Source: Pseudoselenomonas ruminantium
GTDB lineage: Bacteria; Bacillota; Negativicutes; Selenomonadales; Selenomonadaceae
DNA: 64,000 bases
Direction: 5' to 3'
Assembly: GCF_900104055.1 (NCBI RefSeq)
Contig: NZ_FNJQ01000001.1
Span: 1 to 64,000 of the forward strand
Shown: piece after piece, positions 1 to 64,000 of the stretch
Position numbering within the stretch: position 1 is the stretch's first letter
Layout of the letters: every line of letters starts with the position of its first letter
The notes under the pieces: model-generated
The model's database searches: none
Seen by the model: only the letters and a program-made list of their open reading frames with translations
Told to the model about the DNA's origin: nothing
Translations under genes and position numbers: made by a program

Positions 1-253
1 GAGCGACAGTCTGAGCGTAAGCGAAGACCGGCCCGACGCAGGTAGTAACTAGAAAGCACGCTGAAAGACGCGCCGCTGGCCTGCCCGGCGCATCCAGCTA
101 AACAGCTCTAACTTGACAGGGAGGGACGTTTAGCGGAAACAGCAAAAGCACTCCCCCGTGAACCCCTGACAACGTATGAACGGGATACCTTCAGCACGAA
201 CTGCCCAACAAACTGCAATTTGAAAAAGTCCGTTGACACGTTGTGAATGAACT
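1..253. other. GC-rich stretch without a recognisable gene
   Basis: No convincing start codon with a ribosome binding site is seen on either strand. One plus-strand frame stays open from the window edge to a stop near base 51, so it could be the last codons of a gene starting outside the window. The rest is GC-rich, stop-rich DNA followed by a long hairpin. One possibility is the right end of an IS200/IS605-type element, where the tail of tnpB and its guide RNA precede a terminal hairpin. This cannot be decided without the upstream sequence. Confidence 0.3.
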
Positions 254-304
254 GCTCCCCCTATGAGTACAGTTTTATGTTTCTCTGTATCTCATAGGGG
301 GAGC
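254..304. repeat. Long inverted repeat downstream of pepD
   Basis: The arms at 254-267 and 291-304 are perfect 14-base complements (GCTCCCCCTATGAG and its complement). A further five pairs form inside (TACAG with CTGTA, one bulged base). Neither side has a T-run, so it is not a textbook intrinsic terminator, although it lies just beyond the 3' end of minus-strand pepD. It may act as a 3' stabilising hairpin or mark the end of a mobile element. Confidence 0.5.
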
Positions 305-368
305 ATATCCTTCTGGCAACGAACTTTTCTAATTAAGGAACTATTTCACAGCCCTTTAGTATTCTCTT

Positions 369-1817
369 TTACAGCTTTGCAATCTCATGCAAGGTTTCCA
401 CAATCAGATCTACCTGCGGTTTGACCGTTTCTAAGAGCAGGCGTTCTTTCGGGCTGTGGATATCCATAGTGGTCACACCGATAGACACCATATCAAGCTG
501 CGGATTCTTGCGGAAGTGCCAGCCGCATTCGAGGCCGGCATGGATGGTTTCAACCTTCATGTCCTTGCCGTTCTGCTTCTTGAAAGTATCCGCCATGATC
601 TTGGCCAGCTTGCTGTCCTTGTTTTCTTTCCAGCCCGGGGACTGCGTGCCGATATGGGCCGTGAAGCCCGTCAGTGCGCCCCATTCTTCGGCCATGAAGC
701 GGAATTCGTCGAGCTTCTGGTCCACAGCGGAACGCGGGAAGTACTGGATCTTGACTTCCGTGTCCGTGATCTCAACCACGCCCAAATTGGCAGAAGTCTC
801 CACGAGCCCCGGAATCACCGTAGACATGGCAAACGTACCCGTATGCAGGATGGTCAGCAAACGAATCAGACGGGTTTTATCCCCGGCCGTCATGACCTGT
901 TCCGGTGCAGTTACACTCGTCAGCACAAACTGTGCATGCGGATCTACACTGCCATACATCTTGTTAAAACGCTCTTCCTGATCTTTGAGTACCTTTTCAA
1001 TCACAGCCTTATCCAAATCCGTCACGATAACCATGCGGGCATCGTCAGGAATCGCATTGCGGGCCTTGCCGCCATTGAAGGCTGCCAGTTCCACTTCGCC
1101 CTCCCCGGACAAAGCTGCCAGCGTCATAGCCAGCGTGCGGATGGCATTGCCCCGGCCATCGCCGATGCGCTCGCCGGAGTGGCCGCCTAAGAGGCCCTTG
1201 ACCTCGATCTGCCAGGCAGCGGAAAGTTCCGGCTTCACCCATTTTACTTCCCGAGAAAAGTCAAGGTTGACACTGCCGGCACTGCCCACCGTCAATTCAT
1301 CGTAGTTTTCCGAATCGCAGTTGATCAGGAATTTGGCATCCTGCAGGTGTTTGGCATCGAGATGGATGGCACCGGTCATGCCCTGCTCTTCATCCACGGT
1401 CACGATCATGCGCAGCGGACCATGGTCCTTGGCATTCTTCAGGATATAGATGGCTTCCGCCACGCCGATGCCGTCATCGGCGCCGAGACTCGTGCCATCA
1501 GCACGCAGGAATTTCTCGTCGCGTACGAGCTTGATCGCATCCTTGAGCGGATCGAAAGCCACGCCTTCTGCAGCTACGCAGACCATATCCATATGCCCCT
1601 GCAGAATGGTCAGCGGAGCATTTTCAAAGCCCGGGCAGGCAGGCTTGTCGGCGATGATATTATTTTTCTCGTCCTGCGTTACCTTCAAGCCCATTTCCTG
1701 CAGATAATTTTTCAGGAAATCGCTGACGGCCTGTTCATGGCCGGACTTGCGGGGAATCGCAGCAAGTTTAGCAAATTCAGCTAATACGCCTTCTAAAATT
1801 TCGTTGTTCTGTTCCAT
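369..1817 (-). CDS. pepD: Aminoacyl-histidine dipeptidase (Xaa-His dipeptidase), M20 family
   Basis: Cytosolic zinc dipeptidase that hydrolyses Xaa-His and other dipeptides for peptide nutrition. The protein is 482 residues, the usual PepD length. The M20 metal-site pattern is visible: H75 and D77 in GHMDM, the GADDG motif at 112-116, the catalytic glutamate region DEEQG at 142-146, and CDSE near 174-177. The start at 1817 is preferred because AAAGGTGGAGA lies six bases upstream; the reading frame is open seven codons further but without a better site. It follows sepF on the same strand, separated by a terminator-like hairpin, so it is probably transcribed mostly on its own. No signal peptide is seen. 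Confidence 0.93.
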   Translation of the reverse strand: MEQNNEILEGVLAEFAKLAAIPRKSGHEQAVSDFLKNYLQEMGLKVTQDEKNNIIADKPACPGFENAPLTILQGHMDMVCVAAEGVAFDPLKDAIKLVRDEKFLRADGTSLGADDGIGVAEAIYILKNAKDHGPLRMIVTVDEEQGMTGAIHLDAKHLQDAKFLINCDSENYDELTVGSAGSVNLDFSREVKWVKPELSAAWQIEVKGLLGGHSGERIGDGRGNAIRTLAMTLAALSGEGEVELAAFNGGKARNAIPDDARMVIVTDLDKAVIEKVLKDQEERFNKMYGSVDPHAQFVLTSVTAPEQVMTAGDKTRLIRLLTILHTGTFAMSTVIPGLVETSANLGVVEITDTEVKIQYFPRSAVDQKLDEFRFMAEEWGALTGFTAHIGTQSPGWKENKDSKLAKIMADTFKKQNGKDMKVETIHAGLECGWHFRKNPQLDMVSIGVTTMDIHSPKERLLLETVKPQVDLIVETLHEIAKL

Positions 1818-1843
1818 AATATCTCCACCTTTATACATAGAAA

Positions 1844-1878
1844 TAGACCAGACAATCCCCGCAGGACTGCCTGGTCTA
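1844..1878 (-). terminator. Terminator-like hairpin after sepF
   Basis: Arms TAGACCAG (1844-1851) and CTGGTCTA (1871-1878) enclose a 19-base loop. On the minus strand a short T-rich stretch follows. It lies between the sepF stop and the pepD start, so it probably ends or attenuates sepF transcripts. Confidence 0.5.
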
Positions 1879-1907
1879 ACTAAAGCTAAATTATCAACGG
1901 GCAGTTA

Positions 1908-2471
1908 TCAATCCGTCAATGCCATCGTCATGGCTTCTGTCACATCCACCCCATTGGGCACATAAAGCATAATCTGATTGGAAACGCGCTTAGCTGAGCC
2001 ATCCAGAACATAGCATACACCGTTTACGAAATCACAGATACGGCGCTGTTCTGCAGCCTCAATCTGCTCGTAATTCACCACGCAAGCTTTGCCAGCTTTG
2101 AGATCATCCGCAATCGCCGTCACCTGGTCAAAGTTCTTCGGTGCAAAGATCTGCATCTTGAGCTGCGGCTGCTTCGTGGTATGCACGGTCAGCTGCGGCT
2201 GCTGCTTCTTCTGCCGGAACACCGGTTCCTGAGTATAGCTGGAACGTTCCATGCGAATGGGTTCACCATTGGCTACCTTGTATTCCTCTGCATAGCTGGT
2301 GCTGGCTGCCGCACTGCGACGGCTGGCCTTTGCTGACTTCTGCTGCTGTTTGGCTGCCTTTGCCTCTTCCTCTGCTTCTTCAGTGTAATCAATCTCATCC
2401 TCTTCAGGAATAGGCATAATGAGATCTGCCAATCCCATCAACTTGTCCGTAATCTTTGACACTGCCCCCAT
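1908..2471 (-). CDS. sepF: Cell division protein SepF
   Basis: SepF binds FtsZ filaments and anchors them to the membrane during septum formation. The 187-residue protein has the family plan: a short N-terminal amphipathic segment (residues 1-20) that would serve as membrane anchor, an acidic then Ala/Gln/Ser-rich linker (about 25-95), and the conserved C-terminal beta-rich core (about 100-180) with KACVVNYE and RRICDFVNG motifs. GGAAGGA precedes the ATG. A good promoter lies just upstream, and the gene looks monocistronic, apart from the usual ylm cluster. Confidence 0.93.
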   Translation of the reverse strand: MGAVSKITDKLMGLADLIMPIPEEDEIDYTEEAEEEAKAAKQQQKSAKASRRSAAASTSYAEEYKVANGEPIRMERSSYTQEPVFRQKKQQPQLTVHTTKQPQLKMQIFAPKNFDQVTAIADDLKAGKACVVNYEQIEAAEQRRICDFVNGVCYVLDGSAKRVSNQIMLYVPNGVDVTEAMTMALTD

Positions 2472-2554
2472 TTTCGATCGTCCTTCCAGTAATTTAGTAG
2501 TTTATATTGCCTGTAGTCAAATACATCAACAAATAATTCCATTTAACATATCTT

Positions 2555-2583
2555 ATAATAGCATAGTTCTTTTCAAAATGCAA
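2555..2583 (-). promoter_or_regulatory. sepF promoter
   Basis: On the minus strand TTGCAT (2578-2583) and TATTAT (2555-2560) are separated by 17 bases. This is a good sigma-A type promoter, roughly 80 bases upstream of the sepF start. The -35 hexamer abuts the typA terminator. Confidence 0.65.
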
Positions 2584-2619
2584 AATTCCTGCTGAAAAAA
2601 TATTTTTTCAGCAGGAATT
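2584..2619. terminator. Bidirectional terminator after typA
   Basis: A perfect palindrome with arms AATTCCTGCTGAAAAAA and its complement sits 20 bases past the typA stop. The stem is A/T-rich at its tip and has a T-containing flank on both strands. It fits an intrinsic terminator for typA. Confidence 0.75.
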
Positions 2620-2639
2620 ATTTTACTTATTTATCATTA

Positions 2640-4466
2640 TCAGCCTTTGCGGGCATTCTTGGCTGCACGGCCACGAACCGTACGGTCAAGGATGGACTTG
2701 CGCAGACGGATGTGTTCCGGCGTTACTTCGACCATTTCATCATTGTTGATGTATTCGATAGCCTGTTCCAAGGAGAGGATTCTCGGCGGCGTCAGGCGGA
2801 TTGCTTCATCGGAGGAAGACGTACGCATGTTGGATACGTTCTTCTTCTTGCAAGGGTTGATGTCGATATCGTTATCGCGGGAGTTTTCACCAACAATCAT
2901 ACCTTCATAAACCTGTTCGCCCGGCTCGATGAACATCACGCCGCGATCCTGCAGGGAGAAGATACCATAACCGGTGGTCTCGCCCTGTTCGAAGGCAACG
3001 AGGGAACCGCGCGTACGGCCCGGGATGTCACCCTTGTACGGAGCATAGCCATGGAACACGTGGTTCATGATGCCGTTACCCTTCGTGCTCGTGAGCAGTT
3101 CGGAACGGAAACCAATCAGGCCGCGGGCCGGAATGGTGAATTCGAGGCGCATGTAACCAGCCGTCTCCGTCATGTTCGTGAGCTCAGCCTTACGCGTGCC
3201 AAGACCTTCCATAACAGCGCCCATGTATTCCTGCGGCACTTCAACCGTCAGGTTCTCGATCGGTTCGCAGAGCTGGCCATTGATGGTCTTGTAAACAACT
3301 TCCGGTTTGCCGACCTGCAGTTCATAGCCTTCACGGCGCATAGTTTCGATCAGGATGGAGAGATGCAGTTCGCCACGGCCGGAAACCTTGAACACATCAG
3401 CAGAATCCGTTTCCTCAACCTTCATAGCCACGTTGGTCTCGATTTCCTTGAACAGGCGGTCACGCAGGTGACGGGACGTTACGAACTGACCTTCACGGCC
3501 GGCAAAGGGGCTCGTGTTGACACCGAAAGTCATGGACAGCGTCGGCTCGTCGATGTTGATGGTCGGCAGAGCTTCCGGATTTTCAGCATCGGCAACCGTG
3601 TAACCGATGGATACATCGCCGAGGCCGGTCAGGGCAACGATCTCACCCATGCTGGCAGATTCGCTCTCTACGCGCTGCAGGCCCTGATACGTGAATACCT
3701 TGCCAATCTTGGCCTTGGTTTCCTGGTCGCCATTGATGATGCAGACATTCTGGTTCGGCTTAGCCGTACCGCGGATGATACGGCCGATGGCCACGCGGCC
3801 TACAAAAGCATCGGATTCGAGCGTCGTAATCATCATCTGCAGCGGAGCATCCGGATCACCATGCGGAGCCGGGATTTCCTTGACGATGGTTTCCATCAGC
3901 GGTTCGAGGTTGTCGTTGTCGTCATCCATGCTGTACTTGGCAATACCGTCACGGGCCGTAGCATAGATAACCGGGAAGTCGAGCTGTTCATCATCGGCAT
4001 CGAGTTCCATGAAGAGTTCGAGAACTTCATCATAAACATCGTCTACACGCTGATTCGGCTTATCGATCTTGTTGATGACCACGATCGGCTTGAGCTTCTG
4101 CTCAAGAGCCTTGCGCAGCACGTACTTCGTCTGAGGCATCGGGCCTTCAAAGGCATCTACGAGCAGGACAACGCCGTCAACCATGTTGAGAACACGTTCA
4201 ACTTCACCGCCGAAGTCAGCATGGCCCGGGGTGTCCACGATGTTGATCTTTACGCCGTTGTACATAACAGCCGTGTTCTTGGACAGGATCGTAATGCCGC
4301 GCTCACGCTCGATATCGCCGGAGTCCATGACGCGTTCCGCAACCTGCTCGTTGGAACGGAACACATGGCTCTGCTTCAGCATGCCATCAACCAGGGTGGT
4401 CTTACCATGGTCAACGTGGGCGATAATGGCAATGTTTCTCAGATTTTCATTGGTCGTCATACTCAT
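2640..4466 (-). CDS. typA: Ribosome-binding GTPase TypA/BipA
   Basis: Translational GTPase involved in ribosome assembly and stress or cold adaptation. At 608 residues it has the normal family length. The G1 motif HVDHGKTT is at 17-24, DTPGHADF near 78, and NKID near 131. Elongation-factor domains II, III and V follow, then the TypA-specific C-terminal domain ending in a basic tail. Three ATG codons are possible at the start (residues 1, 3 and 8 or so); AGGAGG lies 14 bases before the first, so the first is kept. A strong promoter and a 5' untranslated hairpin precede it. Confidence 0.95.
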
Positions 4467-4501
4467 TTTAGTGTAATCTGCCTCCTAATATAAAACAAGA
4501 A

Positions 4502-4521
4502 AGGATACAAAATTGTATCCT
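4502..4521 (-). promoter_or_regulatory. Perfect inverted repeat in the typA 5' leader
   Basis: AGGATACAA and its exact complement are separated by two bases, between the typA promoter and its ribosome binding site. It could be a leader hairpin or an operator for an unknown regulator. No strong T-run follows, so termination of xth transcripts is less likely but possible. Confidence 0.45.
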
Positions 4522-4546
4522 CACTTCAACTCAACATAACGTATAA

Positions 4547-4575
4547 ATTTTATCCTAAGGAACCGTACCTGTCAA
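4547..4575 (-). promoter_or_regulatory. typA promoter
   Basis: A consensus TTGACA (4570-4575) and TAAAAT (4547-4552) are spaced 17 bases apart on the minus strand. This is one of the best promoters in the window, just after the xth stop, and implies a leader of about 70-80 bases for typA. Confidence 0.75.
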
Positions 4576-4588
4576 GGATTTTCTAACA

Positions 4589-5341
4589 TTATTCCAACTC
4601 CAGGCCAACAGGACAATGATCGCTGCCAAAAATCTCATTGTGGATGGTGGCATCCTTGATTCTTTCCTGTAACCGCTTGGACGTCACAAAATAGTCAATC
4701 CGCCATCCGGCGTTGTTGTCCCGGGCTTTGCGCAGGTAAGACCACCAGGTATAGATGCCCGTGCGCTCCGGATACAGGGTGCGGAAGGTGTCGATAAAGC
4801 CGGCATCCAGAAGCTCGCCAAACTTGCCGCGCTCTTCATCAGTGAAGCCGGCATTGTGATGGTTCGTCTTCGGATTCTTGAGGTCAATCTCCTGATGGGC
4901 CACATTGAGGTCCCCGCAGATGACCACGGGTTTCGTTTCATCCAGCTTCATTAAATAGGCCCGGAAGGCATCCTCCCATTCCATGCGGTAGGAAAGCCTC
5001 TCCAGTTCCCGCTTGGAGTTCGGCGTATAGACCGTAACCAGAAACATTTCGGGAAATTCCAGCGTGATCACACGGCCTTCATGGTCGTGCTCCTCAATGC
5101 CGAGGCCATAGGTGACACGCATCGGCTCGATGCGGGAAAACACCGCCGTACCAGAGTAACCTTTCTTTTCAGCACTGTTCCAATACTGCTTATAGCCCGG
5201 CAGATCGAGGATGGCCTGATCCGGCTGCATCTTCGTTTCCTGCAGGCAGAACACATCGGCGTCCAGCTTGCAGAATGACTCCATAAATCCCTTTTTCAGG
5301 CAGGCCCGCAGGCCATTGACATTCCAGGAAATAAACTTCAT
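4589..5341 (-). CDS. xth: Exodeoxyribonuclease III
   Basis: AP endonuclease and 3'-5' exonuclease of base excision repair, exonuclease III/ExoA type of the endonuclease-exonuclease-phosphatase superfamily. The 250-residue protein carries WNVNG at 6-10 (Asn metal ligand), LQETK with E35, a GDLNVAH motif holding the catalytic Asp and Asn, and the C-terminal SDHCPVG with D241 and H242. It lies 17 bases downstream of lepB and was probably cotranscribed with it. Nothing is missing from the active site. Confidence 0.95.
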
Positions 5342-5358
5342 CGTCTACGCCTCCCCTG

Positions 5359-5880
5359 TTACGGCAGTGTCTTGAACTGCCCAATCGGCCAGAACACCAG
5401 CATGGCCTTGCCCTTGATGAGATCTAAAGGAACAAAGCCAACATCGGCAAAGCGGCTGTCCTCGGAATTGTTGCGGTTATCCCCCATCACGAAGATGGTG
5501 CCTTTCGGAACTGTGGATTTCGGATATTCGCTGCGGGTGGGTTCGAGGATATAATCCTCATTCAGGAGCTGGTCATTGACAAAGACCTTGCCCGCCTTGA
5601 TTTCCACCGTATCACCGGCCGTCGCGATCACGCGCTTGATGAAATCGCGGCTGCGGTCGCGGGGATATTCAAATACGAGGATCTCGTTCTTCTGCGGCTC
5701 GCGGAAGTTATAGATGAACTTATTGACCACCAGCCGCTCCTGCGATTGCAGTGTCGGCCGCATGGACGGGCCATCCACGATGTATAATTCCACGATAAAC
5801 TCGCGGATAAAGAAGGCCAGCACCACCGCAATGACGATGGATATCAGCCAATCCTTTGCTTCTTCGCCTAATGAACTCAT
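5359..5880 (-). CDS. lepB: Signal peptidase I
   Basis: Membrane-bound serine protease that removes signal peptides from exported proteins. The 173-residue form is the short Gram-positive type, with a single N-terminal transmembrane helix (about 12-34). The catalytic serine is S39 in GPSMRPT, the general-base lysine is K82 in FIKRV, and the conserved GDNRNNSEDSR box follows near 132-142. AGAGGAGG precedes the ATG. It lies after rplS past a terminator, the usual rplS-lepB neighbourhood of Firmicutes, but with xth following instead of the usual rbgA (ylqF). Confidence 0.95.
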   Translation of the reverse strand: MSSLGEEAKDWLISIVIAVVLAFFIREFIVELYIVDGPSMRPTLQSQERLVVNKFIYNFREPQKNEILVFEYPRDRSRDFIKRVIATAGDTVEIKAGKVFVNDQLLNEDYILEPTRSEYPKSTVPKGTIFVMGDNRNNSEDSRFADVGFVPLDLIKGKAMLVFWPIGQFKTLP

Positions 5881-5917
5881 AGGGGTTCCTCCTCTTGTTG
5901 TATTTGCTCATCTTACG

Positions 5918-5949
5918 CAAAAATAGGGACTGCTCGGAAGCAGTCCCTA
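5918..5949 (-). terminator. rplS intrinsic terminator
   Basis: TAGGGACTGCT and its complement (5924-5949) form an 11-base-pair stem with a four-base loop, followed on the minus strand by TTTTT. It lies 13 bases past the rplS stop. Partial read-through would feed lepB and xth, as no clear promoter is seen between the terminator and lepB. Confidence 0.85.
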
Positions 5950-5961
5950 CCGTTACGCAGA

Positions 5962-6303
5962 TTAGCGTTTTTCTTTGATACGAGCAGCTTTACCCGTAAG
6001 GTTGCGCAGATAATAAAGTTTTGCACGACGGACAACACCGCGGCTGACAACTTCAATCTTAGCAATACGCGGAGAATGAACCGGGAACAGACGTTCTACG
6101 CCGATGCCGTAGGAAATACGACGAACGGTGAAAGTCTCACGAACGCCAACGCCCTGACGAGCGATTACGCGGCCTTCGAATACCTGAATACGCTCACGGT
6201 TGCCTTCGACGATCTTTGCATGTACGCGAACCTTGTCGCCAGGTGCAAAAACGGGAATGTCGCTGCGGAGCTGTTCTTTCTCCAGAGTCTCGATGATGTT
6301 CAT
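5962..6303 (-). CDS. rplS: 50S ribosomal protein L19
   Basis: Large-subunit ribosomal protein at the interface with the small subunit. The 113-residue sequence has the L19 landmarks: an [10 protein letters not shown] stretch near the N terminus, [11 protein letters not shown] in the middle and the basic AKLYYLRN segment near the C terminus. AAGGAGG precedes the ATG. It has its own promoter and terminator, and a leader that may be autoregulated. Confidence 0.97.
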
Positions 6304-6370
6304 TTTTATTTTCCTCCTTAATCAGACGTTCGTGGCAAGCTCATGCCTGCTCAGAGGACCGCCCACATAC
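6304..6370 (-). promoter_or_regulatory. rplS 5' leader, possible L19 autoregulatory element
   Basis: The roughly 65-base leader between the promoter and rplS can fold with GTGG pairing to CCAC around an inner GC-rich stem. Firmicute rplS genes often carry an L19-binding leader. The position fits, but I cannot confirm the consensus by eye. Confidence 0.3.
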
Positions 6371-6376
6371 CTAAGT

Positions 6377-6405
6377 AGTTTATCATAAATACAGGAACGC
6401 TTCAA
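6377..6405 (-). promoter_or_regulatory. rplS promoter
   Basis: TTGAAG (6400-6405) and TAAACT (6377-6382) are spaced by 17 bases on the minus strand. The site lies immediately after the hydrogenase operon, which shows only an A/T-only weak hairpin instead of a GC-rich terminator. Confidence 0.5.
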
Positions 6406-6423
6406 TACCTAAAAAAAATATTT

Positions 6424-7149
6424 TTACATTTTCTCTGCCAGTATATCGGCGGCGGCCAGAAGCCCCGCAATCATCGCGCTCGGGCGCGGTGGGCAGCCCG
6501 GGATGTAGATATCCACAGGCACGACCTGGTCTGCGGCACCGACGATGGCATAGCTGGCGCCATAGGTTTCGCCGCCTGCGGCACAGGCACCGCAGGCCAT
6601 CACGAGACGCGGTTCCGGCATGGCTTCATAGGACATCCTAAGTGCCTGTTCCAAATTCCGCGTGACCACGCCCGTGACCATCAACAAATCTGCATGGCGC
6701 GGGCTGGCATCAACATGGACACCATAGCGGTGCAGGTCGTAGATGGGATTGGACATGGCACCCATCTCGAAGTCACAGGCATTGCAGGAACCGGCGTCGA
6801 GATGACGCACATGGAGGCTGCGGCCCAATTTCTGCCGAATCACTTCTGCCGTAACTTCAGCGGCCTCCTCAGTGATGACCGGCATGGCCTCTTCCCGGCT
6901 ATGCTGCAGGCTGCCCATGGCCCGCTCCACACATTTGCCGCAGAAGATGCATTTTTTATAGTCAACGGCATATCCCTGCCCATTGTCTGAAGCGGCAAAG
7001 GCGCCCACCGGGCAGGCTTTGGCACAGGCTTCGCGCATGGCTATACTGCAGCTGCCCGTGATTTTCCCGCGGAAGCGTTCACTGCCGGTGAGGGAAATCT
7101 TTTCGGTGGCGATCTTATCGCCCAATAATCGTTCTATTACCTTAAACAT
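6424..7149 (-). CDS. hyfI: Group 4 hydrogenase small subunit with N-terminal ferredoxin part (HyfI-like)
   Basis: Electron-transferring small subunit of a membrane-bound energy-converting hydrogenase, related to HyfI, HycG and NuoB. Residues 110-241 carry the proximal [4Fe-4S] ligands C122 and C125 (GSCNAC), C189 (GAC) and C219 (PGCPP), plus the SPRHAD motif at 149-154. The first 80 residues resemble HyfH-type ferredoxins: C67, C70 and C73 with C46-P47 can hold one cluster. C34 and C42 are leftovers of a degenerate second site. In E. coli the ferredoxin (HyfH) and small subunit (HyfI) are separate proteins, so this is a fusion. It is the last gene of the operon; GAGGAG precedes the ATG. Confidence 0.8.
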   Translation of the reverse strand: MFKVIERLLGDKIATEKISLTGSERFRGKITGSCSIAMREACAKACPVGAFAASDNGQGYAVDYKKCIFCGKCVERAMGSLQHSREEAMPVITEEAAEVTAEVIRQKLGRSLHVRHLDAGSCNACDFEMGAMSNPIYDLHRYGVHVDASPRHADLLMVTGVVTRNLEQALRMSYEAMPEPRLVMACGACAAGGETYGASYAIVGAADQVVPVDIYIPGCPPRPSAMIAGLLAAADILAEKM

Positions 7150-7162
7150 ATTCGCTCCTCAC

Positions 7163-8695
7163 TTAACGGTCAATGCAGGCATAGCAAAGCTCGAAACTCT
7201 TATTGATCAGCGGGAAATCGGGAATGATATCCCCCTGCACCGCAATGGTCACGGCCGGCCAGTTCGGATAGGACGCACTGCGAACAAAGATACGGTCAAT
7301 CTTGCCCTCCTGCATGGCCACGAACTGGAAGTTGCTGCCCCGGGCCGATTCGCTGAGGCCCCAGTCATCGCCGCTTACTTTTGACCAATCAATCTGACAA
7401 GTCAGATTGACGGCGTCATTTGACTTGTCATTCTGGAGCATGCCTATGAGCTGGCGCACAAGCTTAAAGGATTCCGTAAGTTCGGCAATGCGCACAGCAA
7501 GTCTTGCTGCCACATCACCAGTTTTTTCTGTGACCATATTGAAGTCCAGTTCCGGATACAGGCCGTAGGCAAAGTCCTTGCGGCTGTCATGGGCAAAGCC
7601 CGAAGCGCGGGCGCCCACGCCCACCATGGCCAGATCCACGGCCGTTTCCTTGCGCACAATACCGGTCGTGCGCACACGGTTCTGGAAGTTGGCCTGCTGG
7701 GCAAACATTTCCGTCAGGTCATTTACGCTGACCTCTGTCTTATCCATGATATCGGCAATATCCTTGCAGAGTGCACTACTGATATCCTGGCGCACGCCAC
7801 CCGGAACGATCACGCCGCGCAGGAAACGGTTGCCCGCAATGCGTTCCTGCAGGCGCATCAGCATTTCCTTCGTGCGGCCACCGAGGCTGATGGCGGGATT
7901 GAAGCCCACACCGGCGGGGATATTGCCCAGGTCACCCACATGGTTGGTGATGCGCTCGATTTCCATGAGCAGGGTGCGGATGATTTCCGCCCGCCGGGAA
8001 ATCTTTACGCCCGCAATCTTTTCCACAGCCTGACAGAAACTCCAGGTATTAGCAATGGAGCAGGCACCACAGATACGCTCCACGATGGGCAGCGCCTCCT
8101 CCGGCGTCTTACCTTCCATGACTTTTTCGAGGCCGCGATGGGTATAGAACAGGCGCGCATCCAACTGCAGCATGGATTCGCCGGCCTGACTGAAGCGGAA
8201 ATGCCCCGGCTCGATGATGCCCGCATGGATGGGCCCCACCGGCACTTCATAAACGCCCTCACCGCGGGCCACGCTCATATCCATGCGGCGGCTGCCATGC
8301 ACATCGGCGTCTTTCTCCACGGACTTGCGCAGGGGATAGAAACCTTCGGGGAAAGTGTCATGAAGCACCAGCGGACGCGGATCGGGATGGCCCTGCGGCA
8401 CGATGCCGAACATATCCTGAATCTCCCGCTCGTACCAGGCAGCAGCCGGGATGAGGGGCGTCAGGGACTCATAGCAAAGGGACTCCCCTTCGCCGAACAC
8501 TGCCTTGACCGCTTCGAGCTTATGCTCGCCCAGGTTCTCAAACACCGCATAGATGGCATAACCCTTGACTGCCGGATTTTCCGTTTCATCCCGGCCAAAC
8601 ATAGCCGTCAACGGATTCTTGCCGCCGTTGGACAAGATATTAGCCGTGCCGCGGAAATTTTCGGGTTTGACGATTTTCAAAGACCAATCTGCCAT
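7163..8695 (-). CDS. hyfG: Group 4 [NiFe] hydrogenase large subunit, NuoC-NuoD fusion (HyfG/HycE-like)
   Basis: Catalytic subunit. Residues 1-125 are NuoC-like, with the WYEREIQDMFG signature at 87-97. Residues 150-510 are NuoD/large-subunit-like, starting with GPIHAGIIEPGHF. All four nickel-iron cysteines are present: C209 and C212 in RICGAC, and C504 and C507 in the C-terminal LCYACIDR. Two neighbouring positions differ from the HycE pattern as I remember it: N216 where His is usual, and Glu-Leu where Asp-Pro usually precedes the last CxxC. Complex I homologues lack these cysteines, so this is probably a hydrogenase. The start at 8695 overlaps the preceding stop as TGATG, with GGAGG nine bases upstream. 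No hyp maturation genes are in the window. Confidence 0.82.
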   Translation of the reverse strand: MADWSLKIVKPENFRGTANILSNGGKNPLTAMFGRDETENPAVKGYAIYAVFENLGEHKLEAVKAVFGEGESLCYESLTPLIPAAAWYEREIQDMFGIVPQGHPDPRPLVLHDTFPEGFYPLRKSVEKDADVHGSRRMDMSVARGEGVYEVPVGPIHAGIIEPGHFRFSQAGESMLQLDARLFYTHRGLEKVMEGKTPEEALPIVERICGACSIANTWSFCQAVEKIAGVKISRRAEIIRTLLMEIERITNHVGDLGNIPAGVGFNPAISLGGRTKEMLMRLQERIAGNRFLRGVIVPGGVRQDISSALCKDIADIMDKTEVSVNDLTEMFAQQANFQNRVRTTGIVRKETAVDLAMVGVGARASGFAHDSRKDFAYGLYPELDFNMVTEKTGDVAARLAVRIAELTESFKLVRQLIGMLQNDKSNDAVNLTCQIDWSKVSGDDWGLSESARGSNFQFVAMQEGKIDRIFVRSASYPNWPAVTIAVQGDIIPDFPLINKSFELCYACIDR

Positions 8696-10185
8696 CAGCA
8701 TACACCTCCCAGTACTATCTTCGCTGCTGCCTTCAGCATGGTGCCCACAAAGGGAATCTCATAGGCAAAGGCACTCACCAAGCCGCTGGCCGCCAGCATC
8801 AAAAACAGCACGGCGCTGTCCAGACGCCCCATCAGCTCACCAGCCGCCTTGCGGGTGGGCTTGCCACCCAGCATGCGCATGGCATGATAGAGGATACCAA
8901 TCAGCATACCGGCAAGCAGAACCAAAGCCAGGATACCCAGATACGGATGCTCCGCCTGGAAGAAACTGGCAATGATATAGAACTTGCTGAAGAACACGCC
9001 CATGGGCGGCATGCCCAGAATGCCCACGATGCCCAGCAGCCAGAACATTGCCGTCTTGGGGGCCTGCTGCATCATGCCATGGATGCGCATCATATTTTTC
9101 GTGGCGTAGGTTTCCATGATGGTACCCGCCGTATAGAACAGCATGTATTTGACCAGAGCATGGTTAAACATATGCAGGAGTGATGCCTCTGCGGCCATCG
9201 GCATGAACAGGCCGAAACCTGCTGCCAGAAGGCCGAAGTTTTCCATGGAGGAATAGGCCAGCATGCGCTTCACGTCACGCTGCACCACCACAAAGGGCAC
9301 GGCCAGCGCAATGGTCAGCAGACCAAAGCCCACATACATGGAACTGATGAAATCCAGCCCGACCACGGGCATCACAATGGCCGTAGCGCGCAGGAGCACA
9401 TAGAGCGCACAGATGCAAAGTGCGCCCGAGAGCAGGCCACTCGTAAGTGCCGGCGCTTCCGAATGGGCATCGGGCAGCCAGGCATGCATGGGCGCCAGGC
9501 CAATCTTCGTGCCATAGCCTACGAACAGGAAGGCAAAGGCGAGCTTTGCCACTTCTGGATCGAGCATCTGGGCATGAATAGCCATAAACTCCCAGTTCAG
9601 AGGCAAAACATCTCCCATGGACTGCAGCTGGCCGTAGTAGAGGATAATCGTACCCAAAAGTGCCAGACAGATGCCCACGGTGCAGACCATGACATATTTC
9701 CAGGCCGCTTCGAGGGAGGTACGGGTGAATTTGAAGGCCACCAGCAGGGCCGAAACCAAGGTCGTGGCTTCAATAGTCACCCACATCAGACCGAGGCTGT
9801 CCACCGTCACCACGAGCATCATGGTCCAGACGAAGATATGGGACAGCGCATAGAAACGGCCTTCGAGATGCGTGAAGCGCCGCAGATAGCCATAGCGGAT
9901 ATTCGTATCGCGCTCCAGATAAGCCTTGCTCGTCCAGGCAAAGGCCAGATAAAGTGCCCCCACGATCAGGAGCATCCAGATGCTCAGGGCATCCACATAG
10001 AAAAATCCCATCCGGATTGGCGTATCCGGATGCAAGGAGAAGTTCATCCCCAGATCCAGGATCAGGCCGAAAACCACCGTGGCCGTCAGCCGGTCGGCAA
10101 CGTGCAGGAGCTTCAGTCCCAGCACATTAGAGGCTGCCACCACTGCAAAGAGCAGCGGCAGTCCCAGTATATAATAAAGTTCCAT
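8695..10185 (-). CDS. hyfF: Hydrogenase-4 membrane subunit, antiporter-like (HyfF-like)
   Basis: Multi-spanning membrane protein (496 residues, about 14 hydrophobic helices) of the NuoL/M/N and Mrp antiporter family. The region with TKIGLAPMHAWLPDAHSEAP contains the lysine and histidine residues of the proton-channel helices. It would couple hydrogen chemistry to ion translocation. It lies between hyfE and hyfG, overlapping hyfG by the TGATG junction. It could also be called NuoN-like or MrpD-like; the operon context decides for HyfF. Confidence 0.82.
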   Translation of the reverse strand: MELYYILGLPLLFAVVAASNVLGLKLLHVADRLTATVVFGLILDLGMNFSLHPDTPIRMGFFYVDALSIWMLLIVGALYLAFAWTSKAYLERDTNIRYGYLRRFTHLEGRFYALSHIFVWTMMLVVTVDSLGLMWVTIEATTLVSALLVAFKFTRTSLEAAWKYVMVCTVGICLALLGTIILYYGQLQSMGDVLPLNWEFMAIHAQMLDPEVAKLAFAFLFVGYGTKIGLAPMHAWLPDAHSEAPALTSGLLSGALCICALYVLLRATAIVMPVVGLDFISSMYVGFGLLTIALAVPFVVVQRDVKRMLAYSSMENFGLLAAGFGLFMPMAAEASLLHMFNHALVKYMLFYTAGTIMETYATKNMMRIHGMMQQAPKTAMFWLLGIVGILGMPPMGVFFSKFYIIASFFQAEHPYLGILALVLLAGMLIGILYHAMRMLGGKPTRKAAGELMGRLDSAVLFLMLAASGLVSAFAYEIPFVGTMLKAAAKIVLGGVC

Positions 10186-10193
10186 AAACTACC

Positions 10194-10820
10194 TCAGCCC
10201 TTCAACTTTCTCATTACCGTCGTATCCGTGGTCATAAAGGAAAGACTCATGCGATTGGTCAGGATCACCAATACCACCACGGCAATCAATACATCCAGGA
10301 ACACGCCCAGCTCCACCACGAGCGGCAGACCTTCCGTGATGATCAACCCCAGCAGATAAATGCCGTTTTCCAGCGTGATCAGGCCGCATATCTGCAGGAT
10401 GGCGCGCTTGCGCATGACCATCAAAGCCAGCCCTGTCATGATCATCATGATGGTGGCCGCAAAGATATCCTGCTCCATCGGATTGAGCATAAAGCGGTTG
10501 CCCAGCACATAGCCGAAGACCAGGAAAGCCGCCGCAGCCACCGTCGAATAGTTTACATTGATATCGGAAAAGATTTCCCGGTCATCGGTAATGCGTTTGA
10601 TGAGCTTCAGCATCGCCATGGGAATAAAGATGACCTTTACCCCCAGCGTCAAAGCAAAGGGAATCAGCGCATGCATCAGCCCATGATTGAGACCGGCCAA
10701 GAGACAGGCACAAGCTACGATCACCGACTGGGCCATCAGCGCCAGCACCGAGCGGCGCAGCTCCATCACGCGTGTCTGTACAAAGACCACGAAGAGGAGC
10801 AAAACTACCAAATATTCCAT
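10194..10820 (-). CDS. hyfE: Hydrogenase-4 membrane subunit HyfE-like
   Basis: A small hydrophobic protein of 208 residues with about six or seven helices, of the HyfE family (its C-terminal half is NuoK-like). Recognisable stretches include TLENGIYLLGL and LGVFLDVLIAVVVL, typical of these subunits. The start at 10820 is chosen because GGAGGAG lies four bases upstream; the frame is open seven codons earlier, but that would overlap hyfC. It sits between hyfC and hyfF as in E. coli hyf, except that no hyfD copy is present. Confidence 0.8.
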   Translation of the reverse strand: MEYLVVLLLFVVFVQTRVMELRRSVLALMAQSVIVACACLLAGLNHGLMHALIPFALTLGVKVIFIPMAMLKLIKRITDDREIFSDINVNYSTVAAAAFLVFGYVLGNRFMLNPMEQDIFAATIMMIMTGLALMVMRKRAILQICGLITLENGIYLLGLIITEGLPLVVELGVFLDVLIAVVVLVILTNRMSLSFMTTDTTVMRKLKG

Positions 10821-10830
10821 TTTCTCCTCC

Positions 10831-11706
10831 TTACTGCGCAATGATGGCTACGGCCAGCATGATGACCGCCGCCGACAGATAAACACGGACTTTGAACAGG
10901 CGCATCTTATTGTTGAGGATTTCCACCAGACCAATCAGAAGCGCACTCAGGAGAACCTTGACCGCAATGGGCAGCGGCAAGGGCAGATAAAGCGTGCCGA
11001 ACAGCACCAGGAACGAAAGCATCTTGAGCATGCTGCCCAGATGGATATAGCTCAGGAGACGTCCGGAATATTCCAGCGTCATGCACTCGTGGATCATCGT
11101 GAGCTCCAGATGCGTATCGGGGTTATCCACCGGCAGGCGGCTGTTTTCCGCCAGCATCACGAGGAAGAAGGCCACGCCGCCCAGTACGGCCGGAACCGTG
11201 AAATAGAAGGCATTGTAGTCAATGACCATCTGCGAGAGCATCGTCGAACCATAGCGGGAGGCATTCAGGAGGATGGCCAGCATCACCGCCGGTTCCACTA
11301 GTACGGAAATGTAGATTTCACGGGAGCCGCCCATGCCGCCAAAGGCCGTGGCCGAATCCATCGAGGCCAGTGTCATGAAGAAGCGACCGAGCGCCAGCAC
11401 ATAGACGAACACAAAGGCATCACCGAAACGGATATTGCCCGTAAGCAGCCCCGGCAGCATCATCGCCGCCATGATGCTGGTCACCAGATAGACGATTGGT
11501 GCAGCCAGGAATACCCAGCTCGTATACTTCGTCACAATGACGGGTTTGCGCCACCATTTCCAGAGGTCGAAATACTCCTGGAAGATGCTGGCCCCCTGCC
11601 GCTTCTGCAAAAATGCCTTCGTCTTGTTGACAATTCCGGCAATCAGGGGAGCACAGGCCAGTAAAATCAGGGCCTGCAGCGCCGCATTATAGAAACTCAA
11701 GGCCAT
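10831..11706 (-). CDS. hyfC: Hydrogenase-4 membrane anchor subunit, NuoH-like (HyfC-like)
   Basis: A 291-residue membrane protein with about eight helices, homologous to HycD, HyfC and NuoH. It connects the peripheral hydrogenase arm to the antiporter-like subunits. The conserved cytoplasmic loop with ENSRLPVDNPDTHLEL and the HECM segment is intact, with the acidic residues of the NuoH quinone-pocket/proton path. GGGGAGG precedes the ATG. Spacing to hyfB is three bases. Confidence 0.85.
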   Translation of the reverse strand: MALSFYNAALQALILLACAPLIAGIVNKTKAFLQKRQGASIFQEYFDLWKWWRKPVIVTKYTSWVFLAAPIVYLVTSIMAAMMLPGLLTGNIRFGDAFVFVYVLALGRFFMTLASMDSATAFGGMGGSREIYISVLVEPAVMLAILLNASRYGSTMLSQMVIDYNAFYFTVPAVLGGVAFFLVMLAENSRLPVDNPDTHLELTMIHECMTLEYSGRLLSYIHLGSMLKMLSFLVLFGTLYLPLPLPIAVKVLLSALLIGLVEILNNKMRLFKVRVYLSAAVIMLAVAIIAQ

Positions 11707-11709
11707 CTT

Positions 11710-13692
11710 TTACATTCCTCCCCAAATAAGCACAATGACCATGGCAATCATGGTATAACCGATATAGAGCCGCACACTGCCCTGCTGCACAATGCGCAGG
11801 GTGTCGGCCACTTTTACCATGATGTGTTCCACCGGATGGTAGAGACGATCCGTGAACTGGTCGGGAATCATCAGATTATAATGTAGCTTGCGTCCAAAAT
11901 AAGCATGATCCCGCTGCAAGAATACGCGCTCGCGGCGGGGCTTCAGGATAAAGTCAAACGCCCGGCGCAGCGGCTTAGAAAAGCCCGTGGCCGTATACTG
12001 CTGGCGGCGGGTTGGTTCCGTACCGCAGTTCCAGGTCACATCCTGATGGACGATGACCTTATTACCGCCCAGCGTCAACGCCAGCAGCGCAAACAGCAGG
12101 AGCCCTGCAATCATGATCAGCCAGGGATTGAAGACCGCTTCCGACTGGCCGCCATTCCACCAGAGGCCGATAAAGTCACCGGCCGGAATGGCCAGCGGGC
12201 TGTCAATAAGAACCTGACGCATCAGGTTGACAACCGGTGCCGGCATGATGCCCATCGCAAGGATGGCCACGGCTTCAAGTCCCATGCCACAAAGCATCGT
12301 AAACGGCATCTCATGGGCTTTGAGCACGAGATTGGAACGGCGGCGCCCTAAGAAAGCCACGCCATAGAGCCGCACGAAGCAGCCCAGCGCCAGAGCACCG
12401 GTCAGCCCCAGCAGAATAAAGGCAAAGATGACGAGCAGGCGCAGTTCCGGCCGGCCTGCTTCATAGGCCAGGGACATCATGCCCTGCAAGGTCAGCCACT
12501 CGCCCACCAGACCTGCCGTAAAGGGCAGCGAAGCCAAAGACATGGAGCCCACCAGTGTAAAGGCCGCCGTCCAGGGCATCTTCTTCAATAGCCCCCCCAA
12601 CAGTTCCACATTGCGGGTCCCCGTGGCATGCATGACCGCACCTGCGCTCATGAAGAGCAGGCATTTCATCAGGCTGTGGGCCACAGAGTGCACCAGCACC
12701 GCCGTAAAGGCCACCACCGAAAGATACGGCTTATCCATGGCCATCAGGAGCATGCCGCAGCCAAAGGCCGCAAAGATGATGCCCATATTCTCCACCGAGG
12801 AATAGGCCAGGATGCGCTTCATATCCTTTTCCATGGAAGCATAGAGCACACCCAGGAAGGCCGAAATCAGGCCAATCACCATCACGATCAGGCCGTAAGC
12901 AAAAATATCTGCCCCGATAAATTCAAACACGAAGCGGCCAAAACCATAGACCGCCACCTTCAGCATCACGCCGCTCATGAGTGCCGACACATGGGACGGT
13001 GCCGCCGGATGAGCATTGGGCAGCCAGACATGCAGCGGCATCAGACCGGACTTCAGGGCAAAGCCAGCAAAGGCACAGCCAAAGGCGATATGCTTCATGA
13101 CCGGCGAAAGTTCGCTATGCGCTAAATCCACAAAGGCAAAGCTCTCCGCCCCGCTGCCAAGGATGTAGAAGGCCACGAGGATGGCCGCCGTGCCCAGGTG
13201 CGTCATGACCATATACTGATAGGCCGCACCCACCACATGCTTCTTCCCGCTCTCGTGGTTGACCAGCAGGAAAGATACCAAAGCCATGACTTCCCAAGCC
13301 AGGATAAAGGTAAAGGCGTCACCAGCCAGTACCACCAGCACCATGGAGCCTAAGAACAGGTTCCAAAGGCCGGCCAGCTGCCGGATGCGCTCACCTAAAT
13401 ACCCCCGGCCATAGCCCAGGCCATAGATGCTAACCGCCGTGCCTGACAAGCCGATGATCAGCAGGAAAGCTGCGGCCCAGCCGTCCACCACCATTGAATA
13501 ACGGCCCAGCTGCCACAGGCCGCCAGTGCCCAGCCCCATGATTTCCAGCAGGGCCAGACCAAATACCATGAAGCTTGCCACCGAGGCCAGCCCCATGGAT
13601 ACATAATGGGCAGCCAGTTCCAGCCGTTTGGGCCAGACTAACGCCAAAGTGCCAAGGCCATAAAGCCCCAGCGCCCCCATAAATGATTCCAT
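11710..13692 (-). CDS. hyfB: Hydrogenase-4 large antiporter-like subunit (HyfB-like)
   Basis: First gene of the operon and the largest membrane subunit (660 residues), of the NuoL/HyfB/HycC family. The channel core includes LKSGLMPLHVWLPNAHP and the following serine-rich helix; about 15 helices are visible with a C-terminal extension containing a hydrophobic last helix. It probably pumps protons or sodium. GGGAGGAACGT lies before the ATG, and a promoter with a 17-base spacer is found about 30 bases further upstream. Confidence 0.85.
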   Translation of the reverse strand: MESFMGALGLYGLGTLALVWPKRLELAAHYVSMGLASVASFMVFGLALLEIMGLGTGGLWQLGRYSMVVDGWAAAFLLIIGLSGTAVSIYGLGYGRGYLGERIRQLAGLWNLFLGSMVLVVLAGDAFTFILAWEVMALVSFLLVNHESGKKHVVGAAYQYMVMTHLGTAAILVAFYILGSGAESFAFVDLAHSELSPVMKHIAFGCAFAGFALKSGLMPLHVWLPNAHPAAPSHVSALMSGVMLKVAVYGFGRFVFEFIGADIFAYGLIVMVIGLISAFLGVLYASMEKDMKRILAYSSVENMGIIFAAFGCGMLLMAMDKPYLSVVAFTAVLVHSVAHSLMKCLLFMSAGAVMHATGTRNVELLGGLLKKMPWTAAFTLVGSMSLASLPFTAGLVGEWLTLQGMMSLAYEAGRPELRLLVIFAFILLGLTGALALGCFVRLYGVAFLGRRRSNLVLKAHEMPFTMLCGMGLEAVAILAMGIMPAPVVNLMRQVLIDSPLAIPAGDFIGLWWNGGQSEAVFNPWLIMIAGLLLFALLALTLGGNKVIVHQDVTWNCGTEPTRRQQYTATGFSKPLRRAFDFILKPRRERVFLQRDHAYFGRKLHYNLMIPDQFTDRLYHPVEHIMVKVADTLRIVQQGSVRLYIGYTMIAMVIVLIWGGM

Positions 13693-13724
13693 ACGTTCCT
13701 CCCTAATATAATAGCTTATGATAA

Positions 13725-13753
13725 ATTATAGTAACCTTGACATTATAACGCAA
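13725..13753 (-). promoter_or_regulatory. Promoter of the hydrogenase operon
   Basis: TTGCGT (13748-13753) and a perfect TATAAT (13725-13730) are 17 bases apart on the minus strand. A second TATAAT-like box overlaps the -35 region. No sigma-54 type GG-N10-GC element was seen, unlike E. coli hyf. Confidence 0.65.
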
Positions 13754-13780
13754 AGAAAGTTTGCTGAAAAGGCCTGCTAT

Positions 13781-13819
13781 AAAAAAAGTGATTGACCAGT
13801 CAATTGACCGGTCAATCAC
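13781..13819 (-). terminator. Terminator of the ldc operon
   Basis: GTGATTGACC and its complement form a ten-base-pair stem around a loop, followed on the minus strand by seven T residues. It lies directly after the 62-residue gene. Confidence 0.9.
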
Positions 13820-13821
13820 CC

Positions 13822-14010
13822 TTATTCTGCCTCATTCTGCATTGCTTCAATTCCCTGCTGGAACTCTTCCAGACTCAAGGTGAAGTACGGAAGTTCCTGC
13901 AGGATTCCATAGACTTCCTGCTGGCTCTTCGCTTCATCCAAACGTGCTTCCAGTGATTCTTCCGTCAGCGCATGGAACAGCATATGCTTGATCTCTTCGA
14001 TATCCATCAT
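13822..14010 (-). CDS. Small 62-residue protein coupled to ldc, Nif11-like in part
   Basis: An acidic, probably all-helical small protein of unknown function. Its start overlaps the ldc stop as ATGA, so translation is coupled, and a strong terminator follows, so these two genes form the operon. The stretch LEARLDEAKSQQEV followed by LSLEEFQQGI resembles the pattern of Nif11 domains, which serve as leader sequences of some peptides, but there is no GG cleavage site or modifiable core. A role with the decarboxylase (regulation, stability) is a guess from the coupling. In S. ruminantium, degradation of this enzyme is triggered by a ribosomal L10-like protein, which this is not. Confidence 0.6.
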   Translation of the reverse strand: MMDIEEIKHMLFHALTEESLEARLDEAKSQQEVYGILQELPYFTLSLEEFQQGIEAMQNEAE

Positions 14011-15188
14011 ACAGCCGCCTTTTTCTTCACATCATCATCTTCGGTCAGACGGGCCGCATATTCCGGCTGGTCTTCAAAGATAATCGTCGGTGCCAGATAG
14101 AAACCATTGAAGCGCGTGGCGCTGACGCTCGTATAGGAACCCATTTCCGTCACGAGCACCTTGTCCCCGATCTTGAGCTCCGGCGCCATGAAATCGCGAT
14201 AGAGCACATCAATGCCATCGCAGCTCGGACCGCCAAAAGTCGAAGGCTTCTTCGCCCCCTTGCCGAAGCAATGCAGGGGATAAGTCCAATGGTCATACAT
14301 GATGCCGGAGAAGCAGCCGTAGATGCCTTCATCCAGGATATACCAAGGTTTCTCACCGCGCGTTTTCGTGCCAATAACCGACGTGACGAGATTCACAGCC
14401 GTACCGCACATATAGCGCCCCGGCTCCGTCCAGACGGCCGTATCCGGGAACAGGCGGTCAATCTGCTTGTTGATGGCTTCCATCATCGCCGCGAGGTCCA
14501 CATTGAGACCTTTGGCATCAGGAACCGGGAAACCGCCGCCGATATCGAGGTCCGTCAGGTGCATGCCCATCTCCTCAGCTTCATCAAATAGCCGGCGGGC
14601 CACGAGCAGAGCTTCCTCATAAGCCGCCGTGGACAGGGACTGACTGCCCACATGGAAGCAGATGCCCATGGCATGCAGGCCGGCATCCTGTGCAGCCTTC
14701 AAGAGTTCAAGCGCCTCTTCCACGGGTGCACCGAACTTCGTATTGAGATCGACCAGGGCCTTGTTGTTGCGCACGGCAATGCGCACCAGCACATCAGCCC
14801 CGGGTACTGCCTTGGCCATCTTGTCAATTTCCGACGGATCATCAAAGGTAAACCGGCGTACATTATAGTCAGCCGCAGCCTTGAGGCCGCGCGCATCCTT
14901 TACCGGATTGGCATATATCATCTGCGAACCATCTACGCCCAATTCATGGAGCATCTCCATCTCACCAGCCGAAGCCACATCAAAGTGGGAACCAAGACCG
15001 GCCAGCAGAGATAAGATCTCCGGCGTAGGATTCGCCTTCATCGCATAGAACACTCCCGCCCGCGGCAAATGACGGCGCATAAACTGGTAGTTTTCCTCAA
15101 CCTTGTCCAGTGAAGCCACCAAAAAGGGCGTCGGGATACGCTTGGCAAGCGTTTTTACCTCTTTTTCGCTAAGTCTGAAATTTTTCAT
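14007..15188 (-). CDS. ldc: Lysine/ornithine decarboxylase, eukaryotic-ODC-like fold III
   Basis: PLP enzyme that converts lysine to cadaverine and ornithine to putrescine. In S. ruminantium cadaverine is attached to peptidoglycan and binds the outer membrane. The PLP lysine is K51 in YAMKANPTP; HVGSQS, GGGFP, EPGRYM and the catalytic-cysteine region SCDGID are all present. A44, G45, V46 and P54, reported to broaden specificity towards lysine, are present. The length of 393 residues from the ATG at 15188 matches the S. ruminantium enzyme as I remember it; no strong Shine-Dalgarno is seen there, and an upstream in-frame ATG exists. Confidence 0.95.
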   Translation of the reverse strand: MKNFRLSEKEVKTLAKRIPTPFLVASLDKVEENYQFMRRHLPRAGVFYAMKANPTPEILSLLAGLGSHFDVASAGEMEMLHELGVDGSQMIYANPVKDARGLKAAADYNVRRFTFDDPSEIDKMAKAVPGADVLVRIAVRNNKALVDLNTKFGAPVEEALELLKAAQDAGLHAMGICFHVGSQSLSTAAYEEALLVARRLFDEAEEMGMHLTDLDIGGGFPVPDAKGLNVDLAAMMEAINKQIDRLFPDTAVWTEPGRYMCGTAVNLVTSVIGTKTRGEKPWYILDEGIYGCFSGIMYDHWTYPLHCFGKGAKKPSTFGGPSCDGIDVLYRDFMAPELKIGDKVLVTEMGSYTSVSATRFNGFYLAPTIIFEDQPEYAARLTEDDDVKKKAAV

Positions 15189-15250
15189 AACACAACCCAT
15201 TCCAATAATAGATTTAAGATGAATTGACAACTGTTCATCTCATAGGTTAC

Positions 15251-15279
15251 ATTGTAATATAAATGATACAAATTAACAA
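15251..15279 (-). promoter_or_regulatory. ldc promoter
   Basis: TTGTTA (15274-15279) and TACAAT (15251-15256) are 17 bases apart on the minus strand, in an AT-rich region about 65 bases before the start codon. Confidence 0.6.
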
Positions 15280-15350
15280 TATAAAATAAAAATAAAAACT
15301 CCATTTGCCCAAAACTGCGCAAGAACTACAATACGCAAAAATTTTTTCAA

Positions 15351-15398
15351 GGGTGTCAAGTAAAAATACTTGCACCCCCCCGCTTTTTGTGCTAAAAT
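15351..15398 (+). promoter_or_regulatory. rpmB promoter with overlapping inverted repeat
   Basis: TTGCAC (15370-15375) and TAAAAT (15393-15398) are 17 bases apart. An imperfect inverted repeat (GGGTGTCAAGTA, then TACTTGCACCC) covers the -35 region from about 15352 to 15379. It could be an operator or a fortuitous hairpin. A small GGAGC-loop-GCTCC hairpin follows in the leader. Confidence 0.6.
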
Positions 15399-15454
15399 AC
15401 CATTATTGTGTGTTAGGAGCAGTAGGCTCCCACAGGTTTAAGGAGGTGTAACAC

Positions 15455-15646
15455 ATGGCAAGTGTTTGCGAAATCTGCGCTAAAGGCGAACTGTCTGGCA
15501 ACAATGTCAGCCATTCCCATCTGAAGACGAGACGCACTTGGAAGCCGAACATCCAGCGTGTACGCGCTGTTGTTGAAGGCGAAGTTAAGCGTGTCAATGT
15601 CTGCACGCGTTGCCTGCGTTCTGGTAAGGTTCAGCGTGCCCTTTAA
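15455..15646 (+). CDS. rpmB: 50S ribosomal protein L28, zinc-binding form
   Basis: Ribosomal protein of 63 residues, the zinc-containing form: CEIC at 5-8 and CTRC at 50-53 supply the four cysteines. The motif VSHSHLKTRRTWKPNIQ is diagnostic for L28. AGGAGGTG precedes the ATG. It is transcribed alone between its own promoter and a strong terminator, divergent from ldc. Confidence 0.97.
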   Translation: MASVCEICAKGELSGNNVSHSHLKTRRTWKPNIQRVRAVVEGEVKRVNVCTRCLRSGKVQRAL

Positions 15647-15682
15647 TTTGCGCATAATATCACCAAAAGCTGATATATCATA

Positions 15683-15718
15683 AAATAACCCTATCGCGAT
15701 TGCGGTAGGGTTATTTTA
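15683..15718 (+). terminator. rpmB terminator
   Basis: AAAATAACCCTA-T-CGC and its complement (one G-T pair) enclose a GATT loop; T-rich sequence follows. The structure would work in both directions. Confidence 0.85.
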
Positions 15719-15774
15719 TTTCTAATGAAATTAGTGTAAGATAGGAATATATTCTTTATGAAAGCAGGTTCGCC

Positions 15775-16761
15775 ATGAAAGTCAAAGATAATTTTATGCT
15801 GATAAAAAATGCCCGCATTGAAAACAACGAACGCCTCTCCCTGAAGGCCAAGCGGCGCCTGGAAAAATCCAAGGCCGACAACACGCTCAAGGCCTATGCC
15901 TGCGACTGGAGCGATTTTTCCGACTGGTGTGAGCACCACGGCGTGTCAGACCTGCCCGCCACGCCGGAAACCATCGTCAACTACATCAATGACCTGGCCG
16001 ACGATGCCAAGGCCAATACCGTTTCCCGCCGGGTCACGGCCATTTCCGAGAACCATATCGCCGCCGGCTTCAGTGGGCGCCATAACCCCGCCAAAGACGG
16101 CATCGTACGGGCTGCCATGTCCGCCATCCGCCGCGAAAAAGGCACCTTCCAGCGAGGCAAGTCTCCGATTCTGATGGAAACTCTCTACCTGCTGGCTGAC
16201 CTGTTCGATGAGGAAAAACTCTCCGGCCTGCGGGACAAGGCCCTGATCTTCCTGGGCTTTGCCGGCGCTTTCCGCCGTTCAGAACTCGTGCGCATCCAAT
16301 ATGAGGACTTATCATTCACCCCGCAGGGTTTGATCATCTTCGTCGCCCATTCCAAAGGGGACCAGCTCGGCCACGGCGAACAGATTGCCATCCCCTACGC
16401 CCCCCAGGCGGAAATCTGCGCAGTACGAGCGCTAAAAAAATGGCTGGATACCGCGCAGATCCATCAGGGCCCGATCTTCCGCCCTGTCACCAAAGTGCAA
16501 AGTCTGCGCAATACCCAGCTCTCGGATAAATCCGTAGCCTTGATTGTCAAGAAATATGTACGCCTGGCCGGCCTCGACGAGCACCTCTTCGCCGGCCACA
16601 GCCTACGCCGCGGCTTTGCCACCAGCGCCGCCCAGCACGATATCGATGCCCTGACCATCATGCGCCAGACACGGCACAAATCCGAAAAGATGGTCCACCG
16701 CTATATCGAGCAAGGCAATATCTTCAAGGATAACGCCCTTAGCCGTATGTACAACAAATAA
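15775..16761 (+). CDS. Tyrosine recombinase/integrase, solitary
   Basis: Site-specific DNA recombinase of 328 residues. Residues 25-125 form the SAM-like core-binding domain, and 130-325 the catalytic domain. The catalytic set appears complete: R167 (in AFRRSEL), K194, H275 and R278 (HSLRRGF), H301 and the nucleophile Y310 (HRYIEQ). An AGCAGG sequence precedes the ATG. It sits alone between two strong terminators, with no excisionase, phage or plasmid genes and no visible flanking direct repeats. It may be a domesticated recombinase, an integron-like or phase-variation enzyme, or the remnant of a lost element. It is distinct from XerC/XerD in the N-terminal half. Confidence 0.85.
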   Translation: MKVKDNFMLIKNARIENNERLSLKAKRRLEKSKADNTLKAYACDWSDFSDWCEHHGVSDLPATPETIVNYINDLADDAKANTVSRRVTAISENHIAAGFSGRHNPAKDGIVRAAMSAIRREKGTFQRGKSPILMETLYLLADLFDEEKLSGLRDKALIFLGFAGAFRRSELVRIQYEDLSFTPQGLIIFVAHSKGDQLGHGEQIAIPYAPQAEICAVRALKKWLDTAQIHQGPIFRPVTKVQSLRNTQLSDKSVALIVKKYVRLAGLDEHLFAGHSLRRGFATSAAQHDIDALTIMRQTRHKSEKMVHRYIEQGNIFKDNALSRMYNK

Positions 16762-16770
16762 TATATTCCA

Positions 16771-16805
16771 AAAACGGGAACCCTCAAATAAAGGGCTCCC
16801 GTTTT
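16771..16805. terminator. Bidirectional terminator between the recombinase gene and ilvB
   Basis: AAAACGGGA-CCCT and AGGG-TCCCGTTTT pair around a short loop, with A and T runs on the outer sides. It serves both convergent genes. Confidence 0.88.
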
Positions 16806-16807
16806 AC

Positions 16808-18472
16808 TTACTTGAATTCCACAAACTCATCGATCCGGGCTCCGCCCTTGATCATGGGCTCCACAAAGCTGCGCCATACGTTGAGGACAATGATCCGCGG
16901 ATGGTCTTTATCTTCCAAGGCACGTTTCAGCGCCTCGGCAAATTCCTCCTGCGTGGATACCGTTTCAGCCTTGATGCCGAAACTGCCTGCATAGGCGGCA
17001 TAATCCATCTGATAGTCAAATTCGCAGGCGATATAGCGTTCCTGATACATAACCTTTTGCAGCTGGCGGATCATGCCCAGGCTGGTGTTGTTGACAATAA
17101 GGGAAATCACCGGCAGGTTCAGCCGGGCGATGGTATAGAACTCGTTGCCCGTCATCTTGATGCCGCCATCGCCAGCCACGTGGATGACGCGTCGGCTGTC
17201 GCCGTAGTACATCTGCGCGCCCATGGCGGCCGGCAGTCCAAAGCCCATCGTGCCAAGGCCGCCGGAGGTCAGCCATGTACGCGGTTCTTCAATGCGCAGA
17301 TGCAAGGCCGCCCACATCTGATGCTGGCCTACATCCGTAGCAAAGGCATAGGGCTTGCCCTTGGTATTCTGCGCCACCTGATGCAAAGCCCAGGGAACCG
17401 TCAGACGGTTGACATGATAGTCATAGTCATAGGTCTCTTTCCAGGATTGGATCTGTGACCACCATTCATCGATATTGCCCGTGGCTTCCTGCTTCATCAA
17501 GAGGCCAAGGATTACCTTCATATCGCCGGCTAACCCCAGGCTGTTGCCGATATTCTTGTCGATTTCTGCCGGATCGATGTCGATATGGATGAACTTGGTG
17601 TCCTGCGTGTATTTCTTGACGTTGCCCGTCTGGCGGTCACCGAAGCGGCTGCCAATGGCAATGATCAGGTCAGCGGCCGCAATGGCATGGTTCGCGGCCT
17701 TCTCCCCGTGCATGCCCGCAAAGCCCAGGGACTGCGGATGTTCCCGCGGGATTGCCCCAAGCCCCATCAAGGTATGGGCTACGGGCAGATTATACTTTTC
17801 CACAAAGGCCATGACTTCAGCCGTGGCCCCTGCCGAAATCACACCGCCGCCCACAATGACCACGGGCTTTTGCGCCTTGACGATTTCCCGAGCCGCTTCG
17901 GCCACACAAATCAGAAAATCCGCATCGGGCTTGCCTGCTTTCTTCGTGCAGGCCGGTGCATCCTCCCAAGCCACTTCCTTGAAGAACAGATCTCTGGGCA
18001 CGTCCACCAGCACAGGGCCCGGACGCCCCTTTTTCGCCAAGGTGAAGGCTTCACGGATCGTGCTGATCAACAGGCGGGCATCCTTGATCTTGTAGTTATG
18101 TTTGGTTATGGGCATGGTCACATCGAGGATATCCGTCTCCTGGAAGGCATCCCGCCCCAGAAGCGCCGTATCCACCTGACCGGTGATGGCCACTACGGGG
18201 ATGGAATCCATAAAGGCCGTGGCCAGCCCCGTCACAAGGTTCGTGGCTCCCGGACCGGAGGTAGCGATGCAGACACCCACTTTTCCCGAAGCACGGGCAT
18301 AGCCGTCAGCGGCGTGCGCGGCGTTCTGCTCGTGAGTCACGAGAACCTGCTTTATCTCCTTGCTATCATATAAAGCGTCGTATAAAGGCAGAATCATCCC
18401 CCCGGGATAGCCAAACACCGTATCGACGCCCTGTTCTTTTAAACATGCAACGACTGCCTGTGCTCCGTTCAT
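16808..18472 (-). CDS. ilvB: Acetolactate synthase large subunit
   Basis: Thiamine diphosphate- and FAD-dependent enzyme that makes acetolactate or acetohydroxybutyrate, the first common step to valine, leucine and isoleucine. The 554-residue protein has the catalytic glutamate E48 in VTHEQNA, the SGPGATN motif, and the ThDP motif starting GDGG and ending NN. GAGGGTG precedes the ATG two bases after leuB. It closes the cluster, unusually far from its regulatory partner ilvN, which opens it. Confidence 0.95.
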   Translation of the reverse strand: MNGAQAVVACLKEQGVDTVFGYPGGMILPLYDALYDSKEIKQVLVTHEQNAAHAADGYARASGKVGVCIATSGPGATNLVTGLATAFMDSIPVVAITGQVDTALLGRDAFQETDILDVTMPITKHNYKIKDARLLISTIREAFTLAKKGRPGPVLVDVPRDLFFKEVAWEDAPACTKKAGKPDADFLICVAEAAREIVKAQKPVVIVGGGVISAGATAEVMAFVEKYNLPVAHTLMGLGAIPREHPQSLGFAGMHGEKAANHAIAAADLIIAIGSRFGDRQTGNVKKYTQDTKFIHIDIDPAEIDKNIGNSLGLAGDMKVILGLLMKQEATGNIDEWWSQIQSWKETYDYDYHVNRLTVPWALHQVAQNTKGKPYAFATDVGQHQMWAALHLRIEEPRTWLTSGGLGTMGFGLPAAMGAQMYYGDSRRVIHVAGDGGIKMTGNEFYTIARLNLPVISLIVNNTSLGMIRQLQKVMYQERYIACEFDYQMDYAAYAGSFGIKAETVSTQEEFAEALKRALEDKDHPRIIVLNVWRSFVEPMIKGGARIDEFVEFK

Positions 18473-18474
18473 AA

Positions 18475-19551
18475 TTACACCCTCTCGCTGATGATTTTGG
18501 TGATTTCGCTGGTATTTACCTTCGTAAAGCCTTCCTTCCAGAGATCCGGCGTGCGATACCCCTCGGCCAAGGCCGTATCCACGGCTGCCTCAATGGCATC
18601 GGCCGCCTTCTCTTCGTGCAGGGAATATCTGAGCAGCATAGCCGCCGACAAGATCGTGCCAATCGGATTGGCGATGCCCTGTCCGGCAATATCCGGTGCA
18701 CTGCCATGGATGGGTTCATAGAGGCTCGTGCATTCGCCGATGGATGCGGACGGCAGCATGCCGATGGAACCACCGACCACGGCTGCCTCGTCCGAAAGGA
18801 TATCGCCAAAGAGGTTGCCCGTCACGATGACGTCAAACTGCGTCGGCTTTACGGCAATCTGCATGGCGCAGTTGTCCACATAGAGATTGTTGCACTCCAC
18901 TTCCGGATATGCTTTCGCTACTTCTGTCACCGTACGGCGCCAGAGGCGGGAAGTGGCCAGCACATTGGACTTGTCTACAGAAGTAACCTTGCCACGGCGC
19001 AGTTTGGCCGTTTCAAAGGCCAGCTTGGCAATGCGCTCAACTTCGGGCACGGAGTAGTTCTCCAAATCCCAGGCGCGCTCTGCACCATTATGTTGCTCAG
19101 ACTCGCATTTCTCGCCAAAGTAGATACCGCCAATAAGTTCACGCACGATAACCAAATCTGCACCGCGCACCAGTTCCGGCTTCAGTGGCGAGTATTCGAT
19201 CAGGGCATCGGCGACCTTGACCGGACGCAGGTTGGCATAGAGCCCGAGTTCCTTGCGCAAGCCTAAGATAGCTTTTTCCGGACGCTTGGCCGGTTCCACC
19301 TTATCCCATTTATCGCCGCCCACGGCACCAAACAGCACGCCATCGGCAGCCTTGCAGGCATCGATGGTTTCCTGCGGCAGCGGCGTGCCGAATTTATCGT
19401 AGGCCGTACCGCCCGCATCATGGTAAACAAATTCCAGCCCCAAGCCGAATTTTTTATCCGCAACTTTTAATACTTCGACAGCAGAATCCGTGATTTCCTT
19501 GCCAATACCATCACCAGGAATAACCGCAATCTTATATGCCATAGATATCAC
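18475..19551 (-). CDS. leuB: 3-isopropylmalate dehydrogenase
   Basis: NAD-dependent oxidative decarboxylation of 3-isopropylmalate in leucine synthesis. The sequence has the IPGDGIG start, the substrate-binding arginines in LRKELGLYANLRPV, VRELIGGIYFG and the EPIHGSAPDIAG motif of the NAD site. The frame given begins at a GTG with AAAGGA five bases upstream; an ATG three codons later (19542) is the other candidate and matches typical LeuB N termini. It lies two bases after leuD. Confidence 0.95.
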   Translation of the reverse strand: MISMAYKIAVIPGDGIGKEITDSAVEVLKVADKKFGLGLEFVYHDAGGTAYDKFGTPLPQETIDACKAADGVLFGAVGGDKWDKVEPAKRPEKAILGLRKELGLYANLRPVKVADALIEYSPLKPELVRGADLVIVRELIGGIYFGEKCESEQHNGAERAWDLENYSVPEVERIAKLAFETAKLRRGKVTSVDKSNVLATSRLWRRTVTEVAKAYPEVECNNLYVDNCAMQIAVKPTQFDVIVTGNLFGDILSDEAAVVGGSIGMLPSASIGECTSLYEPIHGSAPDIAGQGIANPIGTILSAAMLLRYSLHEEKAADAIEAAVDTALAEGYRTPDLWKEGFTKVNTSEITKIISERV

Positions 19552-19553
19552 AC

Positions 19554-20042
19554 TTATCCTTTCTGTTTGATATACTCAATCAAGCCGCCGGCCTCGGCAA
19601 TCTCCTGCACGAAACCCGGCAGGGGATGCGCATGGAACACGTCACCTGTGGTGAGGTTCTTGATTTCGCCGGTGGTCACATCCACCTGCAGTTTGTCGTC
19701 GGCATGGATCTTTTCCACATCATCGCCGATCTCGAGCAGGGGCAGGCCGATATTGATGCCATTGCGGTAGAAAATCCGTGCAAAGCTCGCAGCAATCACC
19801 ACGGGAATGCCGCTGGCCTTGATGGCTACCGGCGCATGCTCGCGGGAAGAACCGCAGCCGAAGTTGCGGCCGCCCACCATGATATCGCCTTCCTGAACAT
19901 TGCCTGCAAAACTTTCGTCAATATCCACCATGCAGTGACTGGCCAGTTCTTTCGGATCAAAGGTATTGAGATATCTTGCGGGGATAATCACATCGGTATC
20001 AATATTATCCCCATAGCGCCAAACTTTTCCTTCTAATTTCAT
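19554..20042 (-). CDS. leuD: 3-isopropylmalate dehydratase small subunit
   Basis: Swivelling-domain subunit of isopropylmalate isomerase, which works with LeuC. The 162-residue, short LeuD2-type protein contains [14 protein letters not shown] and [15 protein letters not shown], the conserved family motifs. The start codon at 20042 overlaps the leuC stop as TGATG, with GAGGAGG seven bases upstream. Confidence 0.95.
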
Positions 20043-21304
20043 CACTGTACCTCCTCTGCCGTGGCAATCCGGCCCAGGATTGCACTTGCCGCCGCCACAT
20101 GAGGGCCAGCTAAGTAAACTTCACTATCCACATGGCCCATACGGCCACGGAAATTGCGATTGGTCGTGGAAACGCATTTTTCCCCGGCCGCCATGATGCC
20201 CATATAACCGCCCAGGCACGGACCGCAGGTCGGCGTGGAAACAGCACAGTCCGCATCGATAAAGGTATCGATATAACCGCGCTTCATGGCTTCCTTATAG
20301 ACTGTCGGGCTGCCCGGAATCACGATGCAGCGCACGCCATCGGCCACCTTATGGCCTTTGAAGATTTCCGCCGCAATCTGCAGGTCTTCCAAACGGCCAT
20401 TGGTGCAGGAACCGATGATGACCTGCTGGATAGCGATAGGCTCCTTGATATCCTCCACTGCTTTCGTATTACCTGGCAGATGCGGGAAGGCCACTACAGG
20501 TTTCAGCGTTGACAAGTTAATCTCGACTACCTGGCAGTATGCCGCGTCATCGTCAGCAGCTACCGGTTCAAAGGGCTTCTTGACTCTGTCTTTGACATAT
20601 TCTGCCGTGATTTCATCATAGGGGAAGATACCGGCCTTGCCGCCCGCTTCAATGGCCATATTGGAAATGGTCAGACGGTCGGTCATGGTCAGGCTCTTGA
20701 CGCCTTCACCGGCAAATTCCAGCGACTTATAGAGGGCACCATCGACGCCAATCTGACCAATCAATGTCAAAATGACATCCTTGCCGCTGATGCCGGCAGG
20801 TTTTTGACCGGTCAATTCGACTTTGATGGCCTGCGGCACCTTGAACCAGGCTTCGCCCGTAGCCATTGCCGCGCCCAAATCCGTGGAGCCTACGCCCGTG
20901 GCAAAACCGTTGACCGCACCATAGGTGCAGGTATGGGAATCCGCGCCGATAGTCAGCATGCCCGGTGCCACAATGCCCTGTTCGGGCAGGATGACATGCT
21001 CGATGCCCACGCGTCCCTGCTCAAAGTAATGGACAATCTTATGTTTGACCGCAAAGTCCCGGACAATCTTGGCCAGTTCTGCGGATTTGATATCCTTGGC
21101 AGGCTGGAAATGGTCCGGTACCAGCGCAATCTTCTCGTTATCAAAGACCGGACGGCCAATGCTCTCAAAGATTTTGATGGAAGGCGGGGCCGTGATATCG
21201 TTGGCCAGCACCATATCCAGTTTACAGGTCACCAGCTGGCCCGCTTCCACGCGTTCCAGGCCGGCATGTTTCGCGAGAATCTTCTCGCTCATCGTCATAC
21301 CCAT
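20042..21304 (-). CDS. leuC: 3-isopropylmalate dehydratase large subunit
   Basis: Aconitase-family [4Fe-4S] enzyme that isomerises 2- to 3-isopropylmalate with LeuD. The cluster cysteines are seen in GSCTNGR and in CGPCLGG. The 420-residue length and sequence are the LeuC2 or homoaconitase-like form common in Firmicutes and archaea. GGGAGAG lies seven bases before the first ATG; two further in-frame ATGs follow within five codons. Confidence 0.95.
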
Positions 21305-21332
21305 GCTCTCACTCTCCCGTTATCTACAAGAA

Positions 21333-21364
21333 AAGCCTTCCCGATAGGTGGAAGGGGAAGGCTT
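21333..21364 (-). terminator. Hairpin between ilvC and leuC
   Basis: AAGCCTTCCC and its complement form a ten-base-pair stem, followed on the minus strand by TTTCTTG. It may be a partial terminator or attenuator that sets ilvNC expression apart from leuCDB-ilvB. Confidence 0.6.
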
Positions 21365-21432
21365 CTCACTACTGTTCAATTTAAAACATTCGACTTAAAT
21401 GGATATATTCCTGCTTTTCAGGCGTTTCATAC

Positions 21433-22960
<1,528 letters not shown>

Positions 22961-22999
22961 CCTGCAATCCCCCTCTGGAATCGTACATCACACGCAAAC

Positions 23000-23028
23000 A
23001 TCATAACACAAACTCCGTGCACATTCAA
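23000..23028 (-). promoter_or_regulatory. ilvN proximal promoter
   Basis: TTGAAT (23023-23028) and TATGAT (23000-23005) are 17 bases apart on the minus strand. The leader would be only about 30 bases long, leaving no room for a T-box or peptide attenuator from this start. Confidence 0.55.
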
Positions 23029-23053
23029 CATGTAACGTTGTAAATATGTATAC

Positions 23054-23082
23054 ATTATTGCGCGAATAAACATTTTTGTCAA
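23054..23082 (-). promoter_or_regulatory. ilvN distal promoter
   Basis: A consensus TTGACA (23077-23082) and AATAAT (23054-23059) are spaced 17 bases apart. The stretch between the two promoters is AT-rich with short dyads (AACGTT, ACATGT) that could be regulator sites. Confidence 0.6.
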
Positions 23083-23224
23083 CAGTATTTTGTAACTTTT
23101 CTTGAGTTATTTACGGATTTTTTGTATATTATTCCACCCTTAACATACATACCCCCTTGTATTCCGTGTATCGGTTGCACTTTTGTCCATTTCAGCGAAT
23201 TAAAAAGTTTTTCTTGTTACTTTT
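23083..23224. other. AT-rich divergent intergenic region between ilvN and mutY
   Basis: The 383-base region from 22961 to 23343 contains only the promoters listed here. The middle part is AT-rich, without a supported open reading frame, RNA gene or strong hairpin. Confidence 0.5.
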
Positions 23225-23283
23225 TTGCGAAAATTATCGCGAATTGTATAATCTTGCGATAGCCTCACTGAATATGATACAAT
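23225..23283 (+). promoter_or_regulatory. Tandem mutY promoters
   Basis: Two candidate promoters overlap: TTGCGA (23225-23230) with TATAAT (23247-23252), spacer 16; and TTGCGA (23254-23259) with TACAAT (23278-23283), spacer 18. TTGCGA or TCGCGA recurs four times in about 60 bases. Confidence 0.55.
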
Positions 23284-23343
23284 TTACCTTCACTATAAAT
23301 TCTCATCCAGATAATTGGATTTTGCTTTAGAAAGGATTATATC

Positions 23344-24438
23344 TTGCGAAAAACGATCAATCTTCCCCATACAGAACTGATTCCTGATCTGCTGGCTATC
23401 CTGCCTGACTGGTACCGTGGACAGGCAGACGCCCGGGAACTTCCCTGGCGCAGCGCCCCTACGCCCTATCATACCTGGCTGTCGGAAATCATGCTGCAGC
23501 AGACACGAGCCAGTGCCGTGATTCCCTATTATGAACGCTTCCTGTCCGCTTTGCCCGACATCGAAGCACTAGCAGCCTGTGATGATGACCGGCTCATGAA
23601 ACTTTGGCAGGGCCTTGGCTATTATTCCCGGGCCCGCAATCTCAAGAAAGCCGCCATTGTCATCTGTCAGGAATACGGAGGGAAGCTGCCACAGGATTTC
23701 ACAGCTCTGCTAAAACTTCCCGGCATCGGCCGCTATACTGCCAGCGCCATCGGCTCCATTGTCTTTGGCCAGCCCTGCCCCGCCGTTGACGGCAACGTAC
23801 TGCGGGTTCTATCCCGGGTACTTGCCTCAACCGCCGACATCGCTGCCCCTGCCACGAAAAAAGCCATGGAAGATACGCTTGCTCCTCATTATCCCAGTGG
23901 CAGCACTGCTGGTGAGCTCAATCAGGCCTTCATGGACCTGGGTGCCACCATCTGCCTGCCGCATGGCATGCCTCATTGCGCTTGCTGTCCTCTCGCCAGG
24001 ATTTGTCTGGCGCATGCCGAGGGCCTGGAACTGGAGCTTCCTCAAAAGAGCTCCGCCCGCCAACGCCGGCAGGAAAAACATACCATCCTACTGCTCCGGC
24101 AGGGAGATACCATTGCACTGCATCAGCGCCCCGCCAAAGGGTTGCTGGCAGGTCTCTGGGAATTTCCCAACCTGCCGGGCAAACTCCGGAAAGACGAAGT
24201 CATCCGCTGGCTGGCAGAACATGATTTAGAGGCAGAAAAATTGCAGATACTCCCCCCCGCCAAACATACCTTTTCTCATATCGAATGGCAGCTTTCCGGC
24301 TGGCTGGTAGAAGTTGCTCCCGCTACGGGGCTGACCGTCAGGGATAACAATCTGCCTTTTGTCTGGGCAAATTCGCAGGAAATTGCAGAACACTACAGCC
24401 TGCCTTCGGCTTTTCAATATTATTTTCCTTTTTCATAA
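23344..24438 (+). CDS. mutY: A/G-specific adenine DNA glycosylase
   Basis: Removes adenine mispaired with 8-oxoguanine. The start is a TTG, supported by AAAGGA seven bases upstream. E48 in SEIMLQQT and D149 in VDGNV are the catalytic residues; the helix-hairpin-helix is LPGIGRYTA (125-133). The iron-sulphur cysteines are C204, C212, C215 and C221, spaced 7-2-5, one residue longer in the first gap than the common 6-2-5. The C-terminal half (about 235-364) is the MutT-like domain that recognises 8-oxoguanine. The gene is full length and alone on its transcript or followed by the chemoreceptor gene after 107 bases. Confidence 0.93.
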   Translation: MRKTINLPHTELIPDLLAILPDWYRGQADARELPWRSAPTPYHTWLSEIMLQQTRASAVIPYYERFLSALPDIEALAACDDDRLMKLWQGLGYYSRARNLKKAAIVICQEYGGKLPQDFTALLKLPGIGRYTASAIGSIVFGQPCPAVDGNVLRVLSRVLASTADIAAPATKKAMEDTLAPHYPSGSTAGELNQAFMDLGATICLPHGMPHCACCPLARICLAHAEGLELELPQKSSARQRRQEKHTILLLRQGDTIALHQRPAKGLLAGLWEFPNLPGKLRKDEVIRWLAEHDLEAEKLQILPPAKHTFSHIEWQLSGWLVEVAPATGLTVRDNNLPFVWANSQEIAEHYSLPSAFQYYFPFS

Positions 24439-24545
24439 TAAATAAGCCCTAAGCAGCAGGAATTTTATTTGCAAGCACGAATAAAAGAAGCAAAGAGTTT
24501 ATATGGATGTGGGATACTGATAGAACTTTTGAGAGGTGTTTGCAT

Positions 24546-26588
24546 ATGTTCAAATTTTTCGATGCGCCCCAACGAGCCGAAGCCGCTGCGCCGGCACCAG
24601 TCCCTACGGCAGCCACAGAACTGACCGATATAAAAACTGCTTATCTATCCAAGAGCGAGCTGACCGCCCTGCGATTGAAAGATCTGGCAGATGTAGCACA
24701 AGGCGCCGCCATGATCGTCGGTTTCGTTTCCCCTGATCTGGATGTACCGGAAGTTGCCCGGCTGATTAAAGCTGAGATTCCCTCCAGTACCAAATTGCTG
24801 CTGATGACCACATCGGGTGAGCTCTGCCGTCCGCAGGGCAGCCATACACTATATTGCGAAGCACCAGAGCATCGAGGCAAAGTCCTTTTGCAAGCCTTCT
24901 CCAATCGCATGATTGAGAACACCTACACCATGCATATCCCCCTGCCGGATGCAGACCTGCGCAGCGGCAATGTGGATATGACGGTCAATGACCGCGTAAA
25001 GGCCATCCAGAGGGAAATCGAGCGGCATACACCGCCTTTCCGTCTCAGCATCGGCCATTGCTTTGCCATGGTCTACATCGATGGTGTTTCCAGTTGTGAA
25101 ACCTTCGTTTCCGAAGCCATGTTTGCCTCGGGCAAGTTCCCCATCCCCTTTATTGGTGGCAGTTCTGCTGGCAACCTGGATTTCGCCCATACTTATATCT
25201 ATGACGACAACACCTGTTTGGAAAATCATGCGGTAATCATCCTTGTGCGTTTGCATAAAGAATACCGTTACGGCATTTTCAAGTCTCAGGCCGTTGAACG
25301 TACTGACAGCTCCGTAATCATCGGCTCAGCCAACAGCGCCCTGCGCTATGTGGAAACCGTCGAAGGCCCTGAAGGGGAAGTTCCCATCATCGATGCTCTC
25401 AAACATTATTTCCACGTGGAAACCACCGCTGAAGTACAGGCCAGGATGCAGGATTATACCTTTGCCACCGATGTCAACGGCGAAGACTTCATCCGCACTT
25501 TGTCGGGCTTTGATGAGGCTAATAACCGTATCAACTTCTTCTGCGATGTGGTTACCGGCGAGCGGCTTTACCTGATGAAGCGTATTTCCCTGGATCAATC
25601 TTTGTCCCGTGACCTGCGCAAATACAATCAGAATAAGCCTCAGCCTATAGGCGGCATCTTAAACGACTGTATCCTGCGCCGCTTAGGCTATCCGGATGAA
25701 ATCAAGCATATCGATGAATTCAAGGATATTCCTGTTGCCGGTTTCTCTAGCTTCGGTGAAATCGCCGGCCTGCATGTCAACGAAACCCTGACTGCCATCT
25801 TCTTCTACCATGTACCGACAGGTACCATTTTCTCCGATGAATACATCGATAATTTTGCCAAAATCTATGCCAACTGCAATGCGTTCTTCTACAACCGCAT
25901 CATCGATCGGCAGAAACACACGGACAAGCTCAAGGATAACCTTATCAGCATGTTCCAGGATTATCAGTCCAAGATGCCGGATATCGTCAAGACCATTATG
26001 CGGATGTCTCAGGACGTAGATCAGATCCAGGCTGCCATCCAACAGCTTTCCGGCGGCATCGACGAACAGAACGGCCTGTTCAACCAGCTTACGGACAGAA
26101 ATCGGGAAATCACCCCGAAACTGGATATGCTCTCCCAAAGCACCCAGAAAATCGACGATGTCATGAAGATGATTAACGAGATTGCCGCCCAGACCAACCT
26201 GCTGGCCCTCAATGCGGCTATCGAGGCCGCCCGGGCTGGAGAAGCAGGACGTGGCTTCTCCGTTGTCGCTCAGGAAGTACGCAAGCTGGCAGAAAACACC
26301 CAGACCAATCTGCACGTCTCTGACGAAGCCATCAGTTCCCTGCTCCATGACGTAAACGAAATCGACAAGATTCTCGTGGACAACAAGGACTTTGAACAGC
26401 AAATCAATGAATTTGACGAAAACTTCTCTAAGCAGATGAAGGCGCTGCATAAAAGCCTCAACGAAGGCATCGCGCATATCCAGAAATCCACCCAGTCCAT
26501 CAAGGCACTCGAAGCAATCAATAACCGTACGAGTTTGGAAATGGAAAAACTCACCACGATTATCCACAATATTGAAATGGGCATTTAA
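24546..26588 (+). CDS. Soluble methyl-accepting chemotaxis protein with FIST sensor domain
   Basis: Cytoplasmic chemoreceptor-like signal transducer of 680 residues. Residues of about 45-430 are FIST_N plus FIST_C, a sensor domain thought to bind small ligands such as amino acids; FIGGSSAGN is the glycine-serine motif. Residues 470-680 are a methyl-accepting signalling domain with the hairpin-tip region [20 protein letters not shown]. No transmembrane segment is present. The ATG at 24546 is supported by AGAGGTG seven bases upstream. It would report to CheA/CheW and flagella, none of which are in this window. Terminator and convergent lysR follow. Confidence 0.88.
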
Positions 26589-26599
26589 ACCATAAAAAG

Positions 26600-26634
26600 A
26601 CAGCCTGACCAGTAATTGATCAGGCTGTTTTCTT
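26600..26634. terminator. Bidirectional terminator between the chemoreceptor gene and lysR
   Basis: ACAGCCTGA and TCAGGCTGT pair around an 11-base loop; TTTTCTT follows on the plus strand and CTTTTTAT on the minus strand. Confidence 0.88.
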
Positions 26635-26648
26635 ATGCGCATTTCTCT

Positions 26649-27539
26649 TTACGAGGTAAAATTCTTTTCGGCATAATCCTTGATAAACTCAATAAATTGC
26701 GTATCTACTGCAGACAGGCCCTTATAGGTTCCCCAATTGAGTGCAATCTGCACCTTGAGCGCCGGTTTCAACGACCGGCGTACAAAAATCTTTTCCGAAC
26801 GGGTAACAAAATCCGGCAAAATGGATATCCCCATGCTGTTAGCCACCAATTGCTTAATCGTTTTGATCTGCGTCGTACACAGGGTTATCTTCGGAACAAA
26901 ACCTGCCTTATGGCATTGTTCATAGACAGCCTTATACTGATAAGTATTGGGATGCTGCATGATGAATTTCTCATTTTTCAGCTGAGAAAAAAGTATTTCC
27001 TTCTCGGCTGCCAGCTTGTGCTGAGGCGGAATACAGATACTCATGGAATCCCGCATGATGATCAGTTCATTTTCTCTGGCATTTCCAGGCTCTCCCAGGA
27101 CAATCCCAAAATCCAGTTCACCGAGCTCAATGCGTTTGCGCACCTCTTCAGAATCATTGAACTCCTGCACATCCAGATCGACGTCGGTGAATATCTGCTT
27201 GAACTTGGTGAACAGATCCGGAAATAAATAAGCCTCCACCATGGGGGGAATCCCGAAATGAATGGTTTCGCGCTTATCCTGGCGATAGCGCTCCATATCC
27301 TTCAGCGCCACGGCTGCAGCCTTCATGATATGTTTGGCATGAAACAGGAAGGCCTGTCCTTCTTCCGTCAAATGTACCTGCTTCTGCCGCCGGTCAATAA
27401 GCAGCAGCCCCAACTCTGCTTCCAAGGCCTTTATCGCTTTCGTAACAGAAGGCTGCGAAACATGCAGTGCCTCTGCCGTGCGGGTAAAATTCTTCAACTC
27501 GCTGATTGCACAAAAATACTCTAACTGCCGAAATTCCAT
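26649..27539 (-). CDS. LysR-family transcriptional regulator
   Basis: DNA-binding regulator of 296 residues. The N-terminal winged helix-turn-helix is at about 1-60 (FTRTAEALHVSQPSVTKAIKALE), followed by a linker helix and an effector-binding domain (about 90-290) of periplasmic-binding-protein type. The ATG at 27539 matches the MEFRQLEYF start of the family; the frame is open 14 codons upstream. The target is unknown: neighbours are convergent (chemoreceptor) or unrelated (radA). Confidence 0.9.
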   Translation of the reverse strand: MEFRQLEYFCAISELKNFTRTAEALHVSQPSVTKAIKALEAELGLLLIDRRQKQVHLTEEGQAFLFHAKHIMKAAAVALKDMERYRQDKRETIHFGIPPMVEAYLFPDLFTKFKQIFTDVDLDVQEFNDSEEVRKRIELGELDFGIVLGEPGNARENELIIMRDSMSICIPPQHKLAAEKEILFSQLKNEKFIMQHPNTYQYKAVYEQCHKAGFVPKITLCTTQIKTIKQLVANSMGISILPDFVTRSEKIFVRRSLKPALKVQIALNWGTYKGLSAVDTQFIEFIKDYAEKNFTS

Positions 27540-27635
27540 AAACCGTGCCCCCATACGTAAAATTTCAGTTCTATATCCCATCTGCTTGTCTATTCTCTAT
27601 GCAGAAGCAACGTTATAATCCATTATACTACATTT

Positions 27636-29024
27636 TTAATTTCTGGGCATGGCTAATTTCAACGCATCACCGATGGTTTCCGCACCATAAAGTTTGATTC
27701 CGTTTACCTCACCGGTCAGCTGGCGATAATTCTTCATGGGCAGCACCACATGTTCAAACCCTAAACGCTTGGCCTCGTTGATGCGTACATCTGCCTGACC
27801 TACGGCCCGGACTTCGCCGGACAGCCCCACTTCGCCGAAGACAATGGTCTTGGGCCGGATCTGCCGGTTGGCAAAGCTCGAAGCCATGGCTACGCAGATG
27901 CCTAAGTCGGCGGCAGGTTCATCAATCTTGATGCCGCCTGCGACCTTGACATAGACATCACAGGCACCGACCTGCAGATGCACGCGTTTTTCAAGCACCG
28001 CCAACAATAACTGAATCCGCTTGATATCCACAGAATCAGCCGTGCGCCTTGGCGGCACGTAGGGAGTAGGTGCAACCAGGGCCTGCAGTTCCACGAGCAG
28101 GGGCCGTGTGCCTTCCACTGTAGGAATGATGACCGTACCGCTATCCCCCTCCCTGTCGGACAGGAATAATTTGGACGCATCCGGCACATCCACGAGCCCC
28201 ACATCACGCATCTCAAAGAGCCCTAGCTCATTGGTGCTGCCGAAGCGGTTCTTGACCGCCCGCAGCACCCGGTATTCGGCATTGCGCTCTCCTTCGAAAT
28301 AAAGCACGGTATCCACGATATGTTCCAACACACGGGGACCGGCTAAGTTGCCCTCTTTGGTCACATGACCAATCACAAACGCCGCAATGCCCCGGCCCTT
28401 GGCAATACGCAGGATGTCCACAGCACACTCGCGTACCTGGGATACGCTGCCCGGCGCACTCTGCACTTCCGGCTTGAACACAGTCTGGATGGAGTCGATA
28501 ACCAGCAGATCCGGCTTGGTATTTTCAATATGTGCTTCGATGGTCTCCATATTGGTCTCGCTGACCACATAGAGCTTATCCGCAATGGCCTTGAGCCGGT
28601 CACCGCGCATCCGCACCTGCCGGGTGCTTTCCTCGCCTGTCACATAGAGCACACTGCGGCCAGCACGGGCCACATCCGCACAGACGCGCAAGGTCAGGCT
28701 GGACTTACCCACACCGGGATCGCCCACAATTAGCACCATGGAACCAGGAATCACGCCGCCGCCCAGCACCCGGTCCAGCTCTCCTGAACCCGTACCAAAA
28801 CGCGGTAAATCTTCAATGGCTACTTCGCCTATCGGCTGTGGCTTCTGAGCATCCGAAAGCCCCAGCCGCAGACCGCCGCTGCTGGAACTGCCCCCCGTTT
28901 CCGGTGCCACTACCTCTTCCACCATGGTATTCCAAGCCCCACATCCCGGACATTTCCCGAGCCACTTGGGCACTTCATAGCCGCAATCCTGACAGACAAA
29001 GACTGTCTTTTTCTTTTTGGCCAA
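27636..29024 (-). CDS. radA: DNA repair protein RadA
   Basis: RecA-like ATPase that promotes branch migration in recombinational repair. The 462-residue protein has the N-terminal zinc finger (CQDCGYEVPKWLGKCPGCG), Walker A GDPGVGKSS, the RadA-specific KNRFGS motif and the Lon-protease-like C-terminal domain. The start is TTG at 29024, with AAGGGATGG upstream. It follows the clpC operon after a terminator, the common Firmicute arrangement clpC-radA. Confidence 0.95.
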   Translation of the reverse strand: MAKKKKTVFVCQDCGYEVPKWLGKCPGCGAWNTMVEEVVAPETGGSSSSGGLRLGLSDAQKPQPIGEVAIEDLPRFGTGSGELDRVLGGGVIPGSMVLIVGDPGVGKSSLTLRVCADVARAGRSVLYVTGEESTRQVRMRGDRLKAIADKLYVVSETNMETIEAHIENTKPDLLVIDSIQTVFKPEVQSAPGSVSQVRECAVDILRIAKGRGIAAFVIGHVTKEGNLAGPRVLEHIVDTVLYFEGERNAEYRVLRAVKNRFGSTNELGLFEMRDVGLVDVPDASKLFLSDREGDSGTVIIPTVEGTRPLLVELQALVAPTPYVPPRRTADSVDIKRIQLLLAVLEKRVHLQVGACDVYVKVAGGIKIDEPAADLGICVAMASSFANRQIRPKTIVFGEVGLSGEVRAVGQADVRINEAKRLGFEHVVLPMKNYRQLTGEVNGIKLYGAETIGDALKLAMPRN

Positions 29025-29056
29025 TAATATCCATCCCTTCGGTTCAAAAACTTCAA

Positions 29057-29082
29057 AGAAGAGCAGGTAATCCTGCTCTTCT
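29057..29082 (-). terminator. Terminator of the ctsR-clpC operon
   Basis: AGAAGAGCAGG and its complement pair perfectly around TAAT. A short T-rich run follows on the minus strand. It lies two bases past the stop of the 41-codon gene, which therefore belongs to the ctsR-clpC operon. Confidence 0.75.
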
Positions 29083-29084
29083 CG

Positions 29085-29210
29085 TTATATCTTCTTTTTT
29101 ACGATCCGTATAATACTCCGCCCCAGCCAGACGATGGCCCAGAAAAAATTCACGACGAAGTTCCAAAGCCGCCCGCTAGTATCCTGCGGAGTGAGTTTAT
29201 TGCGGGACAT
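29085..29210 (-). CDS. 41-residue hydrophobic basic peptide overlapping the clpC end
   Basis: A small gene below usual annotation cut-offs. Its ATG lies inside the last codons of clpC in another frame, with AAGGAG seven bases upstream, so it looks translationally coupled. The peptide has a polar N terminus (residues 1-14), one Trp/Phe-rich helix (LWNFVVNFFWAIVWLG, 15-30) and a basic tail ending KKKI. A single membrane-spanning or amphipathic helix is likely. The terminator starts right after the stop codon. No family is recognised; a role in membrane attachment or modulation of the McsB/ClpC machinery is only suggested by position. Confidence 0.6.
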   Translation of the reverse strand: MSRNKLTPQDTSGRLWNFVVNFFWAIVWLGRSIIRIVKKKI

Positions 29211-31695
29211 GTTCCAGCTCCTTGCGCTTTACAGACCGCTTGGCTTTTTTCGTGAATTCCAATTCATTGCCACTCTTGCGCACAACGATGGTATCGCCGG
29301 CCTTGAACTTGCCTGCCAGCAGCATTTCGGCAATCTCGTCCTCGACCAGCTTCTGGATAGCCCGTTTCAACGGACGGGCACCGAATTTGAAATCCGTGCC
29401 TTCGTCCACCAGCTTGCCCCGGGCAGAGGGACTGATATCCAGCTGGATATCCTTTTCCTGCAGGCGGCTGCGCACATCCTGCAACAGGATATCCACGATT
29501 TTTGCCAGATCTGTGCGTCCCAACGGATGGAACACCAGCTGTTCGTCCACGCGGTTCAGGAATTCCGGCTTGAAAATATGCTTTACAGCTTCCAGCACGC
29601 GCTTTTCTGCTGCCTTTTCCTCAGCTTCTTTTTCGTCCACATTGCCCACGGCAAAGCCCATGGAGCTCTTGGCTTTCTTCAGAAGGTTCGAGCCAGCATT
29701 GGAAGTCATGATGATCACGCTGTTGCGAAAATCCACGGTGCGGCCCTGGCCATCGGTCAGACGGCCATCATCGAGCACCTGCAGCAGCAGGTTGAACACA
29801 TCCGGATGGGCTTTCTCGATTTCATCCAAGAGGATAATCGAATAAGGCTTGCGGCGCACCGCATCTGTAAGCTGCCCGCCCTCCTGATAGCCTACATAGC
29901 CCGGAGGCGCCCCGACCATCCGGGAAACCGTGTGCTTCTCCATATATTCGCTCATGTCGAAGCGGATAATTGCCTCTTCCGAGCCAAAGAGGGCATCGGC
30001 CAACGTACGCGCCAGCTCGGTCTTGCCCACACCGGTAGGCCCTAAGAACAGGAACGAACCGATGGGACGCTTGGGATCCTTGAGCCCCGAACGCGCGCGG
30101 CGGATAGCCTTGGCCACGGCCTTGACAGCCTCTGACTGACCGATTACCCGCTTGCCCAGAATCTTTTCGAGCTTCAACAGCCGTGCCGATTCCGTAGCAG
30201 CCAACTGGCTCACTGGAATGCCCGTCCATTGGGAGGTCACGGCCGCAATATCCTCAGCTGTCACCGTGATATGGCTCTGGCCCTTTTTCGACCAATCCTT
30301 GCGGTTTTCATCCAATTCTTCCTTGATTTTCAAGGCCTTATCCCGGATGCGGGCCGCCTTTTCATAATCCTGGGCAGTAATCGCCGCTTCCTTCTCCACC
30401 AGCAGCTGCTGAAGCTGATCGCGCAGTTCCTGCAATCTGGCAGTAGGCACAACCTGACTCATACGCACCTTGGATGCCGCTTCGTCCATCAAATCGATGG
30501 CCTTATCCGGCAGGAACCGGTCCGTGATATAACGGTGTGACAGGCGCACCGCAGCCTTGATGGCCTCATCTTCAATGGTCGCATGATGGAATTCCTCATA
30601 TTTGCTGCGCAGGCCATAGAGAATCTTCTCTGCATCCCCCAGATCCGGTTCCTCCACCATGATGGGCTGGAAGCGGCGGGACAGGGCCGCATCTTTTTCG
30701 AGATACTTCTTGTACTCATCCAGCGTGGTCGCACCGATAATCTGGATTTCGCCACGGGACAGGGCCGGTTTCAGGATATTAGCTGCATCCAACGCGCCTT
30801 CACCTGCGCCAGCTCCCACTAAGGTATGCATTTCATCGATAAAGAGAATGATATTGCCCGCCTGCTGGATTTCTTCAATCACGCCCTTCAGGCGTTCCTC
30901 AAATTCCCCGCGGTATTTGGCCCCAGCTACCAGCGAAGCCATAGACAGGGAAACCACTTTCTTATCCTGCAGCATATAGGGCACCGTGCCGTCCACGATG
31001 CGCTGGGCCATTCCTTCGGCAATGGCCGTCTTGCCCACGCCCGGCTCACCTAAGAGCACGGGATTGTTTTTCGTGCGGCGGGACAGGATCTGAATCACCC
31101 GCTGGATTTCCGTTTTCCGGCCAATCACCGGGTCCATCTGCTCTTCACGGGCCATCTTATTGAGGTCACGCCCGTATTTTTTGAGCAACGGTGTACCTTC
31201 CCGTTGATGACGGCCATGCTTGTGTTCCGGCAGCGGGCCGTCGCCTTCGGGGTGCTGGCCGTCGATGCGGTCCATGACTTCCTCCTGCAAAGCATCGGGA
31301 TCGATGCCCATGAGCTCCAGGACTTCTACAGCCGCGCCTTCGGTTTCTTCCAACAGACTCAGCAGGATATGTTCCGTGCCGATATAATTATGCCCCAGAT
31401 TCTGGGCCTCTTCATACGCCCCCTCCATCACCCGCTTGGCACGGGGAGTATAGTAGGGATTGTCCCCGGGATACTCCGCCTCCCGGGAGGCTATGCGCTG
31501 CACCTGGGCAGCCACCTTTTCAAAGCTCATACCCAAAGCGCCCATGGCCCGAGCCGCCAGGCCTTCTCGTTCATGGAGAAGGCCCAGCAGGATATGTTCC
31601 GTGCCAATATAGTCCTGGGCCAGGTCCCTTGCCGCATATTGGGCAAATTCAATGGCTTTGATGGCCATATTGGTAAAATGATTGCGATAATCCAT
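29197..31695 (-). CDS. clpC: ATP-dependent Clp protease ATP-binding subunit ClpC
   Basis: AAA+ unfoldase that feeds arginine-phosphorylated and misfolded proteins to ClpP. The 832 residues comprise two N-terminal Clp repeats (about 1-145), the first AAA module with GEPGVGKTA, the UVR-like middle domain ([20 protein letters not shown]), and the second AAA module with [11 protein letters not shown]. The ATG at 31695 is preferred because GGAGGA is six bases upstream; the ATG two codons earlier would abut the binding site. It starts two bases after mcsB. Confidence 0.95.
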
Positions 31696-31697
31696 AG

Positions 31698-32777
31698 TCA
31701 TTCCTCCCGGCGTACATGATGCTGCTCCATCAGCCGCCGCATATGCTGCGCCCGCAACCGGTCAATTTCCGTCTTGGACAGGTTCTCGTTGGCCGCCAGA
31801 TTCTGCAGGAAGCTGGTACGGCTGCTCAGCAGCAGCTGTCCATAACATTCCGGTGCCAGACCGCGGATCAATTTCAAATCCATTCCCAACCGCAGGCGGG
31901 ACAGCAGTTCCAAAGCTTCCTTTTCCGATAGCAAGCGAGCGTAAGACAACGTACCAAATGCCCGCCAGACTTCATCTTCCAGCCGTTCCTTCATGTAGAG
32001 AGCCAATGCCTTGCGGGCCCGGCGTTCATGGGCCACGATCTCCGTCACAGCTCCGCGCAGGTTATCGATCAGCTCCTGCTCGGAATAGCCCAAAGTCAGC
32101 TGATTGGCAATCTGGAACAAACAGCCCGGCTGCTCCTTCTCATCGCCGAATAGTGGCCGTACAGCCAACCCCAATTGCGGTGAGATATTGATGATATTGC
32201 TGACATTGCGGGTAAAGACGAGGCCCGGCAGATGCAGCAGGACACTGGCCCGCAGGCCCGTTCCTAAATTGGTGGGGCTCGAAGTCAGATATCCCATCTT
32301 TTCATCAAAGGCAATATCCAATTTGCTCTCTAGCAGATCATCCATCGCAAAGGCCAGCTTGAGCGGCTTGGCCAGATCCAATCCCGTTGTCACACATTGG
32401 ATGCGGATATGATCTTCTTCGTTGACCATTACGCTGGCCTGCTGGCTAGCACCTAAGAACACCGTCCGGTGTTGAGGATTGCGCAGGAGATTTTCGCTGA
32501 TCAGCTGCTTCTCCCGCAGGACTTCCCGCTGCAGATGGGAAAGTTTTTCCATTTCCACACCAACAAGTTCCTCCCCAGTTACCTGAGAAAGCTCCGGCAT
32601 CACCGCAGCCAAGCGGTCTTCCACCAGCTTGAGTTCCGACAGGCTGGCCCGATTGGGGAAGGGCAGATCCCGCAGATTCCGGGAAAGCAGAATCCGGCTG
32701 GCCAGTACCACATCACCATCGGCCTCCGCGGGCTTCAGCCAGCAGAGACTACTATCCTGTAATAACTGTTCAAGCAT
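31698..32777 (-). CDS. mcsB: Protein arginine kinase McsB
   Basis: Phosphorylates arginine residues, marking proteins for ClpC-ClpP and inactivating CtsR. The phosphagen-kinase fold is shown by SSRILLSRNLRD-like residues near 27-37 and the active-site segment TSSPTNLGTGLRASV. The 359-residue length is normal. It overlaps mcsA by eight bases and clpC follows two bases after. Confidence 0.95.
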   Translation of the reverse strand: MLEQLLQDSSLCWLKPAEADGDVVLASRILLSRNLRDLPFPNRASLSELKLVEDRLAAVMPELSQVTGEELVGVEMEKLSHLQREVLREKQLISENLLRNPQHRTVFLGASQQASVMVNEEDHIRIQCVTTGLDLAKPLKLAFAMDDLLESKLDIAFDEKMGYLTSSPTNLGTGLRASVLLHLPGLVFTRNVSNIINISPQLGLAVRPLFGDEKEQPGCLFQIANQLTLGYSEQELIDNLRGAVTEIVAHERRARKALALYMKERLEDEVWRAFGTLSYARLLSEKEALELLSRLRLGMDLKLIRGLAPECYGQLLLSSRTSFLQNLAANENLSKTEIDRLRAQHMRRLMEQHHVRREE

Positions 32778-33327
32778 TCTTTCTGCCCCCTTCCTTGGCA
32801 GCCAATTCCTGTTTCATAGCCCGCACCTTGTCGCGCAGCTCCGCGGCCTTTTCATATTCTTCCTTCTCCACGCAGGCCTTCAACTCCTGCTGCAAGAGCA
32901 CAATGTTTTGTTTGAGTTCCAGGGTTCCGCCGCTGCGATGGGGAATCTTGCCTCGATGGACGCTGGAACCATGGATACGCCGAAGCATGGGTTCCAGCTG
33001 CTGGCGGAAGGTCGCATAGCAGGCAGCACAGCCAATCTTGCCCTGCTGGCTGAAATCCCGGTAACTCATACCGCAGCGGGGACATACCAACTCCCCGGCC
33101 GCATTCTTTTCCGGATTTTCTCCGGCAGGAGCACTGTTGGTGCTGTTGAAGATTCCCCGCAGGAAATCATCTACCGACACATGCCGCTTATCCTGATGCG
33201 GCACATTCACAAATTCACTATAATTAGCGGCGCAGGACTCGCAGAGGTTCTTCTCCACCCGGCCATTGGGACCAATCTGGGTGATATGCACCACGGCTTC
33301 ATGGCGCCCGCAATCATCACATAACAT
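32770..33327 (-). CDS. mcsA: McsA, activator of arginine kinase McsB
   Basis: Zinc-finger protein that activates McsB. CDDCG near the start, CESC, CPRCG and CAAC make up the paired zinc-binding motifs (residues 3-90), and the C-terminal UVR motif is EEYEKAAELRDKVRAMKQEL-like. The protein is 185 residues. It lies twelve bases after ctsR. Confidence 0.93.
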   Translation of the reverse strand: MLCDDCGRHEAVVHITQIGPNGRVEKNLCESCAANYSEFVNVPHQDKRHVSVDDFLRGIFNSTNSAPAGENPEKNAAGELVCPRCGMSYRDFSQQGKIGCAACYATFRQQLEPMLRRIHGSSVHRGKIPHRSGGTLELKQNIVLLQQELKACVEKEEYEKAAELRDKVRAMKQELAAKEGGRKNA

Positions 33328-33339
33328 ATCCGTTCCCCC

Positions 33340-33792
33340 TTACGAGAAATTTTCCAAGGTCAGCAGCATCGTCTTGAGCATCCGTACCCGTTCTTTATCC
33401 GTGATGCTCTCGGACTGGAAGATGGACACGACAAACTGCATCATCAGCGAGGCCTCACGCGCCGTCACCATCTCATGCTGCAGGAGATATTTGATCATTG
33501 ACTGCACCACCGGCAGTTCCGTATCCGGCTTGATAGCCGCCAGCATGTCCTCATAGACCATATTCTTGACCGGCACCTGCACGATGCGAATAAACCCGCC
33601 CAAGCCACGGCGCGACTCCACCACAAACCCCTTGTCCTGGGTAAAGCGGGTGGACAGCACATAACTGATCTGCGAAGGCGCACAGGAAATCTCGTCGGCG
33701 ATATCCGTGCGCCGCAATTCCACCTTGCCATCTTGCTGAGTGGCCAGCTGCCGTAAAATATAGGCTTCAATCAAATCGGCAATATTGCTCAC
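33340..33792 (-). CDS. ctsR: Class III heat-shock repressor CtsR
   Basis: Represses clp genes and is controlled by McsB/ClpC or heat. The 150-residue form has the winged helix-turn-helix (about 5-70) with CAPSQISYVLSTRF and the glycine-rich wing RRGLGGFIRI that senses temperature. The GTG at 33792 is chosen: AAGGTGAT, a long match to the anti-Shine-Dalgarno, lies four to five bases before it, and family members start at this point. Two earlier in-frame starts (33798, 33801) sit inside that site. Confidence 0.93.
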   Translation of the reverse strand: MSNIADLIEAYILRQLATQQDGKVELRRTDIADEISCAPSQISYVLSTRFTQDKGFVVESRRGLGGFIRIVQVPVKNMVYEDMLAAIKPDTELPVVQSMIKYLLQHEMVTAREASLMMQFVVSIFQSESITDKERVRMLKTMLLTLENFS

Positions 33793-33821
33793 TTTCATCA
33801 CCTTCTATAAATTCAATTACA

Positions 33822-33836
33822 ATTGACCATTTGACT
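33822..33836 (-). promoter_or_regulatory. Probable CtsR operator
   Basis: On the minus strand AGTCAAA-T-GGTCAAT gives two CtsR heptads (consensus RGTCAAA) in tandem, only one base apart where the usual spacing is three. A third heptad, AGTCAAA, lies in the promoter spacer at 33859-33865. Together they fit autoregulation of ctsR. Confidence 0.6.
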
Positions 33837-33844
33837 TTTACTCT

Positions 33845-33873
33845 ATTATATTTGTTTTTTTGACTTTTGGCAA
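33845..33873 (-). promoter_or_regulatory. ctsR-clpC operon promoter
   Basis: TTGCCA (33868-33873) and perfect TATAAT (33845-33850) are separated by 17 bases on the minus strand. One CtsR heptad lies inside the spacer and a pair lies around the expected start of transcription. Confidence 0.8.
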
Positions 33874-33874
33874 G

Positions 33875-33903
33875 AAAAAATAGAAGCGCATCTGCGCTCC
33901 TAT
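33875..33903 (-). terminator. Terminator of the pyr operon
   Basis: AGCGCA and TGCGCT pair with a two-base tip, extended by weaker pairs, and TTTTTTC follows on the minus strand. It lies between the pyrE stop and the ctsR promoter. Confidence 0.8.
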
Positions 33904-33915
33904 TCTTTCTTGCTA

Positions 33916-34494
33916 TCATTTTTTACCCGTGCTGCCTCTTTTGGTCATCGGAATTCCCTGTTTGCACAGCGGACATTCCTCAGGCTTGTAGGTTTCCACA
34001 TCCATATGCAGGAGTGCCGTGCAGGGCACGTCACCGAAGCTGGCTTTGCCGCCGCTGCGATCAACGAGCATGCTCACGGCTACGGGAATGCCACCATGAG
34101 CCTTGACCACTTCAATGACTTCCTTGATGGAGCCGCCGGTGGTCACGATATCCTCCACGATCAGGCAGCGTTCTCCTTCATGCAGAGTGAAGCCGCGACG
34201 GAAGGTCATCTTACCGTCCACACGTTCGGTGAAGATGGCTCTGGTGCCCAGAGCCTTGCCCGTTTCATGGGCCAGCAGGATGCCGCCGGTCACAGGACCG
34301 ACTACCGTTTCGATATTGGCATCCTTGAATTTCTCAGCCATGGCCTGGCAGAGTTTTTCCGTATATTTCGGCTGCTGGAGCACGTTGAATTTCTCCACAT
34401 AGTGGGGGCTGTGCAAACCGGAGGTCAAAAGGAAATGACCATCCATAATCGCGCCCGTTTCAATCAGTAATTCTTTTACTTCCTGTTCCGTCAT
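33916..34494 (-). CDS. pyrE: Orotate phosphoribosyltransferase
   Basis: Forms orotidine monophosphate from orotate and PRPP. The PRPP-binding motif CLIVEDIVTTGGS is at about 117-129, and FRRG marks the substrate loop. The 192-residue protein is the Firmicute form with a C-terminal CPLC segment. It starts one base after pyrF and closes the pyr operon. Confidence 0.95.
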   Translation of the reverse strand: MTEQEVKELLIETGAIMDGHFLLTSGLHSPHYVEKFNVLQQPKYTEKLCQAMAEKFKDANIETVVGPVTGGILLAHETGKALGTRAIFTERVDGKMTFRRGFTLHEGERCLIVEDIVTTGGSIKEVIEVVKAHGGIPVAVSMLVDRSGGKASFGDVPCTALLHMDVETYKPEECPLCKQGIPMTKRGSTGKK

Positions 34495-34495
34495 C

Positions 34496-35212
34496 TTATC
34501 GTACTTTCTCCATTTCTTCTATAATCTTCAAAGCGGCGATTTTCGGATCAGCCGCGGCATAAATCGGACGGCCAATCACCAAGTGGGTGGAACCATCCTT
34601 CAAAGCGTTAGCCGGCGTAGCAATACGACTCTGGTCGTTGACATCACTGCCGGCAGGTCTTATGCCCGGCGTGACAATCAGGAAATCATCGCCGCAGGCC
34701 TGCCGGATAAGGGCAGCTTCCTGCGCCGAGGCCACCACGCCATCCAAACCGGCTTTCTTGGCCAGCTTGGCATAGCGCACGACGGCACTCTTGATCTGAA
34801 TAGCTTGTCCGAGGCCTTCCCAGTCTTCCTGATTGATGCTGGTCAGTACCGTAACTGCAATCAGTTTTGGGCACTTAATGCCCATTTTTTCCGCTTCTGC
34901 ATGCATCCTGTCCACGGTGGTCTTCATCATCGTGTAACCACCGCTGGCATGCACGTTGAGCATATTTGCCCCTAAGCGCATCAGGGAACAGATACCGCCC
35001 GCCGCTGTATTGGGTATATCGTGAAGTTTGAGGTCCAGAAAAACATCTTTTCCCTGTTCCTTGAGCCAGGTTACCACCTGAGCGCCCACACTGTAAAAGA
35101 GCTCCATGCCTACCTTGTAATAGGACACACTGTCTCCTAATGATGTCACCAGCCGTTCCACATCTTCCATCGTGTGGAAATCCAAAGCTGCTATCAAGCG
35201 TTCATCTGCCAT
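34496..35212 (-). CDS. pyrF: Orotidine 5'-phosphate decarboxylase
   Basis: Final step to UMP. The catalytic DLKLHDIPNT motif (Lys-Asp-Lys-Asp network) is near residues 60-69; the N-terminal IAALDF and the C-terminal TPGIRP motif with phosphate-binding residues are intact. Length 238 is normal. Confidence 0.96.
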   Translation of the reverse strand: MADERLIAALDFHTMEDVERLVTSLGDSVSYYKVGMELFYSVGAQVVTWLKEQGKDVFLDLKLHDIPNTAAGGICSLMRLGANMLNVHASGGYTMMKTTVDRMHAEAEKMGIKCPKLIAVTVLTSINQEDWEGLGQAIQIKSAVVRYAKLAKKAGLDGVVASAQEAALIRQACGDDFLIVTPGIRPAGSDVNDQSRIATPANALKDGSTHLVIGRPIYAAADPKIAALKIIEEMEKVR

Positions 35213-35244
35213 AACCGGGCCTCCTGTATACTGTAAAATTGAAC

Positions 35245-36174
35245 TTAAAGTGCTGCACCGATGATATCCCGTACCGACTCGATATGCTGCTGGGCCAGAT
35301 AATCGTTGATGCCATCGCAGATTTTCATGGTCACAGCGGGATCATTGAAATTGGCCGTGCCGACTGCCACTGCACTGGCGCCAGCCAGCAGGAACTCAAT
35401 GGCGTCCTCTGCTGAGCTGATGCCCCCCATGCCGATAAGCGGCACTTTGACGGCTTTCGCCACCTGATAGACCATGCGCAGGGCCACGGGCTTCACGCAG
35501 GGGCCGGACAGGCCGCCGGTGATATTGCCCAAGGTGGGCTTCTTCGTGCGGATATTGATTTCCATACCTAACAGAGTGTTGATCAGGGAAATGATATCTG
35601 CGCCCGCATCCTCCACGGCTTTGGCCATGGTGACGATATCCGTTACGTTAGGCGAAAGCTTCAGGATAACCGGCTTTTTCGTATGGGCCTTGGCTTCTTT
35701 GACCACTGCCGCCGCAGCTTTGGGATCTGTGCCAAACACGATGCCGCCCTCCCTGACATTCGGACAGGAAACATTGAGTTCAATGGCCGCCACTCCGGGC
35801 ACATCCAGCATTTCTGCCAGCACACCGTATTCCTCCGCGGTACTTCCCGAGATATTCACGATTACATTCATGTTGTAATTCGCGAGGCGGGACAAAGTTT
35901 CCTGCAAGAAAACGTCCACACCGGGATTTTCGAGGCCGATGCAGTTGAGCATGCCCATGGGCGTTTCCGTAATGCGGATGCCCTCATTGCCCCGGCGGGG
36001 CTTTAAGGTGGTGCCCTTGACCATGACGCCGCCCAATCTGGAGAGGTCCACGAATTCGGCAAACTCCTCGCCGAAGCCGAAGGTTCCCGAAGCGGTCAGC
36101 ACTGGCGTATTCATCTGGATACCGGCAATACTCGTCTGCAGGCGTTTGTCTGCCATATTGATTGCTCTGCTCAT
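35245..36174 (-). CDS. pyrD: Dihydroorotate dehydrogenase, class 1B catalytic subunit
   Basis: FMN enzyme that oxidises dihydroorotate using NAD through its partner PyrK. The catalytic cysteine lies in ELNVSCPNV, which places it in class 1; SGTFGFG, GLENPGV and LINTLLGM are FMN or substrate motifs. The start overlaps the pyrK stop as ATGA. A later in-frame ATG six codons on is possible. Confidence 0.95.
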   Translation of the reverse strand: MSRAINMADKRLQTSIAGIQMNTPVLTASGTFGFGEEFAEFVDLSRLGGVMVKGTTLKPRRGNEGIRITETPMGMLNCIGLENPGVDVFLQETLSRLANYNMNVIVNISGSTAEEYGVLAEMLDVPGVAAIELNVSCPNVREGGIVFGTDPKAAAAVVKEAKAHTKKPVILKLSPNVTDIVTMAKAVEDAGADIISLINTLLGMEINIRTKKPTLGNITGGLSGPCVKPVALRMVYQVAKAVKVPLIGMGGISSAEDAIEFLLAGASAVAVGTANFNDPAVTMKICDGINDYLAQQHIESVRDIIGAAL

Positions 36175-36947
36175 CTGAGGTCAAACACCTCCTCTGCCCA
36201 GAAAACCGGGCCATCCTTGCAGACCTTCTTGCGCTGGCCGTCCGTGGTATCAATGGAGCAGGACAGGCAGGCACCCAGGCCACAGCCCATGCGCTTCTCC
36301 AGCGATACCTGACAGGGCACATTATATTCCTGCGCAATCTTGGCAATGCCCTTCATCATGATTTCCGGACCGCAGGCGATGACTAGATCGTAATTTCCTT
36401 TGGCCAGCAGTTCCGGCAGCAGCGTCGTGGTAAAGCCCTTCGTACCGCAGGAACCGTCATCCGTCGTGCAGAATACTTCCTGCACATGCGGCGCGTAGAT
36501 TTCCTGCCAGAAGAGTTCCCGCTCGCAGCGGCCACCCATCAGCACATCCGCCTGCCCCTGCAAATGCTGGGCATAGAACAGCAGCGGCGATAAGCCCATA
36601 CCGCCCCCAACTAATAGCGGGCGGCTGGCTTTGCAGCTAAAGCCATGGCCCAAGGGCCCCAGCACATTGATCATAGTGCCTGTGGAAAGTGCGGACAGGG
36701 CTTTTGTGCCCTTGCCCACCACTCGGTAGATAAAAGCCACCGTGCCCTTCTGCAGGTTTACTTCTGCTATGCCCACCGGGCGGCGCAGGGTAAAGGCACC
36801 ACTGGGGATCTGCAGCTGGACAAACTGTCCCGGCTCTGCCTCCCGAGCGATTTTCGGCGCCTCTACCTCCAAACGCCATACATTCTGGGCTAATTCCTTC
36901 TGCGCAACAATCTCGCCATCAATGGCAAACTTAGGCAAGATCGTCAC
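36171..36947 (-). CDS. pyrK: Dihydroorotate dehydrogenase electron-transfer subunit PyrK
   Basis: FAD and [2Fe-2S] subunit linking PyrD to NAD. The ferredoxin-reductase-type fold has the FAD motif FTLRRPV and the NAD region GGGMGLSPL. The C-terminal cysteines in [11 protein letters not shown] plus the downstream KVC hold the [2Fe-2S] cluster. It overlaps carB by 17 bases. Confidence 0.95.
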
Positions 36948-39900
36948 CTCCGCCTACATAATCCTGAATGGCCAGCGAGTAAACCAGACGGCGTTCCCGC
37001 ATGAAGCTCAGCACCCGCATGACTTCCCAGGCAGTATCCAGCGAGGTCAAGCAGGCAATGCCATGCTCAACGGTCGCACGGCGGATCTTGAAACCATCCT
37101 TGAGGGAATGTTTGCCCTGCGTCAGGGTATTGATGACCATATGGATCTTGCCGGTCTTGATTTTTTCGATGATGTCGGAGCTGCGCTCATGCACCTTGCC
37201 CACTACTTCCACATCGATACCCATGGACTTGATGGCCTTGGCGGTACCTTCCGTAGCGGCAATGTTGAAGTCCAGTTCCGAGAAAGCCTTGGCCAGCTGT
37301 TTCATCTCTTCCTTGTCCTTGTCGGCTACCGTGAAGAGCACGCAGCCTTTGGTGGGCACATTGATGCCGGAGCCCACGATGGCCTTGTAGAGAGCTCTTG
37401 CATAGTGATAGTCAATGCCCATGACCTCGCCCGTGGATTTCATCTCGGGCCCGAGAGCGATATCCACATCCGTCATCTTGGCAAAGGAGAAGACCGGTGC
37501 CTTTACGGCCACATAGGGCTTGGGCGGTACGAGGCCCGTGCGGTCACTGACTTCCTTGAGGGAAGCCCCCAGCGCAATGCGAGTGGCCAGGTTCACCATC
37601 TTCACATCCGTCACCTTGGACAGGAAGGGCACAGTACGGCTGGAACGGGGATTCACTTCGATGATGAAGACCTCGTCATTGACCACAACGAACTGGATGT
37701 TCAGGAGGCCCTTGACATGCAGGGCCACAGCCAAACGCTTGGTGTAGTCGATGATGGTGTAGAGCACCTTGGCGGGCAGAGTCTGCGCCGGATATACGGC
37801 GATACTGTCGCCGGAGTGCACGCCTGCGCGCTCCACATGTTCCATAATGCCCGGAATCAGCACATCGATGCCGTCGGAGATGGCATCCACTTCCACTTCC
37901 GTGCCCTGCATATAGCGGTCAACCAGCACCGGATGGTCCGGCGTAACCTTGACGGCACGGCTCATATAGTCGCGAAGTTCTGCTTCGTTGTAGACGATTT
38001 CCATGGCCCGGCCGCCCAGTACATAGGAAGGACGTACCATGACCGGATAGCCGATGCGCTCAGCCCCGCTGATGGCATCTTCGAGATTGGTCACGCTGAT
38101 GCCCTGCGGACGGGGAATCTGCGTCTGTGTGAGGACTTCATCAAAGCGCTCGCGATCCTCTGCCCTATCGATATCGTCAACAGAGGTACCGAATACCTTG
38201 ACACCAGCCTTCTGCAAGGAAGCTGCGAGGTTGATGGCCGTCTGGCCGCCGAACTGCACGATAACGCCTTCAGGCTTTTCCTTGTCGATGATGTTCAGCA
38301 CATCCTCGGTGGTCAGCGGTTCGAAATACAGTCTATCAGAGATATCGAAGTCTGTGGATACGGTTTCCGGGTTATTGTTGATGATGATGGCTTCAATGCC
38401 CATCTCTTTAAGCGCCCATACGGAGTGTACGGAGCAGTAGTCAAATTCCACACCCTGACCGATGCGGATTGGACCGGAACCCAGCACGATGACCTTGCGC
38501 TTGTTGGAAACTTCCACTTCGTCCTGCTCCCCGCGGAAGGTGGAGTAGTAATACGGCGTAGCAGCTTCGAACTCAGCGGCACAGGTATCGACCATCTTGT
38601 AACAGGGCAGGACGCCCATGCTCTTGCGGGTAGTGCGGATCTCGTCTGCCGTCTTGCCCGTGATTTCGGCGATGGATACATCAGCAAGGCCTACGTTCTT
38701 AGCTGCCAGCATCAGGCTCGGCGTCAAAGCGTCATTTGCCAGCTGGTTTTCTACCTGAGCGATGTTGTTGATCTTATTGATAAACCACTTATCAACCTTT
38801 GTGATGTTGTGGATTTCATCGACGTCAGCAATGCCACGGCGCAGGGCTTCGGCAATGACGAAGATGCGCTCGTCGTTGATGCGGGTGAGGTTCTTCTTAA
38901 CCCGTGCATCATCCCAATCCTTCATCTTGGCCATACAGAGGCGGTGCACACCGATTTCCAGCGAACGCACGGCCTTGAGGATGGCACCTTCAAAGTGACG
39001 GTCAATGCTCATGACCTCGCCCGTGGCCTTCATCTGAGTGCCCAGCGTCTTGTCGGCATAGACGAACTTATCAAAGGGCCAGCGCGGGAATTTCACGACG
39101 CAGTAGTCCAAGGACGGCTCGAAGCAGGCTTTGGTCTTCTGGGTGACGGCATTGGTGATTTCATCCAGCGTATAGCCGATGGCAATCTTGGCGGAAACCT
39201 TGGCGATAGGATAGCCCGTTGCCTTAGAAGCCAATGCCGAAGAGCGGCTCACACGGGGATTTACTTCAATGACATAGTAGCGGTTGCTATTAGGGTCCAG
39301 GGCATACTGGGCGTTACAGCCGCCTTCGATGCCCAGTTCACGGATAATGCGCAAAGAAGCGCTGCGCAGCATCTGATATTCATGATCCGTCAGCGTCTGG
39401 GACGGAGCCACGACGATGGAGTCACCGGTATGCACGCCCACGGGATCGAAGTTTTCCATGTTGCAGACGGTGATGCAGTTGTCATTGCCGTCCCGCATGA
39501 CTTCATACTCGATTTCCTTCCAGCCGGCCACACTGCGCTCGATGAGCACCTGACCAATCAGGGAGTAGTTGAGGCCCTTGATGACGATATCGATGAGCTC
39601 TTCTTCATTCTCCGCAATACCGCCGCCGGTGCCGCCCATGGTGTAAGCCGGACGCACGATTACGGGGTAGCCGATGCCACTCGCGAATTCCACGGCGCTA
39701 GGCACATCTTCGACAATGGTGCTTTCAGGAATAGGCTCACCGAGCTTTTCCATGGTTTCCTTGAAGAGTTCACGGTCTTCCGCCTGCTTGATAGCCGTCA
39801 GCGGCGTACCGAGAAGTTCCACACCGTACTTTTCGAGCACACCGCGCTCAGCCAGCTGCACAGCCAGGTTCAGACCAGCCTGGCCACCCAGGGTTGCCAA

Positions 39901-40158
39901 GAGGCCGTCCGGTTTTTCCTTGGCAATGATTTCTTCGAGGAACTCCGGCGTCAGCGGTTCGATATATACCCGGTCAGCAATATGGGTATCCGTCATGATG
40001 GTAGCCGGATTGGAGTTTACGAGTACAACTTCCAGCCCTTCTTCTTTGAGGGCCCGGCAGGCCTGAGAGCCAGCATAATCAAATTCTGCTGCCTGACCGA
40101 TGATGATGGGGCCAGAGCCAATAACCATTACTTTTTTGAGATTTTCCTTCTTTGGCAT
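36931..40158 (-). CDS. carB: Carbamoyl-phosphate synthase large subunit
   Basis: Makes carbamoyl phosphate from bicarbonate, ammonia and ATP. The 1075 residues are two homologous ATP-grasp halves (about 1-400 and 550-935), each opening with an IGSGPI-type motif, an oligomerisation domain between, and the C-terminal MGS-like allosteric domain (about 936-1075). It lies one base after carA. This is the only copy seen here and serves pyrimidine synthesis; whether it also supplies arginine synthesis cannot be told. Confidence 0.97.
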
Positions 40159-40159
40159 C

Positions 40160-41230
40160 TTATTCTCCCTTCAACATGGTCCAAAATTCGTCAAACAGAT
40201 AGAGGTTGTCGTCCGGGCCCGGCGAGGCTTCCGGATGATACTGCACGGAGAACAGCGGCAGTTCCTTGTGGCGCATGCCCTCCACCGTGCCATCGTTGAC
40301 ATTGATATGGGTTACTTCCAGAGGCAAATCCTTCAAGGACTCCTCCTCCACCGCAAAGCCGTGGTTCTGGGAGGAAATCTGTACCTTGCCCGTGCGCAGG
40401 TCCTTGACCGGCTGGTTGGAGCCGCGGTGACCGAACTTGAGCTTGTAAGTCTTAGCGCCCAGGGCTCTGGCAATGAGCTGATGGCCCAGGCAGATGCCGA
40501 AGATGGGCTTCTTGCCAATGAGTTTCTTGATTTCCTCCACGATTTCCGGCACATCCGCAGGGTCGCCAGGGCCGTTGGACAGGAAAATCCCATCCGGGTT
40601 CATCGCGAGGATATCTTCTGCTTTCGTATCTGCCGGTACCACCTGCAGCTTGCAGCCAATATCGTGCAGAGAAGTCAGGATATTCTGCTTGACGCCAAAA
40701 TCCATAGCCACCACCAGCGGTGCATCTTCCTGTTCGGCTTCCATGGTGTAAGCCTGCGGCGTGGTCACTTCCATAACCACTTCTTTTTTGATGGGCACAG
40801 CCATCAGTTTATCGATTTCTGCCTGCGTGGCATCCTCGGGTACGATAATCCCCTTCATGGTACCGGCGTTGCGGATCTTGCGGGTTACGGCGCGGGTATC
40901 CACATCATAAAGGCAAGGGATATTCTGACGCGTCAAGAATTCTGCCAGACTCTCCTCATAATGCCAGTTGCTGCCCAACTCGCAGAGCTCGCCGATTACA
41001 AAGCCGCCCACAAAGGCCTTGCGGGACTGCATGAAAATCTCCGCAATGCCGTAGTTGCCTACCATTGGATAGGTCAGCGTCAGTATCTGGCGGCAATAGC
41101 TGGGGTCCGTCAGGCTTTCCTGATACCCCGTCATGCTGGTGTTGAACACCACTTCGCCGGTGGCCCGGCTATCATTCAATAACTGCCCCGTAAAAACGCT
41201 GCCGTCTTCGAGGATTAATTTACCCTTCAT
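40160..41230 (-). CDS. carA: Carbamoyl-phosphate synthase small subunit
   Basis: Glutamine amidotransferase subunit. The C-terminal class I GATase domain has the nucleophile cysteine in FGICLGHQ and the histidine in [10 protein letters not shown] with its glutamate. The N-terminal domain begins LILEDGSVF. Length 356 is standard. Confidence 0.96.
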
Positions 41231-41263
41231 GAAAACACCTCATTAATTATGTTAGCAAATATG

Positions 41264-42553
41264 TCAGTCCAGAACTTTACCATCCTGCATAACTACTTTA
41301 CCTTTGACCATGGTCAGCACTGCCTTGCCTTTGAGCTTACGCCCCACGAAGGGGCTATGGCTGCCCTTGGTATAGAATTTCTTTTCGTCAACCGTCCATT
41401 CCAGTTCCGGGTCAATGACCGTGATATCCGCCTGCGCGCCAACGCTCAGATTACCTGCTTCCAGTCCGAAAACCTTGGCCGGTTCGTAGCTCATCTTGGA
41501 AACAATCAGCGGCAGGTCCAGCTTCTGCGTGTGGTACAGATCCGTCAGCATGATGCCCAAAGATGTTTCAAGGCCCGGGAAACCACTCGGTGCAAAGATG
41601 TACTCCCTGTCCTTTTCTTCCTGCGCATGCGGGCTGTGGTCGGTGACGATGGCATCAATAGTGCCATCCTTCAAACCTTCGAGAATTGCCTCACAATCCT
41701 TTTGAGCACGCAGGGGCGGATTGATTTTCGTGGAGGTGTCAAAGAGGTTGACACACTCTTCCGTCATGGTCAGGTGCTGCGGCGTAGCTTCAGCGGTTAC
41801 CTTGACGCCACGTTTCTTGGCCTGACGCACGATGTCAACGGAACGGGCCGTACTGATATGGGCTACGTGGACGCGAGCACCGGCATATTCCGCCAACAGC
41901 ACATCCCTGGCTACGGCGATATCCTCCGCTACGGATGGACGACCTTTAAGGCCCAGCATGGCGCTGCGATGACCTTCGTTCATCACACCCTCTTCTACCA
42001 GCGTCGTTTCTTCCTCATGATTGATGATTACCTTGTCAAATGTATGGAGATAATCATAAGCATTGAGCATCACCTTGGCATTAGCATCAAAATGTCCGTC
42101 ATCCGAGAAGGCTACGGCACCGGCTTCAAGCATATCGCCCATTTCGGCCAGTTCCTTGCCTTCCTGTCCCTTCGTCACCGCGCCGATGATTTCCACATTG
42201 ACACAGGCGGCTTCCTGTGCGCGCATTCTGAGGCTACGCACGAGGGCTGCCGTATCCACAACCGGTTTGGTATTGGGCATGGTGCAGATGGTGGTAAAAC
42301 CGCCAGCGGCTGCCGCCTTGGAGCCGGAAGCAAAATCCTCTTTGGCCTCCTGACCAGGTTCTCTGAGATGCACATGCAGGTCAATAAGCCCCGGCGTTAC
42401 TACCTTGCCCGTAACATCGAGCACTTCATCTGCCGCATCCTTTATGCCATTGGCAATCTGAGCAATCTTGCCATCTTCTACCAGCACATCTGCCACTTCA
42501 TCGAATTTCGTTTCCGGATTGATTACACGTCCGCCTTTGAGCAAAATTTTCAT
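41264..42553 (-). CDS. pyrC: Dihydroorotase, class I
   Basis: Zinc amidohydrolase that closes the pyrimidine ring. DLHVHLREPG (metal histidines and substrate arginine) is near 58-67, NHEEE and TPQHL supply others, and TDHSPH the aspartate. The start overlaps the pyrB stop as ATGA. Confidence 0.96.
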   Translation of the reverse strand: MKILLKGGRVINPETKFDEVADVLVEDGKIAQIANGIKDAADEVLDVTGKVVTPGLIDLHVHLREPGQEAKEDFASGSKAAAAGGFTTICTMPNTKPVVDTAALVRSLRMRAQEAACVNVEIIGAVTKGQEGKELAEMGDMLEAGAVAFSDDGHFDANAKVMLNAYDYLHTFDKVIINHEEETTLVEEGVMNEGHRSAMLGLKGRPSVAEDIAVARDVLLAEYAGARVHVAHISTARSVDIVRQAKKRGVKVTAEATPQHLTMTEECVNLFDTSTKINPPLRAQKDCEAILEGLKDGTIDAIVTDHSPHAQEEKDREYIFAPSGFPGLETSLGIMLTDLYHTQKLDLPLIVSKMSYEPAKVFGLEAGNLSVGAQADITVIDPELEWTVDEKKFYTKGSHSPFVGRKLKGKAVLTMVKGKVVMQDGKVLD

Positions 42554-43497
42554 GCCTGTTTTCCTCCCGTCAGCACCAAGGTAAAGAGCGCCATGCGCAC
42601 AGCTACGCCGTTCTGTACTTCTTCCTGAATGGCCGAATTCTGACCGTAAGCCGTGAAGGGCGAGATTTCCCAGCCCTTGTTCATGGGGCCCGGATGCAGG
42701 ATCAGCACATCATCCTTGGCCAGTTTCAGGCGCGTATCGTTAAGACCGAAGATACGAGCGTATTCTCTTGTCGTCGGGAACAGGCCGCCCTTCATGCGCT
42801 CGAGCTGGATGCGCAGCACTTCGATGACATCGGCGTTAGCGATGGCATCTTCAATGCGCTCATGCACCACGATGCCCGGCTCTTCATAGAGGAAGCGCGG
42901 CAACAAGGTCTTGGGGCCGGCGATATGCACTTCCATGCCCATCTTGCGCATGCCGTAGATATCGGAGCGGGCCACACGGCTGTGCAGCACATCACCGATG
43001 ATGGCTACCTTCAGGCCTTCCAGATGGCCCTTATGCTCCTGGATCGTGAAGAGGTTCAGGAGCCCCTGGGACGGATGCGCATGCGCACCGTCACCGGCGT
43101 TGAGGATTACTGGGCTGACCACGCGGGAAGCGTATTCCGCCGCGCCCTCTGCCTTGTGGCGCATAACGATAGCATCCACGCCCATAGCCTCGATGGTGTA
43201 GAGCGTATCTCTAAGGCTTTCGCCTTTGACGATGCTGCTGGAACCTGCCGTGATGTTGACCACGTCAGCCCCGAGGTATTTGCCCGCCAGCTCGAAGGAA
43301 GTACGGGTACGGGTGCTGGGTTCATAGAACAGGGTAACAATGGATTTACCGCGCAGGGTTGGTACCTTCTTGATATCCCGATGAATGATGTTCTTCATTT
43401 CCTTGGCGGTTTCAAGCACCAAGCGAATTTCTTCCGGGCTGAAATCCTCCAGGCCCAAAACATTCTTTCCCCGCAGGGATACATTGTTTTTCTCCAA
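42550..43497 (-). CDS. pyrB: Aspartate carbamoyltransferase catalytic subunit
   Basis: Committed step of pyrimidine synthesis. The carbamoyl-phosphate loop STRTRTSFE and the HPSQGLLN and HPGPMN motifs are intact. No pyrI regulatory subunit is present. The start is uncertain: a TTG at 43497 has AAGGAG eight bases upstream, while the GTG three codons earlier directly abuts that site. First gene of the pyr operon. Confidence 0.95.
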   Translation of the reverse strand: MEKNNVSLRGKNVLGLEDFSPEEIRLVLETAKEMKNIIHRDIKKVPTLRGKSIVTLFYEPSTRTRTSFELAGKYLGADVVNITAGSSSIVKGESLRDTLYTIEAMGVDAIVMRHKAEGAAEYASRVVSPVILNAGDGAHAHPSQGLLNLFTIQEHKGHLEGLKVAIIGDVLHSRVARSDIYGMRKMGMEVHIAGPKTLLPRFLYEEPGIVVHERIEDAIANADVIEVLRIQLERMKGGLFPTTREYARIFGLNDTRLKLAKDDVLILHPGPMNKGWEISPFTAYGQNSAIQEEVQNGVAVRMALFTLVLTGGKQA

Positions 43498-43529
43498 GTC
43501 ATTCACTCCTTAACAGGTTGACATAAATA

Positions 43530-43559
43530 ATTATACATTAAAGTTGCATAAACTTTCAA
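43530..43559 (-). promoter_or_regulatory. pyrB proximal promoter
   Basis: TTGAAA (43554-43559) and TATAAT (43530-43535) are 18 bases apart on the minus strand, giving a short leader for pyrB. It lies downstream of the terminator at 43612-43652, so it can bypass it. Confidence 0.65.
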
Positions 43560-43611
43560 GAGAGAAATCATTGTCTTTGCAAAATTGCCCGCATATCGAT
43601 AATCAAGTATC

Positions 43612-43652
43612 AAAAAAGGGAGCTTCCTATGCGTATGCATAAGAAAGCTCCC
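43612..43652 (-). terminator. Strong terminator in the pyrB upstream region
   Basis: GGGAGCTT-CTTATGC and GCATA-GAAGCTCCC form a long stem with a four-base loop, followed on the minus strand by six T residues. It ends the transcript that begins near 43773. Confidence 0.9.
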
Positions 43653-43773
43653 GCTTTACTTCAGGTTATAGTTATACTACTAGCTATATGACAGGGTCCC
43701 CTTATGCGCATCGCAGTACGCATTTTAAAAAGGCAATGTATTCATTTGTCCTTGAGCAGCTCTCGTCTGCTTT
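43612..43773 (-). ncRNA. Candidate small RNA or attenuator leader upstream of pyrB
   Basis: A complete transcription unit of about 160 bases: promoter at 43780-43808, predicted start near 43773, and a strong intrinsic terminator at its end. Internal hairpins are visible (AGCAG/CTGCT, ATGCG/CGCAT). A seven-base stretch AUGCGUA in the middle is complementary to UACGCAU in the terminator stem-loop, so an alternative antiterminator fold is possible. The only peptide with an acceptable start is a hexapeptide after AAGGAC. It is either a stand-alone small RNA (6S-like length, no confirmed consensus) or a pyrimidine-responsive leader of the pyr operon, in which no pyrR gene is seen. Confidence 0.5.
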
Positions 43774-43779
43774 GTTAAC

Positions 43780-43808
43780 ATTATAGCCTGCCTGTCACTT
43801 AAATGCAA
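43780..43808 (-). promoter_or_regulatory. Promoter of the pyrB-upstream RNA
   Basis: TTGCAT (43803-43808) and perfect TATAAT (43780-43785) are 17 bases apart on the minus strand, 27 bases after the oxidoreductase stop codon. Confidence 0.75.
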
Positions 43809-43834
43809 CCCTTGTAAGCAATTTATTGTATTTT

Positions 43835-45847
43835 TTATTGGACTTTTTTTCTTAGATTTACTCTGACATCATAGAACGTACTGCCGTCCGCCCTATCGGT
43901 CGTCCGCTGGTGTGTCAGCAGATTCGTATTGCCCGCAGCTGTATGTTCCCGCCACCAGATGCCTTCACTGACCACAGTCCCCGCTTGCACCCGCTCGGAC
44001 AGTTTGACTGTAAATTCCGCCTGCCCCTGCGTATTTTCCGCAATCACCGTGTCACCATCCAGGATATGACGGCTCTGCCCATCGGCAGGGTTCATCATCA
44101 GGACCATGATATTGCCCCTGGTCAATTCCTCGCGTTCGTTGAAGGAACTATCCAAAATCCGGGGATCGGGACTATTGATCAGGATAAACTCTTCCTTATC
44201 CTCTGCCAGATGCGGCGGCAGATAATCCGGCAGCTGCATATCGAGCGCCGGATTCAGGATTTCAATCTTCCCCGAAGGCGTCTTGAAAGCCAGTTTGTAA
44301 TTCTCGGGCAGAGGCAGTTCCACCGGTTCTCCCTGAGCCAGGTTGTCTTTATCCACAGGCAGCGGCCAGGCTTTATCCGTGCTGGCGATAAACTTTTCGA
44401 CCAGCTCCGTTTCGCTCTGCTGGAAAAAAGCATCCTCCAGCCCCATAGCTTCTGCCAATAACTGTGCCACCTGCCAATTGGATCTGCTCTCCCCCACAGC
44501 GGGAATAACCGGCTTGGCACGCTGGATCACATACTGTCCATAAGAATAGTAGATATCCTCATGCTCCAGCGAAGTCGTAGCCGGCAGTACAATATCGGCA
44601 TAAAGCGCTGTATCCGTCATAAAGCGCTCATGCACCACCGTGAACAAATCTTCCCGCTTAAGCCCCGCCAACACCTTGTTCTGATCCGGTGCCGTACAGG
44701 CGGGATTAGAAGAATAGACAAACAGGCTCTTCACCGGCGGCTGCAGGGAGCTGTCCGTCAGCACATCTCCCAGCTTGATCATATTGATATGACGAACATC
44801 CTTCTTTTCCATATCCGGGCGGCGGATGATGTCCTTATCAAAGGCATGACTGCCGGAGGAGGAGGTCAGCAACCCGCCTCCGTCCTTGGCATAAGCCCCC
44901 ACCACCGCCGGCAGGCAGGTAATGAGCCGGGAAGTCATCGCTCCGTTGCCATAGCGGGACTGGCCGCTGCCCAACCGGATAAAGGGAGCTTTGGCCGCAG
45001 CAAAAGCCCGGGCGAAAGTCTCTATCCTCTCTGCATCCAGCCCTGTTATAGCCGCCACTTTTTCTGGCGGATACTGTGGCAGGACTTTTGCTTCCAGTTC
45101 CTGCCAGCCCTGCACATAACGGGCAATGAAATCTTCATCCGCCAGATTTTCCCGCGCCAGCACATGCAGCATCCCCAAAGCCAGCGCACCATCCGAACCG
45201 GGCTTCACGCAGATGAATTCATCGGCATATTGAGCTGTTTTCGTTTCATAGGTATCCACACAGACGATTTTAGCCCCGTTTTTCCGGGCGATATCCACAT
45301 CGTGCTTGAAATGGATATCCGTGGCCAGCATGCTGATACTCCAAAGGATGATATAGTCACTTTTCTGTGCTTCCTGAGGAGCTGTCGGCAAAGTCCCCCC
45401 CATCAGGGAGCGATAACCCTCTGCCTTGGCCGGAGCACAAATCGTACGGTCAAGGCTCGAAGCGCCCAGGGCATAGAACAGGGCATGACCGGCACTGTAT
45501 TGGATGGTTCCCATTGTCCCGGCATAGGAATAAGGCAGAATTGCCTCCGCCCCATATCGATCAATGATTTCCCGCCAACGGCTGGCAATCTCAGCGACAG
45601 CCTCCTGCCAGCTGATAGAGACAAACTTTCCCTCTCCCTTTGCGCCCATGCGCTTTAAAGGTGTCAGTAAGCGTTTGGGCGAATGGACCGTCCGCTCATA
45701 ATGGGCCATCTTCGGACAAAGCGTACCGCGGGTAAACGGATGCGCCGGATCACCCTCGACTTTGATTGCTCGTCCATTCTCCGTCGTGATCAATAACCCG
45801 CAACAATCCGGGCAATCATAGGGACAAGCGGATTTATTTATTTTCAT
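43835..45847 (-). CDS. Cytoplasmic molybdopterin-dependent oxidoreductase
   Basis: Member of the DMSO-reductase superfamily, 670 residues. Cysteines C8, C12, C15 and C44 bind a [4Fe-4S] cluster (CPYDCPDC and GTLCPKM). The molybdopterin domains follow, and the C-terminal molydopterin-dinucleotide-binding beta barrel starts near 555. C137 in RTICAPA is a candidate molybdenum ligand. No Tat signal is present, so it is cytoplasmic, like B. subtilis YyaE-type proteins. No electron-transfer partner genes lie nearby; the substrate is unknown, and formate dehydrogenase cannot be claimed. Confidence 0.82.
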   Translation of the reverse strand: MKINKSACPYDCPDCCGLLITTENGRAIKVEGDPAHPFTRGTLCPKMAHYERTVHSPKRLLTPLKRMGAKGEGKFVSISWQEAVAEIASRWREIIDRYGAEAILPYSYAGTMGTIQYSAGHALFYALGASSLDRTICAPAKAEGYRSLMGGTLPTAPQEAQKSDYIILWSISMLATDIHFKHDVDIARKNGAKIVCVDTYETKTAQYADEFICVKPGSDGALALGMLHVLARENLADEDFIARYVQGWQELEAKVLPQYPPEKVAAITGLDAERIETFARAFAAAKAPFIRLGSGQSRYGNGAMTSRLITCLPAVVGAYAKDGGGLLTSSSGSHAFDKDIIRRPDMEKKDVRHINMIKLGDVLTDSSLQPPVKSLFVYSSNPACTAPDQNKVLAGLKREDLFTVVHERFMTDTALYADIVLPATTSLEHEDIYYSYGQYVIQRAKPVIPAVGESRSNWQVAQLLAEAMGLEDAFFQQSETELVEKFIASTDKAWPLPVDKDNLAQGEPVELPLPENYKLAFKTPSGKIEILNPALDMQLPDYLPPHLAEDKEEFILINSPDPRILDSSFNEREELTRGNIMVLMMNPADGQSRHILDGDTVIAENTQGQAEFTVKLSERVQAGTVVSEGIWWREHTAAGNTNLLTHQRTTDRADGSTFYDVRVNLRKKVQ

Positions 45848-45884
45848 TAGGAATCAACTCCAGCGTAAAAAATATAACGCCTTT

Positions 45885-45913
45885 ATTATAACGCAAAAAC
45901 CAACTTATACCAA
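45885..45913 (-). promoter_or_regulatory. Promoter of the molybdopterin oxidoreductase gene
   Basis: TTGGTA (45908-45913) and perfect TATAAT (45885-45890) are 17 bases apart on the minus strand. GCGTTATA is repeated directly over the -10 region, 13 bases apart. Confidence 0.6.
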
Positions 45914-45933
45914 TATAGCATTACCACAGCTGA

Positions 45934-46482
45934 TTAATTTTGCTTCACTCTCTTTACCATCCTATATAATGTAGCCTTTGATATCCCTAATTTCACAGCC
46001 GCCTCATCCGCAGTTATATCCTGCGCTTTCCATTGAGCATAGACCGTATTCCAATTTTGGGGAAGTGCAACCTTAGGCCGGCCATACTGGACACCAGCCT
46101 TTTGAGCAGCTTCTATCCCCTGCCTTTGCTTTTCGCGACGTTTGGCAGCAGCCTCCGCATCAATCCGCAGTTCGCATTCAATCTGATTGCTGATTCGCTC
46201 CCGGCCTTCGTCCGTCAATCGTCTGTATTGCTTTAACAGCTGCTTGTCCTGCGGTGCCAAAGAGGTACCCTCTGAGCCATTATTATCATAACCGACCAGC
46301 TCATCGAGCGAAATCCCATAGAACTCCGCTAACCGGATCAATCCCTTTATATCAGGAGAACGCCTGCCACATTCATAATTCGCATATGTTGCACGACTAA
46401 CACCAAGGGCATCTGCAACCTGTTGCTGTTTATACCCGTGCAGTTCACGCCATTCGAGTAATTTTTTATCGATATCAATCAT
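45934..46482 (-). CDS. XRE-type regulator fused to a resolvase-like DNA-binding tail
   Basis: A 182-residue protein with two DNA-binding parts. Residues 5-65 are a Cro/C1 helix-turn-helix (KQQQVADALGVSRATYANYE). Residues 110-182 resemble the end of serine resolvases: the RQGIEAAQKAGVQYGRP hinge followed by a helix-turn-helix with ADEAAVKLGISKATLYRMV. The serine catalytic domain is absent. Function is unknown; a regulator that binds composite sites is plausible. AAGGA lies upstream of the ATG. It lies between manB and the oxidoreductase gene and its target cannot be inferred. Confidence 0.8.
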   Translation of the reverse strand: MIDIDKKLLEWRELHGYKQQQVADALGVSRATYANYECGRRSPDIKGLIRLAEFYGISLDELVGYDNNGSEGTSLAPQDKQLLKQYRRLTDEGRERISNQIECELRIDAEAAAKRREKQRQGIEAAQKAGVQYGRPKVALPQNWNTVYAQWKAQDITADEAAVKLGISKATLYRMVKRVKQN

Positions 46483-46548
46483 AAATTATATTTCCTTAAA
46501 GAGAACAATACAGGAGCCAGCCTGTTCATGTCATCATAGCGCCTACTT

Positions 46549-47901
46549 TTATGACCGGATTTTTCTCAGCAATTCTTCAGTCTTCTGCTTCATCAAAGCA
46601 TCATCATGTCGCGACTCTACATTCAGACGAATCACCGGTTCTGTATTAGACTTACGCAAATTAAAGCGCCATTTATCAAATTCCACTGACAAGCCATCTA
46701 TTTTCAAGACTTTGCCTTGGGAGCCGTATTCTGCTTCTATAAGGGCTAATATCTCATCGGCATCCCTTACCTTGCTATTGATTTCACCAGAGCAGGGATA
46801 CTGTTCCATACGCTCCTTCATCAGTTCAGATAAAGATTTTCCGGACTTAGAGATCAGTTCCAGCACAAGCAACCACGGAATCATACCACTGTCACAGTAA
46901 GAAAAGTCCCGGAAATAATGATGAGCGCTCATTTCGCCACCATAAATGGCATTTTCTGCCCGCATCTTTTCCTTGATAAACGCATGCCCGCTCTTTGACA
47001 TCACCGGCACGCCGCCATTTTCCTGCACCAGCTCTTCCGTATTCCAGGTAAGGCGTGGATCATAGATAATCTTTTCTCCTGCATTCTTCTGCAGGAACGC
47101 CTGGGCCAAAAAACCTACCATATAATAACCTTCGATAAAGTTCCCCTGTTCGTCAAACATGAAACAGCGGTCAAAATCTCCATCCCAGGCAACACCGGCA
47201 TCAGCCCCAGATTCACGGACAGCTTTCGCCGTAGCCTCACGATTTTCAGGCAGCAGTGGATTCGGTACGCCGTTGGGGAAATTACCATCCGGCTGATGAT
47301 GAACCTTCACCATCTCAAAGGGCAGATACTTCTCCATCACATCAAGGATAGGTCCTGCCGCACCATTGCCAGCATTGACAACTACCTTCAATGACTTCAA
47401 CTGGGCCACATCCACGTAGGACAGGATATGCTTGACATAATCTTCAGCAATATCCAACTTTTCCACTTTGCCAACATTACCAACCATAGCAGGCAAATCA
47501 CCCTCAGCTACCTTTGCCTCCAAATCCCGCAAGCCGGTATCTCCGGAAATCGGTCTGGCTTCCTGCCGCACAAACTTCATGCCGTTGTACTCTTTCGGAT
47601 TATGGCTGGCGGTAATCATAATCCCACCGTCTAACTTCAGATGAGCCGTGGCAAAGTAAATCATCTCTGTGCCACACTGGCCGATATCCAACACATCACA
47701 GCCAGACTCCATCAGGCCCTTAATCAAAGCCTCCTTCAACGCTGGGCCAGACAAACGGATATCATTGCCGACAACCACTTTCTTTGTCCCGAACAGGCCA
47801 GGGAAAAATCTGCCAATACGATAGGCAATCTCCTCATTTAGCGTCTGCGGATAAATCCCGCGAATATCATAGGCACCAAAGGCCTCTGTGCAATAACTCA
47901 T
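46549..47901 (-). CDS. manB: Phosphomannomutase/phosphoglucomutase
   Basis: Interconverts mannose 6- and 1-phosphate for GDP-mannose. The phosphoserine loop TASHNPKEYNG, the magnesium loop DGDFDR, the sugar loop GEMSAHH and the phosphate loop RKSNTEPVIR are all intact in 450 residues. Last gene of the kdsA-kdsD-gmd-manC-fcl-manB run. Confidence 0.93.
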   Translation of the reverse strand: MSYCTEAFGAYDIRGIYPQTLNEEIAYRIGRFFPGLFGTKKVVVGNDIRLSGPALKEALIKGLMESGCDVLDIGQCGTEMIYFATAHLKLDGGIMITASHNPKEYNGMKFVRQEARPISGDTGLRDLEAKVAEGDLPAMVGNVGKVEKLDIAEDYVKHILSYVDVAQLKSLKVVVNAGNGAAGPILDVMEKYLPFEMVKVHHQPDGNFPNGVPNPLLPENREATAKAVRESGADAGVAWDGDFDRCFMFDEQGNFIEGYYMVGFLAQAFLQKNAGEKIIYDPRLTWNTEELVQENGGVPVMSKSGHAFIKEKMRAENAIYGGEMSAHHYFRDFSYCDSGMIPWLLVLELISKSGKSLSELMKERMEQYPCSGEINSKVRDADEILALIEAEYGSQGKVLKIDGLSVEFDKWRFNLRKSNTEPVIRLNVESRHDDALMKQKTEELLRKIRS

Positions 47902-47920
47902 TAGTTCATTCCTTACCTTG

Positions 47921-48865
47921 TCAACGCTCTGCCCGCATGGGATTATTCAAGAAATCCTCATAGGCCAGTTTAATGCCATCCTTTAACTCCGTCTTGTAAG
48001 TCCAGCCCAACTTCTCAGCCTTGGACACATCGAGGAGCTTACGGGGCGTACCATTGGGCTTGCTGCTGTCCCAGGTGATTTCTCCTTCGTAGCCGATAAC
48101 CTCTGCCACCAGTTCAGTGAGTTCCTTGATGGTGAGTTCCTTACCCGTACCCGCATTGACGGTTTCATCGCCGCTATAGTTGTTCATCAGGAACACGCAA
48201 AGATTGGCCAAATCATCAACATAGAGGAATTCACGCAAAGGTGAGCCATCCCCCCAGCAGGTCACCTTGGTAAGCCCCTGTTCCTTGGCTTCATGGAAGC
48301 GACGGATAAGCGCTGGCAGTACATGACTGTGCGTAGGATGATAGTTATCATTGGGCCCATAGAGATTGGTGGGCATTACGGAAATATAATCCGTACCATA
48401 CTGTTTGTTCAGGAACTCACAGTACTTAAGCCCGGAAATCTTAGCTAAGGCATAAGCCTCATTGGTTTTCTCCAGTTCCGAAGTCAGCAGGCAAGATTCC
48501 TTCATAGGCTGAGGAGCCAAACGGGGATAGATACAGCTGGAACCAAGAAACTCCAGCTTCTTGCAGCCATTCTGCCATGCTGCATGGATCACATTCATCT
48601 CCAGCATCATATTGTCATACATGAAATCTGCCAGAGCCTCACTATTAGCCACAATGCCGCCAACCTTGGCCGCTGCCAGGAATACATACTCCGGCTTTTC
48701 CTGAGCAAAAAATTCATTGACAGCTACCTGATCAATCAGATCCAGCTCTTTATGTGTACGGGTGATGATATTCGTATACCCCTGCCGTTCAAGTTCCCGC
48801 ACAATGGCTGAGCCCACCATGCCGCGATGGCCAGCCACATAGATCTTTGCATTTTTTTCCATCAT
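47921..48865 (-). CDS. fcl: GDP-L-fucose synthase
   Basis: NADPH-dependent epimerase-reductase that makes GDP-fucose from the gmd product. Short-chain dehydrogenase fold: GHRGMVGSA nucleotide motif, GSSCIYP with the catalytic serine, and YALAKISG with the Tyr-x3-Lys pair. The ATG at 48865 has AAGAGGC eight bases upstream; family members start about here. It overlaps no neighbour but lies 14 bases after manC. Confidence 0.94.
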
Positions 48866-48879
48866 TACTATACGCCTCT

Positions 48880-50199
48880 TTATTCCCACTTAATTTTATC
48901 TGCTTTGGATATGGCCTCGCCTATCTGCACTTCCATAATAGTCATACGGCTTTTGGCTGTGATCTTATGCTTGGAGCCTACAGGCAGTTCCACAATATCT
49001 CCGGCCTTGACCATACGCTCCTGCCCATCCAGCAGCACTGTGCCTTCACCACTGACAATATTCCAGATCTCCCGACGATGCTCATGGCTATGGTAGTTCA
49101 TACCATGCCCCGCATTAAGCGTTACCTTTATGGTGAGACTTTCGTCTTCCACGTCTATAATCTGAAAGCTGCCCCAGGATTTTTCAGCAAACATCACCTG
49201 CTGGGTAAGATTTTCCACATAGGGCTTGATATAGCTGGAAGCATCCTTATCAGAAACCAAAATCCCCTCTGGGCTGGCAGCCACTACCAAATTCTGTGCT
49301 CCCATAACGAGAATGGGTACATCCATCTCGTTGACCACATGAGTATCCCGGCAGCTATCATCCATTGTCACATCACCAATGAAAGGCTCATGCATGATTT
49401 CCGTCAGGGTATTCCAGGTACCCAAGTCTTTCCACTCCCCGGCGTAGCGCAGAACGCCAATGCTGGACTCCTTTTCGACAACAGCATAGTCAAAGCTGAT
49501 TTTCGTCAGATTGCCATAGTTCTCGTATAGATCTTCATAGCCTTGGAAATCAAGAAGTTCATGGGCTTTTTCCAGTACATACCCCAACCGATAGGCAAAG
49601 ACACCGCTGTTCCACAAAGCACCCTTTTCGATATACGCAGCGGCTTTAGCTGCCGTAGGCTTTTCTTTAAAGGAAGCCACCTTGCTGATTTCGTCCTTGG
49701 AAACCGGCATAATATAGCCGTATTTCTCACTGGGATATGTGGGCTCAATGCCCATCAGCATCAGGTCAGCCGTGCCTTGCGCCGCCAATTCAGTCAATCG
49801 CTGCACGGACTTGTAATAATCCGTGGACACATAAGGATCAACAGGACATACAGCCACAGCCTCATCCATTCCCACACCTTTCACATCATGAAGGTAAGCA
49901 CTCACCAACACAATAGCAGGAAATGTATCCCGGCGACAGGGCTCCACGGAAATATCCACATGATCCCCTAGCTGATTCTTCAGCGTAGACACCTGAGACT
50001 TGGACGTAGCCACTGTGATATCCGCTGACTTGTCCACCCTGCGAATTTGCCGAAATACTCGCTGGGCCATGGAGATATACTCTCCATCTACCTGCGGAAA
50101 CAACGGGATAAACTGCTTGGAGCGAATATCATTAGACAACGGCCATAGGCGTTTGCCGGAGCCACCGGATAATAGAACAATATGCAGATTTTCCATCAT
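48880..50199 (-). CDS. manC: Mannose-1-phosphate guanylyltransferase
   Basis: Forms GDP-mannose. The N-terminal nucleotidyltransferase domain has [14 protein letters not shown] and the FKEKP signature; the C-terminal cupin (about 340-430) with the [15 protein letters not shown] segment belongs to the bacterial isomerase-like part. Its 439 residues are shorter than E. coli ManC. The start overlaps the gmd stop as ATGA. Confidence 0.93.
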
Positions 50200-51278
50200 T
50201 TTACAATACCCTTTTCCAGGAATTCTGCCAAATTCACATGCTCCTTCAAGCGCTCAGCAGCAACCTTTTCCATATCATGTTTCACCATGATTTCCACCAG
50301 CTGCTCAAAAGTCGTCTTCGTCGGATTCCAACCAAGTTCTTTCTTCGCCTTGGTGGGATCCCCCAAAAGATTCACGACATCCGTTGGACGATAGAAGTCC
50401 GAGCTTACTTCAACTACCACTTTACCCGTAGCCTTATCGATGCCTTTTTCCTCCATACCTTCGCCTTTGAACTCCAGCTCAATACCGGCATGATGGAAGG
50501 CCAGCCGACAGAACTCACGAACTGAGTGCTGCACGCCCGTTGCAATGACGAAATCCTCCGGTTTGTCATGCTGCAGAATCAGCCACATGCACTCCACATA
50601 ATCCTTGGCATACCCCCAATCGCGCAGACTGTCGAGGTTGCCAATATACAGTTTTTCCTGCTTGCCCTGGGCAATGCGGGCAGCTGCCAACGTAATCTTA
50701 CGCGTAACAAAGGTCTCGCCACGGCGCTCCGATTCATGGTTGAAGAGAATACCGGAGCAACAGAACATGTTATAAGCTTCACGGTACTCCTTCGTAATCC
50801 AGAAACCATACTGCTTGGCCACCGCATAAGGAGAATAGGGGTGGAACGGCGTATTCTCATTCTGAGGAACTTCCTCCACCTTGCCATAAAGCTCCGACGT
50901 GGAAGCCTGATAAATACGGCAGGTATCCTTAAGACCGCACAGACGGACAGCCTCCAGAATACGCAAAACACCCGTAGCGTCCACATCTGCCGTAAACTCT
51001 GGTGCATCAAAGGAAACCTGTACGTGACTCTGTGCCGCCAAATTATAGATTTCATCTGGGCGTACTGTGCTGATGACAGCCATCAGGCCCATGGAATCGC
51101 CCATATCACCATAGTGCAGATGGAAATTCGGTCTGCCCTCCAAATGGGCTATTCGCTCACGATAATCCACTGAAGAACGACGGATTATGCCATGTAACTC
51201 ATAACCCTTATCCAACAAAAACTCTGCCAAATAAGAACCATCCTGCCCGGTCACACCGGTAATTATTGCTTTTTTCAC
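50196..51278 (-). CDS. gmd: GDP-mannose 4,6-dehydratase
   Basis: First step from GDP-mannose to GDP-fucose. [12 protein letters not shown], the catalytic Ser/Thr in ASTSELYG, and YAVAKQY-type Tyr-Lys motif are seen. The start is taken as GTG at 51278 because GAGGAGG lies 11 bases before it and the family starts here; the longer open frame reaches 51311, upstream of that site. Confidence 0.94.
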
Positions 51279-51307
51279 TTTCTTATTTTCCTCCTCAAAA
51301 AAAACAA

Positions 51308-52285
51308 TCATACCACGCCTTGACGTAAAAGGTCAGTTAAATGAATAATACCCACAGGAATTTTATTTTCGTCAATAACCGGCAATACCGTAACCGGGCG
51401 GGGTTTGTGCTTTTCCATAACCGACAGGGCCGAGGACGCCATGGCCTCCTGCTTGATGGTCAGCGGCGTGCCGAACATGATATTGCCCACAGCCTCATCC
51501 AGGAATTTGTAATCCTTGGCCAAAGCACGGCGGATGATACCATCGGTGATGATACCCACCAGCTTGCCGCTGTCATCCACTACGGATGCAGCGCCCAAGC
51601 CCTTATCCGTCATGATGAAGAGGGCATCCTTGGCCGTCTTGTCCTTATGCACAATGGGGTTTTCGTCCCCGGTATGCATGACATTCTTGACCGTGAGCAG
51701 AAGTTTTCTGCCCAAAGCCCCACCCGGATGGAACAGGGCAAAGTCCTGGCTCGTGAAGTCCCGGACGCTCATCAGGGCAATGGCCATGGCATCCCCCATG
51801 GCCAGCGTTGCCGTGGTGCTGGCCGTAGGTGCCAAACCTAAAGGACAGGCCTCCTTCTCCACGCCGATATCCACGAAGTAATCGCTGTTCTGCCCCAGTT
51901 GGGAATCCCGGCGGCCGCACATGGCGATGATCTTCGCACCAATGCGGTGGATGATGGGCAGGATGTTGACCACTTCCGTGGACTCGCCGCTGTTGGAGAT
52001 GGCAATGACCACATCGTTTTCCGTGACCATGCCCAAATCCCCGTGGAAGGCCTCGCCAGGATGCATAAAGAAGGACGGCGTGCCCGTGCTGGCAAAGGTA
52101 GCCGCCATCTTGCGGCCGATATGGCCGGACTTGCCCATGCCGGTCACCACTACGCGGGCCTCGCACTCCAGGATGCACTGCACCGCCGCTACGAATTCCG
52201 CATCGATACGGCTCTTCAGTTTATCAACAGCTGCTGCCTCAATGGCCAGAGTGTCCAGCGCTGCCTTTTTGATCTGTTCTACCAA
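51308..52285 (-). CDS. kdsD: Arabinose-5-phosphate isomerase
   Basis: Makes arabinose 5-phosphate from ribulose 5-phosphate for Kdo. The SIS domain (about 35-180) has [10 protein letters not shown] and ISNSGES, followed by two CBS domains (about 205-325). KpsF/GutQ/KdsD family. Together with kdsA it shows that the organism builds Kdo-containing lipopolysaccharide or capsule. Confidence 0.93.
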
Positions 52286-52321
52286 TCTTATCCCCTCAAC
52301 TTACAACTAAGCCAATCGCAA

Positions 52322-53149
52322 TTATTTCGCTTTATGGCGCACGATTTCATGAATGGCCACGGCATCCTTCAGCAGGTCTTCCAGCTTGTCCAGGTAAACC
52401 ATATTAGCCCCATCGGACAGTGCCTCTTCCGGATTGTCATGCACTTCCAGGAACAGGGCATCGATGCCCACGCCCACAGCGGCCCGCACGAGGTATTCCA
52501 CATACTCACGGTTGCCCGCAGACGTCGTGCCATTGCCCCCCGGCAGCTGTACGGAATGAGTGCCGTCCATCACGACCGGATAACCAAAGGAACGCATGAT
52601 GGGCAGGGAACGCATATCCACCACGAGGTTATGATAACCAAAGGAGGCGCCGCGCTCCGTCAGCATGATCTGGTCACAGCCGCTTTCATGGAGCTTGTCC
52701 ACCACATTGCGCATATCCTCCGGCGCCAGGAACTGTCCCTTCTTCACATTGACCACACGCCCCGTCTGGGCAGCCGCATGGAGAAGATCCGTCTGACGGC
52801 AAAGGAACGCCGGAATCTGCAGGATATCCGCCACTTCCGCCACGGGCTTAGCCTGGGAAGTCTCATGAATATCCGTTACCACCGGCACGCCCAGTTCCTC
52901 TTTGATGGTCTTGAGCATCTCCAGCCCCTTCTTCAGCCCCGGCCCGCGGAAACTGTGATAAGAAGAACGATTGGCCTTGTCAAAAGAAGCCTTGAATACA
53001 TAATTGATATCAAGCCGCTCACAGATTTCCTTAATGGTACGCCCAATCAAAAGGCAGCGATCCAGCCCCTCAAGCACACAAGGCCCAGCCAAAAGCATCA
53101 GCTTCTCACCACCGCCAACAACAAAATCACCTAATTCTACTTGATTCAT
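52322..53149 (-). CDS. kdsA: 3-deoxy-8-phosphooctulonate (Kdo-8-phosphate) synthase
   Basis: Condenses phosphoenolpyruvate with arabinose 5-phosphate. [25 protein letters not shown] and [12 protein letters not shown] are family motifs. The start at 53149 matches typical KdsA N termini; the frame is open nine more codons to 53176, and neither start has a well-placed Shine-Dalgarno. It is the first gene of the Kdo/GDP-fucose run and the boundary of the AT-rich segment beyond. Confidence 0.94.
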
Positions 53150-53216
53150 TTTTCTTTCTAAGTCTCCCTTCATCATCTCTCAGTGGCTTCATATTAACCA
53201 CCAGCCAATCTATAAT

Positions 53217-54563
53217 CTATTCTTCACCTAATTCAACTAACATTTTATCATTCCATTTTCTAAATATTTTAAAAATTTGCAATGGTAATATAACATCCAA
53301 CCAAACAAGTGACAAAGTCATCCCTAAAGCAATCCCTTCTAGTCCCATATTTGCCATTAACGACCAATAATAGGTAAAAGGAATTACAGAAACTGCTGTC
53401 AATATCCATGTCAACATCTGAATATTAATATCACCAATGCCATTTAATAACATACATGAAACATTGCAAAACATTATCTCCACATAGTAAAAACCAATCA
53501 ATCCCAGCAAAAGATTACTGTATTCTAAACGAATGTGCATCCACAAATAAATTACCTGATCAATAAATAGTGCTACCACTAAAAATCCCATTATAATTCC
53601 TACAGTTAAGTATAAACTTTTACGAAAAACTCTACCTATCCACAAATAATCATGCCGCACATACGCTTCGGTATATGCTGACCACAAAGGTGTCATAGCC
53701 AAATTTTGTAGGACAAAAGAAAACCCCATCACTTTAGATATAATATCAAAGGTTCGTACATACTCTGGCCCCAAAAATTCAGTTATCAACAGATTATTAA
53801 ACGTAAACCCAAAGATACAGCATATCTGAATGATAAAAAATTTAATTCCTAAGTTACTGATGCTACGCACCTTGTTAAACTGAAAATATTTTAACCATGG
53901 GAACACTTTCCATTGGCAATGAAAAAAATAGCCAATAAAGGCGAGTCTTGAAGATATCATAGCAACACCAAAGGCAAATACAAAGTAGATTAGTCTATGA
54001 CTAGGTTGCAATGTCAGATAATAAACTACAACTAGCATAACCAGACTATGCACTATGCCTATCCCTCCTACCATTGCGGCTTTTTGATAGGCATAGTAAA
54101 TTTGATTGATAACAGATAACACAAAAGCCAAAATAACAAAAATACCAGTCCAATAGGTGACTTCGTATAATACCTGTTCTGTTACAGCTGTAGTATTAAA
54201 CAGTTTTTGCATATTAACAGTAGACATCACAATATGAAAAACTACAAAGAAAATTGTACCTAAACACATCATGGTCCACACACCTGTTGATATATAAGCA
54301 CGTATTTCCAGCAAATCTTCACGAGCGACCGCTTCTGCCAGCTTATTCCGCAATCCTAATCCAATGCCCATATCCAACATATTTATCCAATTCATCACTG
54401 AAAATAATGTCACCCAAATACCATACTCAACTTCAGATAGATAATGCACTGTCAATGGTAAAAGCATAAAAGACAGGAGCACACCTAACGCCTTAAGTCC
54501 AACGGAATAAATAATATTTTTCTTTAAGTTTTTACTTCTGTTATTTGAAGTATCTAATCTCAT
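53217..54563 (-). CDS. wzx: Polysaccharide flippase, Wzx type
   Basis: Membrane protein of 448 residues with about 12-14 helices of the oligosaccharidyl-lipid flippase (MATE-like) superfamily. The N-terminal YSVGLKALGVLLSFMLLPLTVHYL followed by EYGIW is characteristic. It would move undecaprenyl-linked units across the inner membrane. GAGGAAATTT precedes the ATG. AT-rich codon use, unlike the upstream kds genes. Confidence 0.85.
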   Translation of the reverse strand: MRLDTSNNRSKNLKKNIIYSVGLKALGVLLSFMLLPLTVHYLSEVEYGIWVTLFSVMNWINMLDMGIGLGLRNKLAEAVAREDLLEIRAYISTGVWTMMCLGTIFFVVFHIVMSTVNMQKLFNTTAVTEQVLYEVTYWTGIFVILAFVLSVINQIYYAYQKAAMVGGIGIVHSLVMLVVVYYLTLQPSHRLIYFVFAFGVAMISSRLAFIGYFFHCQWKVFPWLKYFQFNKVRSISNLGIKFFIIQICCIFGFTFNNLLITEFLGPEYVRTFDIISKVMGFSFVLQNLAMTPLWSAYTEAYVRHDYLWIGRVFRKSLYLTVGIIMGFLVVALFIDQVIYLWMHIRLEYSNLLLGLIGFYYVEIMFCNVSCMLLNGIGDINIQMLTWILTAVSVIPFTYYWSLMANMGLEGIALGMTLSLVWLDVILPLQIFKIFRKWNDKMLVELGEE

Positions 54564-54575
54564 AAATTTCCTCTG

Positions 54576-55160
54576 CTACTCACTTGTAGGAATATCCTTA
54601 ATGTAACGTGCAGGATTTCCAGCCCATATCTGATTAGGCGGTATATCCTTGGTGACCACAGAACCAGCCCCTACTACGCTGTTTTCACCAATAGTAACCC
54701 CCTTTAAGACTATAACACTAGCTCCTAGCCAAGCTCCGTCTTTGATGTGTACCGACTTTGATTTTACATGCACATCGGGTAATCTTACACGATTATCCTT
54801 TCGTAGGGAGTGAAAATCCGTATCATATATACGGCAATCTCCCCCAATGTATACATCTTCTCCCAACTCTATTTTTTGCCATGAACAAAAAGTCGTATTG
54901 GAGATTCCAGTACCACGACCAATAATAATCTGCGCACCTGATCGCACATTAAAAGTACATCCTGATTGTCCACCAATAGCATTATAACGAATATTCGAAT
55001 TTATTGTTATATCATCAGCGAGGAATATTTCTCCTTCTCCACATACATTTATTCTGCCACGTATTTTCACATTTTGCCCCACAACAACTTTCCTACTATA
55101 AAATACAAAGTTATTCCACAACTTATCTATAGCCCATCTAATCACATCTACGACAAACAT
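54576..55160 (-). CDS. Hexapeptide-repeat acyltransferase (WbbJ-like)
   Basis: Left-handed beta-helix enzyme of 194 residues, probably O-acetylating a sugar of the polysaccharide. Repeats of [LIV]-G-x4 are visible (IGRGTGISN, IGGDCRIYDTDFHSL, IGENSVVGAGSVV) and the C-terminal WAGNPAR motif is typical of xenobiotic/nodulation acetyltransferases. Sugar substrate unknown. Confidence 0.85.
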   Translation of the reverse strand: MFVVDVIRWAIDKLWNNFVFYSRKVVVGQNVKIRGRINVCGEGEIFLADDITINSNIRYNAIGGQSGCTFNVRSGAQIIIGRGTGISNTTFCSWQKIELGEDVYIGGDCRIYDTDFHSLRKDNRVRLPDVHVKSKSVHIKDGAWLGASVIVLKGVTIGENSVVGAGSVVTKDIPPNQIWAGNPARYIKDIPTSE

Positions 55161-55209
55161 TAAAATTCCACCTCCTATACCAGCCTATTCAACATTTAAA
55201 CATGTATTA

Positions 55210-56391
55210 TTAGCTTATTGCACTTATAAAGTTTTCATAATACTGTTTCTGTGTGAATCTTTTTGCCCTATTAAAGCTTTTTTCTCCCATAACCTTTCTT
55301 TTCTGTGGATTATAAGCTAATTTAATAATCTCTTGCCGAAGATTATTAATTAAATTTTCATTCCGCTCTATAATCACAGCACACTCCTCGGAAACATATT
55401 CTGTCATGCCTCCTGACTGTGTTACAATAAGTGGCAAACCTGATGCCATGCCCTCAATTGCCACTAATCCTGCTGCCTCTTCCCAAAGAGAAGGTATGCA
55501 CTGTATATCTGCCAATTGATAGTATTGCCACAATTTATCATTTGACATATAACCAATATGTATCATCTTGTGTTTATTTTCTGCTATCATTTCATCTATT
55601 TGCAACTCGTAGGTATTTTTCTGTGCCTCAGCAAAGCCGGTACCACCCACCAACAGTAGTTTTATACTCTCATCATTTATAGCTGCTACAGCTTTTACCA
55701 ATTCCCTGACTCCTTTAACAGCCAGTATGCGGCCTACATACAATACAATAATATCCTTTGAGCCAAAACCAAGCTCGGCACGCAATTTAAGCTTAATATC
55801 ATTAGAAATCATTCTAGTAAAAAGATTCAAATCTATAGCATTGTAACATATCTTTATATCTTTTTCATCATAGTAACTAAGCCAAGGATTTTGACAAAAC
55901 TGGCTCACCACTATAATCCTGTCATATAAGGGTCTAGTCTGCGGAATTTCATGGAGATGACTGTGATATGCAACCGACATGGGCAAATCACTAAATTTAT
56001 AATATCCTGTTACTTGACAGTCTTCTTCCACTACTAGCCATTCAACATCTGCCATAGTTTTCAGTAGACAATATGCCTGCCACAAATAGCTACTTTTCAT
56101 TATCCTTGACAACAATGGAAAAATCTTATTCCCATACTTCAATAAACGATATATAACCTTTGCTGTTGAACTTTCTCTCAGAAAAATAAACTTCGTATAA
56201 GGATAATCTCTTGCCTTTTGACGAGCTTTTTCATCATCACAGCAAATAATCGTCAAATCCAATTTTTTCTGACTTTCATTTTCTGCAATCAACATTTCCA
56301 TAAGCGTCGCCACTGCCCCTCCATTTACAGCAGGTATAGCTTCCGCTCTTTGCCCTAGTATAACAATTTTCTTCATAAGCGACTTAGTCAT
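55210..56391 (-). CDS. Glycosyltransferase, GT4 type
   Basis: Retaining GT-B glycosyltransferase of 393 residues. The donor-binding C-terminal half (about 190-370) has LYVGRILAVKGV and the E-x7-E motif in SLWEEAAGLVAIEGMASGLPLI. The start at 56391 overlaps the previous stop as ATGA, with AAGGAC eight bases upstream. Linkage and sugar are unknown. Confidence 0.85.
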   Translation of the reverse strand: MTKSLMKKIVILGQRAEAIPAVNGGAVATLMEMLIAENESQKKLDLTIICCDDEKARQKARDYPYTKFIFLRESSTAKVIYRLLKYGNKIFPLLSRIMKSSYLWQAYCLLKTMADVEWLVVEEDCQVTGYYKFSDLPMSVAYHSHLHEIPQTRPLYDRIIVVSQFCQNPWLSYYDEKDIKICYNAIDLNLFTRMISNDIKLKLRAELGFGSKDIIVLYVGRILAVKGVRELVKAVAAINDESIKLLLVGGTGFAEAQKNTYELQIDEMIAENKHKMIHIGYMSNDKLWQYYQLADIQCIPSLWEEAAGLVAIEGMASGLPLIVTQSGGMTEYVSEECAVIIERNENLINNLRQEIIKLAYNPQKRKVMGEKSFNRAKRFTQKQYYENFISAIS

Positions 56392-57254
56392 TTTAACCGT
56401 CCTTCGCCCCTGCCACACCAACGACAAATTCGATTTGTACAGGTATGTTTTTTACAACTAATATAATAATTTTTCCACTTACGAATTTTATCCGTAACAC
56501 CAAAAACATCAGTAATACCAACCAAAACTCTCTTATATAATGGACGTGCCAGTTCACTTCGCCTACAATCATTAAAATTTAGATTTAACTCCCTATAAAC
56601 TCGTTCATCCTCATCCCAGCAAGCAGTTATATCACTACTAAGCCCACCAGCATCAGCTTCAAAAAACGCCACAATATCGTCTACGTATTTAATCCGTACG
56701 TTTTCATCAAAATAACATTGCAAAAAGAATTTATAATCCGATACGATCTTGTAGTTTTCATCAAAAGGATACTTCTCTAAAAGCTGCCGACGCACAAACA
56801 TGGCCGCATGCCCAACCATCCCCCCTTGATAAGTTTCCTTATTTCTAGCATCCCGGTTAGAAAAAACTTTTTGCCGTCCTACCTTTGGATATACAAGGTA
56901 TTCATTACAACTTAAAATATCCGGCATATCGCTGAAATGATGAATTATCTTAGCTATAGCATCTTTTCCAGCTAAAGCATCATCCGAGCCTATATACTCC
57001 ACATAATCGCCAGAAGCCATTTTCCATCCTTTATTAAAAGCATTATATATACCAGTGTCTGGCTCGCTAATCCATTTACTTATACCGTATTCATATTTTC
57101 TAATCTTCTCCACCGTACCATCAGTTGAGCCACCATCTACAACAATAAATTCAATATTTTTATAAGTTTGCTCAACCACACTAGCCAGTAATTGTTCGAT
57201 TTTATTTTCTCGGTTATACACAACTGTGATAATCGATATCTTTGGCTGATACAT
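56388..57254 (-). CDS. Glycosyltransferase, GT2 family
   Basis: Inverting GT-A enzyme of 288 residues with the ITVVYNRENKIEQLLASV start, VVDGGSTDGT and the metal-binding YIGSDD near 88-93. It is most like WcaA/colanic-acid-type transferases. Its start overlaps the end of the polymerase candidate by 41 bases; GGAGG precedes the ATG. Confidence 0.87.
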   Translation of the reverse strand: MYQPKISIITVVYNRENKIEQLLASVVEQTYKNIEFIVVDGGSTDGTVEKIRKYEYGISKWISEPDTGIYNAFNKGWKMASGDYVEYIGSDDALAGKDAIAKIIHHFSDMPDILSCNEYLVYPKVGRQKVFSNRDARNKETYQGGMVGHAAMFVRRQLLEKYPFDENYKIVSDYKFFLQCYFDENVRIKYVDDIVAFFEADAGGLSSDITACWDEDERVYRELNLNFNDCRRSELARPLYKRVLVGITDVFGVTDKIRKWKNYYISCKKHTCTNRICRWCGRGEGRLK

Positions 57255-58710
57255 CTTTTTCCTCCCAATGATTCATATAAAAAGTAGTAGCTTCAAAAAA
57301 AAGTAACCAATGCAAACAAAGTCCACCAGTACTTACCGTTACAGGTAACCCTCCAATCATAAAAATCAATCCTAAAATCAGTACATCATAACGCAAATTT
57401 TCCCGTGATACTGACAGCATTCTATACAAAGCATACACACCCAAAATTCCCATATTCATCAACATAAATATAGAAAAATCATGAATGTACTGAACGTGCC
57501 AGGATATACCTAATAGCGGTCTAGCCATGAACACCTGCCAGCCTTCGTAAATACTGACAAAACGAGCAATAGTCGATCCTATACCGCTATTACCACCAAT
57601 AATACCAATACCGACAAAACCATTGTTTTTACCTAAAAATTCTATCACTTCTAGTGCATCCATCAAACGGTTATAAAGATAATCATTTTGCGAAATTACA
57701 TATGAAACGATTATGCATACACCAACAAAGGAAAGAAGAATTAATTTGCGGCACAAAAAAAAACCAAAGACTGAACCGCCATTCTCTCTAATACGAAGAA
57801 GTATTGTACAGCAAGCAATAATAAATAAAAACCACACAGACGAGAAACCACCAGTAAGAAGCATTAATACCAAGCATAAAAGGAATGTCATATTACTATA
57901 TGTCTGTGGTACATTCCAGCCTCTCTTTTGAGCAAATTTCCTTAAAATATTTCCCAACAACATAAGCATGGCAATATTGAATAAAACGCAATTATAATGG
58001 GATGGTTCCCTTGTTCCCCCTTGCAATGTGTAAAAAATTCCATCGCGAATCCTAGCATCCGTATAAATCGACTCTTCATTTACTCCTAGCAATATGGCAG
58101 CGAAGTCAAAAGTGAATGTAAGATTGCCAATAACATTTTTTACTATAAATTCAAAATAACCGTAATATATCACATATTTCAACCAGCCAACAATTCTCAT
58201 ATAGGGAGAGATAAACCATTCAAAACTATATATTTGCTTAAAAATAAGGACTTCAAAAGCAAAGATAAATACTTCCCATAGTGGACGCAAAAAAGAACTA
58301 ACACTTGGAACATATTGATACATTAAACATTTCCCCGCCACATATCCATCCCAACTTATTTTCGAACTTTGTTCCGGCATCAACAGTCCATCATATGGTA
58401 GCAATTTTTCATAAATCATCCCAAATATAATAATAGTAATAAAGCCAATTACCGTCATAAGAATATTCTTTTTTAAGTAAACACGCCCACTAAATAATAG
58501 ATAAAACGAATATATTAGAAGGCAGTAACCAGCAACACCATATAACGATGATACTTCATGTTGTCCAATCTTAAAAAAATAACCTTGAAACCAACATAAC
58601 TGTAATACACATACAGTTGCAAATAAGTCAGCATAACGCTTTTGCCAACAATTTTCTCTTAGCATAATATATAGAAGTACACCTATAACGATTATAGATA
58701 ATATAGGCAC
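57214..58710 (-). CDS. Putative O-antigen/polysaccharide polymerase, Wzy-like
   Basis: Very hydrophobic protein of about 498 residues with about 10-12 predicted helices and a large periplasmic loop (around residues 110-160 and 330-380). Sequence motifs are not conserved among Wzy proteins, so the call rests on topology and position between flippase and glycosyltransferases. The start is set at GTG 58710 because GGAGG lies eight bases upstream; the TTG just before and a TTG at 58737 are alternatives. Confidence 0.65.
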   Translation of the reverse strand: MPILSIIVIGVLLYIMLRENCWQKRYADLFATVCVLQLCWFQGYFFKIGQHEVSSLYGVAGYCLLIYSFYLLFSGRVYLKKNILMTVIGFITIIIFGMIYEKLLPYDGLLMPEQSSKISWDGYVAGKCLMYQYVPSVSSFLRPLWEVFIFAFEVLIFKQIYSFEWFISPYMRIVGWLKYVIYYGYFEFIVKNVIGNLTFTFDFAAILLGVNEESIYTDARIRDGIFYTLQGGTREPSHYNCVLFNIAMLMLLGNILRKFAQKRGWNVPQTYSNMTFLLCLVLMLLTGGFSSVWFLFIIACCTILLRIRENGGSVFGFFLCRKLILLSFVGVCIIVSYVISQNDYLYNRLMDALEVIEFLGKNNGFVGIGIIGGNSGIGSTIARFVSIYEGWQVFMARPLLGISWHVQYIHDFSIFMLMNMGILGVYALYRMLSVSRENLRYDVLILGLIFMIGGLPVTVSTGGLCLHWLLFFEATTFYMNHWEEKDVSAKDIDYHSCV

Positions 58711-58824
58711 CAAAGTAACCTCCAAGCTTTTCAACAACCAACAGTATTTTCACTAAAATGATTTCTTCGATATATAGTATTTATTCTAAATATAACAAGC
58801 AACATTAGCACCAATAATATTGCT

Positions 58825-59766
58825 TTATAAACGCATAAAATTCTCAATCCACCCATCCACAGTATACTTCTCGATTTTATCATTTTCTATATTTTCATAA
58901 GGGGAATTCAAAAACTCGTTTAATGTAGCATAGCTATCTATATTAATTATAAATATGTTATTAGAATTATAGAATTTTTCATTTACAATATTCTCATTAT
59001 TTGTAATTAATTTTTTTTTGTAAAACATTGCTTCTACTGAACGCCATGTTAACCCACTCTGCCCTTCTTGAACAATTTCTAAAATGCACTTACTCCCCCA
59101 TTCTTTTTGTAAAAGGTCGATATATTCTATTTCATTCTTTTTAATTAGTATATTTTCATCATCACTTTTACATGCATCATCCACAACAATAAATTCATAG
59201 GTAATATTATTTTTTTTCAATTCCTTACCTATATCAAGCAATGCTTGTAATCGATTTTTATTCAATCCACAAAAGAATACATCTCTAGATATATCATTAC
59301 TCGATGGCATATCATACATTCTTAAAACTTGATTATTGTATTTAATTCCATATTTTCTACAATCATCCAAGTCAAAACTACTGACAAAAAAATCAGGATA
59401 GTTTACATTTAATAATTTTTCTACATCTTTTCTCCCATTATATGTCAATGTGTTTCGCTGTTTATCCACACTATTCCATAGCCAATATACAATCTTTGCA
59501 TTTTTCTTTCTTTCTTTGACTATATATTTTATAATATCTAGAGGATATGTACATTCAAACACTATTATCAAATCATAATCAGCAATGTTTTTTTTGGTAA
59601 AATCATAAAACCATTCGAATTTTGGCAAGCTACATGCATGCCATAATCTTTTTATTATTTTTCCTAAAAAATTACATTTTTTATATGCATAAGACAAATC
59701 TATCTCTGTATCCACAAATAATTCTGCTGTATAATTTCTTTTATTAGCAATTATAAGAACCTTCAA
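58825..59766 (-). CDS. Putative glycosyltransferase of the polysaccharide locus
   Basis: AT-rich gene for a protein of 313 residues that begins MKVLIIANKRNY-like, a Rossmann start. C-terminal QEGQSGLTWRSVEAMFYKKKLITNN resembles the donor-site region of polysaccharide biosynthesis transferases. The family is not certain. The start is a TTG at 59766, with GGAGG six bases upstream, and the gene overlaps its upstream neighbour by 23 bases. Confidence 0.6.
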   Translation of the reverse strand: MKVLIIANKRNYTAELFVDTEIDLSYAYKKCNFLGKIIKRLWHACSLPKFEWFYDFTKKNIADYDLIIVFECTYPLDIIKYIVKERKKNAKIVYWLWNSVDKQRNTLTYNGRKDVEKLLNVNYPDFFVSSFDLDDCRKYGIKYNNQVLRMYDMPSSNDISRDVFFCGLNKNRLQALLDIGKELKKNNITYEFIVVDDACKSDDENILIKKNEIEYIDLLQKEWGSKCILEIVQEGQSGLTWRSVEAMFYKKKLITNNENIVNEKFYNSNNIFIINIDSYATLNEFLNSPYENIENDKIEKYTVDGWIENFMRL

Positions 59767-60982
59767 TATTACCCTCCATTCTATTAAGCAATTTTTCAAC
59801 ATCATTTATTGATATTTCACTATCATCAAAAAAATCAATATTTATCAAATAGCTCATTACATATTTTCGCAATTGCTCTCCATTCATCTTTGCATAGAAG
59901 CTTCTACCTAAAAACTTTACATTTTTATTCATAATCATTGCCTCTAAACCAACTGTTGAATTAATTGTAATAATTTCATATGCATATTTTATTATCTCGA
60001 AAGTATTATCATTAACCAATATAAAGTTACTATTCTTTCTTAAACCTAGTAATTTGTTAATGACTTGATAATCACTTTCCTGTGGATGCGGTTTAATCAC
60101 TAATTTTTTGTTCAACTTTTGGGCACGATCAATTGCTATTTTAATCGAATCATCGACTGTAACATCACTATTAATTAACACTTGCGTATCATAACTTACT
60201 TGCAACGGTAAAAAAACATATTCATCTTGATGTTTTTTATATATATAATTATCAAACTGAAAATTATTGCCAAAATTCTTAACCAATCCTAGAAATCTCT
60301 TAAATATGTATTTTTTATTATATCCAACATGAGTTACAAAAAAATATCCTATTACATCCAGCAAAACCTTAAAAGACAAGTCCGTAAATCTACTTTTCGC
60401 CTGCGGAACTTTTATTTGTCTTTCTTTATATAACAAATATTTTTCTCGCCAATCATTGTACTCAGCTACATTATCACTGTATCTGTCTAGTATTTGAATG
60501 TTATTGTATATTTCAGATTTAGCATTTGTACCAAACTTATCGACAAATAATTTACCAGGCAAATTAGAAACTTCGCAGAATAAGACCTTCTTATAATACT
60601 GTCTTGCAAAATTACTTGCTGCACGATGTTCCACATTTAGGCCATTCCATATGATTATACCGTCTACTGGCTGTTTTTTTTCGATTTGTTCTAAATCAGC
60701 GAATACGACATTATATAAGCACGCGCATTCATCGGAATTCATTCTATTCGATAGCACTTCCACTTGATCATTAAACTTGACACTATGTATTTTCTCAAAT
60801 CTAACTTTTTTCTTTTTAGCTATCGTAGTATCAAACCCATGTTTTTTTAGAAACATGTATGCCGAATACTGTATTGTGTAGAAATGAACTTTACAATCCA
60901 TACTATGCAATACTTCTGCCAATCTTGCTCCAAATTTTGCCTGCTTATAAGTTGATAGCATAATAATAACTTTATTCATCAT
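59744..60982 (-). CDS. Capsule polysaccharide biosynthesis protein, KpsS/KpsC-like
   Basis: Protein of 412 residues resembling the capsule synthesis family of Kdo transferases. KPHPQESD near 298-305 and INSTVGLEAM near 340-349 are the family's typical motifs. It may add Kdo-type or other linkers to a lipid anchor. The Kdo genes at 51.3-53.1 kb agree with this. AT-rich, no signal peptide. Confidence 0.7.
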   Translation of the reverse strand: MMNKVIIMLSTYKQAKFGARLAEVLHSMDCKVHFYTIQYSAYMFLKKHGFDTTIAKKKKVRFEKIHSVKFNDQVEVLSNRMNSDECACLYNVVFADLEQIEKKQPVDGIIIWNGLNVEHRAASNFARQYYKKVLFCEVSNLPGKLFVDKFGTNAKSEIYNNIQILDRYSDNVAEYNDWREKYLLYKERQIKVPQAKSRFTDLSFKVLLDVIGYFFVTHVGYNKKYIFKRFLGLVKNFGNNFQFDNYIYKKHQDEYVFLPLQVSYDTQVLINSDVTVDDSIKIAIDRAQKLNKKLVIKPHPQESDYQVINKLLGLRKNSNFILVNDNTFEIIKYAYEIITINSTVGLEAMIMNKNVKFLGRSFYAKMNGEQLRKYVMSYLINIDFFDDSEISINDVEKLLNRMEGNIEGSYNC

Positions 60983-61107
60983 CCAAGAATCTTCCCTAAT
61001 ATTTTGATATCATTTTCTATTTTCTTTGCGTATTACTTACATTGCTAAGCCATTAAAGAATATCATATATTTTTACCACCATTGCCAGAAAAATGTGATG
61101 TAGTCAT

Positions 61108-61311
61108 TTATTTTGTATTATCTTGATCTCCTAAATTCAACAAATCACCAATATCTATTGAATAGCCTTCATTTAATGCTTGCATTCCAGATTTATCGCC
61201 AGCCTTTGTAATTCCCAAATCTTTCCGTGTTATAGCAGAATCTCCAGCAGCCTTTGCCCATAAATCATCTTTGCTAATTGCCTTCTGATTGTTTTTTTTA
61301 TCATCTGCCAT
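61108..61311 (-). CDS. Small acidic protein, 67 residues, unknown function
   Basis: Hydrophilic small protein rich in Asp, Lys and Ala, with no cysteine and no membrane segment. An AGGAGG overlaps the stop codon of the upstream membrane-protein gene and is seven bases before the ATG at 61311, so the two genes are coupled. No family recognised. It could be an immunity, antitoxin or regulatory partner of the membrane protein, by position only. Confidence 0.6.
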   Translation of the reverse strand: MADDKKNNQKAISKDDLWAKAAGDSAITRKDLGITKAGDKSGMQALNEGYSIDIGDLLNLGDQDNTK

Positions 61312-61322
61312 GATATTGCCTC

Positions 61323-62006
61323 CTAAACATTCCACTGTAAATATTTAATAAAAATAATTACGATTTCCGACAACTTCTTTGTATCGGCAGTAGCTTTTGG
61401 TTCAAATACACCAATTATAGTAACTACTAACAATGCTACAATCGTCCTTTTTATTAATTTTACGCACTCATCCAATTCATTATATTTTTTATCAATCAAT
61501 TGATTGTTTTTAAAAGTTGCTCGTTCATAAATCCCTGTTATATATCTTACTACTTGATTTTGATGTGCCAGCACCATATTATATTCAACAATATCAGCAC
61601 TATCAAGCCTATTCATTTTTATAGATGATAATACTTTGATTAATTTAAAAATTAGTGATATTGTCCGATAGCAAGCATAACTGATTGCAAATCCATATAT
61701 AACAAGCATTATCCATTCGTAAAGCATATTGGGCATTTTTATCTTCTCAATATTCGATAATGCACCGGTTAACATAACAAATATAAATGCACAAACAGTC
61801 AACATGATGTAGACTTTGTTATCCAGCCTGTCTAATCTTTTTATACAATGCTCGTATTCAGTTTTTGAAATTTCAAGTACTGTTTGAGGATTATTTTGAC
61901 AATTATATATTGGCTTATTAGCTGCAGTATTCTCAGTTTTGTTTATAGACATTATATAGTCTTTAGAAACGTTATTTTCGTCAGAAACATTCACAAAATA
62001 CTTCAT
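61323..62006 (-). CDS. Membrane protein with three helices, SLATT/PycTM-like in layout
   Basis: Protein of 227 residues: a hydrophilic start (1-65), two helices close together (about 67-87 and 96-118), a cytoplasmic stretch (about 120-187) that contains NQVVRYITGIYERATFKNNQ and a KKYNELDE motif, and a third helix near 190-208. This layout recalls the SLATT and PycTM effector domains found with antiphage signalling systems, in which a KY-type motif precedes the last helix. No nucleotide cyclase or sensor gene is next to it, so this is a structural resemblance only. No good Shine-Dalgarno is seen at the ATG. Nothing in it suggests polysaccharide synthesis. Confidence 0.5.
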   Translation of the reverse strand: MKYFVNVSDENNVSKDYIMSINKTENTAANKPIYNCQNNPQTVLEISKTEYEHCIKRLDRLDNKVYIMLTVCAFIFVMLTGALSNIEKIKMPNMLYEWIMLVIYGFAISYACYRTISLIFKLIKVLSSIKMNRLDSADIVEYNMVLAHQNQVVRYITGIYERATFKNNQLIDKKYNELDECVKLIKRTIVALLVVTIIGVFEPKATADTKKLSEIVIIFIKYLQWNV

Positions 62007-62043
62007 ATAATTAAACGCATATTATAATTTTATAGTAAAAAGT

Positions 62044-63138
62044 TCACTTTCTTACCGAAACAAAATCAGCAAAATTAACGCGAAAATTCTCTATACTGAA
62101 CCGTTCTGCATTATGTCGGCATTTTTCTGCTCTTATTCCTTCATTATCACTCATCTTTGTTACAGCTTCCCTTATATCAGCTGCATCCTGTCTATAAAAG
62201 AAAATACCTGTTTCATTTTCTTTTACAGTTTCAAGCGCTCCGCCTTTTCCATAGGCAATCACTGGAGTTCCGCAAGCCTGTGCTTCTACTGGCGTAATCC
62301 CAAAATCCTCTTCAGCTGCGAACACAAATGCCTTGGCATGTTGCATTTTTTCTTTCATCACTTCAAAAGTCTGATATCCCATCATGGTTATATTTTCTTT
62401 GGCAATGGCTTTAATTTTTTCATAGTCCGGGCCATCACCTATTACTATCAGTTTCTTATCCGGCATTTCATTAAAAGCTTCTACAATCAGCTTCACTTTT
62501 TTATATGGCACCAAACGGGAAGCAGTCAGATAGTAATCTTCTTTTTCCTCACAGTATTCAAAAGCATCAATGTCTACCGGCGGATAAATCACTTTTGCCT
62601 CTCTGCCATATACCTTCTTTATACGTTTAGCGATAAATTTAGAGTTAGCAATGAAGTAATCCACACCATTGGCCGTTCTTGTATCCCACATGCGCATATA
62701 GTGCAAAATTATTTTTGCCAACCAGCCTTTAAGACCGTGGTTCAGATTTGACTCTTCAAGATATTGATGCGTCAAATCCCAAGCGTAACGAATCGGACTG
62801 TGCACATAGGAAATATGTATCTGATTAGGCCCGGTTAATATGCCTTTTGCCACACAATGTGAGCTGGATATGACCAAATCATAGTCTGTCACATCTAATT
62901 GTTCTATCGCCAACGGCATTAATGGCAGATAACTGCGATAATGTTTTTTTGCTCCGGGCAAATTTTGGATAAAGCTTGTATGCGTCTTCTTATTTTTTAT
63001 GAAATCGCGTTGCCCTTCGGGCAAGAAATCTACCAAACAAAAAATATCTGCTTCCGGGTAAATATTTAATATCTGTTCTACTACACGTTCTGCACCAGCA
63101 TAAGTAACCAACCAGTCACAAACTATAGCAATCTTCAT
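62044..63138 (-). CDS. Glycosyltransferase, GT4 type, WbaZ-like mannosyltransferase
   Basis: Protein of 364 residues with the CDWLVTYAGAERVVEQI start and the YVHSPIRYAWD motif typical of WbaZ/WbpZ-like transferases. The donor half has ASRLVPYKKV and the EEDFGITPVEAQACGTPVIA E-x7-E motif. GGGAGG lies eight bases before the ATG. It directly follows the chain-length regulator gene. Confidence 0.88.
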   Translation of the reverse strand: MKIAIVCDWLVTYAGAERVVEQILNIYPEADIFCLVDFLPEGQRDFIKNKKTHTSFIQNLPGAKKHYRSYLPLMPLAIEQLDVTDYDLVISSSHCVAKGILTGPNQIHISYVHSPIRYAWDLTHQYLEESNLNHGLKGWLAKIILHYMRMWDTRTANGVDYFIANSKFIAKRIKKVYGREAKVIYPPVDIDAFEYCEEKEDYYLTASRLVPYKKVKLIVEAFNEMPDKKLIVIGDGPDYEKIKAIAKENITMMGYQTFEVMKEKMQHAKAFVFAAEEDFGITPVEAQACGTPVIAYGKGGALETVKENETGIFFYRQDAADIREAVTKMSDNEGIRAEKCRHNAERFSIENFRVNFADFVSVRK

Positions 63139-63141
63139 ACA

Positions 63142-64000
63142 TCATGCCTCCCGCCTGTAGCATACCAAGCTATAACAAAAAGCAAACATACAACCTAATA
63201 CAAAACCAATAGCTGTGATAAGTATTTTTTTAGGCGATGCTGGTTTGTCTTCATCTGGCAGGTTAGCCGCATCGACAATCTGGATATCCATACTGTCCAT
63301 GGCTTCTTTCAGCTTTTTATCCTCTGCCTGCTTGATAAGGTTGGTATATATCTGTTCCTTAATGCTGGTATCACGCTGAAGGTTCAAATATTCCAGCACG
63401 GCTTTTGGGAAACCATCCAGTTTCTTTTCTTCCTCTTCCCGACGCTGTCTTATGGCCGTTTCACTGGCCTTAGCTACGGCTACGCTGACTTCAGCATTTG
63501 CCTGTTCACCGATAAGACCTGCCTGAGTGGAATTCATTGTGGTGTATTTGGAGGCTACGATGGTATTCACTTCACTGGCCAATTTCTTTTGCAGGGCATC
63601 AATTCTTTCTTTAGCAGAAATGATGCTCGGATGTTCTTCCGTATAACGTTCCCTTAATCCCACCAGATTTACTTGAGCATCTACAATCTGCTTGCGCAGC
63701 CCCATAACGATCTCATTATCGTTGATGTTATAATTCTGACTGCTAGAGCTAATATCTCCCAGTTTTGCACCCACAGCATCCAGTTTTGCCTGGTTGGCCT
63801 TTTCCTGTACCTGCATGTTGCTGATGGCTTCATCAAAGGCACTCATTTTTGACACAGCAGCCTTGGCCTGTTCATCCGGGCTATAGATCTTATGTTCCTG
63901 CTGGTATTCAGCGAATTTGGTTCTGGCATCTTCCGCATCTTTTTTCGCTTCGTCAATACGTTTTTCCAGGAATTTCACCAGCAGACTCTGGGTTTGCTGG
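63142..64000 (-). CDS. Polysaccharide chain-length regulator, Wzz/GumC-like, C-terminal part
   Basis: The gene runs off the right edge of the window; the frame stays open to base 64000, so the N terminus and first helix are missing. What remains is a long coiled-coil region (EKRIDEAKKDAEDARTKF and onwards), the conserved LRERYTEEHPSI segment, and the C-terminal transmembrane helix with the PASPKK motif before it. No tyrosine-kinase domain is fused at the C terminus, so a separate kinase or the Wzz form is likely. It controls length of the polysaccharide or its export. Confidence 0.88.
   Translation of the reverse strand, partial: QQTQSLLVKFLEKRIDEAKKDAEDARTKFAEYQQEHKIYSPDEQAKAAVSKMSAFDEAISNMQVQEKANQAKLDAVGAKLGDISSSSQNYNINDNEIVMGLRKQIVDAQVNLVGLRERYTEEHPSIISAKERIDALQKKLASEVNTIVASKYTTMNSTQAGLIGEQANAEVSVAVAKASETAIRQRREEEEKKLDGFPKAVLEYLNLQRDTSIKEQIYTNLIKQAEDKKLKEAMDSMDIQIVDAANLPDEDKPASPKKILITAIGFVLGCMFAFCYSLVCYRREA

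Follow-up and report, generated by a model that had tools for sequence, protein, structure and literature searches.

A 41-codon gene behind clpC in Pseudoselenomonas ruminantium, here called sm, is almost certainly a genuine protein-coding gene. What stays next to it throughout is the ctsR transcription unit, and it does not depend on mcsB or clpC: 17 of the 109 genomes in which we find sm have no McsB match and none at the level of ClpC, so that it is not confined to genomes where ClpC and McsB occur. We consider it likely that the main function of sm lies outside ClpC and McsB. With sm, one of the most thoroughly studied heat-shock operons gains a conserved small protein that has no known family, and the loss of mcsB and clpC in several lineages amounts to a natural experiment whose outcome tells against the simplest idea of what sm does.

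The stretch analysed here (the window) is 64,000 nucleotides long, and on its minus strand the gene order is ctsR-mcsA-mcsB-clpC, sm, radA. The features that matter to the argument are these:

33845..33873, minus strand: sigma-70-like promoter before ctsR, TTGCCA-17-TATAAT, a consensus match only
33823..33836, minus strand: putative CtsR operator AGTCAAATGGTCAA, two half-sites 8 bases apart with a 1-nt spacer
33340..33801, minus strand: ctsR, start codon uncertain
32770..33327, minus strand: mcsA, from the ORF and the reading of the locus
31698..32777, minus strand: mcsB (arginine kinase), from the ORF and matches in relatives
29197..31701, minus strand: clpC, from matches in relatives
29218..29223, minus strand: Shine-Dalgarno-like AAGGAG within clpC, 7 bases before the sm ATG, read directly
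29085..29210, minus strand: sm, 41 codons from ATG to TAA, from profile matches in relatives and purifying selection
29056..29083, minus strand: stem-loop behind sm, terminator-like, with a broken T run
27636..29024, minus strand: radA, the downstream neighbour, from the ORF and matches in relatives

The names mcsB, mcsA and ctsR in the window are taken from a preliminary description of this DNA. The name clpC likewise comes from that description rather than from a family search, and the downstream ORF is presumably radA. Promoter-like sites are no more frequent in the region than chance predicts (3 found, 3.1 expected).

The ATG of sm occupies 29210-29208 and its TAA 29087-29085; the gene shares 14 bases with the end of clpC, the clpC stop included, and radA starts about 60 bases past the sm stop. 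The preliminary description had placed an overlooked gene at 29085-29210, with an ATG in the end of clpC, AAGGAG seven bases before it and 41 codons. All of this is borne out when the sequence is read again, and the strand, which had been left unstated, is minus. A total of 109 ORFs of at least 30 amino acids overlap positions 23500-34000, and the length of sm by itself is within chance. It is conservation in relatives, not ORF length, that raises sm above chance.

A search at E<=1 with the single protein gave matches in 129 of the 189 genomes analysed from the same family, and a profile of 49 members matched 111 of the 189 at E<=0.01. Two weak hits in group g11 (G073 and G084) were set aside, which leaves sm in 109 of 189 genomes; among good-quality genomes of the family the figure is 80 of 99. 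Named relatives that carry it include Selenomonas ruminantium HD4 and a Mitsuokella. In a sample of 300 genomes of the class, 86 match at E<=0.01, of which 80 belong to the same family and six lie outside it. Only one of these six, in G192, adjoins radA, being placed directly before radA and behind mcsA-mcsB-clpC; any extension beyond the family rests on that match, which is partial (E 2e-4) and comes from a family represented here by one genome. All ten matches at E<=0.001 in a phylum sample of 348 genomes are from the same family, and three stretches of viral contigs that fit the search pattern are not relatives of sm.

Substitutions within the family point to selection on the protein. Between the window's copy and that of Selenomonas ruminantium HD4, synonymous sites differ by 0.78 and non-synonymous sites by 0.11 over codons 6-39, which lie outside the stretch shared with clpC. 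In the sm frame pooled pN/pS is 0.27, compared with 1.06 and 1.75 when the other forward frames are read (12 non-independent pairs of 70-99% DNA identity, from 21 chosen loci), which indicates purifying selection. The overlooked gene is therefore real, and the comparison proposed in the preliminary description, of the frame across Selenomonadaceae and of synonymous with non-synonymous change, comes out in its favour. The strong hairpin behind the ORF could be taken to mean that a conserved RNA element lies here, or that the ORF is there by chance. We regard this as exceedingly improbable, because synonymous sites are close to saturation and the protein has changed little, selection is specific to the frame, Rfam gives no match for 28950-29300 at the gathering score, and the hairpin of the window occurs in only four of 88 loci, the window itself (L002), L003, L005 and L006.

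The stem of this hairpin has 12 pairs with a closing G-T if counted from one base past the stop, or 11 perfect pairs from two bases past, and the RNA fold of 29040-29095 has an energy of -20.8 kcal/mol (z = -5.1). A perfect terminator hairpin had been described here. The stem of 11 perfect pairs two bases past the stop is present, but the strength implied is not: the T run after the hairpin is interrupted (TTTGAAGTTTTT), and the hairpin is for that reason a weaker terminator than had been suggested. Likewise, that sm closes the operon holds only locally, given the rarity of the hairpin and the start of radA within 75 bases of the sm stop in 67 of 85 loci. A wider role for the hairpin as the operon's general terminator was considered and dropped, since a perfect stem of at least seven pairs with a loop of 3-8 lies within 70 bases behind sm in only eight of 88 loci, a count of perfect stems that leaves imperfect ones out.

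We read the neighbours of sm in 90 loci (L002-L091) from the 109 genomes, plus some later loci, and dropped L084, where sm has no start codon, which leaves 89. A Shine-Dalgarno-like sequence precedes sm in 73 of these, and in 78 the gene next upstream is clpC. The remaining 11 comprise ten loci of genomes without McsB and L088, where the contig ends. The overlap with clpC seen in the window turns out to be usual where clpC is present, with 8, 11 or 14 bases shared in 57 of 78 loci, though start codons were chosen by a score that favours ATG and Shine-Dalgarno-like bases, which biases both this count and that of the Shine-Dalgarno-like sequences. That sm belongs to the ctsR transcription unit is very likely.

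On the downstream side, radA follows sm in 76 of the 85 loci that have at least 1 kb of sequence there, and in 31 of the 76, several without clpC among them, it overlaps sm or starts within 4 bases of its stop. The place directly before radA, found again outside the family in G192, would fit a product that tethers RadA, a DNA-repair and transformation protein, to the membrane and is coupled to the translation of radA. We give such a partnership little credence: nine of the 85 loci have no radA in the downstream stretch of about 1.5 kb, nine more have a gap above 100 bases, and in the window the hairpin stands between the two genes. In L007, sm is followed by ORFs that resemble ftsE and ftsX by eye, not by radA.

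Genomes in which no mcsB is found bear on the function. McsB (match E<=1e-10) was found in 99 of the 189 genomes of the family and CtsR in 177. Tallied across all 189, 92 have both sm and McsB, 17 have sm without McsB, seven have McsB without sm, and 73 have neither. The 17 are G004-G010, G012-G019, G177 and G184; completeness is 90% or more in 12. In 15 their best ClpC match is at the level of ClpB, and G010 and G017 have none; ClpB level is our own reading of E values that run from about 1e-104 to 1e-116, true ClpC proteins scoring 1e-166 or less. By coordinates, sm is directly behind ctsR in all 17. Six of these loci were read gene by gene (L200-L205): five have the order ctsR-sm-radA and one is cut by a contig edge after sm, and no McsA match was found in any of the six. 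Five such copies from group g3, all without McsB, have a pN/pS of 0.33, against 0.87 and 1.64 in the other frames. Co-occurrence of sm with ctsR says little in itself, because CtsR is present in nearly every genome of the family; position is the stronger point.

These genomes bear directly on the earlier proposal that sm is a small protein of the arginine-phosphorylation and Clp stress pathway. A role as a membrane-bound adaptor or anchor of ClpC or McsB would account for the usual place of sm directly after clpC, for the overlap between the two, and for the presence of McsB in 92 of the 109 genomes with sm. However, sm stays behind ctsR in the 17 genomes that have no McsB and at best a ClpB-level match, and it is under selection in the five copies compared. 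A core role in that pathway is not supported by these genomes, and we think it unlikely that sm is a component of it.

The distribution on a tree of RadA argues in the same direction. The tree implies no fewer than three changes of the mcsB/clpC state in the family, and no fewer than seven in the presence of sm. In the g3/g5 clade the gene is in all g3 rows except G011 and absent from g5; it is also in g24 but not in the g11 rows, and it is found in g28, a group outside the tree. Across the genomes as a whole, g5 and almost every g11 genome lack it; ctsR is kept in most of these. Together with the seven changes and with the seven McsB-bearing genomes without sm, this counts against the model proposed below. 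The tree was made by a quick method from 89 rows hand-picked out of 135, excluding those below 370 residues; 30 of its 86 inner branches are weakly supported and long branches are flagged, and a test of independent pairs yields one to three pairs and has no power. One genome, G021, is labelled as having mcsB/clpC although McsB was not found in it, so that three changes are a lower bound. In G021 (L143, 79% complete), ctsR, clpC and radA are together, with no McsB and no sm found; ClpC has been kept and the arginine kinase apparently lost. The seven genomes with McsB but without sm are G116, G117, G125 and G188, where the locus is readable, G135 and G180, where a contig end cuts it, and G124. 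Loss of mcsB as such is not new, because other Firmicutes, among the lactic acid bacteria, have CtsR but neither McsA nor McsB, according to a passage of PMC6305308.

We consider control of sm by CtsR probable. The published CtsR box, given in passages of PMC12634643 and PMC3472708 as A/GGTCAAA NAN A/GGTCAAA with a 3-nt spacer, occurs in none of 31 ctsR upstream regions. With up to three mismatches it has four matches in the window, none of them at ctsR, against 4.7 expected by chance over the window. A box with a shorter spacer, DGTCAAANDGTCAR, with tandem A/GGTCAA half-sites 8 bases apart, is found in 28 of the 31 regions (absent in L205, L227 and L229) against a mean of 0.005 in mononucleotide shuffles, a count that is not independent of discovery, as the 1-nt-spacer pattern was first seen by eye in the same regions. 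It is not specific to sm, since four of the 31 regions come from genomes or loci without it (L207, L210, L211 and L214). The genome of the window contains four perfect RGTCAAANRGTCAA sites. Three stand before genes: ctsR, a gene with Clp_N, AAA and AAA-lid domains that we take to be clpB-like, and hsp20 (PF00011, E 2e-21). The fourth falls within another ORF. At the clpB-like and hsp20 genes the box and the gene are on opposite strands. When one mismatch is allowed, the same genome has 26 sites against 15 for a reversed control, which is near background.

Among the 49 protein sequences, Leu6 and Trp28 are invariant, Asn21 and Leu29 are kept in at least 90%, and an N-terminal NKLAP segment is conserved (consensus RNKLAP, short and basic). 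AlphaFold2, run with 22 aligned sequences, predicts one helix over residues 11-40 with a mean pLDDT of 80, rising to 93 for residues 21-30, and a pTM of 0.37. Along the predicted helix, Asn17, Asn21, Trp24/Ala25, Trp28, Arg31 and Arg35 fall on one side, and the conservation moment at 100 degrees per residue, taken over three alternative segments, has a permutation p of 0.0007-0.0016. Roughly opposite this conserved stripe is the hydrophobic side, with p values for the hydrophobic moment of 0.005 (residues 14-36), 0.003 (14-40), 0.05 (14-30) and 0.06 (24-38). In part of g3, Asn21 is replaced by Ser and Trp24 by Ile, and the stripe is partly relaxed there.

A Kyte-Doolittle mean of about 1.6 is the usual threshold for a membrane-spanning helix, and the best 19-residue mean in sm is 1.61. 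As this is borderline, the helix is no less likely to lie in the membrane surface than to span the membrane. The preliminary description had suggested a membrane-associated protein, and with an amphipathic predicted helix we too hold membrane association to be probable. We infer that the conserved stripe faces a partner, though it could instead reflect self-association.

Searches tie this protein to no known family. The window protein has no match in Pfam or NCBIfam at E<=10, nor does sm match PDB sequences at E<=10. Searches of Pfam, NCBIfam and PHROGs with the 49 members at E<=0.1 return only weak scattered hits, each in at most three of the 49, and those in Pfam fall in five unrelated families, neither SpoVM nor CIII among them. 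In the literature searched, which lacks most subscription journals, no small gene behind clpC appears among the matches listed, and no paper was found that brings together CtsR, heat shock and Selenomonas.

We tentatively propose, with less than even confidence, that sm encodes an amphipathic membrane-bound helix that is made with the ctsR operon and acts on a membrane stress target. In this model, the product would begin with a short basic segment and continue, over about residues 11-40, as an amphipathic helix whose end is basic. This helix would sit at or within the cytoplasmic membrane, with the hydrophobic side buried in lipid and the conserved stripe towards a partner. CtsR control, and the overlap with the preceding gene, which may couple the translation of the two, would let it be made along with the rest of the operon, and it would modulate or dock a membrane-bound stress machine. 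A peptide that acts on lipid or by self-association, free-standing and with no partner protein, might also serve membrane stress; sm is short, forms a predicted basic amphipathic helix with Trp and Asn, and is found in the ctsR unit whatever the other genes. However, the invariant Leu6 and Trp28 and the NKLAP segment suggest a specific contact, and we hold this alternative to be doubtful.

For the membrane target of the proposed helix, FtsH may serve as a first candidate, a guess that we would expect to be wrong more often than right. It is put forward by analogy with SpoVM of Bacillus and CIII of phage lambda, and because ftsH is regulated by CtsR in Lactobacillus plantarum, as stated in a passage of PMC3472708. 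SpoVM and CIII are small amphipathic peptides that inhibit FtsH, and membrane association is reported for them in a passage of PMC1838920. The likeness to sm lies in the short amphipathic helix, with membrane association probable for sm. In contrast, sm has no match to the Pfam models of either, and it belongs to another operon in other organisms.

A broader and distinctly less likely idea is that sm encodes a membrane micro-protein that would connect stress of the envelope or heat stress with CtsR or with a membrane protease, and is the sole accessory gene kept beside ctsR after the loss of McsA, McsB and ClpC. Such a component of the CtsR circuit is not described in the literature searched. 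The adaptor McsA shares with sm the operon and the likely control, but it is a separate gene, and it has no match in the six McsB-less loci read gene by gene, where sm stays. The ctsR operon of B. subtilis has the same gene order as that upstream of sm, and no small gene is named after clpC in the passage of PMC12634643 that gives this order. The CtsR box in that passage has a 3-nt spacer, against 1 nt in the window. The unusual spacing of the CtsR-like box offers a second testable point, besides the lineages without mcsB and clpC, which offer strains that could show the function of sm apart from both.

One further genome, G162 (L084 and L199), has an mcsB split into three pieces, of which two contain a stop; its clpC also contains a stop, and its sm has no start codon, a state that reflects either decay of the operon or errors of metagenome assembly.
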